64,000 nucleotides of DNA from the NCBI GenBank assembly GCA_034521495.1, contig JAXHMK010000021.1, positions 179,455 to 243,454 on the forward strand, read 5' to 3'. The notes beneath the pieces were generated by a model. That model made no database searches, had not been told where the DNA came from, and saw only the letters and a list, made by a program, of their open reading frames with translations. Position 1 is the stretch's first letter, and the number at the start of each line of letters is the position of its first letter. This DNA is from Balneolaceae bacterium (GTDB taxonomy: Bacteria; Bacteroidota; Rhodothermia; Balneolales; Balneolaceae). Positions 1 through 64,000 of the stretch are shown here, in pieces. Both the position numbers and the translations under genes were made by a program.

Positions 1-473
1 TCAATTCCATTTTCAAATTCATTAACCCATATTTTTGAAATCTCTTCAGCCGAAGATTCATAAGCAATTTCCGGGATATACCGGTCACCCGCTGCGCCGT
101 AAAAACCGGTGTTTGTGACAATTTTAAGACCGGTTGAATCAGCTATCGATTGCAGAAGATCAACCCGCCGACCAAAATAGGCTGTGGTACAATCAAAAAT
201 TGTATCCACTCCCAATGTTTTTATTTTTTTCAGATAAGGGGCCACCTGGTTCAAAAGAGCGGCTTCATCATACTCAGATGCCTCACTTATATCCTTGCCA
301 AAATTTGACATGATATGTTCATGAGTCAAGGTGAAACCTAATTCATCTTCTGCAATTGTACCATCCACAGTGTTGATAACATTTTTTTCATATGATGAAT
401 TGAAGGCTTGAAAAACTATTAGCAAAAAAACTAAGAGCAGGAACTTTTGAATCTTAAGTAAATCAGAATTCAT
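1..473 (-). CDS. Phosphotriesterase-like (PTE family) exported hydrolase, C-terminus beyond window
   Basis: The minus strand reads from an ATG at 473 through an N-terminal hydrophobic leader (KFLLLVFLLIVFQAF, a probable signal peptide) into DGTIAEDELGFTLTHEH, the metal-binding HxH signature at the start of the phosphotriesterase-type TIM barrel, followed by VDTIFDCTTAYFGRRVDLL. Family members are binuclear metal amidohydrolases that act on phosphotriesters, lactones or sugar lactones; the substrate here cannot be told. Only about 157 residues are present because the gene runs off the left edge. It lies just downstream of a ThuA-like gene and a sugar isomerase-like gene on the same strand, which fits sugar lactone hydrolysis better than organophosphate hydrolysis, but this is inference. 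Confidence 0.75.
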   Translation of the reverse strand, partial: MNSDLLKIQKFLLLVFLLIVFQAFNSSYEKNVINTVDGTIAEDELGFTLTHEHIMSNFGKDISEASEYDEAALLNQVAPYLKKIKTLGVDTIFDCTTAYFGRRVDLLQSIADSTGLKIVTNTGFYGAAGDRYIPEIAYESSAEEISKIWVNEFENGI

Positions 474-536
474 TGTGTTAGTTATGATTAAACAATAAAA
501 ATATGAGTTGTGGATTATTCAAAGACTAAAAGTGTA

Positions 537-1324
537 TCATTCATATAGACCTAAACCTGTTGCTGCCCAATAAATTCCCCCATAAAGGTGATCCAGGAAG
601 TTCCGATCTCTGTAGGATTCGGGAATGTGTCCGAGTGTGGTGTAAAATGATCTGCCCCCATCAAATTCCTGGTACCATGCGATGGGATGATAATCCCCCA
701 TAGCTGTGAATCTTGTATCATCTCCCCAGGTTCTGTCCGGATCATATGTAGATTCATCAACGGTAAGTAAATCATTCAGGTTCTCTGTCAGAGGTTCACC
801 ATAGGAATACCATTCGTCCGTCCAAATCCATCGGTCAGAAAGATGCATGGTGGAGGGATGATTTTTATTTAAGACATTCATGACTGCGGTTTGCTCTTCG
901 GGATGATCGGTAAAAACACGACCAACCAATTTCTGAAACCATTCTTCCTGGTCATCGATTGATGACACTGCATGAATACCCACAAATCCGCCACCATTCC
1001 GAATAAAACTTTTGAAGTTATCCATCTGTTCATCGGATAAAATTATATCCCCTGGCGTGAAGAAAAACGATTGACATCAATTCCCCGGAGAAAATCTTCC
1101 GAAAAAGGATCCGTCAATGATCCGCTTCCATCTCTTTGTGCCCATGTAAAACCGGAATCATGTTTTTTTGCCATCTCTCGAAATTCATCGATTGCGGTTG
1201 GAATGGTAGGATCGTGCCAGCGGTCGGGAGTGGTATATACCATCACTTCAAACTGTTGAGCATACATAGTTTCGATGCTGGTTGACAATAGGATAAAGAT
1301 GAAAATAGGTATGAATTTTCTCAT
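537..1324 (-). pseudogene. ThuA-like (trehalose-utilisation domain) exported protein, split by a frameshift
   Basis: The N-terminal half (ATG at 1324) has a signal peptide MRKFIPIFIFILLSTS followed by FEVMVYTTPDRWHDPTIP, the first strand of the ThuA flavodoxin-like fold. The C-terminal half (from about 1075 down to 537) contains GDIILSDEQMDNF, GGGFVGIHAVSS, WTDEWYSY and GRSFYTTLGH, the typical ThuA core and end. The halves lie in different frames and join near 1063-1067, an A5 run on the plus strand. One more base in that run would give a continuous FFFTPGDIIL. The break is therefore a 1-nt deletion, either real or a homopolymer sequencing error. ThuA-domain proteins are linked to disaccharide or sugar catabolism; the exact reaction is not known to me. 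Confidence 0.8.
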
Positions 1325-1378
1325 AGAATCGATGATTAAGGATTTCAAAAATCAGAGGCATCATATTAATGGGGCTCT

Positions 1379-2333
1379 TCAATCAAGCGCTGTACGAAAC
1401 TTATTCAATAGATTTGGAACTTCAGAATATGCATTATATTCTTCTTCATTTTCCAGAGCAGGTAGTGTTTCTATGGGAACATATCCCCGGTATCCTCCAT
1501 TACGGATTATACCGACCAATTTATTCATATCGATTTCGTCTCCCCGGCGGCCTTTAAGTAATTTTTTGACTTGCCAGTTCACCGCATAGGGAACAACTTT
1601 TTCGATATCATCATACGGATTCGGCGAATAGAAATGCCCCGTATCAACAATGGTCCCTAACCAGTCGGAATCTACCATATCGAGGATTCTCAAAACTTCA
1701 TCCCCTGTTCTGAGCATTCCTCCGTGATTCTGTACTCCTACAATTACCCCATACTCTTTTCCATGTTCAGCACATTCTGCCAATGCTTCAGAAAGCCAGG
1801 CGGAGGTTTCGTCCCAATTGCGGCCTTCGGGTTTTTCCCCCGCAAATACACGAATAACAGGCGCCCCCATTTCTGCAGCCGTTTCAATCCATCGTTTGGT
1901 TAAATCAATATCTTCGCGGCGTTGAGCCTCATCTGCTGTCGCAAAATCGTTACGGATCCCTGTCCCGCTCATGTCCAGCCCGAGTTCGAAAGCCCGGCGT
2001 TTAAATTCATTTATAAATGATCTTTCCGGAACATCGGGATAACCCGGAAAGAAATAACCGGTTGGGTCAACAGCATCAAAATCCAATCGAGCACATTCTT
2101 CCAGCATATCAAACAGGCTCATTCCACCTTCTTCACCGTCCAGATGTTTGTAAAGTTCCTGGTAATAAGACCATGCATTTAAGCTGGTTTTAATTTTTGA
2201 ATCCAGCCCATTTTGAATGGTATGATTTTTAGAGAGGATTATATTATTTGGCAGAAATCCATCTCATTGTCATACCAACGGGAAAAAGAGAAAGTTTTTT
2301 TAAAAATTGTCGACGTGATTTTTTTGAACTCAC
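1379..2333 (-). pseudogene. Sugar phosphate isomerase/epimerase-like TIM barrel with Tat leader, split by a frameshift
   Basis: The main part (reading from 2122) is a xylose-isomerase-like TIM barrel: MSLFDMLEECARLDFDAVD, GTGIRNDF, VIRVFAGEKPEG, GVQNHGG, GTIVDTGHF and YVPIETLPALE. The reading frame stays open upstream through LNAWSYYQELYKHLDGEEGG, which belongs to the same protein. A Tat-type leader (SSKKSRRQFLKKL, from a GTG at 2333) lies in a different frame, and a 1-nt shift between about 2245 and 2266 separates the two. Restoring it would give a periplasmic sugar isomerase/epimerase of about 317 residues. The neighbours are ThuA-like and PTE-like genes on the same strand, so this looks like a sugar-modifying operon. 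The break may be sequencing error or true decay. Confidence 0.75.
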
Positions 2334-2452
2334 AGTTTAAGGCTTTGATTTTCAGAGTTAAGGGCTGTTAGTTTTTATGATACAAAAAATCATTAAAAGA
2401 CAATCCCAATAAGTATATCCGGCAGTTCTTCAGTAAGAATTAAAGGGAGATT

Positions 2453-2945
2453 TCAATGCTGATGATTCACCCGATGTTGCCGAAGCAGGTCTTCACCAAA
2501 ATCATTTCCTTTTTCTCGCCAGATGGTATGGATGTGATTTCCGTTATCTGAGGAATTATCGTACTCAATAAGGACATCCGATCCGGAATTTCACCGCGTT
2601 CATATGCTGTCTCGTACACAACGTTCAGAATATCATCCAGCTGCAAAATACTTGTTGTTTTCAGATATCCTTACGAGCTAAAAAGTGTGGTTAACAGGTG
2701 ATGGAATTGAACTCTGCTCTCGTCAGAGAGCTCGCCATATCTTAACCCCGGCCGTGCGGCAATCCAACCGGAAGATTTGTCCACTTTGTACGGGATGTAT
2801 CATCGAAGGTATGGTTAATGGTTGCCAAATGATTGTCTGTCAAAGTAGTTAGAAAATTATTGGTTGCTGTTCTGATCTGTTATTGGCCTGACAAACTGGA
2901 TGAGATCAGAAACAGGAGGAAAATGAGGGTAGAGAGTTTTTTCAT
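2453..2945 (-). pseudogene. Decayed DUF3500 family gene
   Basis: From an ATG at 2945 the minus strand encodes a signal peptide (MKKLSTLIFLLFLISS) and then hits an in-frame stop. After it, different frames carry the DUF3500 landmarks in order: FLTTLTDNHLATINHTFDD, W-TNLPVG, RPGLRYGELSDESRVQFHH, GYLKTTSILQLDDIL and, near the end, LIEYDNSSDNGNHIHTIWR and DFGEDLLRQH. There are at least two stops and two frame changes. The middle of the protein (between the LDDIL segment and the LIEYDN segment) is missing, so only about a third of a normal DUF3500 protein remains. I regard it as a genuine pseudogene. DUF3500 proteins are exported and of unknown function. Confidence 0.75.
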
Positions 2946-2977
2946 AGATTAAATTTTGTGATGGGTAAGTCTCTGAT

Positions 2978-3250
2978 TTGTTTAAATGTGCAGAAATCGA
3001 TTTCTATTTCAAAATTATTGCTTCACTGGTTTACAGTTTTCTTTTTTTGTTAATTGTTGAAAGACCACACCAAATTGTTTATTCCCATGCAAATTCTACT
3101 GTCAAAGTGCTTTACGACCTTGAAAATCCATATGACGCAGTTATTGACCAGGGAGTCTGGAATTGGCTTTGGCCGGTACTCATTTCATTCCTTGCATTGG
3201 CGTTTTTCGGGTCGGGGTACTCGAATGGTTCGCCGGTGGATGAAAATTAA
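2978..3250 (+). CDS. Small membrane ORF resembling the C-terminal part of a DUF3592 protein
   Basis: This 90-residue frame has one hydrophobic segment near the start (IIASLVYSFLFLLIV), then a hydrophilic stretch with VKVLYDLENPYDAVIDQG, then a second hydrophobic segment (WPVLISFLALAFFGSG). The YDxENPxxAVID pattern before a membrane segment resembles DUF3592 membrane proteins, which are usually longer. The only available start is a TTG at 2978 and a stop lies just upstream, so this is probably a remnant or a poorly started gene. It sits between the DUF3500 pseudogene and a histidine kinase, in a region of decay. Confidence 0.35.
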   Translation: MFKCAEIDFYFKIIASLVYSFLFLLIVERPHQIVYSHANSTVKVLYDLENPYDAVIDQGVWNWLWPVLISFLALAFFGSGYSNGSPVDEN

Positions 3251-3280
3251 ACGGTTTCAGAAGAAGTTGAAGACAGTTAA

Positions 3281-4432
3281 CTAATTTTCAGGTTTTTGGG
3301 GAATTCTGAATATGAACTTACTCCCTTTGTTGATCTCACTTTCAGCCCAGATTTCACCTCCATGTACTTCTACAGAATCTTTGCAAAGCAGTAATCCCAA
3401 ACCCGTTCCTGTTTCGTTGTAGGTGCCTTTTGATGAATGCTTCTTATCGATCTTGAATAAGTCGTCAATATTTTCCTTTGAAATCCCCACACCATTATCC
3501 GTAACTGATATTGTAATCTCATCTGCGTTTCTTTCGGATTCAATATCAATCTTTCCGCCGGGTTGGGTGAATTTAATTCCGTTTGATACCAAATTTCGTA
3601 ATACAAGCGTAATCATTGATTTGTCTGCATACACTGATGTGCTTGGTGGTATTTTATTTGTCAGAGATATCGATTTTTGGTGAGAAGAATCTCTTAGTAA
3701 GTCAATTACTTCATTCGTGATTTCATCTACATCAAAATACTCAGGATTATATTTGGTTCTGCCCGATTGTGATTGAGCCCATGCCAGTAGATTGTTTAGC
3801 AGATCCATCACTCGCTTTGAGGAGTGTTGAATCATTTGAGCAAACTCTAAAGCGTCGTCATATTCCTTCTTTTGCAATTGATCAATCAAGAGTTCGCTGA
3901 ATCCAAGGATACCGGAAAATGGATTTTTGAGATCATGCCCGATAATGGATAAAAACCGGTCTTTTGTGGCAATCAGTTCACTTAGCCGTGCTTCACTTTC
4001 TTTTAGTGCCTTTTCTGCTCTCTTTCGTTCGGTGATATCACGGACATTAAGAACCACAGACTGGATAGCCGGGTTGTGAAGTTGATTGTTTCCAAATGCT
4101 TCCAAATATACCCATTCGCCATTTTTGTGCCGGTGCCTATATTGTGTACCCCCATGTTTTGAGTGGTGTACGATATCTACAAATCCCTTTTTGGTTTTTG
4201 CCTGATCGTCCGGATGAATCATACTGTCTATGACTGAAATATCTGTTAGCTCTTCGGGTTTATATCCCAGGATTTTTTCACACGATTCACTGACGTACCG
4301 CTGAATACCATCTGCATCTAACAGCACAAGCATATCAAATGAATTTTTAATGAGTTGCCTAAAGGTCTCGTCTGATTTTAAAAATTCATCAGCTGTGAAT
4401 TTTTCTTTTGGATAGATTGATCCATTATTCAT
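3281..4432 (-). CDS. PAS-domain sensor histidine kinase, no transmembrane segment
   Basis: The 383-residue protein starts with one PAS domain plus PAC (about residues 22-135, ending LNVRDITERKRAEKAL), a short coiled linker, a HisKA dimerisation domain with phospho-acceptor His in IGHDLKNPFSGILGF (about residue 166), and a HATPase domain with the N box NLVSNGIKFT, DNGVGIS and the G box GTGLGLLLCK. No membrane segment is visible, so it should sense a cytosolic signal. No response regulator is adjacent, so its partner is encoded elsewhere. It ends in FRIPQKPEN with no receiver domain. The neighbouring Y-family polymerase gene is on the same strand but separated by about 150 nt. Confidence 0.9.
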   Translation of the reverse strand: MNNGSIYPKEKFTADEFLKSDETFRQLIKNSFDMLVLLDADGIQRYVSESCEKILGYKPEELTDISVIDSMIHPDDQAKTKKGFVDIVHHSKHGGTQYRHRHKNGEWVYLEAFGNNQLHNPAIQSVVLNVRDITERKRAEKALKESEARLSELIATKDRFLSIIGHDLKNPFSGILGFSELLIDQLQKKEYDDALEFAQMIQHSSKRVMDLLNNLLAWAQSQSGRTKYNPEYFDVDEITNEVIDLLRDSSHQKSISLTNKIPPSTSVYADKSMITLVLRNLVSNGIKFTQPGGKIDIESERNADEITISVTDNGVGISKENIDDLFKIDKKHSSKGTYNETGTGLGLLLCKDSVEVHGGEIWAESEINKGSKFIFRIPQKPEN

Positions 4433-4579
4433 ACAGCCTCTTTTTTTAAGATTACGGATGGCTTGGGAATTCTCTCATATAGAGCTCTCTATTTCTTGCA
4501 AATTACGAAAAAGATGTTAGAAAGATTTAATAATGTTAATTCTGCTGGTTCTCTGAAAATAGTATATAGCAGGAATTGA

Positions 4580-5935
4580 TTATCGGTTCGATATCAACGA
4601 CTCATTCGGACTCCGGTTCACAAAGTGTGTATTTCCGGGTACGCTCTCTTGAATAGCGGCTGGGGTCACCACATCTGTTTTGTAAAAATTATTGAGACAA
4701 TCTACTGCGTTGTAGAGTTGACGAACCTGGTCTTTTTCATCAAAAAACAGTTCAAGCTGCTCGGTAAACTGCATTTCTATTGTATGAAATCCAACTCCCC
4801 GAATTTTAATTTTTTTTCGCAGAGCATTTTTAACCCTCCGCATCGCCTCCGGCAGAAAGGCCTTGAGTACATATTCATCCAGGTTTGTAAAACCGGGAGT
4901 GTTAAATGCAAAACTGTCTCCGTCCCACTTGTTGTCCTGGTAGCGGATGTAGCAACCCCATCGCCGTGCTTTGCGCTTGTAGCCTCGCATTCTGTAGCAA
5001 ACTTTCCGAACGGCTTTCACAATTTCTCCTTTCACCAAAATGGGGTCGTCTGTCCAGTCGGAAAACGTATGCATGTAACTCACTTCATCCGGCACGTGAT
5101 CGTCATTATCCAATACTTTGGCGTTGTCTCGCCCGGTCACCGTCTCCCAGAAAAGCTGACCCTGCATCTCCCCGAATATTTTTTTGAAGGGAGCGGGGCC
5201 TGACTTATGAGCATCGGCGATGGTGTGTAATCCATATTTTTTGAGATGTTCGTACCGCCGCCGGCCGATTCCCCACACCTCATCCATGGGCAGGGGATAG
5301 ATATATTGAGCGGCATCATCGTGGGTGAGGATCAGCGTCAGCCCGTTGGGTTTTCGTAGATCGGAGGCCAGCTTAGAATACGTTTTACTGTGGGCCATTC
5401 CAACGGAGCAAACCAGCCCGAGCTTGTTGTGAATTTCCTGCTGTAGTTTCTTTCCAAACGCTTCGAGGTGTTCTCGCGGTTTACCCAGCAAAAAAGTGAG
5501 ATCCATGAAATATTCATCCATTGAATATTTTTCTACTTCAGGAGAAAAGTTGTCGAGGATCTCTCGCAATTGCCGGCCTATTTCAGTGTATTTAGAATAA
5601 TCGATCTGCTTAAACACCAGGTAGGGACAAATTTGCGATGCCTCAAAAGCGCTCATCGCTGTTTTAATGCCCAGCGCCCGAGCTTCGTAGCTGGCCGTTG
5701 CCACAATTCCGCGAGCCGTTCCGTCCGGCTTTCGCCAGCCGCCCATCGCCACAGGAAGTCCATATAAATTATAAGACTGCTGCTCCACCTGTGCGTAATA
5801 ACAGCTCATATCCAGGTGCAGGTACAGCCGCTTTTTTCGGGATGTATGCTGATGATCCTTCGCCACAGAACTGTACAGCGTGATGCGATGCACATCCTGG
5901 TCAAGATCGTAATCGGTATGTTGGTTCGGATCCAT
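4580..5935 (-). CDS. dinB: Y-family DNA polymerase (DinB/Pol IV-like)
   Basis: The 451-residue translesion polymerase has the Y-family palm motifs HLDMSCYYAQVEQQS (first catalytic Asp), the nucleotide-binding VATASYEARALGIKTAM, the catalytic pair in YSMDEYFMDLT (usually S-I-D-E-A-F-x-D), the SVGMAHSKTYSKLASDLRKP segment, the helix-hairpin-helix region WGIGRRRYEHLKKYGLHT, and a little-finger domain. The C-terminus is longer than in E. coli DinB and there is an N-terminal extension of about 38 residues. Such enzymes bypass DNA lesions with low fidelity and bind the sliding clamp. The promoter region upstream carries a TTGTGGA heptamer tandem array (5978-6039). Confidence 0.9.
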   Translation of the reverse strand: MDPNQHTDYDLDQDVHRITLYSSVAKDHQHTSRKKRLYLHLDMSCYYAQVEQQSYNLYGLPVAMGGWRKPDGTARGIVATASYEARALGIKTAMSAFEASQICPYLVFKQIDYSKYTEIGRQLREILDNFSPEVEKYSMDEYFMDLTFLLGKPREHLEAFGKKLQQEIHNKLGLVCSVGMAHSKTYSKLASDLRKPNGLTLILTHDDAAQYIYPLPMDEVWGIGRRRYEHLKKYGLHTIADAHKSGPAPFKKIFGEMQGQLFWETVTGRDNAKVLDNDDHVPDEVSYMHTFSDWTDDPILVKGEIVKAVRKVCYRMRGYKRKARRWGCYIRYQDNKWDGDSFAFNTPGFTNLDEYVLKAFLPEAMRRVKNALRKKIKIRGVGFHTIEMQFTEQLELFFDEKDQVRQLYNAVDCLNNFYKTDVVTPAAIQESVPGNTHFVNRSPNESLISNR

Positions 5936-5977
5936 TACATGTATTATAATAAATTACACATATATTATACATATTTT

Positions 5978-6039
5978 TTGTGGATTGTGGATTGTGGATT
6001 GTGGATTGTGGATTGTGGATTGTGGATTATGGATTATGG
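5978..6039 (+). repeat. Tandem heptamer array (TTGTGGA), about nine copies
   Basis: The unit TTGTGGA is repeated head to tail. The first seven copies are perfect and the last two read TTATGGA. The array lies about 45 nt upstream of the dinB start, on the side from which dinB is transcribed. Perfect short tandem arrays vary in copy number by slippage, so the number seen here may differ between isolates. It has no CRISPR character (no spacers). Confidence 0.9.
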
Positions 6040-6416
6040 ATGATTTGTCATCGCGAGGGGCGGGGTGTTTTCCGTACCGTGGCGATCTCCCGGCACAAAA
6101 ACGTGCGTCAGTTCAAGCGCACTCTGAGCGTAATGAAGTGAAGACGAAGAGGAAGTCAAGACCTTTTGTTTTGTTGAGAAGTGATCTCGATTTTACCCAA
6201 TTTCATTTCATTATTCTCAATGCGATGAGAGGACTGTAAAGATATTGTTGGCAGGGTTTAAGCTGTGAAAAATGAAGAAAAGCCACTCCGGGAGAGTGAC
6301 ATGGTTATCCTGATTAGTAAGTTGATTCCGGATTTGTTTTGGGCTTGCTTTGATAATTAATTGTGTTTTGCCATTTTAGTTTGAATTATGGCTAAATAGA
6401 ATAATGAATTTAAAAG
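6040..6416. other. Intergenic stretch with a repeat-like GC-rich segment
   Basis: No credible gene is visible between the heptamer array and the DUF4160 gene. The first part (about 6048-6150) is GC-richer than its surroundings, with GTCATCGCGAGGGGCGGGG and GTGGCGATCTCCCGG. This resembles the dispersed intergenic repeats starting with TCATTGCGAGG that I know from Bacteroidota genomes, but it occurs only once here. The rest is AT-rich, with no terminator or RNA that I can recognise. Confidence 0.4.
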
Positions 6417-6677
6417 ATGCCGGAAATAAGTAGATTTTATGGAATTATTATTCGCATGTTCTATAACGATCATAATCCACCTCATTTCCACGCTATTTAC
6501 CAAGAAGATGAAGCTTTGATTGAAATTAAAACGTTAGAAATACTAGGAGGTCATTTGCCAAAAAGAGCGATGTCGTTAGCTGTTGAATGGGCGATTGAGC
6601 ACAGAGAGGAACTACTAAGAAATTGGAATAAAGCCAGAAATAATGAGACTTTAGACAGAATTGAACCGTTAGATTAA
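6417..6677 (+). CDS. DUF4160 domain protein
   Basis: This 86-residue protein has the DUF4160 pattern: MPEISRFYGIIIRMFYNDHNPPHFHAIY, then a segment predicted as strands (EALIEIKTLEILGGHLPKRA) and a helix (AVEWAIEHREELLRNWNKA). The PHFHA motif is the family hallmark. Its function is not established. The gene is followed after a short gap by a DUF2442 gene, the usual arrangement for this pair, which behaves like a mobile small-gene cassette (toxin-antitoxin-like, but unproven). Confidence 0.85.
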   Translation: MPEISRFYGIIIRMFYNDHNPPHFHAIYQEDEALIEIKTLEILGGHLPKRAMSLAVEWAIEHREELLRNWNKARNNETLDRIEPLD

Positions 6678-6698
6678 AAAGTTCAAAAATTGAATAAA

Positions 6699-6968
6699 AT
6701 GATACGCATAACAGAACTTACCATATTAGACGATCAAAAAATTTATTTAAGTTTTAGTGACGACACGGAGAAAACCGTTGATCTATCGCCATTTATTAAA
6801 GAAGACAAGTTAAGTAAACCACTGTCTGATCCTGACTATTTTAGACAAGTTAAACTATATGAAAATGGGAGAGGAATTTATTGGCCGAACGGTTATGATT
6901 TTTGTCCTGACTTTCTTCGAAATCATACATCGGAGGGAGAAAAAGAACTGGTTGAAGAAAAAAAATAG
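6699..6968 (+). CDS. DUF2442 domain protein
   Basis: The protein begins at the ATG at 6699 (MIRITELTILDDQKIYLSF); an in-frame TTG nine bases upstream is less likely. It contains the DUF2442 features: a first strand (ITELTILDDQKIYLSFSDD), TVDLSPFI, a DPDYFRQVKLYENGRGIYWPN core and DFCPDFL. Family members are about 80-90 residues long and are often encoded next to DUF4160, as here, with about 20 nt between them. The joint function is unknown. The charged tail EGEKELVEEKK is variable in the family. Confidence 0.85.
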   Translation: MIRITELTILDDQKIYLSFSDDTEKTVDLSPFIKEDKLSKPLSDPDYFRQVKLYENGRGIYWPNGYDFCPDFLRNHTSEGEKELVEEKK

Positions 6969-7078
6969 GATTTTAAACTGTTATTATTGATCTATTAAAT
7001 TTATTCTGATAGCCTCAGTAAATTTCCAAATCGACTGTTTCCCATCAAATCAGCCTATATTTCTTCAAATATATTAGT

Positions 7079-7175
7079 GACCTGCCGAAGTGCGTAAGCT
7101 CCTGGCAGAGTCGCTGATCGTTGAATATGTTTCGAACTCTGTCAGGAGCTCACTCCGTTCGCGCTCTGGCAGGTT
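7079..7175. repeat. Dispersed inverted repeat of the CTGGCAGAGT family (copy 1)
   Basis: About 40-bp imperfect inverted arms run from GACCTGCCGAAGTGCG and GCTCCTGGCAGAGTCG on the left to CGAACTCTGTCAGGAGCT and GCTCTGGCAGGTTC on the right. Related copies lie at 11216-11260 (left arm only), 52923-53030 and 62140-62225. All are intergenic and could fold as long hairpins. The copy lies just upstream of pyrC. Confidence 0.8.
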
Positions 7176-7212
7176 CTCTTAGATCACAAAAAGCATAAAA
7201 ATTCATTTGTTG

Positions 7213-8514
7213 ATGGAAACCACTCCAAACCTTCTCATTCAAAATGCAAAACCTATTGGCTCTAATCATGACGGCAGCGAGGCTGTCGATATTCGCATCA
7301 AAGATGGGGTGATTGCCGAAATCTCCTCGGGCCTTGAAATCAAAGATGGAGAAGAGGCTTTTGATGCCAATGGCGCATACATCAGCGGCGGCTGGATGGA
7401 TATGCACGTTCATTTTCGTGAACCTGGATATGAGCATAAAGAGACGCTGGAAACCGGTTGTCGCTCAGCTATGTTCGGCGGTTTTACTGAAGTGGCCTGT
7501 ATGCCAAATACTAAACCGGCCATCCATACGCGGGATGTTGTTGAATTCATTCGAAATAAATCGGATCAACAATTGGTGGACGTTCACCCGATTGGCTGTG
7601 TAACGAAGGAGCGAAAAGGCGAGTCGATCGCGGAGATGAGCGACATGAAAGAGGGCGGAGCCGTGGCATTCAGTGATGACGGCGATCCCGTTTACAATTC
7701 TCAGGTAATGCGGGTAGCCCTGGAATATTCATCAATGCTGGGCATGCCGATCATCAATCATGAAGAAGATTTGGCTCTTTCACGGCCCGGCCATATGAAT
7801 GAAGGCGAGGTTTCAGCCCGGCTGGGACTGGACGGAACACCCGGAATTGCCGAGGAAGCGATGATCGCCCGCGATATTTTACTGGCCGGTTTTACAGGCG
7901 GTCATATTCACGTGGCGCACATCAGCACGCGAAAAGCGGTAGACCTGGTTCGAAGAGCGAAAGAGGAGGGGGTCAACATAACAACGGAAGTGTGTGCACA
8001 CCATTTTGACCTCACTGATAAAGAGATTGAAACCCGGCATTTTGATACGAACGTAAAAATGCATCCGCCGCTGCGAACCCAAGATGATGTGGATGCGATG
8101 ATTGAAGGACTCGCTGACGGTACCATTGATGTAATCTGTACCGATCACGCACCGCATGCCATCGAAGAGAAAGAGGTGGAATTTATCTATGCTCCGAACG
8201 GAATCATCGGGTTGGATACAGCCTGGAGCATTAGCGTGCAGCGGTTATTAAATACCGGGAAACTCTCCTTACAACAGTTAATGAAGAAGTTCGTTATTAA
8301 TCCCCGACAAATTTTAAATCTTGATATACCTGAAATTAAAGAGGGGCAGATTGCAAACCTGACCATTTTTAATACCGATGAGGAGTGGACATACAGGTTG
8401 AATGAAGTTCGGTCAAAATCAAAAAATTCCCCGTATCTCGGGAAAACATTGACCGGGCGTGCACTGGCTGTTTATAATAAAAACCGGTTTGCAATCAACA
8501 CCCTCAAGAATTGA
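7213..8514 (+). CDS. pyrC: Dihydroorotase
   Basis: The 433-residue enzyme hydrolyses dihydroorotate/condenses N-carbamoyl aspartate in pyrimidine synthesis. Visible family features are the zinc site DMHVHFREPG near residue 65, GFTEVACMPNTKP, the second metal region INHEED, the HVAHIST segment, the AHHFDLT motif, and the catalytic Asp region VICTDHAPH near the end. The length and the FREPG form fit the class I (amidohydrolase-type) dihydroorotase. I chose the ATG at 7213 rather than the in-frame TTGs at 7207 and 7210. The next gene follows after about 20 nt and may be cotranscribed. Confidence 0.93.
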   Translation: METTPNLLIQNAKPIGSNHDGSEAVDIRIKDGVIAEISSGLEIKDGEEAFDANGAYISGGWMDMHVHFREPGYEHKETLETGCRSAMFGGFTEVACMPNTKPAIHTRDVVEFIRNKSDQQLVDVHPIGCVTKERKGESIAEMSDMKEGGAVAFSDDGDPVYNSQVMRVALEYSSMLGMPIINHEEDLALSRPGHMNEGEVSARLGLDGTPGIAEEAMIARDILLAGFTGGHIHVAHISTRKAVDLVRRAKEEGVNITTEVCAHHFDLTDKEIETRHFDTNVKMHPPLRTQDDVDAMIEGLADGTIDVICTDHAPHAIEEKEVEFIYAPNGIIGLDTAWSISVQRLLNTGKLSLQQLMKKFVINPRQILNLDIPEIKEGQIANLTIFNTDEEWTYRLNEVRSKSKNSPYLGKTLTGRALAVYNKNRFAINTLKN

Positions 8515-8535
8515 CCTATTGAATTACCAGCCAGA

Positions 8536-10533
8536 ATGCAACCTTTTGTACGGCTTTTCTTACCATTATTAATTGCTTTGACCGTTTGGGGAACGGCTTA
8601 TCCCCAAGTCGAAGATCCTATTCTCAGCGAGATCCACATTTTCGAAAAATTCGGATCTATTCCCAATAATCAATTCGCAGACTCTTCAGATCACAGCTAT
8701 CCGTTTGAATATCTGCTGAAAGAATCATCTATCCGAACCCTGGAGAGGCCAACCGGTATTGTGGCAATTATTGATAACCTGGTGAGAATTCGGGTATTAA
8801 GTGACGATCAACTTGAACAAGCCGAAGCGGGCCTGATTGGGATTCCATTTTATTTTAAGGATGGTATTGAGACGATTATAAACCTGGAAGCCATTACGCA
8901 TCAACCCGATGGAAATCAGGTTCGGTTTAATGTGGAGAACACGCGCACTGTAGATCTGAATTCGCGGTATAAAATTATTGAGTTTGAAATGCCGGAGGTT
9001 CAGGAAGGTTCAATCCTGGAATATAAATACACACTGGAGAGGCGCTATATCGAAGAATTACCGAATTTTTATCTGGCACATCGTGTCCCGACTCAGGAAG
9101 CAAATCTGTATCTCAAAAATTCTGAATTTATCCGCTACGATGCAGTTCCGCTGCATGTGGAAGACTTTGAACTTCAGTATGAAGAACATCGGGTGGATAC
9201 CAGTAATGTTCCACTTCTTTTTACTCTTCCGCGGCCCAATCCTCTGTACATACAAGAGTGGAGTGCGGAGGATATTCCTTCGGTAGATGTATCCAGCTAC
9301 ATCTCATCGATTGATGATATTCGGGCGCAGATTAAATTCCAGATCAGTGAATTTGGCATTCCGCGGCAGCCACTGGAAAACAGTTGGGAGTTTGTGGCGG
9401 CTCAATTTCTCAGGAATAGAAATCCGTACGAAAAAATTGAACCATATGATGAATTTAAGCGGATGGGTGAGGAGATTGCATCATCTCTAAACTCAATTGT
9501 TGAAGTTCAGGATTCGGTCTATCAGTTTGTAAACTCCACAGTTCAATTTAATGGTGTGAATTCAGTATATGCTGAAGGGGATCTATACCATGTTTTAGAA
9601 GAAGAATTGGCGAACCAGGCTGAAATAAATCTGGTACTTCTTTCAATGCTTCGCGGAGCCGGAATTGATGCAAAACCGATGTTTCTATCTGGCCGTGAAT
9701 TTGGGCGGATTGATAAATCATTTCCATCTGTATTTCAGTTCAACAGGCTTCTGATATTTAGTGAAATTGATGGCGAACAATACTTTATGGATGCCTCATA
9801 CCCGGTTAGTTTGCCCAATTTGATTCCGATTGAGTCGTACAATTCGCAGGGAATGGTATTAACCAATGATAGTTATAGATGGGTTGACATCAGCCCGGAA
9901 CAGAGTGTTTTTGATTTGGATATCGATATCCGGGCATCGCTTTCTATGGATGGCACGTTGAACGGCAGACTTACGGCTCAAACGAGAGGATATCCCTCAC
10001 AGAATATCCGGGAGGAATTGCAATCGGGATCTTTGCCGGCAGAGATCATCAAACAGATATTTTTTGAAGTGTACTCTGAAGCAGAAATGAGCAACAGCAA
10101 TCTTAAAATCAACGAGCAAAACAGAAACATGGTTGATGTGATGACCGATTTTGAGATACCGGAGTATGCTGCAAGTTTTCGGGAAGGGATTGAATTCCGG
10201 CCGATGGTGGTTGGGTATCTATTTAGAAATCCGTTTGAATCCACAGAACGAAGAGTTCCGATTACACTTGATGCCCCTGAGAAACTGTCCATTCATTATA
10301 CTGTAGATCTGCCTGATGGATTTGAGGTTGATGCGATGGGTGAAACGCGCGCCACGAGCTTACAAGGTGCGGCACTGCGTGAGGAGTACATCTCGGAAGG
10401 AAACAGAGTAGAATACTCATTTGATATCGACATCAGCCGGAAAGAGTTCCCTGCAGATGTTTATAGCCAGCTTCGGAGAATTTATGAGCGATGGGTATTT
10501 TTAAGTAACGAAACATGGTTCATTGAACAATAG
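8536..10533 (+). CDS. Exported DUF3857 / transglutaminase-like protein
   Basis: The 665-residue protein has a signal peptide (LFLPLLIALTVWGTAY) and is probably periplasmic. Residues about 50-260 fit the DUF3857 beta-rich domain, including FEMPEVQEGSILEYKYTLE. Residues about 300-440 fit a transglutaminase-like core (VYQFVNSTVQFNGVN, ANQAEINLVLLSMLRGAGIDAKPMFLSGRE, FMDASYPVS). The usual catalytic Cys of the (G-x-C-x-D/E) motif is absent: the corresponding place reads ANQAEIN. The protein is therefore likely a non-catalytic binding protein. The C-terminus is another beta-rich segment. It sits between pyrC and tsaB, with 9 nt before tsaB. Confidence 0.75.
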   Translation: MQPFVRLFLPLLIALTVWGTAYPQVEDPILSEIHIFEKFGSIPNNQFADSSDHSYPFEYLLKESSIRTLERPTGIVAIIDNLVRIRVLSDDQLEQAEAGLIGIPFYFKDGIETIINLEAITHQPDGNQVRFNVENTRTVDLNSRYKIIEFEMPEVQEGSILEYKYTLERRYIEELPNFYLAHRVPTQEANLYLKNSEFIRYDAVPLHVEDFELQYEEHRVDTSNVPLLFTLPRPNPLYIQEWSAEDIPSVDVSSYISSIDDIRAQIKFQISEFGIPRQPLENSWEFVAAQFLRNRNPYEKIEPYDEFKRMGEEIASSLNSIVEVQDSVYQFVNSTVQFNGVNSVYAEGDLYHVLEEELANQAEINLVLLSMLRGAGIDAKPMFLSGREFGRIDKSFPSVFQFNRLLIFSEIDGEQYFMDASYPVSLPNLIPIESYNSQGMVLTNDSYRWVDISPEQSVFDLDIDIRASLSMDGTLNGRLTAQTRGYPSQNIREELQSGSLPAEIIKQIFFEVYSEAEMSNSNLKINEQNRNMVDVMTDFEIPEYAASFREGIEFRPMVVGYLFRNPFESTERRVPITLDAPEKLSIHYTVDLPDGFEVDAMGETRATSLQGAALREEYISEGNRVEYSFDIDISRKEFPADVYSQLRRIYERWVFLSNETWFIEQ

Positions 10534-10542
10534 AATTTTAAT

Positions 10543-11211
10543 ATGATTTTAGCCATTGAAACATCCACACCGGTTTGCTCGGTTGCTTTGGGAAAGGGCA
10601 GGCGAAGTGTAATAGAAAAGAGAATGGAGGGGAGATCGGTACATTCGGAACGGACGTTTGAGTTCATGAAGGAACTTTTGGATCGGCATTCGTTAAAGGT
10701 ATCAGACTTAGATGCTGTTCTTTTTAGTAACGGTCCGGGTTCTTACACGGGACTGAGAATTGGTGCCTCGGCGATTAAAGGATTGCTTTTTCAGCAGGAG
10801 GTTCCGCTTTACACCCTTCCAACACTTCTCAGTTTTGCCATTCCGTTTTTAACCGAAAATCCACCCGCTATCCATGCTGTGATTGATGCGCGAAGGAAGC
10901 ATTTGTACCATCAAAAAATTAAAACTGGTTTAGACGGAGGAGTTGAAGTTTCCGGGGCGGATATAGTTGAGATCGAAAAATTACAGGATCAAATCGGGAA
11001 GGGAGATGTGGTGATAGGAACCGGCTGGGAGCGTTTGGAAATCGAAAACAGGGGAGAGATCTCCTGGTATGGAACCGAAGCAATTTCGGCAAAGAATCTT
11101 GTACTTGGATGGAATCATCCGGAGCTGAAAAAACATTTCAAAAAAACAGATGTAGAATCGTTTGAGCCGGAGTATTTAACGTTGTCTCAGGTGAATGACA
11201 CGGATGTGTAA
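10543..11211 (+). CDS. tsaB: tRNA t6A biosynthesis protein TsaB
   Basis: The 222-residue ASKHA-fold protein shows MILAIETSTPVCSVALG at the start, SERTFEFMKELLDRH, and the conserved FSNGPGSYTGLRIGASAIKGL segment. TsaB supports TsaD in making threonylcarbamoyladenosine at position 37 of ANN-decoding tRNAs. The start follows the previous stop by 9 nt, so translation is probably coupled to the DUF3857 gene. The end of the gene abuts a cluster of inverted repeats (11216-11533). Confidence 0.93.
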   Translation: MILAIETSTPVCSVALGKGRRSVIEKRMEGRSVHSERTFEFMKELLDRHSLKVSDLDAVLFSNGPGSYTGLRIGASAIKGLLFQQEVPLYTLPTLLSFAIPFLTENPPAIHAVIDARRKHLYHQKIKTGLDGGVEVSGADIVEIEKLQDQIGKGDVVIGTGWERLEIENRGEISWYGTEAISAKNLVLGWNHPELKKHFKKTDVESFEPEYLTLSQVNDTDV

Positions 11212-11215
11212 GAGC

Positions 11216-11260
11216 GACCTGCCAGAGTGCGAACGGAGTGAGTTCCTGGCAGAGTCGCGA
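11216..11260. repeat. Half copy of the CTGGCAGAGT dispersed repeat (copy 2)
   Basis: GACCTGCCAGAGTGCG and GTTCCTGGCAGAGTCG match the left arm of the family seen at 7079, 52923 and 62140. The matching right arm is missing: 18 nt further on the sequence is interrupted by the 129-bp element at 11279-11407. The arrangement suggests that the element inserted into, and disrupted, an older repeat. Confidence 0.7.
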
Positions 11261-11278
11261 CAGGACGATTCGTTGTAG

Positions 11279-11407
11279 GAAGGCTTTGCAAAACCGTAGG
11301 TATGCGTCAATCTGAACTCGATTCAGATTCTCCATTCGTCTTTATAGCCAGTATCAGGAGATCCTGAATCAAGTTCAGGATGACGGTTATAGTTTTGCAA
11401 AGCCTTC
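11279..11407. mobile_element. 129-bp MITE-like element, copy 1, with 5-bp flanking direct repeat
   Basis: The ends are 16-bp inverted repeats: GAAGGCTTTGCAAAAC at the left and its complement GTTTTGCAAAGCCTTC at the right. Inside are two smaller palindromes (TCTGAACTCGATTCAGA and ATCCTGAATCAAGTTCAGG). A copy of the same length and about 90 percent the same sequence is at 46050-46178. TGTAG occurs immediately on both sides of this copy (11274-11278 and 11408-11412), as a target-site duplication would. No coding capacity, so it would need a transposase in trans. Confidence 0.75.
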
Positions 11408-11417
11408 TGTAGGTGTC

Positions 11418-11533
11418 AGACTATCCCTCAAAAATAGACCTCCAAGGATTTGAAGTCCTTAGGTCTTGACTCGACTTTCCCCAAATAAAAAGATTTTTGC
11501 TTCGGGCGATATTCGTTATTTTTGAGACAGTCT
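11418..11533. repeat. 116-bp inverted-repeat element, ends AGACT..TCTCAAAAATA
   Basis: AGACTATCCCTCAAAAATA (11418-11436) is mirrored by TATTTTTGAGACAGTCT (11517-11533), with a two-base length difference in the arms. The termini resemble the GACTGTCTCAAAA ends of several insertion sequences, so this may be a non-autonomous remnant. An internal palindrome AAGGATTTGAAGTCCTT lies at about 11443-11461. It is immediately next to the 129-bp element and 18 nt before the accD start. Confidence 0.6.
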
Positions 11534-11551
11534 AAAATCTAATCAGTTCTT

Positions 11552-12391
11552 ATGGCGTGGTTTAAAAGAAAAGACACCAATATTCAAACCGAGAAGAAAA
11601 AGGATATGCCCGAGGGCATATGGGTGAAAGTTCCCGAAACGGGTGAAACCATTCACCGGCGCGAGCTTGAAGAGAATAGCTGGGTAGATCCGCTGAGTGG
11701 GTATCATTTCAGAATCGGCAGCAAGGAATACTTCTCCATCTTGTTTGATGATGAAAAATTTGAAGAGATTGGAGGTGAAATCATGCCCACAGATCCTCTC
11801 GATTTTGAAGATCGCAAGAAATACAAAGATCGGATCAAACAAACCCAGAAAAAAACGGGCCTTTCGGATGCCTGCCGTGTTGGAGTTGGAAAGCTTGATA
11901 AGCACAATGTTGTAATTGCATGTATGGATTTTTCGTTTATCGGCGGAAGTATGGGGTCTGTAGTGGGAGAGCGTTTGTGCAGGGCAATTGACTACGCCAG
12001 GGAAAATAAAACTCCACTGATAATCATATCGCAATCAGGAGGAGCGCGAATGATGGAAAGTGTGTATAGCCTGATGCAGTTACCTAAAACTTCCGGAAAA
12101 CTGGCTCTTTTGGAAAGGGAAAAAGTACCATACATATCTGTGATGACCAATCCAACGACGGGTGGAGTGACAGCCAGTTATGCAATGCTGGGTGATTTTA
12201 ACATTGCCGAACCCGGAGCACTGATTGGATTTGCAGGTCCGCGGGTAATTCGTCAAACCATCGGAAGAGATCTGCCGGAGGGCTTTCAAACATCGGAGTA
12301 TCTGCTGGAGCATGGATTTCTTGATTTTATTGTAGCCCGGCCCAAGATGAAGAAAAAATTATCGAAACTGCTTCGGATATTGGAGAATTAA
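11552..12391 (+). CDS. accD: Acetyl-CoA carboxylase carboxyltransferase beta subunit
   Basis: The 279-residue protein matches AccD: IRRxELEEN-like start (HRRELEENSWVDPLSGYHFRI), IGGSMGSVVGERLCRAIDYA, the oxyanion region SQSGGARMMESVYSLMQL, TNPTTGGVTASYAMLGD, and GALIGFAGPRVI. With AccA it moves the carboxyl group from biotin to acetyl-CoA in fatty acid synthesis. The four cysteines of the N-terminal zinc ribbon found in E. coli are absent: the matching positions read VKVPETG and VDPLSG. To my knowledge this loss is shared by many Bacteroidota. accA is not in the window. Confidence 0.93.
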   Translation: MAWFKRKDTNIQTEKKKDMPEGIWVKVPETGETIHRRELEENSWVDPLSGYHFRIGSKEYFSILFDDEKFEEIGGEIMPTDPLDFEDRKKYKDRIKQTQKKTGLSDACRVGVGKLDKHNVVIACMDFSFIGGSMGSVVGERLCRAIDYARENKTPLIIISQSGGARMMESVYSLMQLPKTSGKLALLEREKVPYISVMTNPTTGGVTASYAMLGDFNIAEPGALIGFAGPRVIRQTIGRDLPEGFQTSEYLLEHGFLDFIVARPKMKKKLSKLLRILEN

Positions 12392-12399
12392 ATTGTATT

Positions 12400-12479
12400 A
12401 AATCCGCGAAGTTTTCCGTTTTTATATTTGTCGATGTAAATCAATTGACAATCCTTGTAGAAAGAAACTTCGCGGATTT
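12400..12479. terminator. 15-bp perfect inverted repeat followed by a T-rich tract, between accD and obgE
   Basis: AAATCCGCGAAGTTT (12400-12414) is exactly mirrored by AAACTTCGCGGATTT (12465-12479), with a 50-nt spacer. A T-rich run (TTTTTCTTTT) follows. It could end accD transcription, but the large loop is unusual for an intrinsic terminator and the structure could instead be another short mobile element. A TTGACA lies inside the spacer (about 12445) and might serve obgE. Confidence 0.5.
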
Positions 12480-12488
12480 TTCTTTTAA

Positions 12489-14604
<2,116 letters not shown>

Positions 14605-14796
14605 TCCAATAGATGCATCATTTTCTATTCTTAGACAGGATAAATTCTAATCCGTTCGTTTGTGTTCATTATATTGTATTTAATGGGGTCAGTCATTGAA
14701 CGGGTGTGAATGCCTGAAAAATAAATTCAAGCCTCTCCTCTCATTCCGTGACTCCGATAGGGATAGATTATTTGAGAAAATTTTAAGTATTGAAAC
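14605..14796. other. Intergenic, nothing recognised
   Basis: No gene, terminator or repeat is clear between dprA and the DUF3109 gene. A long antisense ORF reading through here and into the DUF3109 gene lacks any protein-like character. Confidence 0.4.
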
Positions 14797-15378
14797 ATGA
14801 TAAAAGTTCAGAATGTGATACTTTCTGAAGATATTGCAACAGCCAAATTTGCCTGTAATATCAGTCGTTGTAAAGGGGCTTGTTGCGTTGTTGGTGATGC
14901 CGGTGCACCCGTCAGCAGACAGGAAATTCCGGTACTTCGAAAGGCATTCAGAAAACTTCAAAATCAATTGGATCCTGAATCGGTGGACGTTGTGAACGAA
15001 ACGGGAGTTGTGCAAGGTGACAACCAAAGCGGTTATGAAATTTCCTGCATAGAATCGGGGGAATGTGTTTTTGTACAGAAGGATAAAGATGGAGCAGCAA
15101 CTTGCGCTATTCAAAATGCCTACTATTCCGGCGATTTTGGTTGGGAAAAACCAGTAAGTTGTCACCTTTATCCGATCCGTTTAAAACAAATTGGAGCATT
15201 TGAATATGCAAATTTTGAATATATCCCGGAGTTATGTTCTGCTGGCTGCCAAAGAGGAGAAGATGAGGGAATTTACCTGGCTGACTTTTTAAAAGATTCA
15301 CTCATAAGACGTTATGGAAAAGAGTGGTACTCGGAATTTCTTGAAGTTTGTAACGAAGAAAGGATGCAATCTGTATAG
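14797..15378 (+). CDS. DUF3109 family protein (cysteine-cluster, probable metal-binding)
   Basis: The 193-residue protein contains eight cysteines in the spacing of DUF3109: FACNISRCKGACCVVGDAGAP, CIESGECVF, ATCAIQNAYYSG, WEKPVSCHLYPIR and ELCSAGCQRGE. The family is related to YkgJ-type proteins that may bind zinc or an Fe-S cluster; its role is unknown. The stop codon is immediately followed by the rpoN start (TAG ATG), so the two are cotranscribed. DUF3109 is common in Bacteroidota. Confidence 0.88.
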   Translation: MIKVQNVILSEDIATAKFACNISRCKGACCVVGDAGAPVSRQEIPVLRKAFRKLQNQLDPESVDVVNETGVVQGDNQSGYEISCIESGECVFVQKDKDGAATCAIQNAYYSGDFGWEKPVSCHLYPIRLKQIGAFEYANFEYIPELCSAGCQRGEDEGIYLADFLKDSLIRRYGKEWYSEFLEVCNEERMQSV

Positions 15379-16914
15379 ATGATAAAAACAGGTCAAAACA
15401 TATCGCAAAAACAATCGCTGCAGCAAAAGCTCTCTCCACAGCAGATTCAGTTTGTGAAATTACTGCAGCTTCCTACCATGGGCCTTGAGCAAAGAGTAAA
15501 GCAGGAGATTGAGATGAACCCGGTTTTGGAGGAAGCAGATCCGCTGGCACCGGAAGAGACACTCCGTGAGAATGAAGAGGTTGAATGGGAGGAGAGCGAA
15601 GAAAAAGAGGAGGACAGTGATCCCGATCCGGTAGATCAGAATGAAGAGATTGACTGGGATTCGTTTCTTCACAATACTGAGTATGATGGAATGAATTACT
15701 CAGGCGGAGGTAGCCAGTCATCCGGGGATGACGACTGGAAAGATCTGCCAAATCCCTATCATGAATCTCTTCTCGAGGAGCTCGAACAGCAGGTTGCACT
15801 TTTAGACCTGGATGAAGATGAGAAGTTGATTGCCGATCAGATTTTAGGTTCACTGGATGAGGACGGTTATTTCCGCAGAGAGATTGATGCTGTGGTTGAT
15901 AACATCGCATTTAATCACGGTACGCTGGTGAAGGCCAGTCAGGTTGAGAAGGTTCGGAAGCAGATTCAGAAACTTGAACCGGTGGGTATAGCCTCCAGGG
16001 ATTTGAGAGATTGTCTGTTGTGCCAGGTGCGCCATCTGGATGCAGATCCGGAACTTAAAAATCTGGCTGAGAAGCTTCTTGAGAATGAATGGGAAGCATT
16101 TGAGAAGAAACATTTTGAAAAGCTGAAGTCGCGCCTCAATGTGGATAATGAAGAGCTAAAAGAGGTATTCAATCTGATAAAAGGTTTGAATCCACGCCCG
16201 GGAGGTGTTACAAATCCCGATACTGACAATCAGCAATATATTGAACCAGATTTCGAAGTCTATTACGAACCTTCAGCAGAGGAAGATGATGAGGATCAGG
16301 GAGAGTTTATTATTCGGTTAAGCCAAAGAAATACTCCCCCTTTGCGCATTTCGCCTGATTATAAAATGATGTGGGAGAACCTGAAAAAGAAAAAGGGAAA
16401 ACAGAAAGAGAGTGGTGATTCTGAAGCCCGAAAATTTATCAAGGATAAAGTAGAATCTGCTCAGTGGTTTATCGATTCCATCAAACAGAGACACAATACG
16501 TTGATGAAAACGATGCGAACCATTGTATCGCTCCAGGAAGATTTTTTTAAACATGGGGAGGGGCTAAAACCGATGATTTTGAAAGATGTAGCCGAACGAA
16601 TTAAGATGGATATCTCAACCGTTTCAAGAGTAGTAAATGGTAAGTACGTTCAAACCAATTTTGGTGTATTTGAATTGAAATACTTTTTTAGTGAAGGCCT
16701 TGAAACAGAAAGCGGTGAGGATGTATCAAGCCGGGAAGTGAAAAATGTGCTTCAAAATGTGATTCAAAACGAGAATAAAAAGAAACCATACAGCGACCAG
16801 GCACTTACAGAAATTTTGAAAGAGAAAGGATATAAAGTAGCACGGCGAACAGTCAGCAAATACCGGGAAAATTTGCAGATACCGGTAGCCCGTCTCAGAA
16901 AGCAGATTGTTTAG
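15379..16914 (+). CDS. rpoN: RNA polymerase sigma-54 factor
   Basis: The 511-residue protein has the three sigma-54 regions: region I, glutamine-rich (SLQQKLSPQQIQFVKLLQL, then MNPVLEE), an acidic region II (EEVEWEESEEKEEDSDPDP), and region III with the core-binding part (DEKLIADQILGSLDEDGYF, GIASRDLRDCLLCQ), the HTH (DISTVSRVVNGKYVQTNFG) and the RpoN box (ARRTVSKYRENLQIP). It directs transcription from -24/-12 promoters and needs AAA+ activators, none of which is in the window. Its stop overlaps the convergent downstream gene by 4 nt. Confidence 0.95.
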   Translation: MIKTGQNISQKQSLQQKLSPQQIQFVKLLQLPTMGLEQRVKQEIEMNPVLEEADPLAPEETLRENEEVEWEESEEKEEDSDPDPVDQNEEIDWDSFLHNTEYDGMNYSGGGSQSSGDDDWKDLPNPYHESLLEELEQQVALLDLDEDEKLIADQILGSLDEDGYFRREIDAVVDNIAFNHGTLVKASQVEKVRKQIQKLEPVGIASRDLRDCLLCQVRHLDADPELKNLAEKLLENEWEAFEKKHFEKLKSRLNVDNEELKEVFNLIKGLNPRPGGVTNPDTDNQQYIEPDFEVYYEPSAEEDDEDQGEFIIRLSQRNTPPLRISPDYKMMWENLKKKKGKQKESGDSEARKFIKDKVESAQWFIDSIKQRHNTLMKTMRTIVSLQEDFFKHGEGLKPMILKDVAERIKMDISTVSRVVNGKYVQTNFGVFELKYFFSEGLETESGEDVSSREVKNVLQNVIQNENKKKPYSDQALTEILKEKGYKVARRTVSKYRENLQIPVARLRKQIV

Positions 16915-18452
16915 GGTAACATAAACGCCATCTCAATGGGCTGATAGATCATCGGCAGCCAAAGAGCAAGCACAATAATGGCTGTGATCAAAAGAAAATA
17001 TAGCCCCACCGTAAGGAATAGATTTAACACCCGATACTTTTGCAGGAATCGGGCACTGTCGGCAGCAGCGAAAATAAAACCGGCAAACCAAAAGAAAAAA
17101 TAGAGTATGGCAGTGGCAATAGTCCAGCTCTGTGCGGCCTCAATCTGTATAAAATAAACCGCAAAGGTTACTACAATCAGATTGATGTGGAATGGCCAAC
17201 TGTACAGGTTTATAACCTGGTTAAGCTGTTCAAGTTTTTTGTTTGGCAGATAAAGCCAGGCAACGGATAAGATATGTGAGATGAAGGCAATGAGAAGACC
17301 GATCACAAATATGGAAACTTTTTCAAAACCGGAATAAAAAAGTGCAGGATAATGATAAGAAAGAGACTCCAATCCCATATTGCTGATAAAACTATCACTC
17401 AGTAAATAGAAGAAGAAACCGGTGATGAGAGTATGTTGAAGTAATACAATTACGCCCGGAGTGGTATTGCGAATCCGGTGTTGTTGCACATCGTGAATAA
17501 AAAAGGAGTGATAGAAAAAATACCGCGGCAACGTAGCTTTGTACATCGGCTGATATTTGTAGTGCAGAAGATAGCTGGCCCAGATGAGTAACAAAAGAAT
17601 AATCGGCCAGTTGGGGGCAGGAGAATCGGGCGAGGGTTCCGGCATCGGGAAATGGACGGATTCTCCATCCAGGTACGATGAAATAATGGTGGAAAAAGAT
17701 GCTTGTGATTCAACCCGGGAGAGAAACCAATCAGCGGGAATGATGACCAAACTTTCAGGCTGTGTGGCTGTTTGTTTAAAAATTGTTTCAAGTGTTTGGA
17801 GAGATGCAACAGGATCGTTTTCGGGCTCAAATAAAATGACTGTTGATGAAGCTGTAATCAAACTATCGGGTTGAACCCTGACACGGCTTGCAAAGAAATC
17901 GACCTGCTGTACCGGGAATTCCGGTTCAGAAAAAGCAGACTGGTAATAAAATGGTTTCTCAATTGAGGTAAAGAGATCGGTGAGAAGACTGTCGGAGGAA
18001 GCAGGGAATGCCGATCTGTAATCAGCTGGATAATTAAACACCTTTATTGCAGCTATATTGTCTCGTAACTGGTTCGGTACGAGACTGTACATGGTCTGTA
18101 TTGAGTTAACAAGTAATTCCCGGTTGTTTTTTGCCTCATATTCTGTGACAAAATGTTGGTTTGAATCCAGTAATAGATAAAACTGTTCCAAATCGGACCT
18201 TCTGATGCTTGCTGGAAAAGAGATCTCCAGCATATCGATTCCAATCTCGCGGATTTGGTTGAACTGTTCAGTTGTTAATGAAGTGTTATCAGACCTATCA
18301 ATTGATAGTGCAATTCTGTTTGCTGGCTCATTTTGAGGAGATCCGGCCGTAGAATTTGCAGACAGAGAAAATATCAGCCCTAAAAAAAAAAGTGTTAGAA
18401 TGAGAGTTCGTAAAATGGCCGTATTATTTTTTAATGTCCTCAGCGTTTTCAA
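16911..18452 (-). CDS. Membrane protein of unknown function with large exported N-terminal domain
   Basis: I do not recognise a family. After a signal peptide (RTLILTLFFLGLIFSLSA) there is a soluble region of about 270 residues with a barrel-like start (IALSIDRSDNTSLTTEQFNQIREIGIDMLEIS) and then five to six membrane segments (LLLLIWASYLLHY, VIVLLQHTLITGFFFYLL, SIFVIGLLIAFISHIL, LIVVTFAVYFI, ILYFFFWFAGFIF, VGLYFLLITAIIVLALWL). The start is uncertain: no ATG lies near the leader. I chose the TTG at 18452; the frame is open back to a GTG at 18515. Either choice overlaps the end of the upstream Lrp-type gene, and no strong ribosome site is visible. Confidence 0.6.
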   Translation of the reverse strand: MKTLRTLKNNTAILRTLILTLFFLGLIFSLSANSTAGSPQNEPANRIALSIDRSDNTSLTTEQFNQIREIGIDMLEISFPASIRRSDLEQFYLLLDSNQHFVTEYEAKNNRELLVNSIQTMYSLVPNQLRDNIAAIKVFNYPADYRSAFPASSDSLLTDLFTSIEKPFYYQSAFSEPEFPVQQVDFFASRVRVQPDSLITASSTVILFEPENDPVASLQTLETIFKQTATQPESLVIIPADWFLSRVESQASFSTIISSYLDGESVHFPMPEPSPDSPAPNWPIILLLLIWASYLLHYKYQPMYKATLPRYFFYHSFFIHDVQQHRIRNTTPGVIVLLQHTLITGFFFYLLSDSFISNMGLESLSYHYPALFYSGFEKVSIFVIGLLIAFISHILSVAWLYLPNKKLEQLNQVINLYSWPFHINLIVVTFAVYFIQIEAAQSWTIATAILYFFFWFAGFIFAAADSARFLQKYRVLNLFLTVGLYFLLITAIIVLALWLPMIYQPIEMAFMLP

Positions 18453-18903
18453 TGGGTAGTTTTCGGGTCTCTTTAAACGTAGAGAGTACAATGTTAGAGC
18501 GTGTTCTGGTGACACCTTCCCACGTTTGGATCAATGAGAGAAACTTTTCGAGCGACTCTGTATTTTTGGTTCGTACTTTGAGAATATGAGATCCATCGCC
18601 CGTTATGGAATGACACTCCATTACTTCCGGGTGATTGCTCACATGGTCCACGAAATCGGTATATCGTTCGGAACCGTCCACTTCTACAAAAATAAATGCG
18701 GTGATGTCGAAATGAAATTTCTTAGCATCCAGAATGGCATTGTAATCTACAATAAGTCCTTTCTCTTCCAGTTTTCTCATCCTTTCTGAAACCGAAGGAA
18801 CTGATAGATGAACAATATCGGCGATTGTATTTCGCTGTGCCCTTCCGTTCTCTTGAAGATGATTTAGTATTTTAATGTCAGTTTCGTCTAAAAGATGTGT
18901 CAT
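18424..18903 (-). CDS. Lrp/AsnC family transcriptional regulator
   Basis: The 159-residue protein has an N-terminal winged HTH (LDETDIKILNHLQENGRAQRNTIADIVHLSVPSVSERMRKLEEKG) and a C-terminal RAM domain that binds amino acids and makes octamers (FIFVEVDGSERYTDFVDHVSNHPEVMECHSITGDGSHILKVRTK). It is probably a local or global amino-acid-responsive regulator. Its 3' end overlaps the start region of the downstream membrane protein gene. The target is unknown. Confidence 0.92.
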   Translation of the reverse strand: MTHLLDETDIKILNHLQENGRAQRNTIADIVHLSVPSVSERMRKLEEKGLIVDYNAILDAKKFHFDITAFIFVEVDGSERYTDFVDHVSNHPEVMECHSITGDGSHILKVRTKNTESLEKFLSLIQTWEGVTRTRSNIVLSTFKETRKLPIENAEDIKK

Positions 18904-19092
18904 ATCGACTTGCCTAATATTTCTAATTTAATTTAAATTTAGCCTTAATTTGTTAGGAATACAATCCTCATCCACTCTTTTTACATGAATGCTACAGAAA
19001 TTTAGGATGCTCTCTTAAAAAATTTCAAACAAGATTTTACTCATTGTATCTTTGTATCAAAATACGAATCAAAAAATTGAAAACGAACAGAT

Positions 19093-20362
19093 ATGCTGGA
19101 TGTAACATTTATCCGTGAACACGTTGATCTTGTGAAGGAAGGGATGAAAAACAAGGGGGAGCCGGACAGCTCAATTGTGGATCGAGTTCTTGAAAAAGAT
19201 GAAGAATGGCGAAGTGTTGTTACCGAACTTGATAATTTGAGAGCGGAGAGTAACAGGAAAGCCAAAAAAATTGGCCAGTTGATGGGACAGGGAAAAAAGG
19301 AGGAAGCCCAAAAGCTGATTCAAGAAACTGGCGATAATAAAGAAGAGATTAAAGAACTTGAAGATAAGCTGACTGTACTTGATAAGGAGCGTGATAAACT
19401 TCTCTATCAAATTCCCAATGTGCCTGATGAATCTGTTCCGGTGGGCCACTCTGAAGAGGATAACGAAGTATTTTTGACATGGGGAGAACCAGCCGATGAG
19501 GATTGGCGGCTTCCGCACTGGGAAGTTGCCGAAGAGAAAGGCTGGATCGATTTTGAACGGGGAGCTAAAGTAACGGGTGCAGGTTTTCCGTTTTATGTAG
19601 GACCGATGGCCCGGCTTCAGCGTGCACTGATCAATTACTTTTTGAATGAGGCATCCGAGCAGGGATATACCGAAATGCAAGCTCCTTATTTTGTGAATGA
19701 AGATTCTGCTCGCGGAACCGGCCAGATCCCTGATAAGGAAGATATGATGTACACCATTCCGAGAGACGGTTTTTTTGCGATTCCAACCGCTGAAGTTCCG
19801 GTAACCAATTTTCACCGGGATGAAATCTTCTCGCCGGATGATCTGCCGGTTTACTATTCCGCTTACACTCCATGCTGGAGACGAGAAGCCGGGAGCTATG
19901 GGAAAGATGTTCGGGGTTTGAACCGCCTGCATCAATTTGATAAAGTAGAATTGGTTAAAATTGTCCATCCCGATTCTTCTGATGATGAGTTGGAATCTCT
20001 GCGAGAGTACGCTGAATCCCTTCTTAAAAAACTGGAATTACCCTACCGAACCCTTTTGATGTGCACCGGCGATATGGGCTTTACCCAAACCAAAAAATAC
20101 GATCTTGAAGTGTGGAGTCCGGGACAACAACGATGGTTGGAAGTTAGCTCTTGCTCCAATTTTGGATCTTTCCAGGCGAGGCGCATGCAGCTTCGGTTTA
20201 AAAATGAAAAAGGGAAAACGGAGATACTTACATACCTTAAATGGATCTGGGTTGGCACTGCCGCGAATTGTGGCATCTATTTTGGAAACATATCAAACCG
20301 AAGATGGGGATGTTATTGTGCCGGATGTATTAAAACCATTTATGAATTCTGAAAAAATGTAA
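19093..20362 (+). CDS. serS: Seryl-tRNA synthetase, with a frameshift near the 3' end
   Basis: The protein has the N-terminal coiled-coil tRNA arm ([41 protein letters not shown]) and the class II catalytic core: motif 2 [49 protein letters not shown]. At about 20224 the frame changes. The upstream frame continues as [11 protein letters not shown] and ends at 20352. The frame that follows from 20225 reads [23 protein letters not shown] and ends at 20362, which is the normal C-terminus with motif 3 (GLALPR). One extra base near 20224 explains this. Without motif 3 the enzyme could not work, and serS is essential, so a sequencing error is the simplest explanation. Confidence 0.9.
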
Positions 20363-20454
20363 GATTTGAGCATGTAGTGTAACGACTATTTTTTCTATGA
20401 AATAGGATGCTTTATTAAAATATCAGAAATAGAAACTTTTAGGTAGCCATTGTT

Positions 20455-22827
20455 ATGGATGAGGATTTTAAAGAGAGATTGGTTTCAAGAAAAGATTTTT
20501 TAAAAGCATCGACTTTGATAACCAGCGGGTTGACGTTGTTACCATCTGCACTGAGGGCTGCGTTATTATCTGATGAAAATTCAGGCAGATCACAAGCGCA
20601 AGAATATCAGATTGTATTCAGGCAGAGCAACAAAAATCCGATAGAAGAGAAAGCTGCTCAACAGCTTAAGAAATATCTTGAGAAAGCTGAGATCAGTTTT
20701 CCGGTTATTGATGAAGAATCGTACCGGGGGGATCAGGCGATCTATATTGGTCGCACCCGATATGCCGAGCAGATAGATATCAATTACAAAGAACTCGCTA
20801 AGGATGGATATGCATTCAAAACCCTGGGGAAGAATCTGGTAATTGCAGGCGGTACAGAGAAGGGAGTGCTTTATGGAGTTTATGGCTTTCTGGAAGCACT
20901 GGGTTTTCGTAAGTATGATCCGGTGAGTACGTATGTGCCAAAAATTGAGTCTGTTCAGATTCCTGCGGACGAGTCGACTGAAGTTCCCGGAATGAATTAT
21001 CGCCAGACCTCTTACTACGATAAGGATGATGGAGATATTTTTGACTGGCACCGACTTGACAGCAGAAGTGAATCGTGGGGTATGTTTGTGCATACTTTTT
21101 TTGAGCTGGTACCGCCGGAAGAGTATGCCGAGTCCCATCCTGAATATTACTCATGGCGAGATGGCAAGCGTAATCCAAGTACCCAATTGTGCCTGTCGAA
21201 TGAGGAGGTCCTGGAGGTCGTAGTTCAAAACCTGAGGAAGAAAATAGCTGAAAATCCAGAACCACTATATTGGTCTGTTAGCCCGGAAGATAACGATCAG
21301 TATTGCACATGCGGCCCTTGTACAGAACTAAATAAAAAGTACGGCGGCACACGATCTGATCTGAAATATGGGGTGCCAAGCGGTTCACTTATCTATTTTG
21401 TAAATAAAGTGGCCAAAGAGTTTCCGGATAAAATTATATCCACATTGGCATATTGGTATACTCGTGAAGCACCGGAAAATATCAAACCGGTATCGAATGT
21501 CAATATTATGCTCTGCCCGATAGGGCCTGCTCGTCACAGGCCAATATTTGAAACAGCTCCCTCTTTCACGAATGATTTACAAGATTGGGGAAAAATCAGT
21601 GACAGAATTTTAATTTGGGACTATAACATTCAGTTTGCCAATCCGGTGAGTCCCTTTCCGAATCTTCATACGCTAAAACCGAATATTAAATTCTACAAAG
21701 AGAACAATGTAGATTCGCTGTTTATGCAGGCGACGTCTCAAGCCGGAAGTGAAATGGCGAGTTTAAGATCGTACCTGATCAACAAACTGATGTGGGATCC
21801 AGATGCCAATGAGGATCTGATCATGAATGATTTTCTTGAAGGTTATTATGGAGATGCCGGTATTTACATCCGACAGTATATCGATACAATGAAAGAAGCT
21901 TTATTGGCCAGTAACCACGAATTGAAGATTTTTGATTCTCCAATTGACGCAAAAGATACATACTTATCAGCCGATTTGATGAAGCAGTATGAGGAGATGT
22001 TTGATAACGCTGAACAGGTAGTGGAAGGAGATTCAGAACGATTGCGAAGAGTGAGAATCGCCAGACTTCCATTGATGTTCGCTCAGATACAAATTGGCCG
22101 CACGGAAGTGGATACACCCCGAAGTATGTTCGCTCATAATGAAGAGGGAAGGATTATCGTTAAGCCTGAAATGAAAGAGCTGGTGCATCAGTTTGTGAAT
22201 CGTTGTAAGGAATATGGGGTGAATCGTATCCGTGAGAGAACCACAACAGCAGATGAATACCTGCGGGCATATCAGCGAATATTTGATAAGATGGACGAAG
22301 TGGAAAATGCGATATCTCTCCATAAAAAGATTACTCCTATAACAACTTCAAGCGAGCATACGAAAGGAGCAGAGGCATTAACTGATGGTGTTTTTGGGTC
22401 CGATGAATCATGGAGATTCCCGGATAAAATTGGTGTGAATTGGGTTGGATATGAGGGAGAACATATGGAGTTTATTCTTGATTTAGGGGAGGTTCAACCT
22501 ATTCAAACCATTAATATGGATTTTCTGAATGCACAGGCACAACCCAAATGGCACCAAACAATCCTGCCGATATTTGTGGAGTACCAGTTATCGGTTGATG
22601 GCGAGAACTATAAGGAACCGGTACGAATTGAAAATCCACATGATCCAAATCCCGATAACAATCCCGGAATTACAGATATTCGTGTGCACTCTTTTCGGAC
22701 AGAGTTGAATTCAAAACGTGCCCGGTTTATTAAAGTGCATGCCGAGAGCCCCATTGAGATGCCTTCCTGGCACATCAGAGCTGGGCGTCCCGCCAAGATC
22801 TACACGGATGAGATTGTGGTTACCTGA
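20455..22827 (+). CDS. Exported DUF4838 protein, probable glycoside hydrolase-like
   Basis: The 790-residue protein starts with a Tat-like leader (LVSRKDFLKASTLITSGL; RK in place of RR). Residues about 50-170 resemble the alpha-glucuronidase/GH20-type N-terminal domain (AAQQLKKYLEKAEISFPVI, IAGGTEKGVLYGVYGFLEALG). Residues about 180-470 fit DUF4838 (MFVHTFFELVPPEEYAESHPEYYS, SPEDNDQYCTCGPC, RILIWDYNIQF, MWDPDANEDLIMNDFLEGYYG). The last 150 residues look like an F5/8-type carbohydrate-binding domain (LDLGEVQPIQTINMDF). It probably acts on a polysaccharide; activity is not shown. Confidence 0.8.
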   Translation: MDEDFKERLVSRKDFLKASTLITSGLTLLPSALRAALLSDENSGRSQAQEYQIVFRQSNKNPIEEKAAQQLKKYLEKAEISFPVIDEESYRGDQAIYIGRTRYAEQIDINYKELAKDGYAFKTLGKNLVIAGGTEKGVLYGVYGFLEALGFRKYDPVSTYVPKIESVQIPADESTEVPGMNYRQTSYYDKDDGDIFDWHRLDSRSESWGMFVHTFFELVPPEEYAESHPEYYSWRDGKRNPSTQLCLSNEEVLEVVVQNLRKKIAENPEPLYWSVSPEDNDQYCTCGPCTELNKKYGGTRSDLKYGVPSGSLIYFVNKVAKEFPDKIISTLAYWYTREAPENIKPVSNVNIMLCPIGPARHRPIFETAPSFTNDLQDWGKISDRILIWDYNIQFANPVSPFPNLHTLKPNIKFYKENNVDSLFMQATSQAGSEMASLRSYLINKLMWDPDANEDLIMNDFLEGYYGDAGIYIRQYIDTMKEALLASNHELKIFDSPIDAKDTYLSADLMKQYEEMFDNAEQVVEGDSERLRRVRIARLPLMFAQIQIGRTEVDTPRSMFAHNEEGRIIVKPEMKELVHQFVNRCKEYGVNRIRERTTTADEYLRAYQRIFDKMDEVENAISLHKKITPITTSSEHTKGAEALTDGVFGSDESWRFPDKIGVNWVGYEGEHMEFILDLGEVQPIQTINMDFLNAQAQPKWHQTILPIFVEYQLSVDGENYKEPVRIENPHDPNPDNNPGITDIRVHSFRTELNSKRARFIKVHAESPIEMPSWHIRAGRPAKIYTDEIVVT

Positions 22828-22911
22828 TTGAAGCTGATTTAAGCCCATTTTGAGGATTAACAAAAATTGAATTGAACGCTTTGAAGTGGTATCGTTGATT
22901 GCTTTGGTAAT

Positions 22912-22934
22912 ATGATGTATAGTGCATACATCAT
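22912..22934. promoter_or_regulatory. Perfect 9-bp palindrome upstream of vapB, likely operator
   Basis: ATGATGTAT, a 5-nt centre AGTGC, then ATACATCAT. It lies 18 nt before the start of the ribbon-helix-helix antitoxin gene, where the autoregulatory operator of a VapBC module is normally found. The role is inferred from position and symmetry. Confidence 0.65.
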
Positions 22935-22952
22935 TTCATTCGTTAACTATAT

Positions 22953-23219
22953 ATGATACGAACTCAGATCTATATCACCGAAGAAGAAAAAGAAGCCTTA
23001 GAAAAGCTTTCTGCGGAGAGAAATACGACTAAAAGCAATATTATCAGGGAGGCAATTGACCAGTATGTGGCAGATATGACACTGGAAGAAAAGAGAAAGA
23101 AATTGAATGCGGCTGCCGGTATATGGAAAGACCGAGATGAAGATGATATCCCTGATGTACGGGATCTGCGCGAAGGGTGGGGGAGAAGGTTGAAAAGGCT
23201 TGGGTTAGATGATCGTTGA
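22953..23219 (+). CDS. VapB-like ribbon-helix-helix antitoxin
   Basis: The 88-residue protein starts with the ribbon-helix-helix fold (MIRTQIYITEEEKEALEKLSAERNTTKSNIIREAIDQYV), then a charged C-terminal tail (RKKLNAAAGIWKDRDEDDIPDVRDLREGW) of the type that binds a PIN-domain toxin. Such proteins repress their own promoter, and a palindrome is placed suitably at 22912-22934. The next reading frame begins inside its last codons and is a VapC start that is cut short, so the toxin is broken. Confidence 0.8.
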   Translation: MIRTQIYITEEEKEALEKLSAERNTTKSNIIREAIDQYVADMTLEEKRKKLNAAAGIWKDRDEDDIPDVRDLREGWGRRLKRLGLDDR

Positions 23220-23295
23220 TACAAGTATAATTATTGATCTGTTAAAGGGGGCGAAAAAAGCACATCAACAAAAAGCACTTTTCTGTATTAGATAA
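23209..23295 (+). pseudogene. Truncated VapC (PIN-domain) toxin remnant
   Basis: The frame starts with ATG at 23209, overlapping the antitoxin gene, and reads MIVDTSIIIDLLKGAKKAH, the classical first strand and first acidic residue of a PIN domain. It then stops at 23293-23295 after 28 residues. A VapC toxin is normally about 130 residues, and no continuation is visible in another frame downstream. The ribonuclease is therefore inactive and the surviving antitoxin is an orphan. Confidence 0.75.
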
Positions 23296-23370
23296 AATCT
23301 GGTTGTGCATTATTGAACATTCTTATCCAATGCCGAACCCTTGTTTATTCTTGGGATTAATTACATCTAT

Positions 23371-23550
23371 TCAGGAATAAGGTTTCTTTTTGAAGGCTGA
23401 CTTCATCAGTTTGAATAAAAAGTAAACTCCAAAAGTGGCAAGTATTAGAACAAACAGAGATCCCCAAAGGAGATATATGGCGTATGGGATCAATAGTACA
23501 AGCAAAGCCCCAACAGATATCGGAAAGGATTGGAGTAGAAGAGATAGGCA
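23371..23550 (-). other. Short hydrophobic frame without a start codon, possible remnant of a membrane protein
   Basis: On the minus strand a frame of about 59 codons ends at 23371 and reads GALLVLLIPYAIYLLWGSLFV followed by ILATFGVYFLFKLMKSAFKKKPYS: two hydrophobic segments and a basic tail. A stop lies just upstream and no ATG, GTG or TTG is well placed, so it is either a gene fragment or chance. The rest of 23296-23607 holds nothing I can identify. Confidence 0.25.
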
Positions 23551-23607
23551 TTACCACCTGTTTTGAGAAGACGAGTAATTCAGTACCACATAATAAGTCC
23601 TAACTTA

Positions 23608-23898
23608 TTAACGTAAGGCATCCTGGATTGATTCGGAATCACGGCGCAAATCCAGAACTCTCCATACAACAATCGTTGAGTTTTTAATTTTATAATAGAT
23701 GGCATATGGAAATTTTTGAGACAATTTTCGATAAAAACCAAAGACTTTGATGTGTACCCCGGCAAAAAGTTTTAAAGAGTCAATATCAGAAAACAGTGAG
23801 TTAAAGAAATATTCTCCCAATCCACCATCTTGTTCTTCATAGAAAAGCCTGCTTTTATGCAAATCCTCTAAAGCCGAATTAAGAATTTTAATTTTCAT
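23608..23898 (-). CDS. RelE/ParE family toxin
   Basis: The 96-residue protein has the RelE/ParE pattern: MKIKILNSALEDLHKSRLFYEEQDGGLGEYFFNSLFSDIDSL, then the strands and basic residues HIKVFGFYRKLSQKFPYAIYYKIKN and the last strand IVVWRVLDLRRD. ParE-type members poison gyrase, RelE-type ones cleave mRNA on the ribosome; this one looks closer to the ParE/addiction-module group. It starts within the last bases of the antitoxin gene (4-nt overlap), as is usual. Confidence 0.85.
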   Translation of the reverse strand: MKIKILNSALEDLHKSRLFYEEQDGGLGEYFFNSLFSDIDSLKLFAGVHIKVFGFYRKLSQKFPYAIYYKIKNSTIVVWRVLDLRRDSESIQDALR

Positions 23899-24113
23899 TC
23901 AAAGCGTTTTCTGAGCTCCTCTTTTGCTTTAGACCAGCTTATCGTATGTTCTTTTCCCTCGCGTACACGTTCTTCTGTTTCACGTAACACCTCCTCATGC
24001 CACTTCGGGGATTGGACCTGTTTCTCATCTTTTACCAGGTCTTCCCAAATTACATGCATAAGCTGTAATTTTTCTTCTCTGGATAGTTTATCTATGTTAA
24101 TGGGAGTTTGCAT
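23895..24113 (-). CDS. Addiction module antitoxin (TIGR02574-like)
   Basis: This 72-residue protein reads INIDKLSREEKLQLMHVIWEDLV, then SPKWHEEVLRETEERVREGKEHTISWSKAKEELRKRFE, the pattern of the addiction-module component that pairs with RelE/ParE-like toxins. Antitoxin precedes toxin with a 4-nt overlap, so they are translationally coupled. The module seems intact, unlike the VapBC pair 700 nt away. Confidence 0.85.
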   Translation of the reverse strand: MQTPINIDKLSREEKLQLMHVIWEDLVKDEKQVQSPKWHEEVLRETEERVREGKEHTISWSKAKEELRKRFE

Positions 24114-24183
24114 AATAGATTATTTTAGAAAGAATAAGCATTCTGTTTTATATACTAAATAACTATTTGGAGCCCAAAAAAAT

Positions 24184-25173
24184 TTAAGCCACCGCGTATA
24201 ATTCTTCTTCCTTGAAATTAAGCAGCAGTTCCAGAATAGGGTCCATCTCTTTCTCCTGCATAATCTCTCCGCGCAGTTTGCGGCTGTTTCGAATTCCCTT
24301 CAGGTATTGTCCGTAGTGTTTTTTCATGATGATCACGCCATACTGTTCTCCATGATGAGTAACAGAAAAACGTAAGTGCTCGGCACACAGCGCTAATCGT
24401 TGATCGACAGTTGGATCAGGAAGAAGTTCACCGGTTTCCAGGTAATGCCGTGTTTGTTCAAAAATCCAGGGATTGCCGATGGCACCCCGGCCAATCATCA
24501 CACCATCAACACCTGTTTCATCAAACATTTTTTTTGCAAGTTGCGGTGAGGTTATATCACCATTGCCAATGATGGGAATTTCAAGTCCCGGTGTGTTTTT
24601 GAGCTCTTTAAGGTATTCCCAGCGGGCATCGCCCTTATATTTTTGGCATCGTGTCCTGGCATGAACGGTTAACGCTTTCACACCAACATTTTGAAGCATC
24701 AAGCCGACTTCGCTAATTTGGATGGTTCGGTCGTCCCAGCCAAGTCGTGTTTTAGCTGTGACGGGAAAATCACCGGCGGCATCAACCACAGTTCCGGCCA
24801 TGCGCTCCATCATTCCAAGATCTTTCAGGCAGCCTGCACCGGCACCTTTTTTTACGATCTTGTAAACCGGACACCCAAAATTGATATCCACAAGATCCGG
24901 ATTATTTGCAACAGCTACTTTTGTAGCGCCCTCCATGGCTTCTTCGCGACCCCCAAAAATCTGTACCCCAAAAGGACGTTCAGATTCTTCAAAGTGCATC
25001 TTGTGCATGGCGATATCGGAAGCCCGGATAATGGCTTCGGAACTGATAAATTCTGTGTACACAACCGAAGCCCCTTTCTGTTTACAGATCTGCCGAAACG
25101 GAGAATCTGTTACATCTTCCATAGGGGCTAACAGCAAAGGTTGCTTTCCTAAATTGATTTGATCTATATACAT
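24184..25173 (-). CDS. dusB: tRNA-dihydrouridine synthase (DusB-like)
   Basis: The 329-residue flavoenzyme reduces uridine in the tRNA D-loop. It has the Dus barrel markers LLAPMEDVTDSPFRQIC, VQIFGG, VDINFGCPVYKIVKKGAGAGCLKD, VTAKTRLGW, LTVHARTRCQKYKGDARWE, IIGNGDITSPQ and GVDGVMIGRGAIGNPWIF. The catalytic Cys lies in the GAGCLKD segment. Its start is 185 nt from the divergent aldolase gene. Confidence 0.93.
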   Translation of the reverse strand: MYIDQINLGKQPLLLAPMEDVTDSPFRQICKQKGASVVYTEFISSEAIIRASDIAMHKMHFEESERPFGVQIFGGREEAMEGATKVAVANNPDLVDINFGCPVYKIVKKGAGAGCLKDLGMMERMAGTVVDAAGDFPVTAKTRLGWDDRTIQISEVGLMLQNVGVKALTVHARTRCQKYKGDARWEYLKELKNTPGLEIPIIGNGDITSPQLAKKMFDETGVDGVMIGRGAIGNPWIFEQTRHYLETGELLPDPTVDQRLALCAEHLRFSVTHHGEQYGVIIMKKHYGQYLKGIRNSRKLRGEIMQEKEMDPILELLLNFKEEELYAVA

Positions 25174-25357
25174 ACTGTAATTTTGTTAAGACTACAAAAG
25201 TAAGGGTTTTTTAAATGTACTGCTAAATCTGTTGGATTTTCGTAAATCAAAGCGCTTCCAATAGTGTATATAGCTCTCAATAAATAGCCAATTGTCGAAT
25301 TAACATGTATATTAATGGTGTCAAACGAAATTTTAACCAATACAGGAGCAAAATATA

Positions 25358-26434
25358 ATGACACTTGAAAAATCAAGTATAGAAGAACTATTGGGGGAAG
25401 ATGCCGACTCCTTACTCACTCATGTTTGTAAAACCATTCCAAAAGAAAAACTACATGTACCATCACCAACTTATGTTGATGATGTTTGGTACCATTCCGA
25501 CAGGGGGAATCGTGTTCTCCAAAATCTGCAACGAATTTTAAATCATGGTAGACTTGGCGGAACCGGCTATGTATCTATTTTACCGGTAGACCAGGGCATT
25601 GAGCATAGTGCTGGTGCTTCTTTTGCCAAGAACCCTGCTTACTTTGATCCCGAAAATATTGTTGAATTAGCTATTGAAGGAGGATGTAATGCAGTTGCTT
25701 CTACTTTTGGGGTATTAGGATCAGTCTCAAGAAAATATGCTCATAAGATTCCATTTCTTGTGAAGATTAATCACAATGAGCTGTTAACCTATCCAAACAA
25801 GTATGACCAAATTATGTTTGGATCAATCGATAAGGCTTATGATATGGGTGCTGCTGCTGTTGGAGCAACAATCTATTTCGGTTCCGAGGAATCATCCCGA
25901 CAGATTGTAGAAGTTGCCCAGGCGTTTGAATATGCGCATGAGCTTGGAATGGCAACCGTACTCTGGTGCTACACACGAAACTCTGCATTTAAAGTAGATG
26001 GTACCGACTACCACGCATCTGCCGATCTTACCGGACAAGCAAATCACCTTGGTGTGACAATTCAAGCCGATATTGTGAAGCAGAAGCTTCCAACGAACAA
26101 TGGTGGATATCTTGCTCTGAACTCTGGTGATTCTTCGTATGGTAAACTCGATCAAAGAATTTATGATGAGTTGACAACGGATCATCCTATTGATCTGACT
26201 CGTTACCAGGTAGCCAACGGTTACATGGGGCGTGCAGGATTAATTAATTCAGGTGGCGCATCCGGCGAAGACGACTTTTCACAGGCAGTAACAACAGCTG
26301 TTGTGAATAAACGAGCTGGTGGAATGGGACTCATTAGTGGCCGGAAAGCTTTCCAGCGCCCAATGGAAGAAGGTATTAAGCTGCTAAATTACATTCAGGA
26401 TGTGTATCTCAATGATGAGATAACCATCGCCTGA
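25358..26434 (+). CDS. fbaB: Class I fructose-bisphosphate aldolase (FbaB/DhnA type)
   Basis: The 358-residue protein belongs to the archaeal-type class I aldolases: [20 protein letters not shown] near the start, [20 protein letters not shown], the Schiff-base Lys region [31 protein letters not shown], and the phosphate-binding [11 protein letters not shown] with [11 protein letters not shown] at the end. It cleaves fructose-1,6-bisphosphate in glycolysis and runs in reverse in gluconeogenesis. A good ribosome site (AGGAG at 25344) precedes the ATG, and a clear intrinsic terminator follows (26459-26490). Confidence 0.93.
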
Positions 26435-26458
26435 TAATTTCATTATTATCTCTATTCA

Positions 26459-26490
26459 ATGCCGGGCTTAGAAAGTCCGGCATTTTTTTT
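26459..26490 (+). terminator. Intrinsic terminator after the aldolase gene
   Basis: ATGCCGG and CCGGCAT flank a short loop (stem extended by GCTT/AAAG), followed by eight Ts. It is 25 nt downstream of the fbaB stop and is the most convincing rho-independent terminator in the window. Confidence 0.9.
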
Positions 26491-26546
26491 ATTCTCTACC
26501 CCGCCTTTCAGTATATTTCAGAGTTTTGAACGCATAATTCAGCCGA

Positions 26547-27629
26547 TTGTCGAAACCAATTCAACATAGCCAACAAAGCGGTCCTCTGATTTCAATCAAG
26601 TACCTGGCGATCTCCATCGCTCTGAGTGTCATCAGTATGGGAATTGTTATTTACTTGACCTATACTCCCGGTGTTCTTGAGCATCTGAAGCCAAAAAGAC
26701 TGCCGGGTTTGGGAATAGCAATTGCTGTAACACTACTGAGAGTTTATTTCAGTGCTGCAAAAATCAGGTATCTCGCTGATAAGGTGATAGGCAAGATGGC
26801 AGCCGTTCGAATAGCTCTCACCTGGGATTTTGCCTCCGCCGTAACTCCTTCCACAATTGGAGGAGCACCTGTAGCAACCTTTGCTATGACTCGCGAGGGA
26901 ATTAAGTTAGGGCAGTCATCTGCAATTATGCTTTACAGTGTGTTGTTAGACCAATTATGGTATGCACTGGCTGTTCCAATTTTACTAATTTCGGGAGTTT
27001 ATTTCGAAGTTCTGCCGGAAGAGATTGGCTTGGTTGGAAATATTTCCATGGTTTTGATCTACACGGGATTATTACTGTATGGAGCATTACTCGCATATGG
27101 GTTGTTGATCAATCCTTCTGCTATTAAAAAAGTGATTAGTGTAGTTTTTAAACTTCCTTTTTTGAGAAAATATTCCGACAAAGTACATGAGGAGACAGAA
27201 AACCTGGAGAGTTATTCAAAGTTATTGAAAAAAAAGCCATATACTTTTGTACTTAAGGCCTTCTATCTTTCTACAATGACCTGGTTGTGCAAAATTGCCC
27301 TGCCCGTTATTGTGGTTCTTAGCCTTCTTCCTGCGAATGAGATTCTATTGATTTTGCGAAGTTTGGCTATGAATCTGGCTTTTCTTGTGATTCCTACACC
27401 GGGTGGATCAGGCGGTGTTGAAGGATTGTTTGCAATATTTTTAGGTCCGTTAATTGATCGTAAAGCATTTATTGGGTTAGCTGTGTTTACATGGAGAATT
27501 ATTACCTACTATTCCAGTATTGGGCTGGGCATATTTGCAATGATCTGGTATGTAAACGATTCAGTAGATCAAAGACTATCTGAAACGGACGAACAAATTC
27601 CAGTTGATGAATTAGAAAGTGATGGCTAA
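26547..27629 (+). CDS. YbhN/UPF0104 family integral membrane protein (LPG synthase/flippase-like)
   Basis: The 360-residue protein has about eight membrane segments and the family hallmarks AVTPSTIGGAPVATFAMTREG near residue 95 and FLVIPTPGGSGGVEGLFAIF near residue 280. Relatives include the lysylphosphatidylglycerol flippase domain of MprF and dolichyl-phosphate-like transport proteins; the lipid substrate is unknown. The start is a TTG at 26547, the only initiation codon before the first membrane segment. It overlaps radA by 8 nt, which suggests coupling. Confidence 0.8.
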   Translation: MSKPIQHSQQSGPLISIKYLAISIALSVISMGIVIYLTYTPGVLEHLKPKRLPGLGIAIAVTLLRVYFSAAKIRYLADKVIGKMAAVRIALTWDFASAVTPSTIGGAPVATFAMTREGIKLGQSSAIMLYSVLLDQLWYALAVPILLISGVYFEVLPEEIGLVGNISMVLIYTGLLLYGALLAYGLLINPSAIKKVISVVFKLPFLRKYSDKVHEETENLESYSKLLKKKPYTFVLKAFYLSTMTWLCKIALPVIVVLSLLPANEILLILRSLAMNLAFLVIPTPGGSGGVEGLFAIFLGPLIDRKAFIGLAVFTWRIITYYSSIGLGIFAMIWYVNDSVDQRLSETDEQIPVDELESDG

Positions 27630-28962
27630 AGAGAAGATTCAGTTTGAGTGCGGAAATTGTGGTCATCTGTCCCCAAAATGGTTGGGAGTATGCCCAAAGT
27701 GTGGAGAATGGAATGCATTTTCAGAAAAACGTGAGAAAAAGAAGAGTTCAAAAAAGCATAAAGTTGAGATATCTGATTCTGATAATACTGAAGCTGTTCG
27801 ATTATCGGATGTAGGAACCGAACACCAGGAAAGAGTTTCAAGTAATCTCGATGAGTTTGATCGCGTGCTTGGCGGTGGTTTTGTAGATGGTTCGTTTACG
27901 TTACTGGGCGGTGACCCCGGAATCGGTAAAAGCACGCTAATGCTTCAAGCCGCAAAAAATAGCCCGAACTTAACCATTCTTTACATCGCGGGAGAGGAAT
28001 CCGAATCGCAAATCAAGCGAAGAGCTAACCGAATTGGACTCACAGGCGAAAACCTTTATATCAGCTCAAATACAGATGTCCAGTCGGTCATCCATTCAGC
28101 CAGAAAATTAAAACCAGATCTGTTGGTTATTGATTCTGTTCAAACTCTTTTCAGTGATGAACTGACAAGTCTTCCGGGGAGCATACGCCAGATTCGTGAG
28201 TGCTCGGCACTGCTGCAACAGATTGCCAAAAAAGAGAATATTACCACTCTCATGATTGGCCATGTTACCAAAGAAGGTGATATTGCCGGACCCAGAATTT
28301 TGGAACATATGGTAGATACAGTTCTGCATTTTGAGGGAGATAAGAATCACTTCTATCGCTTATTACGTTGTATAAAAAACCGATTTGGCCCGGCTCAGGA
28401 GGTTGGTGTTTTTGAGATGATGGAAGGTGGACTCCAGGAAGTTACAAATCCCTCTGAGCTGTTTTTATCAGATTCAGATCTGCAGGTAAGCGGGAACGCC
28501 GTTGCTTGTGTAATGGAAGGCACACGCCCCATACTTGTAGAAGTACAGGCATTGGTTTCATCGAGCAGCTATGGAACACCTCAGCGAACAGCCAGCGGGT
28601 TCGATCAAAGGCGGTTGTCTCTTTTGATTGCCGTTCTCGAGAAGAGAGCCGGTCTCCATTTTGGCGACCAGGATGTATATCTGAATGTAGCAGGCGGGTT
28701 AAAGATCACCGATCCGGCAGCCGATCTCGCCGTAATTTCTGCACTTTCATCCAGCCTGAAAGACCAGATTATAGATAAAAATACCGTATATATCGGTGAG
28801 GTTGGTTTAGGAGGCGAAGTCAGAAACGTTGCAAATGTAGAACAACGTATACGGGAGGCGGGGAAGATGGGAATTCAAAGAGCTTTACTATCGAAGAGTG
28901 GAACCGCGGTTGAAAGTAATATTAAAATTGATACCGCGGCTACTATCTCGGAATTTCTTTAA
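27622..28962 (+). CDS. radA: DNA repair protein RadA
   Basis: The protein has the zinc ribbon (ECGNCGHLSPKWLGVCPKCGEWNAF), the Walker A GGDPGIGKSTLM, the KNRFG motif (IKNRFGPAQEVGVF) and the Lon-like C-terminal domain (RRLSLLIAVLEKRAGLHFGDQDVYLNVAGGLKI). RadA is a hexameric branch-migration helicase in recombinational repair. The ATG at 27622 is preferred over an in-frame GTG three bases upstream. Start and end of the upstream membrane gene overlap. Confidence 0.94.
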   Translation: MAKEKIQFECGNCGHLSPKWLGVCPKCGEWNAFSEKREKKKSSKKHKVEISDSDNTEAVRLSDVGTEHQERVSSNLDEFDRVLGGGFVDGSFTLLGGDPGIGKSTLMLQAAKNSPNLTILYIAGEESESQIKRRANRIGLTGENLYISSNTDVQSVIHSARKLKPDLLVIDSVQTLFSDELTSLPGSIRQIRECSALLQQIAKKENITTLMIGHVTKEGDIAGPRILEHMVDTVLHFEGDKNHFYRLLRCIKNRFGPAQEVGVFEMMEGGLQEVTNPSELFLSDSDLQVSGNAVACVMEGTRPILVEVQALVSSSSYGTPQRTASGFDQRRLSLLIAVLEKRAGLHFGDQDVYLNVAGGLKITDPAADLAVISALSSSLKDQIIDKNTVYIGEVGLGGEVRNVANVEQRIREAGKMGIQRALLSKSGTAVESNIKIDTAATISEFL

Positions 28963-28968
28963 ACTCTT

Positions 28969-29163
28969 TTAGTAGTTTTCTCTTTGACGTCTTCGTTCTT
29001 CGCGAATACTTTTTTTCAGAGCTTCTCTTCGCTCTTTAGAAGGCTTTGTATACTGCTGCCGTTCTTTGTATTCGTTAAGTATTCGAGAACGCGTAACCAT
29101 TTTTTTGAAACGGTTGATCGCGCGATCTATACTTTCATTGTCTTTTACGTTAACTCCGATCAT
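28969..29163 (-). CDS. rpsU: 30S ribosomal protein bS21
   Basis: The 64-residue basic protein (MIGVNVKDNESIDRAINRFKK, SRILNEYKERQQY, KERREALKKSIREERRR) matches bS21, which joins the 30S subunit late and contacts the anti-Shine-Dalgarno region. It faces radA tail to tail with 6 nt between stops. Upstream (29164-29406) is a 240-nt AT-rich gap shared with a divergent gene. Confidence 0.95.
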   Translation of the reverse strand: MIGVNVKDNESIDRAINRFKKMVTRSRILNEYKERQQYTKPSKERREALKKSIREERRRQRENY

Positions 29164-29406
29164 ATCTAATGTTTATTTTTTATAAATTTTCACAGACACC
29201 TAATATAAAAATAGTTTTCAGAAAAAAATAGTTTCATCAGTAAAAAAGATAGCATTTATTCATCTTGATTTGCCTTGTTAAATTGACACACAGTTCTTTA
29301 CATCTTTAATTTTTTTGGGATATTATTCTTTTATTCAAAAAAAGATCTATTCACCAAAATATTAAGGATAAAATTTTTAAAGATATTTGAAGGATTTATT
29401 AATTAA

Positions 29407-30078
29407 ATGGAGTATGTAAAAACATTTAGAGAGATGCTTATCAACCCGGAAAATGTGGTGGATAGTTTTGTTCTTGAAGAGAAAACCAATTATATGCACC
29501 CGTTTTCTTATGGATTGGTTGGAGTGATAATTATAATGATTCTTTATTCACTTTTATTAGGCTACAGGACACCTATACTTGCCGATTTTGTTAGCAGGGA
29601 AATTGACCAATACCAGCAACTTACATATTGGATTCAATATGCAGATCTGAAATTATCCACCTTTTTGTTACCTCTTTTGATGTTTCTGCTTTTAATACCT
29701 TCCCTGGCGATAACGGGACTATTTTTCTTTCGTGATAACATAAGTGGTTTTTATTATAACCTGATACTGAGTTCTTATGCCGTGGGAACTTCGGTTATTG
29801 CTTTAGTAGTGTTAGTACCAATCTGGTTTATAGCACCATCAACTCTGTTCGATTCCGCTGTTACTACATATTTGCCGCTTATTTTGGTGGGAATTGTAAT
29901 ACTCAGAATTTATGAAAGATATTTTTTGATAGAAGATGTGAGAAGCTGGATTCAAATACTTTCATCGTATACACTTGGGTGTATTTTTTTTCTGGTTTTG
30001 GAGAGTTTTTCTATATCTGTTGTTGGATATTTTATTTTTGCCGTTAACCGGTTTTTAGATATTTGGATGACCATCTAA
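29407..30078 (+). CDS. Polytopic membrane protein, DUF3667/Yip1-like
   Basis: The 223-residue protein has about five hydrophobic segments (FSYGLVGVIIIMILYSLLLGY, LLPLLMFLLLIPSLAITGLFFF, ILSSYAVGTSVIALVVLVPIWFI, LPLILVGIVILRIYERYF, SYTLGCIFFLVLESFSISVVGYFIFAV). The start TFREMLINPENVVDSFVLEEKTNYMHPFSYG resembles the region of DUF3667 proteins before their membrane domain, but the zinc-binding N-terminus of that family is missing. I would not assign a function. It converges with the next gene (4-nt overlap of ends). Confidence 0.55.
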   Translation: MEYVKTFREMLINPENVVDSFVLEEKTNYMHPFSYGLVGVIIIMILYSLLLGYRTPILADFVSREIDQYQQLTYWIQYADLKLSTFLLPLLMFLLLIPSLAITGLFFFRDNISGFYYNLILSSYAVGTSVIALVVLVPIWFIAPSTLFDSAVTTYLPLILVGIVILRIYERYFLIEDVRSWIQILSSYTLGCIFFLVLESFSISVVGYFIFAVNRFLDIWMTI

Positions 30079-30911
30079 ACACGGTTTAGAATAAATCTAT
30101 TAGGGAGTGAATGGTTAAGAGCACCGATACCAAATAGTGCATAATCATAGCGTGCAGGATCTTCGGGATTTAGAATCTTTAGCGTTTCTGTAAGTTGATT
30201 GACCGTTTTCCAGTCATTGCTTTTCCGGGATACGAGACCATACTTTTTAGCCTGCCGGGATACATGAACATCATACGGAATCAACAGTTCAGACGGCTCC
30301 ATAAAATTCCAAATTCCGGCATCAACGGGGCTATTTTTTCGAATCATCCATCGTAAAAACATATACAAACGCTTGCAAGTACTCCCTTTCTCAGGATTGG
30401 AAATATGTTTCCGTGTGCGGCTGGCAAGATCATCACACCCATCAAAAAAATTATGGTGGAAAAGAGCCATTAATGGCCGGTTTTCAGCTATTGACTGATG
30501 ATAGCACTTGTTCCAAAATGATTCGAAATCATCAAAATGGGTATAGATATTTTTCAAGCCAAGAAATATTCCGTGCATATCAATTGGCTTGAAGGTGCGG
30601 TGCTTAAAGGTTTGAAGTCGTCCAAATTCAGCTTGAGAGTAGTTCATCACAAATCGAAACGGATCATGCTGCATCCGTTTTAAGAGATCTTCAACTTTTG
30701 AAATCACTATATCCCGGCGTCCCCAGGCCATTGTAGCTGCAAGAAACCCGGCGATCTCCTGGTCTTTTTTTTGATTAAAAGCGTGAATAAATTGAACCGG
30801 ATCATCGGTAATATAATCAGCTGTTTCTACTCTGTCGTTAATCTCGTCGAGATACGGTTTAATATCCCGTAGACCTTGTAGAGATCGCTGTCGTAACGGT
30901 TTAGAGTACAT
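30075..30911 (-). CDS. TIGR02757 (DUF2400) family protein
   Basis: The 278-residue protein fits TIGR02757, a family of unknown function found mostly in Bacteroidota and spirochaetes: DPVQFIHAFNQKKDQEIAGFLAATMAWGRRD, GSTCKRLYMFLRWMIRK, IPYDVHVSRQAKKYGLVSRKSNDW, DYALFGIGAL. The repeated helical pattern with an HhH-like region recalls DNA glycosylases, which fits its position next to mutY (1-nt overlap, TGATG), but that link is inference. Confidence 0.85.
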   Translation of the reverse strand: MYSKPLRQRSLQGLRDIKPYLDEINDRVETADYITDDPVQFIHAFNQKKDQEIAGFLAATMAWGRRDIVISKVEDLLKRMQHDPFRFVMNYSQAEFGRLQTFKHRTFKPIDMHGIFLGLKNIYTHFDDFESFWNKCYHQSIAENRPLMALFHHNFFDGCDDLASRTRKHISNPEKGSTCKRLYMFLRWMIRKNSPVDAGIWNFMEPSELLIPYDVHVSRQAKKYGLVSRKSNDWKTVNQLTETLKILNPEDPARYDYALFGIGALNHSLPNRFILNRV

Positions 30912-32005
30912 CAGTTATTTAAATAGTGAGAGAGGTCGTCATTGTCCAGTTTCTTCAAACCTTCAATGAGGGTTTTATTAGCTTTTGGAAAAGGGAACTG
31001 ATCAATATCATCCAAAGAAACCCATCTTATTTTTTGACTCGATTTAGGTTTTGGATCACCACTTTTAATCTGGCACCAAAAAGCATGCATCGTAATTTTA
31101 AAATGTGAATAGGCATGTTTCAGATCCTGGAATTTTGAGAAGACTTCAACCTCAATGCCCAATTCCTCTTTTAACTCGCGGGCTGTAGTTTCTTGCAGAG
31201 TTTCATCTTTTTCCTGTTTTCCACCCGGAAATTCCCACAATCCGCCAAGCATACTTTCATTGGGCCGAAGAGCGATGAGTAGTTCATTATTTTGATTGAG
31301 AATGAGTCCAACAGCTATTTGGTGATGGGGCACTTTCTTAGCAGGAGATTTATAGGGAATTACATTGGTTTGGGCACTTTTAGCAGCTATACAATCAACA
31401 GAAAGAGGACAGGCACTGCAACTCGGTTTCTGTGGTGTACATACGGTGGCTCCCAATTCCATCACAGCTTGATTGAAGTCGCCCGGATTTTCCTTTGGGA
31501 TTAGCTCATCTGCCAGTTCCTGAATCCTGTTTTTTGTAGTAGTTTTTCTGATATCATCCTGGATGCCGTAAAAACGGGAGAGGACCCGGATTACATTCCC
31601 ATCAACCACAGCATATTGTTTTTGGAAAGCGATGCTGAGCAATGCCGAAGCTGTGTAAGGACCAATTCCTTTTAGAGATGTTATTTCATCCCACGTAGAG
31701 GGAAGTTCACCGCCGAATTTATCTACAACTTCTTTTGAAGCGTGATGCAGATTCCTTCCGCGGCTGTAGTAGCCAAGGCCTTCCCAGCATTTTAAAACAT
31801 CCTGTTGATCGGCACCGGCCAGGTCATAAACTGTGGGAAATTGCTTTAGAAAACGTTTGTAATATGGAATAACCGTATCAACCCGGGTTTGCTGGAGCAT
31901 AATTTCCGAGATCCATATTTTATAGGGATCGTCGGTTTTTCGCCAGGGCAGCTCCCTTTTATTTTTTTGATACCAACCTACAATCTTGTCCGAAAAACTG
32001 CTCAC
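30911..32005 (-). CDS. mutY: Adenine DNA glycosylase MutY
   Basis: The 364-residue enzyme removes adenine opposite 8-oxoguanine. It shows WISEIMLQQTRVDTVIPYY, the helix-hairpin-helix LPSTWDEITSLKGIGPYTASALLSIAF, the catalytic Asp in VVDGNVIRVLSRFYG, and the iron-sulfur cluster ligands CTPQKPSCSACPLSVDC. A C-terminal NUDIX-like domain (NELLIALRPNESMLGGLWEFPGGKQ) recognises 8-oxoG. It starts with GTG at 32005, overlapping the upstream gene by 4 nt, and overlaps the downstream TIGR02757 gene by 1 nt, so translation is probably coupled. Confidence 0.94.
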   Translation of the reverse strand: MSSFSDKIVGWYQKNKRELPWRKTDDPYKIWISEIMLQQTRVDTVIPYYKRFLKQFPTVYDLAGADQQDVLKCWEGLGYYSRGRNLHHASKEVVDKFGGELPSTWDEITSLKGIGPYTASALLSIAFQKQYAVVDGNVIRVLSRFYGIQDDIRKTTTKNRIQELADELIPKENPGDFNQAVMELGATVCTPQKPSCSACPLSVDCIAAKSAQTNVIPYKSPAKKVPHHQIAVGLILNQNNELLIALRPNESMLGGLWEFPGGKQEKDETLQETTARELKEELGIEVEVFSKFQDLKHAYSHFKITMHAFWCQIKSGDPKPKSSQKIRWVSLDDIDQFPFPKANKTLIEGLKKLDNDDLSHYLNN

Positions 32006-33549
32006 TGTTCAAAAAGGTCTTCTTCATCTCCGGTTTGTGCTGACAGTTCAACCACCTTGATGGAATAATCCTGGGAAGAAGCTGCTCCATATTGATCTGT
32101 GGCTATTACCCGAAAGCTGTGTTCGCCAACTTGTCTGATATCAGGATTCCATGTGAATCGGCCGGTTTTTTCGTTGATCTGTGCACCATTTGGCATATCC
32201 ACTCCGAGATAGCGAATTAATGATTGGTTCATGCCATCCGGATCAACTGCCGAGATTCCCAATTCAAACTCTTCGCCAACGGGTATGGAGATGGGGCGGG
32301 AGGGAGTAAATCGTGGTGGTGAATTAAACGGCCTGAGATTGATAACAAACTGGGTACTGTCTGTTTGTCCATCAGCCAAAGAAGCAGTAATAGTAACGGA
32401 GTGTCGGCCGGTTTGAGTGGCTGATGGCTGCCAGTAAAACGTATTTCCTCGAATCTGCGCATTGTTAAACGATGCATTATAACTCAGAGAAACGTTTTCA
32501 CTTCTAATATCTCCCTCATATTCAATCGGTAATAGCAGCGGCCGTGGATATGGAAGTACTACATCTTCAATTTCACTCAGTGCAAAAGAGTTTGGGGAAA
32601 TAGAATTATTAGCCATCTCTTGTTGATCGGCTTGCTCTATAATCGGGAAAATTTTATTGTACTCAGAGATCCAGAATGTACCTTCGGTCACTGCGAAATA
32701 ATTTCCTGCCCGGTCTCCCGACTTCCAGAGATTGAAATTTCCGGCGGCATCCCCAATCCAAATATCCCCGGTAACGGTTCTTACAATTGTTCGATCCTGC
32801 CATGTTGAAATTTTATCAACAGCATTTTCTACATTTGCAACCGGGTCGGTTTGGCCATTCGAGCTGATCATGAAAATATTGCCATTATTGTCAGATCCCA
32901 TCAGTTCACCTTTCACTAAAAAAAGTTTGTCTAAATTTTTTCCAATCTGTAACTCTTCGCTCAGAGAAACTTCTCCTTCCCGAACGGTGTAGACACCGAT
33001 TATACCTTCTTGCTGGAGTACGAAAACAGTTTGTCCGCCGTCAGATACTAAATCAAGAGATGTTGTTTTATGGATTATCTCTACTTCGGAATCAACACTT
33101 TCCGGTGTTTCGAGGTTAATTCGGCCAAAACCGGAATTGCCCAGGGCTATGTACAGTTCGTTGCCGATGCGTATTGCCGAACGAGGTACATCGGGCAGAA
33201 CAGTTGAAGAGTAGACGCCCAGTACAGATGTTGGTTCAATAACAGTTAACCTGCGGGAGTCGCCATAGAGGTATGCAAAACGGATGTCGCTTTCCAGGAT
33301 GTGCCCCCGTTGCTGCATTCCGGTAGAGGAGTAGAGCCATTGCAGCGAATCACTGTAAGCACGAAAAACTACTAATCCATCACTTTCAGACAGTGCGTAA
33401 AGATGAGTTTCTGAACTTTGAAGGTTTACAATATTCGGGATTTCCATTTGCCTGCTAAGATCTTTAACGAGTTGTGCTTGAATCAAACCGCCAACAGGAA
33501 GACAGAAAAGAATAAATAGAGTGAGAATTCTTTTTAATTTTTTGTTCAT
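32002..33549 (-). CDS. Exported beta-propeller protein with cadherin-like domain
   Basis: The 515-residue protein has a signal peptide (RILTLFILFCLPVGGLIQAQ), then about 300 residues of repeating four-strand units typical of a beta-propeller (for example ETHLYALSESDGLVVFRAY, GNELYIALGNSGFGRINLE, GQTVFVLQQEGIIGVYTV). Two Ig/cadherin-like domains follow (about 330-415 and 415-505: PPRFTPSRPISIPVGEEFELGISAVDPDG, RFTWNPDIRQVGEHSFRVIATDQYG). It is likely a surface or periplasmic binding protein. It starts 4 nt after the epimerase stop and its end overlaps mutY by 4 nt; this packing with a repair gene is unexpected. Confidence 0.75.
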   Translation of the reverse strand: MNKKLKRILTLFILFCLPVGGLIQAQLVKDLSRQMEIPNIVNLQSSETHLYALSESDGLVVFRAYSDSLQWLYSSTGMQQRGHILESDIRFAYLYGDSRRLTVIEPTSVLGVYSSTVLPDVPRSAIRIGNELYIALGNSGFGRINLETPESVDSEVEIIHKTTSLDLVSDGGQTVFVLQQEGIIGVYTVREGEVSLSEELQIGKNLDKLFLVKGELMGSDNNGNIFMISSNGQTDPVANVENAVDKISTWQDRTIVRTVTGDIWIGDAAGNFNLWKSGDRAGNYFAVTEGTFWISEYNKIFPIIEQADQQEMANNSISPNSFALSEIEDVVLPYPRPLLLPIEYEGDIRSENVSLSYNASFNNAQIRGNTFYWQPSATQTGRHSVTITASLADGQTDSTQFVINLRPFNSPPRFTPSRPISIPVGEEFELGISAVDPDGMNQSLIRYLGVDMPNGAQINEKTGRFTWNPDIRQVGEHSFRVIATDQYGAASSQDYSIKVVELSAQTGDEEDLFEQ

Positions 33550-33553
33550 AATA

Positions 33554-34528
33554 TCACAGCCAATTATGTTTTTTGTACCAACGTAACGTCCTGGAAATAC
33601 CCTCTTCCAGCGAATATTGAGGTTGATAGTTGAGCTCTTTTTTTGCTTTTGAGTGGTCGCAGGTCCATTCCAATATCATTTCTTTTGCTTTTTCCCTGTT
33701 AACAACGGGATATGTACCAAAAAATGTTGCTGTTGTTTCTACAAATCCGGCAATTTTTTTTACCCACTCAGGTTTGATATGAATCGGGATATTTTTTTTG
33801 CCGAGAACTGTTTGCACAATGTTATTAATGCGATTCCAACTGGTTATCTCATCACCCGATACAAAATAAGTATGTATTCCTTCGTCATTCTGTTCGATGG
33901 ATTTTTGAATCGCCTGAATCAAATCGTGAATATAAATAATAGATAGCTTCGGTTGATCTCCATCGCCAACCATTGGTGCAACGCCCTTACTCATCATATT
34001 AAACAGGGTATAAATTTGATCTTCACGAGGCCCATATACCGCGGGAGGACGCAAAATGGTTACCGAAAGATCGGGACTGGCAATATCATGAATCATCTCC
34101 TCCATTTTTTTCTTTGAACGGCCATACATACTTACAGGCTTCAAAGGAGATTTTTCCGTCAGTGGTTTGCCATTACTTGGGCCGGCTGCGGCAAGAGAAG
34201 AGAGAATTACCATTTTCTTTACATCTGACCGGTTGGCTAAGCGAATAAGGTGTTCCGTGGCTTCCACATTCGCAAAATCGAACTCTTTTTGAGATGGAGC
34301 TTTTACAACCCCCGCAAGGTGAATAATTGTATCTACATTATTCAGGGCTTTCTCAATCGTTCGAATTGAATGAAGATCTCCATCTATTTTTTGATAGGAT
34401 TTTCCATGGAGCCATTTTTCCTTATTGCGAACAAGACATTTTATCTCATCAGCCTGATTATTATCAATCAAATAATCAACGACGTGACTTCCTATAAAAC
34501 CGGTTCCCCCGGTAACAAATACATTCAT
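33554..34528 (-). CDS. NAD-dependent epimerase/dehydratase (candidate ceramide reductase, CerR-like)
   Basis: The 324-residue extended SDR has the NAD-binding GGTGFIGSHVVDYLI, GDLHSIRTIEKALNNVDTIIHLAGVV, ATEHLIRLANRSDVKKMVILSSLAAAG and the catalytic YGRSKKKMEE (Tyr/Lys). It is transcribed away from two glycosyltransferases, a serine palmitoyltransferase and a GNAT protein. In Caulobacter an epimerase-type SDR (CerR) reduces the ketone during bacterial ceramide synthesis, so by context this may be that enzyme. This function is inference; a nucleotide-sugar epimerase is the alternative. Confidence 0.75.
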   Translation of the reverse strand: MNVFVTGGTGFIGSHVVDYLIDNNQADEIKCLVRNKEKWLHGKSYQKIDGDLHSIRTIEKALNNVDTIIHLAGVVKAPSQKEFDFANVEATEHLIRLANRSDVKKMVILSSLAAAGPSNGKPLTEKSPLKPVSMYGRSKKKMEEMIHDIASPDLSVTILRPPAVYGPREDQIYTLFNMMSKGVAPMVGDGDQPKLSIIYIHDLIQAIQKSIEQNDEGIHTYFVSGDEITSWNRINNIVQTVLGKKNIPIHIKPEWVKKIAGFVETTATFFGTYPVVNREKAKEMILEWTCDHSKAKKELNYQPQYSLEEGISRTLRWYKKHNWL

Positions 34529-34620
34529 TTAATTCGTATATTCACATGCTTTCAATTGATAATAAATTGCCATCGGCCTAAGATACAAATATGGCTATTG
34601 CATTTGAAACGATATGACGC
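34529..34620. promoter_or_regulatory. Divergent promoter region of the sphingolipid-type locus
   Basis: This 92-nt gap lies between the epimerase gene and the first glycosyltransferase gene, which are transcribed in opposite directions, so it must hold both promoters. It is AT-rich. I cannot name -10/-35 boxes with confidence. Confidence 0.5.
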
Positions 34621-35751
34621 ATGAGAGTAGCAATTTTTACAGGTAACTATAACCATATTCGTGACGGTGTTTCACTTACACTGAATCGGTTGGTTGATTT
34701 TTTACAGAAGAAAGGGGTAGAGGTACTTGTTTTTGGGCCTACTATTCCGGAACCAGAGATTAATCATGTTGGAACACTTGTCCCCGTTCCATCCATAAAA
34801 ATGCCAGGACGGCCAGAATACAGAATTACATCAGGATTCCCCAAAGATGCCAGGGAGCGTCTTGAAGCATTTAAGCCGGATCTTATTCATCTTGCCACAC
34901 CAGATATTTTGGGAATTAAAGCATTGAGATGGGCAGAAAAAAATAATGTACCAATTGTGTCATCCTATCACACGCATTTTTCAAGTTATTTGAAATACTA
35001 TAAGCTCTCTGTTTTTGTGCCTTTATTGTGGAAGTTTCTTTCCTGGTTTTATGGAAAATGCAGGCAGGTTTATGTTCCATCTGAATCGATGGCGGAAATA
35101 TTGGTCGAGAAAAATATCAAGGCGAACTTGAAAATCTGGGAACGTGGGATTAACAGCGAACTTTTTAATCCTGAAAAAAGAAGCATGGCATGGCGGCGAA
35201 AACAGGGAATACAAGATGATGAAATTGTAGTGACGTTTGTATCACGGTTGGTTTGGGAAAAGAATTTGAGAATTTTTGCAGATATTTTGAACAGTCTCAA
35301 GGATAAATATTCAAAAGTAAAAGCCATGGTAGTGGGTGATGGACCTGCCAAAGAAGAGTTGATGGATCTGCTTCCGGGCGCTATTTTTACCGGATTTTTA
35401 AAAGGAGATGAATTAGCAACGGCCTATGCATCGAGTGATATATTCTTTTTTCCCTCCGATACTGAAACGTTTGGTAATGTAACTCTTGAAGCGATGGCAA
35501 GTGGTTTGCCGTCAGTTGTGGCAAATGCTACGGGAAGTAAATCGCTTGTGGATCATGGCGAAAACGGGTTTCGCGCACCGGTTGATAAATCTGATAAATT
35601 CTTTACTTTGATCGAGAAGCTAATTGTTGATGCGAATTTACGCGAAGAAATGTCAAAGGCTTCTCTTGAAAAGTCAAAAAAATACAGCTGGGATTTGATA
35701 AACGGAAAGCTCTTGGGTTACTATAAAGAGGTTTTGGAGGCTGAAAGCTAA
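34621..35751 (+). CDS. GT4-family glycosyltransferase
   Basis: The 376-residue GT-B enzyme starts MRVAIFTGNYNHIRDGVSLTLNRLVDFL (donor and acceptor domain start), has HLATPDILGIKALRWA, and the GT4 donor-site motifs VSRLVWEKNLRIFAD, VVGDGPAKEEL and FPSDTETFGNVTLEAMASGLPSVV (E-x7-E). It resembles mannosyl- or glucosyltransferases that act on lipids. It is followed after 3 nt by a second GT4 gene and precedes the serine palmitoyltransferase gene, so it may glycosylate a sphingolipid. Confidence 0.85.
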   Translation: MRVAIFTGNYNHIRDGVSLTLNRLVDFLQKKGVEVLVFGPTIPEPEINHVGTLVPVPSIKMPGRPEYRITSGFPKDARERLEAFKPDLIHLATPDILGIKALRWAEKNNVPIVSSYHTHFSSYLKYYKLSVFVPLLWKFLSWFYGKCRQVYVPSESMAEILVEKNIKANLKIWERGINSELFNPEKRSMAWRRKQGIQDDEIVVTFVSRLVWEKNLRIFADILNSLKDKYSKVKAMVVGDGPAKEELMDLLPGAIFTGFLKGDELATAYASSDIFFFPSDTETFGNVTLEAMASGLPSVVANATGSKSLVDHGENGFRAPVDKSDKFFTLIEKLIVDANLREEMSKASLEKSKKYSWDLINGKLLGYYKEVLEAES

Positions 35752-35754
35752 AAA

Positions 35755-36879
35755 GTGCGAATACTATATATTTCACATTTACATCCTCCTAAAAACAAGC
35801 CACTGAAAAGCATCGGGGGCATGCAAAATGTGAGTATGCAATTGGTGGATTCTTTGCAGCAGCGGGATGATACAGAGGTGGATACAATTATTATGCGGAC
35901 CTCGTGGAAATTTATCCGGTTAAAAAGCTTTTTCTTTTTGTTTAGCCTGGTGTGGAGAATTCCGGCCAAAGTAAAAAAGACAAAACCGGATATAGTGCTA
36001 TTTTCATCGATGGTAACTGCCAGTATTTTACCCTTGCTGATAAGAAAACCAAAGGTACCCTATGTAACTATAAATCACGGCCAGGATGTAACGTTTCCCT
36101 CTGCCTGGTATCAGTGGTACATCACGTATGTATTTAAGCAACTTGTCGGAGTCATTTCAGTGTCATCAGCAACCAGGAACGCATGCATTGAACGGGGAAT
36201 GGAACCCGAAAAAGGTGTAACACTCCCCAATGGTTTTGATATGAAAGTAATGGATAATCTACCGGAAAAGGGAGAAGCCAGGAAATTAATTGAGAATCAA
36301 TTTAATCTGAACCTTTCAGAAAAAAAGTTACTTCTGTCGGTAGGCAGGCAGGTAAAAAGAAAGGGCTACCGATGGTTTGTAGATGAAGTTTTTGATGAAA
36401 TAAAATCCGATGCAGTATATCTGGTTGTTGGAGATGGTCCTGAACGGGAAAATATTCAGGAGGCTAAGAAGCAGTCTGATAAAAAAGAAAAAATCGTTAT
36501 TCTTGGCAAACAACCTAACAAGATATTAAACGCCTGCTATGCGGCAGCTGATCTTTTTATTATGCCAAATATTCCGGTTGAAGGAGATATGGAGGGATTT
36601 GGAATTGTGTTATTGGAAGCAAACAGAGCCGGAGTGCCAGCCATAGCATCAGACCTGGAAGGAATTAAAGATGTAATAGAAGAAGGTGTAAATGGTTATA
36701 AAATCCCACATGGAAAGCCATATCTTTTTGCCCAAAAAATTGATTATGTTTTACAGAACGAGCTTGTTGAATTATCAAAGAAGTCGAAAGATTATGTTCA
36801 AAAACATTTTAGCTGGGATACAGTTGTCGATCAGTACATCTCATTTCTAAAACAAGCAGCGAACAGAGTATCCAGTTAA
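35755..36879 (+). CDS. GT4-family glycosyltransferase (second of pair)
   Basis: The 374-residue GT-B protein starts with GTG at 35755 (VRILYISHLHPPKNKPLKSIGG). It has NHGQDVTFPSAWYQWY, VISVSSATRNACIERGMEPEKG, the donor-binding LLSVGRQVKRKGYRWF, VVGDGPERENI and EGFGIVLLEANRAGVPAIASDLEG. It belongs to GT4 but differs from its neighbour, so the two probably add successive sugars. It starts 3 nt after the previous stop. Confidence 0.85.
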   Translation: MRILYISHLHPPKNKPLKSIGGMQNVSMQLVDSLQQRDDTEVDTIIMRTSWKFIRLKSFFFLFSLVWRIPAKVKKTKPDIVLFSSMVTASILPLLIRKPKVPYVTINHGQDVTFPSAWYQWYITYVFKQLVGVISVSSATRNACIERGMEPEKGVTLPNGFDMKVMDNLPEKGEARKLIENQFNLNLSEKKLLLSVGRQVKRKGYRWFVDEVFDEIKSDAVYLVVGDGPERENIQEAKKQSDKKEKIVILGKQPNKILNACYAAADLFIMPNIPVEGDMEGFGIVLLEANRAGVPAIASDLEGIKDVIEEGVNGYKIPHGKPYLFAQKIDYVLQNELVELSKKSKDYVQKHFSWDTVVDQYISFLKQAANRVSS

Positions 36880-36948
36880 ATCTTGAAATTTGATTGAAGC
36901 GTAATACTCGGTATATTTACCTGTTTAATAAAATGCAATGAATTTATA

Positions 36949-38196
36949 ATGGGCGATATCAAAGCCGGAACCTCCTATAAAAGTGTTTTTAAGAAGGCCT
37001 ATGATTTTACAATGGCTGAGGAGATTAAAGAAAGTGGTCTGTACCCATACTTTAAGCCGTTACAAGCTACAGATGGTACAACAGTTAATATCGAAGGTAG
37101 AGATGTTATCATGGCCGGATCAAATAATTATCTCGGCCTGACTAACGACCCCCGAACCATTAAAGCTGCACAGGATGTTATTGAAGTTTATGGAACAGGC
37201 TGTACAGGATCCCGCTACCTGAACGGTACGTTAGATTTGCATCTTGAGCTTGAAGAAAAGCTCGCCAAGTTTATGCGTAAAGATTCCTGCGTTCTTTTTA
37301 GTACCGGGTATCAAACAAATGAAGGCTCCATTCAAACCATTGCCGATCGAAATGATGTTATCTTCTCCGACAAAGATAATCACGCATGTATTGTAGTGGG
37401 TACCCAGGTTTCCAACGCTAAAACTGTTCGATATCGCCATAATGATATGGATCATCTCCGAACCCTTATGGAGAGAGAAAATGACGCTGCCGGAAAAATA
37501 ATTGTAACGGATGGCGTATTCTCCATGTCAGGTACGCTTGCCAAAATTCCTGAATTGGTTGAACTTGCAGACGAATTTGATGCCGGTCTGTATATAGATG
37601 ATGCACATGCTATTGGTGTTGTAGGTGAAGGCGGCCGGGGATCAGCATCTGTTTTTGATTTGATGGATAAAGTGGAACTAATCAGTGGTACATTTTCAAA
37701 ATCATTTGCATCTCTTGGCGGTTTTTTAGTTGGGGACAGGGAAGTGATTGAATATATTCGTCACAAATCACCTGCACATATTTTCAGTGCAAGTATGCCG
37801 CCGGCAAACGTAGCTACCGTTTTAAAATCACTCGAAATACTCCAGGAAGAACATTGGAGACTTGAGAGGCTGGAAGAGATATCCAACTACATGAGAAAGG
37901 AGCTTAAAGCGCTCGGGTTTAACGTTTGGACCAGCCAAACTCCAATCATACCGGTTGTTATTGGTGATATGATTAGTTGTTTTGAATTTTGGAAAGATCT
38001 TTTCGAAGCTGGTGTTTATGTAAATGCTGTAGTTCCCCCCGCGGTACCCCGTGGCCAGGCTCTCGTCCGCACAAGTTATATGGCAACACATACGGACGAA
38101 CACCTTGACAGAATTCTTGAAGCATTTAGAAAAGTGGGTCTTAAGCATGGAATTATAGACGAAAACGGGCAATCACTGATTGATATCAATTCTTAA
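36949..38196 (+). CDS. spt: Serine palmitoyltransferase (alpha-oxoamine synthase family)
   Basis: The 415-residue PLP enzyme of the alpha-oxoamine synthase family condenses an amino acid with an acyl-CoA/ACP. It shows GSNNYLGLTNDPR, GTGCTGSRYLNGTLDLHLELEEKLA, VLFSTGYQTNEG, YIDDAHAIGVVGEGGRG and the PLP lysine in GTFSKSFASLGGFLVG. The family also includes glycine C-acetyltransferase and AONS. I prefer SPT, the first enzyme of sphingolipid synthesis, because the flanking genes are glycosyltransferases, a GNAT-fold protein and an SDR, while tdh, bioA, bioB and bioD are all absent. Confidence 0.8.
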   Translation: MGDIKAGTSYKSVFKKAYDFTMAEEIKESGLYPYFKPLQATDGTTVNIEGRDVIMAGSNNYLGLTNDPRTIKAAQDVIEVYGTGCTGSRYLNGTLDLHLELEEKLAKFMRKDSCVLFSTGYQTNEGSIQTIADRNDVIFSDKDNHACIVVGTQVSNAKTVRYRHNDMDHLRTLMERENDAAGKIIVTDGVFSMSGTLAKIPELVELADEFDAGLYIDDAHAIGVVGEGGRGSASVFDLMDKVELISGTFSKSFASLGGFLVGDREVIEYIRHKSPAHIFSASMPPANVATVLKSLEILQEEHWRLERLEEISNYMRKELKALGFNVWTSQTPIIPVVIGDMISCFEFWKDLFEAGVYVNAVVPPAVPRGQALVRTSYMATHTDEHLDRILEAFRKVGLKHGIIDENGQSLIDINS

Positions 38197-39330
38197 GTGA
38201 AAGAGAATCCTAATACTCACGAAATTTCCTACATAACCTCCGAAAAGGAGCGTAAAGAGTTCATCAAGTTTCCTTACCAACACTATTCTCACAATAAATA
38301 TTGGGTTGCTCCACTTTTAATGGAGCAGAAAAAACTCATCGACGAAAAGAAAAACCCATTTTATAATAATGCAGAGATTGCGCTTTTCCTGGCAAAATTG
38401 AACGGAACTATTTCGGGCCGAATAGCTGCAATTATCGATCACCGTTACAATAAATTTCATCAGGTGAAAACCGGGTTTTTTGGTTTTTTTGAATCGATTG
38501 ACAATCAAAATACGACAAATCTTCTTTTTAAAGTTGCAGAAGACTGGCTAAGAGACAAGGGCATGAAAGATGTTTTAGGCCCTTCAAATCCCGGTATGAT
38601 GGACGAGATCGGGATTTTAGTAGATGGATTTGAGAAATACCCCTCTATTCTGATGCCTTATCACAAGCCATATTACGACAAGCTGGTCAAAACTGCCGGG
38701 TATGAAAAAGAGATGGATCTGCTTACTTACCACGTTACACAAGATAATGTTGATCGGGACAGGGCTGAACGCGCAGTACAGATTGTAAAAAAACGGATTC
38801 CGGATCTTGAGATTCGAAAGATAAACATGCGAAATATCAAGGAAGAGATAAAAATTATCCGTGAAATATTTAACGAGACCTGGAAAAATAATTGGGGTTT
38901 TATACCACTCTCGCAGGAGGAATTTGATTCACTGGCCTCGGATCTCAAAACAATTGTGGATGATGATTTTGCTCATATTGCAGAGATAGGTGGAAAACCG
39001 ATTGGCTTCTCAATTGCTTTACCGGATTACAATCAGATTTTTCGAAATATGAACGGGCGACTTTTCCCCTTTGGTATTTTTAAAATTCTTTGGAATAGGC
39101 GAAAGATTGATAAAGTCCGAACTGCATTGATGGGGGTACTTCCTGAATATCAGGGTAAAGGAATTGATGTATTGATGCACCGGGAAGCCATACAAAACGG
39201 CCTGAAAAAAGGTGTTGATTCGTCTGAAGTTGGCTGGATTCTGGAAAATAATATCCAGATGATACGAGTTGCCGAACGTCTTGGTGGCAAGCTGGACAAA
39301 CGTTACCGTATGTACGGTAAGAAGCTATAG
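38197..39330 (+). CDS. GNAT-like N-acyltransferase (candidate bacterial ceramide synthase)
   Basis: The 377-residue protein begins with a GTG directly after the spt stop codon. The segment NKYWVAPLLMEQKKLIDEKKNPFYNNAEIALFLAKLNG is typical of the large family of GNAT-like proteins of about 380 residues. A GNAT fold follows (NETWKNNWGFIPLSQEEFDSLASDL, HIAEIGGKPIGFSIALPDYNQIF, RTALMGVLPEYQGKGIDVLMHREAI, EVGWILENNIQMIRVAERLGG). In Caulobacter the ceramide synthase bCerS is an acyl-CoA N-acyltransferase in a similar neighbourhood. Fusion-like coupling with spt suggests it acylates the SPT product. Inference. Confidence 0.75.
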   Translation: MKENPNTHEISYITSEKERKEFIKFPYQHYSHNKYWVAPLLMEQKKLIDEKKNPFYNNAEIALFLAKLNGTISGRIAAIIDHRYNKFHQVKTGFFGFFESIDNQNTTNLLFKVAEDWLRDKGMKDVLGPSNPGMMDEIGILVDGFEKYPSILMPYHKPYYDKLVKTAGYEKEMDLLTYHVTQDNVDRDRAERAVQIVKKRIPDLEIRKINMRNIKEEIKIIREIFNETWKNNWGFIPLSQEEFDSLASDLKTIVDDDFAHIAEIGGKPIGFSIALPDYNQIFRNMNGRLFPFGIFKILWNRRKIDKVRTALMGVLPEYQGKGIDVLMHREAIQNGLKKGVDSSEVGWILENNIQMIRVAERLGGKLDKRYRMYGKKL

Positions 39331-39435
39331 TCAAAGGTGGCAACTCCAGCCAAAATTACTCTCCTTTTCTTCAATTTCTGGTTTAAAAAACCTACATTAA
39401 AAGAAGAGAATGAATGAATTTAATCCAATTTTATT

Positions 39436-40827
39436 ATGGCTGACTATCGTATTGAAAAAGACTCAATGGGCGAAGTAAAAGTACCAAAAGATGCATACTA
39501 CGGCGCCCAAACGCAGAGAGCATTTGAAAACTTTCCAATTAGCAATATCCGTTTTAGCAGTGATTTTATTTCTGCATTGGGAAGAGTGAAAAAAGCAGCT
39601 GCTCTTGTTAATTCAGATCTTGAATTGCTCGATGAAAATATATCTGAAGCTATACAAAAAGCAGCTCAGGAAGTAGTTGATAATAAGTTCGATTCCGATT
39701 TCGTCGTTGAGATATTTCAAACCGGATCCGGAACGTCTACGAACATGAATGCAAATGAAATTATTGCCAAAAGGGCGAATGAACTGAAGTCGGGTACCGA
39801 TGTAACAATACATCCGAATGATCATGTGAATTTTGGTCAAAGTTCGAATGATGTTATTCCTACCACTATCCGGGTTTCAGCAACTTTTTCTATCAGGCGG
39901 AACTTAATTCCTGCACTTGAGAATTTACATAAATCTCTTCTTGAGAAGGGAGAGGAGTTAAAAGATGTTGTAAAAACAGGACGTACTCACCTAATGGATG
40001 CTATGCCCGTTACCATTCAGCAGGAGTTTGGCGGATATGCACGCCAGGTTGAACTGGGAATAGAGCGCCTGGAATCGACCCTGGAAAGAGTACAGGAACT
40101 ACCGCAGGGAGGTACAGCTGTAGGGACTGGAATAAATACAGATCCTGAGTTTGGAAAACGATTTGCCGCCGCGATGTCTGAAGATACCGGCCTGGACTTT
40201 GTTGAAGCTAAAAATCACTTCGAAGCACAAGCAACGGTGGATGCCCCCGTGGAACTCTCCGGGCAGTTGAAAACAATTGCTGTGGGACTGATGAAAATCG
40301 GGAATGATTTTCGCTGGATGAACTCCGGCCCGAATAGTGGAATTGGCGAACTGCAACTGAAGGCATTGCAGCCTGGCTCCTCTATTATGCCGGGCAAAGT
40401 AAATCCTGTGATTGAAGAATCACTGACTATGGTCTGTGCACAGGTTATTGGAAATGACGCTGCAATTACAGTAGGCGGACAGGCAGGAAATTTTGAGCTG
40501 AATGTGATGTTGCCAGTGGTAGCTCACAATTTGCTTCAATCGATTGAAATACTCTCAAATGCCGCGAATAATTTTGCCGAACGTTCTGTTCAAGGCCTCA
40601 AAGCTAATCGTGAAAAAATAGAGCAGATGGTCGGAAAAAATCCTGTACTTGTAACTGCTCTAAACCCGTTGATAGGGTACGATAAAGCTGCTAAAATTGC
40701 TAAAACGGCGTTTGCAGAAGAACGGGCCGTCTTGGATGTTGCCCGAGAAATGACAGATCTCTCTGAAGAAGAACTTAAAAAAGCTCTCGATCCAATAAAT
40801 ATGACAAAAGGCGGGTTTAGTGAATAA
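39436..40827 (+). CDS. fumC: Class II fumarate hydratase
   Basis: The 463-residue enzyme interconverts fumarate and malate in the TCA cycle. It shows VPKDAYYGAQTQRAFENFPIS, the NANEIIAKRANE motif, HPNDHVNFGQSSNDVIPTT, VKTGRTHLMDAMPVTIQQEFGGY, and the family signature GSSIMPGKVNPVIEES. It lacks a nearby operon partner; the preceding gap is about 100 nt. Confidence 0.95.
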   Translation: MADYRIEKDSMGEVKVPKDAYYGAQTQRAFENFPISNIRFSSDFISALGRVKKAAALVNSDLELLDENISEAIQKAAQEVVDNKFDSDFVVEIFQTGSGTSTNMNANEIIAKRANELKSGTDVTIHPNDHVNFGQSSNDVIPTTIRVSATFSIRRNLIPALENLHKSLLEKGEELKDVVKTGRTHLMDAMPVTIQQEFGGYARQVELGIERLESTLERVQELPQGGTAVGTGINTDPEFGKRFAAAMSEDTGLDFVEAKNHFEAQATVDAPVELSGQLKTIAVGLMKIGNDFRWMNSGPNSGIGELQLKALQPGSSIMPGKVNPVIEESLTMVCAQVIGNDAAITVGGQAGNFELNVMLPVVAHNLLQSIEILSNAANNFAERSVQGLKANREKIEQMVGKNPVLVTALNPLIGYDKAAKIAKTAFAEERAVLDVAREMTDLSEEELKKALDPINMTKGGFSE

Positions 40828-40998
40828 TTTATAAGCAAATAAGTTAAATATTATTAAATATTTAATATGGTTTAAGAGGTAAAAATGACATAAAATTTAC
40901 GGGGTGAAAATTTTGGTTTTACGCCCCAAGCTCTTATTATACTTTAGCTTATCGAAAACCAGTACAGGACTTCATTTACTGCTTTAAAAAACTCAAGC

Positions 40999-43410
40999 AT
41001 GGCGAATAAGGAAGCGACTGAAATAAAATATTCTGCTCAGCAGGTTCAGGAAATACTTAAAGACTATAAGTTAGTCCGAACCAGTCGTGAGATGTCGTTA
41101 TTGGGCCGTAAAGAGGTACTTACGGGTAAAGCTAAATTTGGTATTTTTGGGGACGGAAAAGAACTTCCGCAAATTGTAATGGCAAAGTTTTTCAAGAACG
41201 GAGATTTTCGTTCTGGCTATTACCGCGATCAAACGTTTATGATGGCTATTGGCCAGCTAACCATACGCGAATTTTTTTCTCAACTCTATGCACATCCCGA
41301 TCCTGAAGCTGATCCGAATTCGGCCGGCCGGCAGATGAATTCTCATTTTGCAACACGACTTATCAATGAGGATGGAACCTGGAGATCTCAGACTGATATG
41401 AAAAACTCATCAGCTGATCTGTCTCCCACAGCTGCTCAAATGGCACGAACATTAGGGCTGGCCCAGGCCTCTAAAGTGTATCGGCATAGTGAGGAACTAC
41501 TCGATTGGAACCAATTTTCAGTAAACGGAAATGAGATAGCATGGGGCACAATTGGAGACGCGAGCACCTCCGAAGGACTTTTTTGGGAAACCATGAATGC
41601 CGCCGGTGTTTTGCAAGTGCCCATGGTTATGTCCGTTTGGGATGATGGTTATGGTATCTCGGTTTCCAAGAAATATCAAACCATAAAAGAAAGTATTTCA
41701 AAAGCGTTGCGCGGGTTCAAACGAACTCAAAAAGAGCCGGGTATTGAAATTTTTACCGTTAATGCGTGGGACTATGAAGAGTTACTTACGGTCTATAATG
41801 AGGCGGCGGAAGTAGCCAGAGAAGAACACGTGCCTGTGTTGATTCATGTTGAAGAGGTTACCCAGCCCCAGGGTCATTCCACATCAGGTTCGCATGAGCG
41901 ATATAAAAGCAGTGAACGTCTTGAGTGGGAAGAGGAATACTGCTGCATTAACAAGTTTAAAGAGTGGATTATAAAAGAAGATATTGCCACCGAGGAGGAA
42001 CTTGAAGAGCTGGATAAAGAGGCCAGGGATGAAGTTCAAAGAGAGCATAAGAAGGCTTGGAATGCTTTCCAGGATCCCATTCTTGAGGAAAAAAATGAAG
42101 CTTTAAAACTACTCGACCAGGCAATTCAAGAGTATCCCGATCGGAATAAATTAAAATCATATCGATCACTTCTGAACCGCAAAAAGAAACCTTACCGGCG
42201 GGATGTACTGTCTGTGGTCCGTCGAATTTTACTCGAACTGAGAGAAGAAGATTCTGAGATAAAAAACAAGTTAGCAAACTGGCTTGACGAGCAGCAGCAA
42301 CTCAACGCCGATCGTTATCACTCCCACCTTTATAGTGAAACAAAATACTCTCCGCTGCATGTTGAAGAAGTTAAACCGATATACAGTTCCAACTCAAGGA
42401 AAGTAGATGGACGAATTGTGCTTCGGGATAATTTTGATAAGATCTTTGAGAAGTACCCGAATTCGATGATTTTTGGCGAAGATGTGGGAAAACTCGGAGA
42501 TGTTAATCTCGGCCTTGAAGGGATGCAGGAGAAATATGGTAAAATTAGAGTGAGCGATACCGGAATTCGTGAAGCTACAATTTTAGGACAAGGAATCGGG
42601 TTGTCGCTAAGGGGGTTACGCCCCATTGCTGAAATTCAATATCTGGATTATATATTGTACTGCTTACAAGGATTGGTAGATGATGTTTCATCCCTTCGAT
42701 ACCGCACAAAAGGAGGTCAGGCGTATCCGCTGATTGTGAGAACTCGGGGCCATCGCCTCGAAGGGATTTGGCATTCAGGTTCTCCTATGGGAATGATTAT
42801 TAATGCCATTCGGGGTATGCATGTTTGTGTACCGAGAAATCTGACCGATGCAGCGGGTTTTTATAATACGCTTATGCAGGGAGACGATCCGGCGCTTGTC
42901 ATTGAACCATTGAATGGATACAGGCTGAAAGAGAAAATTCCATCAAACCTCGGAGAGTTTACAGTGCCACTTGGCATTCCTGAAATGATTCAGGAGGGGA
43001 CAGATATCACACTCGTTTCCTATGGATCTACTTGCAACATTGTTGAGAGCATATTACCGAATCTGCAAGAGCTGAATATTTCTGCTGAGTTGATTGATGC
43101 CCGAACACTATTACCATTTGACCGAAATCAAATCATCCTTGATTCCCTCAAAAAAACAAATCGGATACTGTTTATTGATGAGGATGTACCCGGCGGTGCT
43201 ACAGCATTTATGATGCAAAAAGTAATTGAAGAACACGGGGGTTACTATTATCTGGATAGTCCTGCAAAATGTCTCACTGCAACATCGCACAGAGCGGCTT
43301 TTGCATCCGATGGAGATTATTTTTCCAAACCCAATGAAGAGGATATTATTGAGAAAATATACGGGATGATGCATGAAGCTAACCCAACAAAATATCCGGC
43401 GATTCTATAA
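40999..43410 (+). CDS. Fused alpha-beta E1 component of a 2-oxoacid dehydrogenase
   Basis: The 803-residue protein joins the alpha and beta subunits in one chain. The alpha part (about 20-460) has the TPP/Mg motif GDASTSEGLFWETMNAAGVLQVPMV and ISVSKKYQTIKESISKALRG; the beta part (about 470-800) has FGEDVGKLGDVNLGLEGMQEKYG, RVSDTGIREATILGQGIGLS, LRYRTKGGQAYPLIVRT and EDVPGGATAFMMQ. With E2 and E3 (not seen here) it decarboxylates branched-chain 2-oxoacids or pyruvate. The fused form is common in Bacteroidota, where it is usually called branched-chain E1; which substrate applies here cannot be told. Confidence 0.88.
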   Translation: MANKEATEIKYSAQQVQEILKDYKLVRTSREMSLLGRKEVLTGKAKFGIFGDGKELPQIVMAKFFKNGDFRSGYYRDQTFMMAIGQLTIREFFSQLYAHPDPEADPNSAGRQMNSHFATRLINEDGTWRSQTDMKNSSADLSPTAAQMARTLGLAQASKVYRHSEELLDWNQFSVNGNEIAWGTIGDASTSEGLFWETMNAAGVLQVPMVMSVWDDGYGISVSKKYQTIKESISKALRGFKRTQKEPGIEIFTVNAWDYEELLTVYNEAAEVAREEHVPVLIHVEEVTQPQGHSTSGSHERYKSSERLEWEEEYCCINKFKEWIIKEDIATEEELEELDKEARDEVQREHKKAWNAFQDPILEEKNEALKLLDQAIQEYPDRNKLKSYRSLLNRKKKPYRRDVLSVVRRILLELREEDSEIKNKLANWLDEQQQLNADRYHSHLYSETKYSPLHVEEVKPIYSSNSRKVDGRIVLRDNFDKIFEKYPNSMIFGEDVGKLGDVNLGLEGMQEKYGKIRVSDTGIREATILGQGIGLSLRGLRPIAEIQYLDYILYCLQGLVDDVSSLRYRTKGGQAYPLIVRTRGHRLEGIWHSGSPMGMIINAIRGMHVCVPRNLTDAAGFYNTLMQGDDPALVIEPLNGYRLKEKIPSNLGEFTVPLGIPEMIQEGTDITLVSYGSTCNIVESILPNLQELNISAELIDARTLLPFDRNQIILDSLKKTNRILFIDEDVPGGATAFMMQKVIEEHGGYYYLDSPAKCLTATSHRAAFASDGDYFSKPNEEDIIEKIYGMMHEANPTKYPAIL

Positions 43411-43551
43411 CGATTTTTGAGAAAATTTTTGAAGGATTTTTAGGTACTGCGTGTAATTTTTTAGTACCCAACTCAAGAGGAAATATTTTCACACCACGTT
43501 CATTTTCAATTTTTAACTATTGGTGAACATTCTATGAAACTCTCCTGATTT

Positions 43552-44865
43552 ATGGAAGATCTGCTTGCAGCCCGATTACAGATGGCTTTATCGCTTGGCT
43601 TCCACATAATTTTTGCCTGCATTGGGATGGCAATGCCGTTTTTAATGGCTATAGCAGAATACAAGTGGATTAAAACTGGAGAACAGGTGTACCTGGACCT
43701 GGCAAAAGCATGGTCGAAAGGAGTTGCTATATTCTTTGCTACCGGAGCTGTATCAGGTACGGCTCTTTCGTTTGAATTGGGACTTCTCTGGCCAACTTTT
43801 ATGGAACACGCAGGCCCGATTTTTGGAATGCCATTCTCTTGGGAGGGAACTGCCTTTTTTGTTGAAGCTATTGCCCTGGGATTGTTTCTTTACGGATGGG
43901 ATAAACTGAAGCCGTGGACACATTGGACAACAGGAATCATTGTGGGCATCTCTGGAGTGGCTTCAGGCATTTTTGTAGTGGCTGCCAATGCATGGATGAA
44001 TAGTCCCGCCGGATTTGACTGGGTGAACGGACAGGCGATTAATATTGATCCCGTTGCCGCCATGTTTAACGATGCCTGGCTCTCGCAGGCTCTCCATATG
44101 ACTATAGCTGCTTTTGTAGCCACTGGTTTTGCCGTTGCGGGTTTGCATGCACTTCTTCTGTTGAAAGACGGAAAAAATAAATTTCATCAAAAAGCACTTA
44201 AAATTGCTCTTGCAATCGGTGCCGTAGCGGCCATACTTCAGCCAATTAGTGGTGATTTTTCTGCCAAGGATGTAGCTGATCGTCAACCGGCAAAACTTGC
44301 TGCTATGGAGGGGCAGTTTGAAACAATGAAACCGGCTCCTCTCAGTATTGGTGGAATACCGAATGAAAAAACGCGGGAGATGGAGTATGCTATTGAAATC
44401 CCGGGATTACTCAGTTTTCTGGCTCACGGAGATTTTAATGCAGAAGTGATTGGCCTCGATCAATTTCCTGAGAATGAGTGGCCTCCGGTTTTGATTACAC
44501 ATATTGCATTTCAGGTCATGGTGGCATCTGGTATTGTAATGATGTTCGTAGGGCTGATCTACTTGTACATTTACTGGCGGAGAAAAGATTTATTGCGTTC
44601 CAGGTGGTTCTTATGGTTGGTTGGAATCTGTACTCCGCTCGGATTTATAGCGGTTGAAGCCGGATGGACTGTAACGGAAGTGGGCCGTCAGCCCTGGATT
44701 ATTTACGGAATTATGAAAACAGAGGAGGCTGTCTCGTCAATGCCGGGGCTCCAGTATCCGTTCTTTATATTTACGGGAGTTTATCTGTTGCTTACGTTTA
44801 TTGTAACTTGGCTGATGTACAGGCAAATCATAACCCTGGCCGATCGCTATGAAACTGCAAAATGA
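43552..44865 (+). CDS. cydA: Cytochrome bd ubiquinol oxidase subunit I
   Basis: The 437-residue subunit has nine membrane segments. The N-terminus RLQMALSLGFHIIFACIGMAMPF carries the His that ligates heme, and GTAFFVEAIALGLFLYGWDKL, the Q-loop region (DRQPAKLAAMEGQFETMKPAPL), and GIPNEKTREMEYAIEIPGLLSFLAHGDF are typical. It forms the heme- and quinol-binding half of the high-affinity, non-proton-pumping oxidase. The Q-loop is short (the S subfamily). It is separated from cydB by a 143-bp inverted-repeat element that begins at its stop codon. Confidence 0.93.
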   Translation: MEDLLAARLQMALSLGFHIIFACIGMAMPFLMAIAEYKWIKTGEQVYLDLAKAWSKGVAIFFATGAVSGTALSFELGLLWPTFMEHAGPIFGMPFSWEGTAFFVEAIALGLFLYGWDKLKPWTHWTTGIIVGISGVASGIFVVAANAWMNSPAGFDWVNGQAINIDPVAAMFNDAWLSQALHMTIAAFVATGFAVAGLHALLLLKDGKNKFHQKALKIALAIGAVAAILQPISGDFSAKDVADRQPAKLAAMEGQFETMKPAPLSIGGIPNEKTREMEYAIEIPGLLSFLAHGDFNAEVIGLDQFPENEWPPVLITHIAFQVMVASGIVMMFVGLIYLYIYWRRKDLLRSRWFLWLVGICTPLGFIAVEAGWTVTEVGRQPWIIYGIMKTEEAVSSMPGLQYPFFIFTGVYLLLTFIVTWLMYRQIITLADRYETAK

Positions 44866-45007
44866 GTACGCCGGGCAGCTTGTCCGGCCAGGGTCGTTAA
44901 AGAAGCGAAGAATGATATGGTGGCAAGCAGGCCATCAGAAAGAAACCTCGATTAAAAAATAAAGTTCAAAAACGTTTAGAAGTAACGGGCAAGCTGCCCG
45001 TTGTACT
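44865..45007. repeat. 143-bp inverted-repeat element between cydA and cydB
   Basis: The ends are AGTACGCCGGGCAGCTTG (44865-44882) and CAAGCTGCCCGTTGTACT (44990-45007), 16 of 18 positions complementary. The left end overlaps the cydA stop codon by one base. The element has no coding capacity, is located inside what would otherwise be one operon, and resembles the other short elements in the window in length only. Confidence 0.7.
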
Positions 45008-45016
45008 ATTACAATT

Positions 45017-46024
45017 ATGTTAATGGAAGTCATCATATTTTTCCTTGGGTTGTCGATGGTGTTCTATGTTCTGTTTGGCGGGGCAGACTTTGGTGCCGGT
45101 GTGCTTGAATTGATCTCCGGAAATATGAATCGAAAGTCAATAGCACACGCTATCGGTCCGGTTTGGGAGGCAAACCACGTATGGCTTATACTTGTGGTGG
45201 TAATTTTGTTTATGGGATTTCCAAGAATCTATTCAACACTGACATTGTACTTGCACATACCACTACTCATTATGCTGATCGGGATTATATTCAGGGGTAC
45301 TGCATTTGCATATATGCACTATGATGCTATTCAGGGGCGAAGTAACGAAGTCTATAATTGGGCGTTCAAAATTTCCAGCATTGTTACACCACTTTTTTTA
45401 GGGATTGTAGTTGGAGCTGCCATACTTGGACAGATGAATCCGGATGCTCCAACTTTTTATGAGGGATTTATCGCTCCGTGGTTGAACCTGTTTTCGTTTT
45501 CAGTCGGTATTTTTACAGTAATCCTTTTTACATTTTTGGCTGATATATATATGATAGGGGAGACGAATGATGATTCTGAATTCAGGGCTTTTACCTCTTC
45601 AGCCAGGAATTTGAATGTAATATCAGTTGCTTCAGGAATTTTTGTTTTTACCTCTGCAGAGTTTAACGGCCTGCCGCTCTTTTCTATGTATTTAAATTCC
45701 TGGTTTGCTCTTTCAATGGTAATGTTTGCCACGCTCTTGATTCCAATTTTATGGTGGAGCCTGCAAAAAGAGAAAGTTCTAATATCAAGGACATTGGCGG
45801 CGGGACAAGTAATTGCTGTAATGTTAGCCTGGTTCTGGGTACAGATGCCTGTTGTAATTCGGCAATCAGGAGCTGAAGATCTCACCTTTTATAACTCCGT
45901 AGCCCCCGATGCTACATTATGGCAACTATTTTGGGCATTGGCAGTAGGTTCATGCATTATTCTGCCTTTTCTTTATTATTTGATGAAGGTGTTCAAAGGG
46001 AGCCAGTTTACCAAAGAGAATTAA
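45017..46024 (+). CDS. cydB: Cytochrome bd ubiquinol oxidase subunit II
   Basis: The 335-residue membrane protein starts MLMEVIIFFLGLSMVFYVLFGGADFGAGVLEL, contains IGPVWEANHVWLILVVVILFMGFPRIY, and GTAFAYMHYD, and has eight or nine hydrophobic segments to IILPFLYYLMKVF. It is subunit II of the bd oxidase and pairs with cydA upstream. The cydC/cydD transporter genes are not in the window. Confidence 0.93.
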   Translation: MLMEVIIFFLGLSMVFYVLFGGADFGAGVLELISGNMNRKSIAHAIGPVWEANHVWLILVVVILFMGFPRIYSTLTLYLHIPLLIMLIGIIFRGTAFAYMHYDAIQGRSNEVYNWAFKISSIVTPLFLGIVVGAAILGQMNPDAPTFYEGFIAPWLNLFSFSVGIFTVILFTFLADIYMIGETNDDSEFRAFTSSARNLNVISVASGIFVFTSAEFNGLPLFSMYLNSWFALSMVMFATLLIPILWWSLQKEKVLISRTLAAGQVIAVMLAWFWVQMPVVIRQSGAEDLTFYNSVAPDATLWQLFWALAVGSCIILPFLYYLMKVFKGSQFTKEN

Positions 46025-46049
46025 AACAGATCTCTCATTATTGCTTATA

Positions 46050-46178
46050 GAAGGCTTTGCAAAACCGTGGTTATCGGTCAATCTGAACTCGATTCAGATT
46101 CTCCGTTCGTCTTTATAGCCAGTATCTGGAGATCCTGAATCAAGTTCAGGATGACGGTCAAAGTTTTGCAAAGCCTTC
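46050..46178. mobile_element. 129-bp MITE-like element, copy 2
   Basis: Same length and same 16-bp terminal inverted repeats as 11279-11407, with about a dozen differences inside. It fills the convergent gap between cydB and the heme O synthase gene, ending 2 nt before the latter's stop codon (46181), so the paired ends may also act as a terminator for both genes. The flanking 5-mers are TTATA and TTCTA, which match at four of five positions. Confidence 0.75.
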
Positions 46179-46180
46179 TT

Positions 46181-47086
46181 CTAAAGAATCATCCAGTCAG
46201 CAAAAATAAATATCCAGATGAGTGGCAGATAAACAAACGAAGCAAACATCAGCGCTTTTGCGGTGTCTTTATCACGTGAGATTGTAAAGCGTATACCATA
46301 CCAAAGATAGCCGAGTGTAGTGAGGAGCGAACCGCCGAGGTATAACCAGTTCACCAAATCCATCACATAGAGCTTATACACAGTTGGTATAAGTATAAGA
46401 AGAGGTATGATAATCCAAAGAGACGCTTTCCATCCGTATGGATCGTTCTTGGGAAGCATCTTAAACCCGGCGTGTTCGTAATCCTCTTTGCAAACCCAGG
46501 CTATAGCCATGACATGCGGAATTTGCCAGCAGTAGATTACACCGAAGAGAATCCACATTCCGTGCTCAAAAACGGTTCCTGTGGCAGCGGCCCAGCCGCC
46601 AACTACCGGTAATGCACCGGGAATGGCACCCACAAATACATTCAAAGCAGATATTCGTTTCAAAGGAGTGTAAGCGTACAGGTAGATGATAGTAGTAGCA
46701 AGGGAGACCAGTCCGGCAACGATATTGACCATCAGGAGCAAATAAGCCAGTCCACCGATAATAAGACTCATCGAAAAGATTAAGCTCTGTTTAGGCGAAA
46801 TACGATAAGCGGGGAGAGGACGCTGACTGGTTCGGCGCATAATACTATCCAGATCGCGTTCCATAAACATGTTGTGTGCGGCGGTACCGGCAGCAATTAA
46901 ATAGGTGCCAAAGATGGCGTGAATCATTGTAACAAAATTCACGGCTCCGGCTGATCCCATCAAAAACCCAATCAACATGCTCGAAACAACTGTGAAAGTT
47001 ATACCGGGCTTTGTGAGTTCATAATAATCACTCACTGTTCCCAGGAACTCTTTGAGGGTAATATTTTTAGTTAAACTATTATTCAT
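46181..47086 (-). CDS. cyoE: Heme O synthase (protoheme IX farnesyltransferase)
   Basis: The 301-residue UbiA-type prenyltransferase adds farnesyl to heme B to make heme O. It has the first Asp-rich motif region NMFMERDLDSIMRRTSQRPLP and the second metal/pyrophosphate region IPHVMAIAWVCKEDYEHAG, with ALPVVGGWAAATG between and about eight membrane segments. I start it at the ATG at 47086 (MNNSLTKNITLKEFLG); the frame is open upstream to 47173 but looks non-coding. It fits with the heme A synthase gene further along. Confidence 0.92.
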   Translation of the reverse strand: MNNSLTKNITLKEFLGTVSDYYELTKPGITFTVVSSMLIGFLMGSAGAVNFVTMIHAIFGTYLIAAGTAAHNMFMERDLDSIMRRTSQRPLPAYRISPKQSLIFSMSLIIGGLAYLLLMVNIVAGLVSLATTIIYLYAYTPLKRISALNVFVGAIPGALPVVGGWAAATGTVFEHGMWILFGVIYCWQIPHVMAIAWVCKEDYEHAGFKMLPKNDPYGWKASLWIIIPLLILIPTVYKLYVMDLVNWLYLGGSLLTTLGYLWYGIRFTISRDKDTAKALMFASFVYLPLIWIFIFADWMIL

Positions 47087-47225
47087 CAAATGGTGTTTAA
47101 ATCGGCTCTGAAAATAACCATTTTGGAATTGAGATGTTAGATCAAGTTTCAGGATACAGGAAACAGGCTGCAAGTACAGTTGTTTTATGTAATTTGAATC
47201 GATGTATTAAAAAGGATAGATATTA

Positions 47226-47594
47226 TTATTCGATATGTTGATTTTCAACACCTTGAATGAATCTATACATTATTTTTCCAATAATATTTAATTTTTCTGA
47301 GAGGCTCTTAAAAAGTTTCTGATTCTGGAGTGAACCTGTTTCATAAAGTGTTTCCAAATGGTCTCTTGTTTCATCAACTGAAGAATGAGCATAAATCAAA
47401 AAACGCAAATAATCGTTTTTAAATCTTCTTCTACCATATCCTTCAACAATATTTGATCGAATTGATTTTGAAGATCTGCGAATTTGACTCCCTGTTTCAT
47501 AAAGTTCGTATCGTGGTAATTCCATCGACATTCGATGGATCTCGATTGAAATTTCACGTGCTAATTGCCAAATTTTAAGTTTTTTGTAACTCAT
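47226..47594 (-). CDS. Four-helix bundle protein (23S rRNA intervening-sequence/S23 family)
   Basis: The 122-residue protein fits the S23/four-helix bundle family: [53 protein letters not shown], then [23 protein letters not shown]. Members are found inside some 23S rRNA intervening sequences but far more often as stand-alone genes of unknown function, spread by lateral transfer. It sits between two heme synthesis genes, transcribed on the same strand as heme O synthase. Confidence 0.85.
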
Positions 47595-47723
47595 AAAATG
47601 ATGTTTTTATATGTATGAACTCGAAAATCCAAAAGCCTTACAAAACATTTTTTATTACTTTCCTCTGTATTAGTTTTCAAAATCTTCATCCTGTAACTTG
47701 CATCCTGAGACCTGTACCCTGAA

Positions 47724-48638
47724 ATGAACTTGTATCAAAAGACAGCTATTACAACGGTGATCGCCACCATTTTATTGATTCTCGTTGGTGGATTGGTCCG
47801 TGCTGCCGGCGCTGGTTTAGGATGCCCGGATTGGCCGCAGTGTTTTGGAATGTGGATTCCGCCGACCTCCGCAGCAGAACTCCCGGCCGGATATGATGCT
47901 TCGCTCTTTAATCCGTTTCATACATGGCTGGAATATGTAAACCGGTTGATTGGAGTTCTGATTGGTTTGTTGATTACAGCCACGTTCATCATCTCGTTCA
48001 AATACAGAAAAAAAGACCCGGTAATAACAGTAGCTTCAGGTATCGCATTTGTTTTGGTTCTGTTCCAGGGATGGTTGGGCGGTCAGGTGGTGCGATCAGG
48101 ACTGCATGCTGGAATGATTACGATCCACATGGTGGTTGCCATGCTCATTTTGTCAACACTTTTGTACGCTTCTTTTCGTGCGATGAATGAGCGTTTGCAA
48201 ATTGAAATCCCAAAAAACGTAAAGAAGAATTTGCTTTGGCTGGGCGGCGGTATATTCCTGCTCACAATGGTTCAGATGGTTCTCGGTACACAAGTTCGCG
48301 AATCCGTCGATTTTGCCAAGAATGTACTGGAGTTACCGCGCGAATCCTGGATTGATTCCTCCGGATTGATTTATGCTGTACACAGAAGTTTTTCATGGTT
48401 GGTCGTGATCCTTGCAATAGGACTTCTATACTACAATCGAAAAAAAGAGGTACCGAACCGATTACAAACAACGGGCTGGATCATTGCCGCTTTAATTCTC
48501 TTTCAGATATTGTTGGGAGTGGGAATGGAACGGCTGGGAATGCCGGGGGTTTTTCAGGTTTTGCATTTGGTAAGCGTTTCAATTCTTATTTGTGCAGAGC
48601 TTCTCTTTATGCTGATGACGAGGTTTGCGAAAGGTTGA
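47724..48638 (+). CDS. ctaA: Heme A synthase (CtaA/Cox15)
   Basis: The 304-residue, eight-helix protein oxidises the C8 methyl of heme O to heme A. It shows LVGGLVRAAGAGLGCPDWPQCFGMWIPP, the heme ligand region FHTWLEYVNRLIGVLIG, LGGQVVRSGLHAGMITIHMVVAM, GTQVREsVDFAKN-type middle and the second His pair AVHRSFSWLVV. It is divergent from heme O synthase (with the four-helix gene between), so the organism probably has an aa3-type oxidase in addition to bd. Confidence 0.92.
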   Translation: MNLYQKTAITTVIATILLILVGGLVRAAGAGLGCPDWPQCFGMWIPPTSAAELPAGYDASLFNPFHTWLEYVNRLIGVLIGLLITATFIISFKYRKKDPVITVASGIAFVLVLFQGWLGGQVVRSGLHAGMITIHMVVAMLILSTLLYASFRAMNERLQIEIPKNVKKNLLWLGGGIFLLTMVQMVLGTQVRESVDFAKNVLELPRESWIDSSGLIYAVHRSFSWLVVILAIGLLYYNRKKEVPNRLQTTGWIIAALILFQILLGVGMERLGMPGVFQVLHLVSVSILICAELLFMLMTRFAKG

Positions 48639-48786
48639 TTCATCTTTTTAGAGGAAAGTGGGTAAATTCATTTCGGCTGTCGAGTTCACCTCGGCGAATT
48701 TGCGGACTGATCTGATTATATTCGGAAGGTGAAAAAACAATCACCAGCCGAAAGAAACAATTAGCAGGTGAGCATTGGAGGTGGCT

Positions 48787-49122
48787 CTATAGCTTCTCCT
48801 TCAACTTCTCCAGAAAAACTCTCACTTCATTCAGGTCTTTCTTAGCTTCGGCAGGGAGTTCAGTGCTTTTTTTAGGAGTAGTTCCGTCTGAGTTTTCCTC
48901 TTCAAGCTTTTTTTGAGCCCCGGCGGTACTGTATTTTTTATTTTGGATGAGATCTTTGAGTTTTAAAATCAGCGTAATATCCTGCTCGCGGTAGGTTCGG
49001 TTGCCGGCTTTATTCTTTCGTGGAGACAGATCTTTGAAGATGGTTTCCCAGTATCTCAGAACATGAGGTTCCACCGATGTAATTTCACTCACCTCTCCAA
49101 TTGAATAATACAGTTTCTTCAT
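48787..49122 (-). CDS. MerR family transcriptional regulator
   Basis: The 111-residue protein has the MerR DNA-binding domain (LYYSIGEVSEITSVEPHVLRYWETIFKDLSPRKNKAGNRTYREQDITLILKLKDLI) and a short predicted coiled-coil C-terminus (AKKDLNEVRVFLEKLKEKL). Without an effector domain with Cys ligands, it is more like the stress or developmental MerR subgroup of Bacteroidota. Target unknown. Its upstream gap (49123-49209) is shared with the divergent GT2 gene. Confidence 0.88.
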   Translation of the reverse strand: MKKLYYSIGEVSEITSVEPHVLRYWETIFKDLSPRKNKAGNRTYREQDITLILKLKDLIQNKKYSTAGAQKKLEEENSDGTTPKKSTELPAEAKKDLNEVRVFLEKLKEKL

Positions 49123-49209
49123 GGCATCGAAATCTATTATTTTCAGGTTTAGAATTTAACCTTCAGTCATTTAGGATTTTAACAATCAGCTTTTATTGGT
49201 ATTTAATGT

Positions 49210-50166
49210 ATGAATAAAAACACGAAAAATTCTAATTCAGTGGATATCAGTGTCGTGATTCCTCTTTACAATGAAGAGCAGTCACTGGCTGAACTGACAG
49301 ATAAAATAACTGAAGCAATAGAAAACTATTCGTTTGAAATTATTTTTGTGGATGATGGCTCCACAGATACTTCGTGGAAGGTGATTTCTGAGCTAAATCA
49401 AAAATCTTCTTGTGTAAAAGGAGTCCGGTTTCGCCGAAATTACGGAAAGAGCGATGCGCTCCAGGCCGGATTTGCCGAAGCCAACGGGAGATATATTGTA
49501 ACAATGGACGCCGATCTTCAGGATGATCCTAATGAAATCCCCGCTCTTATTGAGATGTTGAAAGATGAATACGATTTAGTGAGCGGTTGGAAGAAAAACC
49601 GTCACGACCCGATCACCAAAACCATACCCTCTCGATTTTTTAATGCTGTAACACGATTTACAACTGGTATTCGACTCCATGATTTTAATTGTGGTTTAAA
49701 AGCGTATCGCAAAGAGGTTACAGACAGTATTTATCTTTATGGAGAGATGCATCGCTATGTACCGCTGTTGGCCAAATGGAAGGGATTTAATCGTATTGGT
49801 GAGAAAGTGGTAAAGCATCATCCAAGAAAATACGGCAGAACTAAATTTGGGATTTCGCGTTTTTTGAACGGCTTTTTGGATCTTCTGACTCTTCTCTTTG
49901 TGAACCGGTACATGCGGCAGCCGATGCACTTTTTCGGTTCCATGGGAGTGTTATTTTTAATTATTGGAGTGGGAATCAGCGGCTGGCTGGCTTACCTGAA
50001 ACTATTTTTTGGAGAACCGCTGAGTAATCGTCCGCTGCTGTTTCTTGGGATTCTGTTAATTCTGTTGGGTGTGCAATTTTTCTCAATCGGGTTCCTGGGT
50101 GAAATCTACAACCAAGGCCAGATAAAGTATGAAAAACCGGGCATTGCCGAGAAAAAAGGACTATGA
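49210..50166 (+). CDS. Membrane-anchored GT2 glycosyltransferase (dolichol/undecaprenyl-phosphate sugar type)
   Basis: The 318-residue protein has a GT-A domain with VVIPLYNEEQSLAELTDKI, FVDDGSTDTSW, RRNYGKSDALQAGFAEANGRYIVTMDADLQDDP (DxD) and the DFNCGLKAYRK segment. Two C-terminal membrane segments follow (GSMGVLFLIIGVGISGWLAYL, PLLFLGILLILLGVQFFSIGFLG). It resembles DPM1/GtrB/ArnC-type enzymes that charge a polyprenyl phosphate with a sugar. It overlaps the next gene by 4 nt. Confidence 0.87.
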   Translation: MNKNTKNSNSVDISVVIPLYNEEQSLAELTDKITEAIENYSFEIIFVDDGSTDTSWKVISELNQKSSCVKGVRFRRNYGKSDALQAGFAEANGRYIVTMDADLQDDPNEIPALIEMLKDEYDLVSGWKKNRHDPITKTIPSRFFNAVTRFTTGIRLHDFNCGLKAYRKEVTDSIYLYGEMHRYVPLLAKWKGFNRIGEKVVKHHPRKYGRTKFGISRFLNGFLDLLTLLFVNRYMRQPMHFFGSMGVLFLIIGVGISGWLAYLKLFFGEPLSNRPLLFLGILLILLGVQFFSIGFLGEIYNQGQIKYEKPGIAEKKGL

Positions 50167-50987
50167 GCAAAATAGCCTACGACCCGGTAAAAGATCGCTT
50201 TGCCGGGATTATTCAAAATTCGAGATGGCTCAGAAGAATCTTTTACTTTTTACTTGATCTGTTTTTTCTGAGAAGTTGGCATATCCGGCGCATGTTAAGA
50301 AAGAAAGGAAAAGAGTTAGATCAAAAAGGAGAATGGACATTGCTGGATGCCGGCTGTGGTTTTGGTCAATATGACCGGTTCATCCTCTCGCAATTTAAAA
50401 ATGTGAAGGTCCATTCTGTTGATGTAAAAGAGGACTATTTAGAGGATAACAGACACTATTTTCAGGAAGATATCAAGAGAGAAAAAATTCAATTTTATAA
50501 AGCCGATCTTCTTGAATTTTCATCTGAAACAGAATTCGATTTCATTATCTGTATCGATGTGTTAGAGCATATCGAGGATGATGTTAAAGTGATGAGAAAT
50601 CTCCAAAAAAGCCTGAAGAACGGCGGATTTTTTTTGATGCATTCGCCATCGCATTATTCCGAAGAGGATGCTGATGAAGACGATTCGTTTGTAGGCGAAC
50701 ATGCTCGTGCGGGGTATTCCAAAGAAGAAATTACTTCAAAACTAAATCTGGCCGGGTTTGATTCCGTGAAGCCGCACTATACATATGGATTCTGGGGGCA
50801 CAAAGCCTGGGTTCTCTCTGTGAAATGGCCGATGATCTGGTTCAATAAAATAAAACTGTTTGCCGTCATACCCTTGTTGATTTATTACCCAATTGTAATG
50901 CCGTTTTGCTTGCTGATGAACTTCGCCGATCTCTTCACTAAAAATGAGAAAGGGAATGGAATTTTTGCTTTGGCAAGGAAGGTTTAG
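50163..50987 (+). CDS. Class I SAM-dependent methyltransferase
   Basis: The 274-residue protein has the methyltransferase motif I LLDAGCGFGQYDRF, motif II-like VKVHSVDVKEDYLEDN, and DFIICIDVLEHIEDDVKVMRNLQ (motif IV). Two C-terminal hydrophobic stretches (LFAVIPLLIYYPIVMPFCLLMNFADLF) suggest membrane association. With the GT2 gene, which it overlaps by 4 nt (ATGA), it may modify a lipid-linked sugar. Substrate unknown. Confidence 0.85.
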   Translation: MSKIAYDPVKDRFAGIIQNSRWLRRIFYFLLDLFFLRSWHIRRMLRKKGKELDQKGEWTLLDAGCGFGQYDRFILSQFKNVKVHSVDVKEDYLEDNRHYFQEDIKREKIQFYKADLLEFSSETEFDFIICIDVLEHIEDDVKVMRNLQKSLKNGGFFLMHSPSHYSEEDADEDDSFVGEHARAGYSKEEITSKLNLAGFDSVKPHYTYGFWGHKAWVLSVKWPMIWFNKIKLFAVIPLLIYYPIVMPFCLLMNFADLFTKNEKGNGIFALARKV

Positions 50988-51033
50988 CTGTGTACATTTC
51001 TATTAAACACGGCGGCGTTCGGCGTGGAGGAAA

Positions 51034-51085
51034 GGAAGCGGAGCTTCGGTCTGGGTGTTCCGAAGGAAGACCTTCGGAACAAGTA
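51034..51085. repeat. CCGAAGG hairpin repeat, copy 1
   Basis: GAAGCGGAGCTTCGG followed by the hairpin GTTCCGAAGG, AAGA, CCTTCGGAAC and AAGTAAA. A second copy lies at 59032-59095 on the same strand and an inverted one at 58921-58980. In this gap (50988-51267) there is also AATCTCCCCTTGAGGGGAG at about 51089, another short hairpin, and no gene. Confidence 0.75.
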
Positions 51086-51267
51086 AAGAAATCTCCCCTT
51101 GAGGGGAGTCCCGACTTCAGTCGCGGAGGGGTGTTCTCAAAGCGAACTTATCCGATTCCAATTCCTGATACTTTTAAGAAATCTTTGTAAAGTTATTTTT
51201 AATTAAATAACGTGCTTTGAAGAAGTTGATCTCTTATATCCATAATTAAAAACTGACTTATAGATTC

Positions 51268-52038
51268 ATGTCATTCACAAACAAGACTGTAGTTATCACC
51301 GGCGGAGCAAAAGGAATCGGTGCCGGGTGCGCATCTGTATTTTATCGGGAAGGAGCCAATGTAGCAATCTTGGATGTTGACGATAAAACCGGTTCAAAAT
51401 TTGTGGATGAACTGGGCGAGCGAGCATTGTTTGTAAAATGCAATATCTCAAAAGAAAATGAGGTTCAGGATGCAGTCGAGAAAATTGATGGTCATTTTGG
51501 ATCTATTGATTACCTCGTCAATAATGCCGGAATTCTGAAATATTATTCTGTTACTAATACCTCGGAAGAAGACTGGGATGCGGTGATGAATGTAAATCTG
51601 AAAGGCGCCTTTCTCTGTGCCAAACATTGCATTCCTTACATGCAAAAAAATAATGGTGGAGTTGTTGTCAATATGTCGAGCGTGCAGGCATTTGTGGCGC
51701 AGGAAAATGTAGCGGCATATATCACTACAAAGTCGGCATTGGTTGGTCTAACAAGAAGTATTGCAGTGGATTATGCTCCAAACATCCGCAGCGTGGCGAT
51801 CTGTCCGGGTGGAGTAGATACCCCCATGAACAGGAAAGCATTTCAAGAATCACCTGATCCGGAAATTGTTCGAAAAGAGACCGAAAATTTACATCTAAAC
51901 GGTCGAATGGCAACCGAGGAGGAGATTGGTGAATTGGTTGCATTTGTCTGCAGCGAAAAGGGATCGTTCATCAACGGGCAGCCCATTCGCATAGATGGCG
52001 GACTTGGAATAAAAGTAGGCGGAAGTAAAAAAGAGTAG
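51268..52038 (+). CDS. SDR-family sugar/alcohol dehydrogenase
   Basis: The 256-residue classical SDR has the NAD-binding VVITGGAKGIGAG, NNAGILKYYSV, the catalytic Ser region NMSSVQAF and YITTKSALVGLTRSIAVDYAP (Tyr-x3-Lys), and the end FINGQPIRIDGGLG. It is the first gene of a set with a lactonase and a sugar acid dehydratase, so it probably oxidises an aldose (such as L-arabinose, L-fucose, D-xylose or D-galactose) to the lactone. The substrate is inferred from context only. Confidence 0.85.
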   Translation: MSFTNKTVVITGGAKGIGAGCASVFYREGANVAILDVDDKTGSKFVDELGERALFVKCNISKENEVQDAVEKIDGHFGSIDYLVNNAGILKYYSVTNTSEEDWDAVMNVNLKGAFLCAKHCIPYMQKNNGGVVVNMSSVQAFVAQENVAAYITTKSALVGLTRSIAVDYAPNIRSVAICPGGVDTPMNRKAFQESPDPEIVRKETENLHLNGRMATEEEIGELVAFVCSEKGSFINGQPIRIDGGLGIKVGGSKKE

Positions 52039-52041
52039 AGA

Positions 52042-52929
52042 ATGTCTTCAGTTATTCATGCAAATTTGGAATATCAAACGGATGCTCATTTGGGTGAGGG
52101 TCCGGTTTGGGATGAGATCAATCAAAAACTTTGGTGGGTGGATATTCTATCCTGCAAGCTAAATTGTTATGATCCTACATCAAAAGAAAATCAATGGTTT
52201 GATGTAGGCGAGCAGATTGGAGCGGCAGCTTTACGAAAAGACGGTGGACTTCTATTAGCTCTGCAGTCAGGATTGGCTTATTTTGATATTGAATCCGAAA
52301 TCGTCACACCGATAGACAATAATTTTACACTGGGTGAAGGCACACGATCCAACGATGGAAAATGCGACCCGGCCGGACGTTTTTGGTTCGAGTCACTTGA
52401 TTATAATTTAGAGAATGGATCAGGAAATCTTTTTTGTGTGGATTCCGAATTGAAAGTTGAAAAAAAGTTAGATCAACTGACCATTCCAAACGGTATGGCC
52501 TGGAATAGTAGCTGTGATACATTCTATTTTATTGATACGATTGCGCGGGAGCTGTATTCATTTCAATATCAAAAAGATACCGGTGAAATTTCGGATCGGT
52601 CTGTGATTTACGAGTTTGATGAAGAGCTTGGTTACCCCGATGGCATGACCATTGATTCTGACGATAAATTATGGATTGCACTCTATGCCGGAGGGAAAGT
52701 GATTCAAATTAACCCGAAAAATGGGCATATTGAGTTCGAGGTTCGGTTACCGGTTCCAAAACCTACTTCTTGCACATTTGGCGGTGAGGATTTGAAAACT
52801 CTTTTTATCACAACATGCCGGGAACACATGGATGATGCAGAAATTGAAAAAGCGCCGCTATCGGGGTCGCTTTTTAGTGTTGATCTGCCATTTAGCGGCC
52901 GACTGGTAGATCGGTTTGAAACAACCTGA
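52042..52929 (+). CDS. SMP-30/gluconolactonase-family sugar lactonase
   Basis: The 295-residue six-bladed propeller shows LGEGPVWDEINQKLWWVDI at the start (metal ligand Glu), LGEGTRSNDGKCDPAGRFWF and NGMAWNSSCDTFYFIDT, then LGYPDGMTIDSDDKLWIALYAGG (metal Asp). It hydrolyses a sugar lactone to the acid. It begins 3 nt after the SDR stop, so they share an operon. Its stop codon (52927-52929) lies within the dispersed inverted repeat that follows. Confidence 0.87.
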   Translation: MSSVIHANLEYQTDAHLGEGPVWDEINQKLWWVDILSCKLNCYDPTSKENQWFDVGEQIGAAALRKDGGLLLALQSGLAYFDIESEIVTPIDNNFTLGEGTRSNDGKCDPAGRFWFESLDYNLENGSGNLFCVDSELKVEKKLDQLTIPNGMAWNSSCDTFYFIDTIARELYSFQYQKDTGEISDRSVIYEFDEELGYPDGMTIDSDDKLWIALYAGGKVIQINPKNGHIEFEVRLPVPKPTSCTFGGEDLKTLFITTCREHMDDAEIEKAPLSGSLFSVDLPFSGRLVDRFETT

Positions 52930-53030
52930 CAGAGTCTGAAACGAAGTGGAAGTCCTGTCAGAGTTGTGTAGGTGGATTCGTTGTTCGCAACTCTGCCAGG
53001 AACCCAAAAAGCGGGTACTCTGACAGGTTG
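52923..53030. repeat. Dispersed inverted repeat of the CTGGCAGAGT family (copy 3)
   Basis: AACCTGACAGAGT at the left and ACTCTGACAGGTT at the right, with inner arms GTCCTGTCAGAGTTG and CAACTCTGCCAGGAAC. It lies between the lactonase and dehydratase genes and overlaps the lactonase stop codon by seven bases. It could fold in the mRNA and attenuate downstream expression. Confidence 0.8.
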
Positions 53031-53080
53031 CTATAGATCAATTAATTTTAAAATGAGAAAAACGACAAAAAACTAAGATA

Positions 53081-54802
53081 ATGAGCAAAAAGAAAGAAGA
53101 TCTCAGAAGCAGAGACTGGTTTGGTAAAACAGGAAAGGACGGGTTTATCTATAGAAGCTGGATGAAAAACCAGGGATTTCCGTCAGATGAATTTGAGGGG
53201 AAACCGGTTATCGGTATCTGTAATACCTGGTCGGAATTGACCCCTTGTAACGCTCACATGAGAGAATTAGCAGAATCAGTAAAACGAGGAGTATGGGAAG
53301 CCGGCGGATTTCCGCTGGAGTTTCCGGTGATGTCTCTCGGCGAAACGTTGATTCGTCCCACGGCTATGCTCTATCGAAACCTGGCCAGTATGGATGTAGA
53401 GGAATCGATACGTGCCAATCCTGTTGATGCGGTAGTGCTGTTGTGCGGCTGTGATAAAACAACACCCTCGCTGGTTATGGGTGCGTGCAGTGTGGACATC
53501 CCGACTATTGTGGTTTCCGGCGGACCGATGCTTACCGGGTATTTCAAGGGAAAAAAGATTGGTACAACCGATGTCTGGAGATTTGCGGAAGATCACAAAA
53601 CCGGGAAAATAAGTGATGAGGAACTTCTTGAGGCCGAAGGGGCGATGTGCCGAAGCCAGGGGCATTGCGCGGTGATGGGTACAGCCTCAACAATGGCATC
53701 GATGGTAGAGTCGCTTGGATTAAGCCTGCCTGGAAATGCGGCCATTCCTGCAGCTGATTCCCGCCGGAAAGTACTGTCTCATAAGAGTGGCCGCCGAATT
53801 GTTGATATGGTCAATGAGGATCTCAAACCATCAGATATTTTAACCCGGGAAGCATTTTTGAATGCTATCAAAATCAATGCCGCGATTGGAGGCTCAACTA
53901 ACTTCATTGTTCACCTGATGGCAATTGCCAGGCGAATGGAGGTGGATCTGAAGCTGGATGATTTTGACGAATATGGCAGCGAAATTCCATTGCTGGTGAA
54001 CCTGATGCCATCGGGTGATCATTTTATGGAGGATTTTTACTACGCCGGCGGACTCCCTGTTGTAATCAAAGAGATGAGTAAACATTTGGATTCTGATGTG
54101 ATGACAGCTAACGGAAAAAGTCTCATCGAAAACAATAAAAATGCCGAATGTTATAATCGGGATGTAATTGCTTCCGTTGATGAACCATTTCAGGAAAACA
54201 GTGGAACTACGGTGGTGAGAGGAAATCTCTGTCCGGAAGGAGCGGTAATCAAAACGTCGGCGGCTTCTCCTGAACTGTTGCAGCACAGAGGCCGTGCTGT
54301 GGTATTTGAAAGTATTGAAGATTACAAAGCACGTGTTGATGATCCGGATTTGGATATCGATGAATCCTGTATCATGGTCCTGAAATATGTGGGACCGAAA
54401 GGATATCCCGGTATGCCGGAGGTTGGAAATATGGGACTTCCCAAGAAAATCCTGGAGAAAGGAATCAAAGATATGGTTCGGATTTCTGATGGACGAATGA
54501 GCGGTACGGCGTACGGAACGGCTTTTCTGCATGTTTCTCCCGAATCGTACACGGGAAGCGTTTTGGCTCTTGTTGAAAATGGAGATATGATTGAAGTGGA
54601 TGTTAAGAATCGACGACTGCACCTGGATGTTTCCGATGAAGAGCTCGAACGGCGCCGTGAAAACTGGACACCACCGCCGCATGATTATGACCGTGGATAC
54701 GTAAATCTGTATATCGAACATGTGAACCAAGCCCACCTTGGCGCCGATCTTGATTTTCTGGTTGGTAAATCGGGGAGTGAGGTGAAACGGGAGTCTCATT
54801 AA
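53081..54802 (+). CDS. IlvD/Edd-family sugar acid dehydratase (arabinonate/xylonate-type)
   Basis: The 573-residue protein has the IlvD/EDD Fe-S cysteines in CNTWSELTPCN, LCGCDKTTPSLVMGAC and MCRSQGHCAVMGTASTMASM, with the C-terminal swivel containing CPEGAVIKTSAASPEL and VRISDGRMSGTAYGTAFLHVSPE. Length and the SRDWFGKTGKDGFIYRSWMKNQG start match sugar acid dehydratases (L-arabinonate, D-xylonate, D-galactonate, L-fuconate) rather than the branched-chain enzyme. It follows a dehydrogenase and a lactonase, so together they would turn an aldose into a 2-keto-3-deoxy acid. The next enzyme is not here. Confidence 0.87.
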   Translation: MSKKKEDLRSRDWFGKTGKDGFIYRSWMKNQGFPSDEFEGKPVIGICNTWSELTPCNAHMRELAESVKRGVWEAGGFPLEFPVMSLGETLIRPTAMLYRNLASMDVEESIRANPVDAVVLLCGCDKTTPSLVMGACSVDIPTIVVSGGPMLTGYFKGKKIGTTDVWRFAEDHKTGKISDEELLEAEGAMCRSQGHCAVMGTASTMASMVESLGLSLPGNAAIPAADSRRKVLSHKSGRRIVDMVNEDLKPSDILTREAFLNAIKINAAIGGSTNFIVHLMAIARRMEVDLKLDDFDEYGSEIPLLVNLMPSGDHFMEDFYYAGGLPVVIKEMSKHLDSDVMTANGKSLIENNKNAECYNRDVIASVDEPFQENSGTTVVRGNLCPEGAVIKTSAASPELLQHRGRAVVFESIEDYKARVDDPDLDIDESCIMVLKYVGPKGYPGMPEVGNMGLPKKILEKGIKDMVRISDGRMSGTAYGTAFLHVSPESYTGSVLALVENGDMIEVDVKNRRLHLDVSDEELERRRENWTPPPHDYDRGYVNLYIEHVNQAHLGADLDFLVGKSGSEVKRESH

Positions 54803-54959
54803 GAAGCAGTTTCATAGTCGCAATAAAAGTGGGTAAAAATGGGAAGGCATTAAAATTCCAAAACACAAAATCAATGTCAGGTTTTATAGTTTGATGGAAA
54901 TAAACTTTAAAACGGATAGGTTTTGAATGGTTTCGAGGCATCTGCAATCATCGAGTTGG

Positions 54960-55370
54960 GGTATCGTCCCTGACGGGACTTTGGATGGATTCGGGTTGAC
55001 ATTTAACCCCGGTTGAAACCGAGGGCTACTACCTGTCGTCCCGCATGGCGGGACTTGTGTTGGAAGAATGGCTCATGATTTACTCCTTTTATTGGAGATT
55101 ACTGTAATTCTTCTACATTGTTCGAGCTGCTCCCGAAGCTGTTGATTCTATTCATTTCATACTTTATGCATGCATGGATCTAACTTACGTTATTTGATGT
55201 AGTCTTCTAAATGAATGCTCAACCGACATAATTAAGTATGAGTTGATCAAATACCGGTTCAAGCAAAATTCCAAATCCCGCCATGCGGGATGAAAGCAAG
55301 TAGGCCCCAACTTCAGTTGGGGTTGAACGCGATACCACCTATTAAAAAAGTCCCGTCAGGGACGGCACCC
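54960..55370. repeat. Composite REP-like inverted structure, left of the transposase
   Basis: A forward unit (54960-55061) contains the hairpins GTCCCTGACGGGAC, CGGTTGAAACCG and GTCCCGCATGGCGGGAC. An inverted unit (55274-55370) contains the mirror images ATCCCGCCATGCGGGAT, CCCCAACTTCAGTTGGGG and GTCCCGTCAGGGAC. About 210 nt of unremarkable DNA separates them. The same arrangement is at 56003-56330. 54803-55410 contains no gene. Confidence 0.8.
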
Positions 55371-55410
55371 TGTCTCACGGGTAACTAAAATAGATACGGT
55401 TCACATTGAT

Positions 55411-55866
55411 TCACCCCCACACATATTTCTCATCCCAGGAAACACCGTATTTCTCCAAAAACATTCTGTATTCCTCTTTAAATGTCATCTTTTCGTGATG
55501 TTTTTTCTGATTCTTGATATAGTCTTTCAGCCGATTTACTCCCGAACGGCCAATACTAAATGCCCCATAGCCCGACTGCCAATTGAATTGCCGCCGCTCC
55601 GGGTAAAAACAATCATTGATCCATTTGGATGAATTTCCTTTGATTGTCTGGATCGTCTTGGCCACGGATATAGTTGGTGACAGGGAGACCAACACATGCA
55701 GATGGTCAGCCATCCCCCCGACAGCAAGTACCGGATATCCCTTTTCGCGTCCGATACCTGTGATGTATTTATACAATCGCTGTTCAAATTCAGGTTGTAT
55801 GAGCGGATAATGATGTTTAGTGCTGAAGATATAATGGATATAGAGTTGAGTATAGGTGTTCGCCAT
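55411..55866 (-). mobile_element. IS200-like / REP-associated tyrosine transposase (RAYT-type) gene
   Basis: The 151-residue Y1-type transposase starts MANTYTQLYIHYIFSTKHHYPLIQPEFEQRLYKYITGIGREKGYPVLAVGGMADHLHVLVSLSP (HUH motif HLH) and ends with the Tyr region GVNRLKDYIKNQKKHHEKMTF. It is intact, with no accessory gene (no TnpB). REP-like composite repeats lie on both sides (54960-55370 and 56003-56330), as in systems where a domesticated Y1 enzyme moves or maintains REPs. The gene itself lacks obvious IS ends. Confidence 0.85.
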
Positions 55867-56002
55867 GATGAATCGGTTTGAATTTTGTTAGTTGATTGTT
55901 ACTTGTATGAACCGATTGGATGGCATTCCTTACAAAATTTATACATATAAAATTGTGGGAGCCAGTAGTGATATGGTAAATGATAGATAGATTATAGAGT
56001 AG

Positions 56003-56330
56003 GGTATCGTCCCTGACGGGACTTTTTTACTGGATGCCCCGGCACATACCCCCGGTTGAAACCGAGGGCTACTGCCTGTCGTCCCGCATGGCGGGACTTG
56101 TGCTAAGATATGGATTCATGTTTGTTGCATAATTTTCTAATTAATGAATGTCTATTGATTCACAATGTCATTTCGAATAATTGATAGCCAGAGAGGTAGA
56201 TTGATAACTCCAGATTCAGACGAAATCCCAATCCCGCTATGTGGGATGACACAGAGTAGGTCCCAACTTCAGTTGGGGTTAGATGCCAAACTACCACTAC
56301 CACGTACGAAGTCCCGTCAGGGACGATACC
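56003..56330. repeat. Composite REP-like inverted structure, right of the transposase
   Basis: The forward unit (56003-56101) and the inverted unit (56231-56330) repeat the hairpins of the left composite, with some substitutions (ATCCCGCTATGTGGGAT in place of ATCCCGCCATGCGGGAT). The spacer is shorter (about 130 nt). 55867-56556 holds no gene; the rest is AT-rich. Confidence 0.8.
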
Positions 56331-56556
56331 CAGTACTCGTGAAGTTGACTTTGTACAAAATCGATCTGTTAAAAAATCCACTTTGAAGTGTATTTCTATT
56401 CATTGTTCACGCATAATTGTATTCATATCTGGCGATTTCCCAATACGATCAGATTTTTAAGGTTTGAGAAAGCGCAAAATAAAAAATTTGTTCAAAGAAG
56501 AGAGTTATTTTTATACATTGTAACAATGACAAAATAACCATTACAATCCGCTAAGT

Positions 56557-58882
56557 ATGAGTCTCTTGCCAAAATTCAGAGCAGTATCTTTTATTTTTTC
56601 TTTCTTAATGATTTCTACGATCCTCTCCTGCAACGAATATGGAGAACAAACGGTTGAACAAATCGGTGATATTGAATTTATCCATCACTCCAACGGCCCC
56701 ACCATCGGATACTCTCTTAATTCAGGAGTTGAAATTTTACAATTAGATGGAGCGGCATTTAAAGATTTGAACAAGAATGGAGAATTAGATCCGTACGAAG
56801 ACTGGCGGCTTTCGGCTGATGAACGTGCTGAAGATCTGGCTTCACAAATGTCCGTTGAGCAGATTGCCGGGCTCATGTTGTACAGTGCGCATCAATCCAT
56901 CCCAGCCGGCGAAGGAGGCTTTCGAGCAGGGACTTATAACGGGTCTCCACTGAGTGAAAGTGATGCCGAACCCTCAGATCTGACCGATCAGCAAAAGCAG
57001 TTTCTCGAAGAAGACAACCTACGGCACGTACTCATCACGACGGTTGAGAGTCCCGCCGTTGCGGCTCAATGGAATAACAATGCGCAGGCGTTTGCAGAGG
57101 GACTCGGTCTTGGAATTCCGATGAACACCAGCTCAGATCCGCGACACGAAACAGTCGCCGATGCAGAATTCAATGAAGGAGCCGGTGGCGACATCTCTAT
57201 GTGGCCGGGATCGTTGGGATTAGCTGCTACATTTAATCCTGATGCAACGGAACAGTTCGCACGAATCGCCTCTCGTGAATACAGGGCGTTGGGAATCACA
57301 ACCGCACTATCTCCGCAAATTGATATGGCGACCGATCCCCGTTGGATGAGAGTCAGCGGAACATTTGGAGAGGACTCCCAGCTTTCAGCGGATATGGCAA
57401 GGGCCTATGTTGACGGTTTTCAAAGCTCATCAGAAGAGGAAGAGATCTCCGGCGGCTGGGGATACGAAAGTGTGAATGCCATGGTAAAACACTGGCCCGG
57501 TGGCGGATCAGGCGAGGGCGGACGTGATGCTCATTACGGATTTGGTAAATACGCTGTGTATCCCGGGAATAATTTCGATGAGATGTTGATACCTTTTACT
57601 GAAGGAGCATTCAACCTGAAAGGCGAAACAGAAATGGCCTCGGCTGTAATGCCTTATTATACAATTTCAGTGGGTCAAAGTCCCGAAGGTGAGGATGTTG
57701 CCAATGCCTACAGCGATTACATTATCCAGGAACTCCTCCGTGATAAATATGGATTCGACGGTGTGGTTTGTACAGACTGGGGCGTTACAGGTGACCATAA
57801 TGTGATGGATTCATTTCATTGATGGAAAGCCTTGGGGAGTTGAGGATCTGACGGTTGCGGAACGGCACTATCGCGTAATTATGGCCGGCGGAGATCAATT
57901 CGGTGGAAATAATGAGGCGGGTCCCGTTGTTGAGGCCTACGAAATTGGCGTTGATGAGCACGGTGAAGAGTTCATGCGTGCACGATTTGAGCGATCTGCA
58001 GTGAGACTTCTCAAGAATATTTTCCGGGTAGGATTGTTTGAAAATCCGTACCTGCAACCAGAGCAGTCCAGTGGAATAGTGGGTAATCCTGAATTCATGC
58101 AAGAAGGATATGAAACTCAGTTAAACTCAATTGTAATGCTTAAGAATAGAGGGAATGTTTTGCCTGTTGAGGATCAACTGACGGTTTACGTGCCCAACAG
58201 AACAAGGCCGGAAAGTTCGAATTTCATAGGCATGCCAATTCCCGCAACGGATGAACTTCCGGTGAGTGAAGAAATTCTAAATCAATATTACAATCTAACG
58301 GACAATCCGGACGAAGCGGACTTTGCTATCGCTTTTATTGAAAGCCCCAATTCTGGTCGCGGGTATGACAGTGAGGATGCAGAGTACGTACCGATTAGCC
58401 TGCAATATCGGCCATACACTGCAACCGAAGCCCGCGATCCAAGTTTAGCCGGCGGCGATCCTCTTGAAGATTCCGATAACCGATCCTACCGTGGACAAAC
58501 CGTTGAAACAGTAAACGAATCGGACCTGGACAGCGTAATCGAAACACGCGAAGCGATGGGAGAGAAACCGGTGATTGTGGCTATCAACGTATCAAATCCA
58601 ATGGTTTTTCATGAATTTGAAGAACTTGTCGATGGAATTGTTGTCCATTTTGGCGTTCAGGATCAGGCTTTGTTGGATGTAATTTCCGGCGATCACGAGC
58701 CCTCTGCACTGTTGCCGCTGCAAATGCCTGCGGATATGGCAACGGTTGAAAATCAGGCTGAAGATACACCCCACGATATGGAAACTCATGTTGATGCTGA
58801 AGGCCATAATTATGATTTCGGATTTGGTATGAATTGGGACGGTGTGATATCTGATGAGCGTGTAAACACCTATACAGATTGA
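56557..58882 (+). pseudogene. GH3 beta-glycosidase lipoprotein, split by a frameshift
   Basis: The first part (56557-57822) has a lipobox leader (LMISTILSC), EDWRLSADERAEDLASQMS, ALGITTALSPQIDMATDPRW, MVKHWPGGGSGEGGRDAHYG and the nucleophile Asp in GVVCTDWGVTGDHN. At 57811-57822 the frame shifts: dropping one T from the TTT at 57814-57816 gives SFIDGKPWGVEDLTVAERHY and continues to 58882 with the C-terminal GH3 domain (YETQLNSIVMLKNRGNVLPV, FGFGMNWDG). The full protein would be about 775 residues, normal for the family. The break may be sequencing error. It follows the transposase/REP region. Confidence 0.85.
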
Positions 58883-58920
58883 AAAATCTCACTTTGATGG
58901 GGCGAAGGGGGATGATTTAC

Positions 58921-59095
58921 TTACTACTTGTTCCGAAGGTCTCCTTCGGAACATTGCTTTTAGAAGCTCTGCTTCTGGTAAGAGAGCCATAAGGAGGGTT
59001 TAGTTCATGTCGTGTGGAGGGTTCGATGAATAGAAGCGGAGCTTCGGGGTGGCGTGCCGAAGGAGGACCTTCGGCACGAGTAAAAAGTAAGGGCA
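58921..59095. repeat. CCGAAGG hairpin repeats, an inverted pair (copies 2 and 3)
   Basis: Copy 2 (58921-58980, inverted) has TTCCGAAGG, TCT, CCTTCGGAA and AGAAGCTCTGCTTCTGG. Copy 3 (59032-59095, direct) has GAAGCGGAGCTTCGG and the hairpin GTGCCGAAGG, AGGA, CCTTCGGCAC. Base changes are compensated across stems (GTTCC/GGAAC in copy 1 against GTGCC/GGCAC here), which suggests selection on the hairpin. The gene-free stretch 58883-59242 holds these and nothing else that I recognise. Confidence 0.8.
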
Positions 59096-59242
59096 GGGGA
59101 ATAGCCGAACTTGTTATACAATCATAGAATAAAACAATTCGAAAGTCATCGTATCACTTCTTACTTTCAATCCTGAATTATTTCGGGATCAGTCATCTGA
59201 TGGCTTTTTTATATCCCATCTTTGTTCTAACTAACCACCATC

Positions 59243-61030
59243 ATGAATAGTACAACGGATACGGCTAAACACCCTCTCGTTCAGCTTCTTTCTTATCTCA
59301 AACCCTTCCGCAAGAAGGTACGGCTGGCTACACTTTTTTCTGTTCTGAATAAACTTTTTGATCTGGCTCCGCCCATTTTAATTGGAGTGGCAGTGGATAT
59401 TGTTGTGCAGGGAACAGAAAGTCTTCTTGGGCGATACGGTATTACCGAACCAACAGATCAACTTCTTTTTCTTGCCGCTGTTACTGCCGTAATATGGGTT
59501 TTGGAATCGGCATTTGAATATATGTTCAAAATCTACTGGAGAGATCTTGCTCAGTTTACGCAGGACAGTCTTCGAACGGATACCTACAGTCATCTCCAGG
59601 AACAGGAGATGGCCTATTTTGAAGATCGATCAACGGGAGATCTGATTGCTATTTTGAATGATGATGTAAACCAGCTTGAACGATTTCTCGATCACGGGGC
59701 AAATGATCTGATCCAGGTATTTATCACGGTGGTTGTGATCGGATCGATCTTCATCTTTTCGGCTCCGCAAATTGGCTGGATGGCGTTGGTCCCCATGCCG
59801 TTCATAATTTGGGGGTCTGTATGGTTTCAGAAGAAACTGGCACCAAAATATAGCAAAGTTCGTGATCAGGCGGGTGAGGTAAGCTCACAACTCGTGAATA
59901 ATCTGGGCGGAATGACCACGATTAAAAGCTTTGGAGCACAGGATCACGAAAACCAGCGTATTGCCAATCTTTCCGATCAGTACAAAAAAGCCAATCAAGA
60001 TGTCATTCGGCTCAGTTCTGCGTTTGTTCCATTGATCCGGATGCTGATTATGGCCGGTTTTATTGCCATACTGATATTTGCCGGTTTCCAAACCCTGGAA
60101 GGTCAGATGGAAGTAGGTTTGTACAGTGTGTTGATATTTGTAACGCAGCGACTACTTTGGCCGCTGACCCGGCTTGGGGAGACGTTTGATCTCTACCAAC
60201 GGGCAATGGCAAGTACCAGGCGTATCATGGGATTATTGAATACCGAAGAAAAACTGCCGGATGGCTCGGTTTCCATCAAACCGGATGAAGTAGATGGAGA
60301 GTATAAATTCGAAAACGTAGATTTCAGATATAGAACCGGCGGACCTGTGTTGAAAAACCTGAATCTTACGATTGGAGCAGGTGACACAGTCGGGATTGTG
60401 GGAGCCACCGGCGCGGGTAAGAGCAGTATGGTAAAACTGCTGATGCGGTTTTATGATGTTACCGGTGGACAAATTTTACTGGATGGAAGAGATTTGAGAG
60501 AGTACAAGATCAACGATTTAGTGAAGTCTGCCGGATTGGTCAGCCAGGATGTATTTCTGTTTCACGGGAGTGTAATTGAAAATATCCGCTACGGTTCATT
60601 TGACGCCTCTGAAGAGGAGGTGAAACGAGCAGCAGAGATGGCGGAAGCTCACGATTTCATCATGGAATTGGATGAAGGATATGACACAATCGTGGGGGAG
60701 AGAGGACAAAAACTTTCCGGTGGTCAGCGTCAGCGAATTTCAATAGCGCGGGCTATTCTCAAAAATCCACCCATCTTAATTTTGGATGAAGCAACCTCCG
60801 CCGTAGACAACGAAACAGAAGCGGCCATACAGCGCTCACTCTTCAAAATATCCAAAGACCGAACGACGATCATCATCGCACATCGGCTCTCAACAGTTCG
60901 GCATGCGGATCATATCTTTGTACTTGAGAATGGAGAACTTGCCGAATCCGGAACGCACAATGAGTTAGTTGCGAAGGATGGAATTTATCATCAGCTCTGG
61001 AAGGTGCAATCCGGAGAGATTGTGGTATAA
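59243..61030 (+). CDS. ABC-type multidrug/lipid exporter (fused membrane and ATPase domains)
   Basis: The 595-residue half-transporter has a six-helix ABC membrane domain (about residues 20-310, with the ICL feature YFEDRSTGDLIAILNDDVNQLERF) and an ATPase domain: Walker A GATGAGKSSMV, Q-loop SAGLVSQDVFLFHGSV, signature LSGGQRQRISIARAI, Walker B ILILDEATSAVD and the switch His in IIIAHRLSTVRH. It resembles MsbA/LmrA-type exporters that work as homodimers. Substrate unknown; no partner gene next to it. Confidence 0.92.
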   Translation: MNSTTDTAKHPLVQLLSYLKPFRKKVRLATLFSVLNKLFDLAPPILIGVAVDIVVQGTESLLGRYGITEPTDQLLFLAAVTAVIWVLESAFEYMFKIYWRDLAQFTQDSLRTDTYSHLQEQEMAYFEDRSTGDLIAILNDDVNQLERFLDHGANDLIQVFITVVVIGSIFIFSAPQIGWMALVPMPFIIWGSVWFQKKLAPKYSKVRDQAGEVSSQLVNNLGGMTTIKSFGAQDHENQRIANLSDQYKKANQDVIRLSSAFVPLIRMLIMAGFIAILIFAGFQTLEGQMEVGLYSVLIFVTQRLLWPLTRLGETFDLYQRAMASTRRIMGLLNTEEKLPDGSVSIKPDEVDGEYKFENVDFRYRTGGPVLKNLNLTIGAGDTVGIVGATGAGKSSMVKLLMRFYDVTGGQILLDGRDLREYKINDLVKSAGLVSQDVFLFHGSVIENIRYGSFDASEEEVKRAAEMAEAHDFIMELDEGYDTIVGERGQKLSGGQRQRISIARAILKNPPILILDEATSAVDNETEAAIQRSLFKISKDRTTIIIAHRLSTVRHADHIFVLENGELAESGTHNELVAKDGIYHQLWKVQSGEIVV

Positions 61031-61031
61031 C

Positions 61032-61128
61032 AGACATGGTATTTTTTCTTATCGGCATATTATTTCAAGCTGACACAAAAAGGTTTAATTGAGAAAAATT
61101 TATCATTGGCACTAAAAATACCATGTCT
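61032..61128. repeat. 97-bp inverted-repeat element between the ABC gene and the SDR gene
   Basis: AGACATGGTATTTTT (61032-61046) is exactly mirrored by AAAAATACCATGTCT (61114-61128). The pair fills the convergent gap between the ABC transporter stop (61030) and the SDR stop (61135). It may act as a two-way terminator or be a non-autonomous element. I see no second copy in the window. Confidence 0.7.
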
Positions 61129-61134
61129 TTTCGG

Positions 61135-61803
61135 TTACGGCTGAAGTGGTCTGACTTGCACGTCCGTATAGTGAAAATTCTGCGGACATTTCAGCATGTG
61201 GACAATCGCACTGGCGAGGTCTTCAGGTAGTAATTTGTTCTTGTTTGAGGATGAAAACCCAGTATCCACAGAACCCGGAGAGATACAACTTACCTTCACG
61301 CCAAAATCTCTCAACTCATTGTGCAGAGATTCTGTAATTCCGTTGACAGCATATTTGGTTCCGCAGTAAGCGCTCATCTCAGGAATTCCATTCGTACCGG
61401 CACCTGACCCGATATTTATGATATGTCCCTCTTCTCGCTGCTTCATTCCGGGAATCACTCGTTTGGTGACATAGAAGATTCCATGCACGTTCAGATCAAA
61501 CAGGTATCGCCACTGTTTGGATGGGGTATCCTCCATTCGTGCGTGATAGCCAACACCGGCATTATTTATCAGGATTGAGATATCTCCCAGTTTCTGGACG
61601 GTTCTTTGAAATGATTCTTCCACAGATTCCTCCTGGGTCAGATCTGTTTCAATATGATGAAAATTGTCGTGAGAGAAATCTTTTGGAGGCGTTCGGCTCC
61701 AGCAGGCAACGGTTACACCTTCATTGATGAGTGCTTTTGCTGTTGAGAGCCCAATTCCTTTGCTGGCTCCCGTTACAATGGCTGTTTTGTTTTGGATGTT
61801 CAT
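61135..61803 (-). CDS. SDR family NAD(P)-dependent oxidoreductase
   Basis: The 222-residue short-chain dehydrogenase has the cofactor motif AIVTGASKGIGLSTA, NNAGVGYHARM, INIGSGAG for the catalytic Ser, and the YCGTKYAVNGITESLHNE pair (Tyr-x3-Lys). The third-position residues WSRTP after the second strand suggest NADP preference. It is shorter than most classical SDRs, with little C-terminal substrate lid. No operon partner. Confidence 0.85.
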   Translation of the reverse strand: MNIQNKTAIVTGASKGIGLSTAKALINEGVTVACWSRTPPKDFSHDNFHHIETDLTQEESVEESFQRTVQKLGDISILINNAGVGYHARMEDTPSKQWRYLFDLNVHGIFYVTKRVIPGMKQREEGHIINIGSGAGTNGIPEMSAYCGTKYAVNGITESLHNELRDFGVKVSCISPGSVDTGFSSSNKNKLLPEDLASAIVHMLKCPQNFHYTDVQVRPLQP

Positions 61804-61944
61804 AACAAGTTAGTTTTGTATTTAATTTTGGTTGAATGTGGATTGCGGAGTGAGGTATGTGGAAAAATAATCCCCAATCCTCATTCCATTGGAAAAAGAT
61901 TAGTAATTCACATTAATAAAAACTGATATCTGCCAGCTAAAAAG

Positions 61945-62106
61945 TCAATCATTCTTCGCAATCACCCAAACGGCGTGAATAATTCCGGGCAGAAATCCTA
62001 AAATGGTCAGGAGAATGTTCAGCCAAAAAGCCGGTTTAATTCCAATTGTTAAAAATACTCCCAGGGGAGGGAGGATGATGGCGAAAATAATTCTGAGTAT
62101 GCTCAT
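61945..62106 (-). CDS. Pmp3/YqaE family small membrane protein
   Basis: This 53-residue protein (MSILRIIFAIILPPLGVFLT, KPAFWLNILLTILGFLPGII, HAVWVIAKND) matches the Pmp3/YqaE (UPF0057) family of small proteins with two membrane helices and the LPPLGVFL motif. In eukaryotes Pmp3 affects membrane potential and salt tolerance; bacterial function is less clear. It is a single gene with its own short upstream gap. Confidence 0.88.
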   Translation of the reverse strand: MSILRIIFAIILPPLGVFLTIGIKPAFWLNILLTILGFLPGIIHAVWVIAKND

Positions 62107-62139
62107 GATTAATCTTAATTAAATTAACTGATAAAAAGT

Positions 62140-62225
62140 AACCTGTCAGAGTGCGATAGCTCCTGGCAGAGTTACGATCGTTTTCATCGAACTCTACGGG
62201 GACCATTCGGACTCTCGCAGGTTCG
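62140..62225. repeat. Dispersed inverted repeat of the CTGGCAGAGT family (copy 4)
   Basis: AACCTGTCAGAGTGCG and AGCTCCTGGCAGAGTT on the left pair with ATCGAACTCTACGGGGA and GGACTCTCGCAGGTTCG on the right. The right arm is more diverged than in copy 1. It is intergenic, ahead of the end of the DUF6940-like gene. Confidence 0.75.
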
Positions 62226-62242
62226 GGACTTTTGCTGAAAGC

Positions 62243-62821
62243 TTAAATCTTCTTGTACTCCTTCGTTTGATAATATTTCGGAATCGTATCAATCCGGACA
62301 TGCAGCCAGAACACACCCAGTCCCGAGGTACTCAGCCATTTGGGTTTACTGCCAATTGCCTTCAGAGTTTCACGCCCGGTGATTCGCCAAAATTCATCAA
62401 TTTGATCATCATCAGCATTTCGCACAAAAGTTCCAATATGTGTGTAACAATCATTTTTTTTCTGAGGGCAGGGAACGATCAACTCGGCATCATTACCAAG
62501 ATTCGGAAAAGTGACGACCAATTGGCCTCTTTTAAAATACTGTTTGAAAGTTTGTGCATCAGGCGATCTGCCCGCTAAAAAATCACTGTTGAGGATGTTG
62601 CATTCGTAGTCATCTCCTAAATTATTATTGGTTATGGGCTTGTTCTCCCAGAAAAAAGCTTCATAATCTGAATCAGCCAGGAATCCATTGTAAAACTCCC
62701 GGAACGGTTGAGAATCCCGAAGTAATTCCAAAAAATATCGGTTAGATATTGGAGAACCATCTTCATGAATACCAAACTTCACATTCTGTTTTGATGAATC
62801 GATTACAGCAATATTCCACAT
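62243..62821 (-). CDS. DUF6940-like protein of unknown function
   Basis: The 192-residue protein seems complete. It reads GSPISNRYFLELLRDSQPFREFYNGFLADSDYEAFFWENKP, then PDAQTFKQYFKRGQLVVTFPNLGNDAELIVPCPQ, HIGTFVRNADDDQIDEFWRITG and WLSTSGLGVFWLHVRIDTIPKYYQ. The pattern of conserved acids, Trp and His recalls DUF6940, which has no known role. No signal peptide or membrane segment. I would call it a cytosolic protein of unknown function. Confidence 0.65.
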   Translation of the reverse strand: MWNIAVIDSSKQNVKFGIHEDGSPISNRYFLELLRDSQPFREFYNGFLADSDYEAFFWENKPITNNNLGDDYECNILNSDFLAGRSPDAQTFKQYFKRGQLVVTFPNLGNDAELIVPCPQKKNDCYTHIGTFVRNADDDQIDEFWRITGRETLKAIGSKPKWLSTSGLGVFWLHVRIDTIPKYYQTKEYKKI

Positions 62822-63320
62822 CTGTTAACCTGTTAGATTGACGCACGTCATATTTATTAGTACAGCATATATCGATCAAAAATCATTTGTACCAGTTAAA
62901 AACTGAAAGAAGACCGTGACATGATTTTAAATTATCTATACTCTGTATTCTTTTTTGTGCAGATCTGATCAATGAAAACTCAATTTGCAATATTACGATC
63001 TGTCGAAATAATTGGTATAGATCAAAATAATTGCATTTCAGGATATTCTGATTATTCAACAATTATTCATCCGGGCAAATAAGCCGGCATCCGGAGAAAC
63101 AGAGAACTGGTCACAACTGGCACTGGGCCTGAGGTATTACGATCGGTTTCATTTCATCAAAATATCGCAAAACCAATGAACAACCCTCTAAATCTCCCCT
63201 TGTTAGGGGAGACTTTTTCATTCGTTTTTATTAATCGAACTGAGGTTTATAAGTTTCTTTCATCAGTTATTCCAAAGAGAAAACAGCTTCAATTGCAGAA
63301 AAGCTCTACACTGAAAAAAA
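62822..63320. other. Gene-free stretch with a possible coding remnant and a short hairpin
   Basis: About 63090-63180 reads ENWSQLALGLRYYDRFHFIKI in one plus frame and stops at 63180; this looks like the last strand of an outer-membrane beta-barrel or similar protein, but no upstream part of a gene is visible. At about 63187 AATCTCCCCTTGTTAGGGGAG forms a short hairpin like that at 51089. The rest is AT-rich and I recognise nothing else. Confidence 0.3.
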
Positions 63321-63626
63321 TCAGAAATGTTTACCCTGGGTTAGCAGAACCAGGCTGTCGGACAGGGCGCTCAGGGAATGAGTGACTTCCGGATGGATAT
63401 CAACCTCATCATACTGTTTAAGGCGGGTCTCTTTTTTATTTTGATGATACATCAAATCGCCGCTTAATACCAGCAGCTTGGTTGGTTGATGCGCCTCATG
63501 GTCTTTCAGCTTCATTCCTTTCTTAAAACCAAAGACCAATACTTTAAAATGATCACCTGTATGAAACGCTTTGGCTACAGGCTTTTCTGATGTTTCAAGT
63601 TGATCGAGAACATCTTTAATAACCAT
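63321..63626 (-). CDS. Small cupin-fold protein
   Basis: The 101-residue protein fits a single-domain cupin: FKVLVFGFKKGMKLKDHEAHQPTKLLVLSGDLMYHQNKKETRLKQYDEVDIHPEVTHSLSALSDSLVLL. The first metal-binding motif reads KLKDHEAHQPTKLLVLSG (His and His present, usual Glu replaced by Thr), and the second is HPEVTHS. Metal binding is plausible but unproven. It is a single gene with no informative neighbours. Confidence 0.75.
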   Translation of the reverse strand: MVIKDVLDQLETSEKPVAKAFHTGDHFKVLVFGFKKGMKLKDHEAHQPTKLLVLSGDLMYHQNKKETRLKQYDEVDIHPEVTHSLSALSDSLVLLTQGKHF

Positions 63627-63758
63627 AAATCACTCCTTTTTTAATTTTGTACAATTAAGATTTAAAATACCAGGCTGTATAGTAGTTTCTATTGTATGTT
63701 TATGATATTACTAAATATAACAAACAAAAAGTGAGTGTATTTCATTTGTGAAATCAAG

Positions 63759-64000
63759 TCAGGAGATATCGGATACCTTTTCAATGATGGAGCCAACCAA
63801 ACCATATTCCTTCGCTTCTTCGGCAGTCAGCCAGAAGTTGCGTTGCGTATCCTCTTCAATTTTTTCGAGGGGTTGTCCCGTGCCTTCGGCAAATATCTCA
63901 TTGAGCCGCCGCCTCATTTTTACCATCTCTTCTGCTTCTATGGCAATGTCACTTCCGCTGCCGCGTACGCCACCCGACGGTTGATGCAGCAAAAATCGTG
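63759..64000 (-). CDS. clpP: ATP-dependent Clp protease proteolytic subunit, C-terminal part
   Basis: The minus strand reads RFLLHQPSGGVRGSGSDIAIEAEEMVKMRRRLNEIFAEGTGQPLEKIEEDTQRNFWLTAEEAKEYGLVGSIIEK, the C-terminal third of ClpP including the catalytic Asp region EKIEEDTQRNFWLTAEEAKEYGLVG. The His-x-Pro segment LHQPSGG holds the catalytic His. The remainder lies beyond the right edge. ClpP forms the tetradecameric barrel that degrades proteins unfolded by ClpX or ClpA/C. Confidence 0.92.
   Translation of the reverse strand, partial: RFLLHQPSGGVRGSGSDIAIEAEEMVKMRRRLNEIFAEGTGQPLEKIEEDTQRNFWLTAEEAKEYGLVGSIIEKVSDIS

Follow-up and report, generated by a model that had tools for sequence, protein, structure and literature searches.

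A gene cluster kept throughout Balneolales that probably directs the synthesis of glycosylated dihydroceramide

In bacterial dihydroceramide synthesis, yghO (ECD_02850) of E. coli and CC_1154 of Caulobacter have been given together as the gene for the acyl-CoA N-acyltransferase (aca; PMC9386255). Even for Caulobacter it is disputed whether acylation or reduction comes first (PMC11087976; PMC11324152). Two GT4-family enzymes of Caulobacter, Sgt1 and Sgt2, are proposed to act sequentially on ceramide (PMC6445935), and in Bacteroides fragilis BF9343_3149 is a GT4 alpha-galactosylceramide synthase (PMC9692976).

Here we analysed a 64,000-nucleotide stretch of DNA (hereafter the window) from the 4.57 Mb genome of a Balneolaceae bacterium. 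Five adjacent genes in the window probably direct the synthesis of a glycosylated dihydroceramide that carries one or two retaining glycosylations. An earlier note on this DNA had described the five-gene locus by family, with an epimerase-type short-chain dehydrogenase/reductase (SDR) among its products, and called it divergently controlled. All five open reading frames were recovered at the same coordinates (span 33554-39330) with agreeing Pfam families; of the putative divergent control, the divergent arrangement of the genes was borne out. The features are as follows:

33554..34528, minus strand, 324 aa: SDR, CerR-like candidate ceramide / 3-oxosphinganine reductase (Pfam Epimerase)
34529..34620, no strand: 92 bp separating the divergent SDR and GT1 genes, a putative promoter region read from the sequence
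34621..35751, plus strand, 376 aa: GT1, retaining glycosyltransferase of GT4 type, candidate for the first glycosylation of ceramide (Pfam GT4 domains)
35755..36879, plus strand, 374 aa: GT2, second GT4-type glycosyltransferase, candidate for head-group sugar extension (Pfam)
36949..38196, plus strand, 415 aa: alpha-oxoamine synthase, read as serine palmitoyltransferase (SPT; Pfam Aminotran_1_2)
38197..39330, plus strand, 377 aa: tandem-GNAT N-acyltransferase, candidate member of the bCerS / YghO family (Pfam Acetyltransf_1)

The cluster is compact. SDR and GT1 lie 92 bp apart, the gaps along GT1-GT2-SPT-GNAT are 3, 69 and 0 bp, and the GNAT gene begins with GTG directly after the TAA stop codon of the synthase. 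The same order, with SDR divergent to GT1(-GT2)-SPT-GNAT, was found at 20 of 20 Balneolales loci in one set and at all 12 named loci in another. Together the two sets represent 29 distinct genomes, with three pairs of apparently identical contigs (L128/L069, L132/L072 and L137/L085). Since the order recurs in all those loci, the arrangement is not a product of chance. The nearest named relative found is Rhodohalobacter sulfatireducens, whose GNAT protein shares 88% identity, followed by Balneolaceae metagenome-assembled genomes.

On the other side of the SDR gene (30075-33549) follow, with overlaps or tiny gaps, the gene of a propeller/Ig protein that looks secreted, then mutY and a TIGR02757 gene, and this order is kept in Balneolales. 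The propeller protein had been suggested to be a related envelope component. Its link to the cluster is one of synteny: it follows the SDR gene in Balneolales, but the gene run continues into mutY and TIGR02757, and the propeller protein was not found near the SPT-GNAT-SDR trio in other Bacteroidota.

The best PDB match of the synthase is the Sphingobacterium SPT (3a2b/8guh; E 9e-122), and the alignment confirms that the PLP-lysine, His, Asp, His and Arg of alpha-oxoamine synthases are all present. The earlier note had read the enzyme as SPT, and a 38-sequence phylogeny that included SPT, KBL and AONS upholds this reading: the synthase is placed with characterised SPTs with moderate support (86/83), and not with glycine C-acetyltransferases (KBL). 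In the same tree the CFATs form a separate clade (100/100), and KBL and BioF sit on long branches whose exact placement is unsure. The residue at the position of SulA Lys281 is alanine in SPT and serves as a marker of SPT versus SulA/CFAT (PMC9304779); it is Ala in the window synthase (IFSASM) and Lys in the CFAT of the same genome (IFAKSL). The top-scoring NCBIfam model is the SPT equivalog NF047600, whose cut-off of 640 bits the window synthase missed with 493 bits. None of 41 genomes (the window's own and relatives of the order) passes this cut-off, so the model appears to be tuned to a narrower group than Balneolales SPTs and was not taken as defining. We infer that the enzyme condenses serine with an acyl thioester.

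The protein encoded directly downstream has only a generic GNAT domain in Pfam and no NCBIfam model. A tblastn search with it against plasmid records retrieved E. coli YghO (36% identity over 98%) and a Sphingomonas protein, and both of these genes lie near SPT and SDR genes. The window GNAT is tied to Caulobacter CC_1154 via YghO and the published pairing (PMC9386255). In the GNAT tree, YghO and its Sphingomonas counterpart branch within the SPT-linked GNATs and share a clade with the window protein (91/81). Of the 225 Bacteroidota genomes with SPT in a set of 296, 219 have a close homologue (E below 1e-80), versus 3 of the 71 without SPT, as raw genome counts, kin included. For the proposal that this GNAT is the acyltransferase, YghO now supplies a homologous link to the published bCerS/CerS family, with which the tree and the co-occurrence with SPT agree. 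The AlphaFold2 model (mean pLDDT 91) adopts a tandem GNAT fold. In a structure-based search with the 38197-39330 protein, tandem GNATs were the best matches; N-myristoyltransferases could be aligned too, with Z about 16. This predicted fold is compatible with N-acyltransfer, but sharing a fold is no proof of function. We regard the protein as a candidate N-acyltransferase of the long-chain base, belonging to the bCerS / CerS / YghO family. PF04339 (FemAB-like) as the bCerS family was set aside, since it has no match in the host genome, although Caulobacter matches. In two Cloacimonadota loci (L160 and L169), a GNAT of the SPT-associated class (class A) is present and SPT is not nearby; a Black Sea study reported that bCerS is absent from the vicinity of SPT in Cloacimonadota (PMC11334938).

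The protein is an extended SDR with the motifs S...YxxxK and GGTGFIG, here linked to SPT. The SDRs of the E. coli and Sphingomonas clusters score 101 and 110 bits to it, versus at most 50 bits to three other SDRs found in the host genome. Identity to proteobacterial CerR-type proteins is 23-25%, and a tree with the three paralogues as outgroup does not fix the branching. The SDR is likely orthologous to CerR: of the identification made in the earlier note, homology to the E. coli CerR homologue stands, while the exact relation is left unsettled by the tree. Linkage of these genes extends beyond the order. Among 68 non-Balneolales loci, chosen by GNAT similarity only and many ending at contig ends, 44 have SPT within 1 kb and 36 have the SPT-GNAT-SDR trio, in phyla that range from Ignavibacteria to Gemmatimonadota and Deltaproteobacteria. 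On a Rubrobacter plasmid (Actinomycetota; L231:5698-11290), SPT-GNAT-SDR is followed by a gene of the LTA-synthase family, which suggests a ceramide head-group transferase beside the trio in that lineage. CerR has been located to the periplasm (PMC11087976). In the window SDR no signal peptide was seen by eye and the Rossmann motif GGTGFIG begins near residue 7, so we lean towards a cytosolic pathway here.

The two GT4 genes, which the earlier note had counted as locus members, are locked to the SPT gene throughout Balneolales. GT1 is present in all 30 loci examined and GT2 in 27; there is no gene at the GT2 position in L138 and L139, and a divergent glycosyltransferase in L079. The EX7E motif is found at 282 in GT1 and at 280 in GT2. 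Neither protein has a close characterised relative. The nearest NCBIfam models of GT1, scoring far below cut-off, represent lipid glycosyltransferases (GlcNAc-PG and monoglucosyl-DAG synthases), and its PDB matches include PimA and BshA. Outside Balneolales, a GT4 profile search detected such a gene near SPT in just 1 of 70 SPT loci, which rules out the pair as a general partner of SPT. In a Gemmatimonadetes locus (L162), a GT1-like gene occurs directly after GNAT, independently of Balneolales. Ceramide would be the acceptor of the GT4 enzymes, because of the genomic linkage and the precedents of Sgt1/Sgt2 and BF9343_3149. Fodinibius belongs to the Balneolaceae. Its species show unidentified glycolipids and lipids on TLC (PMC12260241), which are compatible with glycosphingolipids without proving them.

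Homology, gene order, co-occurrence, diagnostic residues and the predicted tandem-GNAT fold together support the following pathway. SPT would join L-serine and an acyl thioester, probably acyl-CoA, to form 3-oxosphinganine; the GNAT protein would acylate the amino group with a second fatty acyl chain; and reduction of the 3-oxo group by the SDR would give dihydroceramide. GT1, as a retaining enzyme, would then attach a first sugar taken from a nucleotide sugar, and in most species GT2 would add a second one. We infer each enzymatic step, the acceptor of the glycosyltransferases, the sugars and the arrival of the lipid in the envelope. Inside the cluster there is no room for an acyl carrier protein gene (gaps 0-92 bp), in line with the use of acyl-CoA by Bacteroidota SPTs (PMC11324152). 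The ceramide part corresponds to the known bacterial pathway, and the two order-wide glycosyltransferase genes of the cluster appear to be undescribed.

Other assignments of individual genes were weighed. It is highly improbable that the synthase is an alpha-oxoamine synthase of the cysteate (sulfonolipid) or glycine/alanine type rather than SPT. All alpha-oxoamine synthases are homologous to one another, Balneolaceae also carry a CFAT, and the window enzyme falls below the NCBIfam SPT cut-off, yet it clusters with SPTs away from CFAT and has alanine where CFAT and SulA have lysine. The host genome also encodes three further alpha-oxoamine synthases, all on other contigs: a KBL (702.7 bits versus a curated cut-off of 493), a BioF-like protein (413.5 bits, just below the cut-off of 426.45) and a CFAT, which among PDB entries matches the cysteate fatty acyltransferase 28eh best. 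A KBL, AONS or CFAT identity was rejected on the tree, the diagnostic alanine and these separate paralogues. The SDR could instead be a nucleotide-sugar epimerase feeding the GT4 enzymes, with ceramide reduction left to a classical SDR that is not linked to the cluster; BT_0972 of Bacteroides is an example of a different SDR able to reduce 3-oxosphinganine (PMC9278070). Its best NCBIfam model is indeed the sugar-epimerase-like HpnA (121 bits versus a cut-off of 368), but HpnA is also the best match of the E. coli cluster SDR, a published reductase candidate that scores higher to the window SDR than to the paralogues of the latter. With the same SDR type adjoining SPT and GNAT in many phyla without GT4, we think an epimerase role quite unlikely.

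A further reading has the cluster producing dihydroceramide while the GT4 enzymes, merely co-transcribed, glycosylate another lipid (diacylglycerol, lipid A or a polyprenyl carrier). The acceptors of the nearest NCBIfam models of GT1 are phosphatidylglycerol or diacylglycerol, and nearly all other SPT loci are devoid of GT4 genes. Against this, GT1 is kept between SDR and SPT in every Balneolales locus examined, in several families, while GT2 and the downstream genes vary, and the GT1-like neighbour in L162 is independent. We therefore consider glycosylation of another lipid unlikely, and favour a glycosylated dihydroceramide as the product.

The host CFAT gene (G000:C11:52046-53272; L003:1435-2664) encodes the diagnostic lysine, and the host is therefore predicted to make sulfonolipids as well as sphingolipids. 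Where a genome has CFAT but no SPT, its GNAT is of a more distant class (class B), with some match in 60 of 62 such genomes (E 1e-3 or better). In 49 of 72 Flavobacteriaceae genera the class-B gene adjoins the CFAT gene convergently, at a gap of 15-584 bp, the arrangement also seen at L108:7931-10367; a convergent pair conserved in a single family carries less weight than an operon would. A 2026 paper gives CapABC as the only genes for capnine lipids, and our literature search found no paper assigning a sulfonolipid N-acyltransferase. Given this and its position beside CFAT, class B is a candidate for sulfonolipid N-acylation. The class may not be restricted to sulfonolipids, because one genome with a Sphingobacterium-type SPT (G261; L124 / L125) lacks class A and has class B only, a possible ceramide synthase swap. 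In the tree, the host class-B protein falls in a second class-B branch, apart from the Flavobacteriaceae CFAT neighbours, and the sulfonolipid reading is thus weaker for the window's genome. We see the case as evenly balanced for a two-branched GNAT family, with class A accompanying SPT in ceramide synthesis and class B accompanying CFAT in sulfonolipid N-acylation, and for Balneolaceae, which have the first enzymes of both routes, making glycosphingolipids as well as sulfonolipids. A class-B GNAT gene and its neighbour are duplicated near-identically in the host genome (L208:2170-3997 and L209:9001-10809; G000 C18 and C21), with one copy frameshifted; the duplication could be real or an assembly artefact near contig ends.

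If the proposed pathway is true, glycosphingolipid production from a single compact cluster is predicted for the whole order Balneolales, and five genes are ready for expression in E. coli with a defined lipid to seek. The wide SPT-GNAT-SDR linkage would offer a sequence handle on bacterial ceramide synthases outside Proteobacteria, and the CFAT-adjacent GNAT class a testable candidate for the missing sulfonolipid acylation step.

Compared with known systems, the window cluster resembles both the ceramide genes of Caulobacter crescentus (spt CC_1162, cerR CC_1164 and cerS/bCerS CC_1154) and the E. coli BL21-type cluster (spt-acpR-epi-aasR-yghO) in that genes for SPT, an epimerase-type SDR and a GNAT-type N-acyltransferase, of the same families, are clustered. 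Unlike these two systems, it lacks acpR and aasR, has two GT4 genes between SDR and SPT, and encodes an SPT of the Bacteroidota type. The closest solved enzyme is the Sphingobacterium SPT (3a2b, 8guh), of the same fold family and with the same catalytic residues; this SPT type groups with that of G261, whose genome is without a class-A GNAT. GT1 and GT2 are likened by description to Sgt1 and Sgt2 of Caulobacter, likewise two GT4 enzymes, whose gene numbers (ccna_00792/00793) are distant from that of spt (ccna_01220), whereas the window glycosyltransferase genes lie inside the SPT cluster. Also by description, BF9343_3149 of Bacteroides fragilis offers a likeness within the Bacteroidota, likewise of GT4 type but a single enzyme where the window encodes two.
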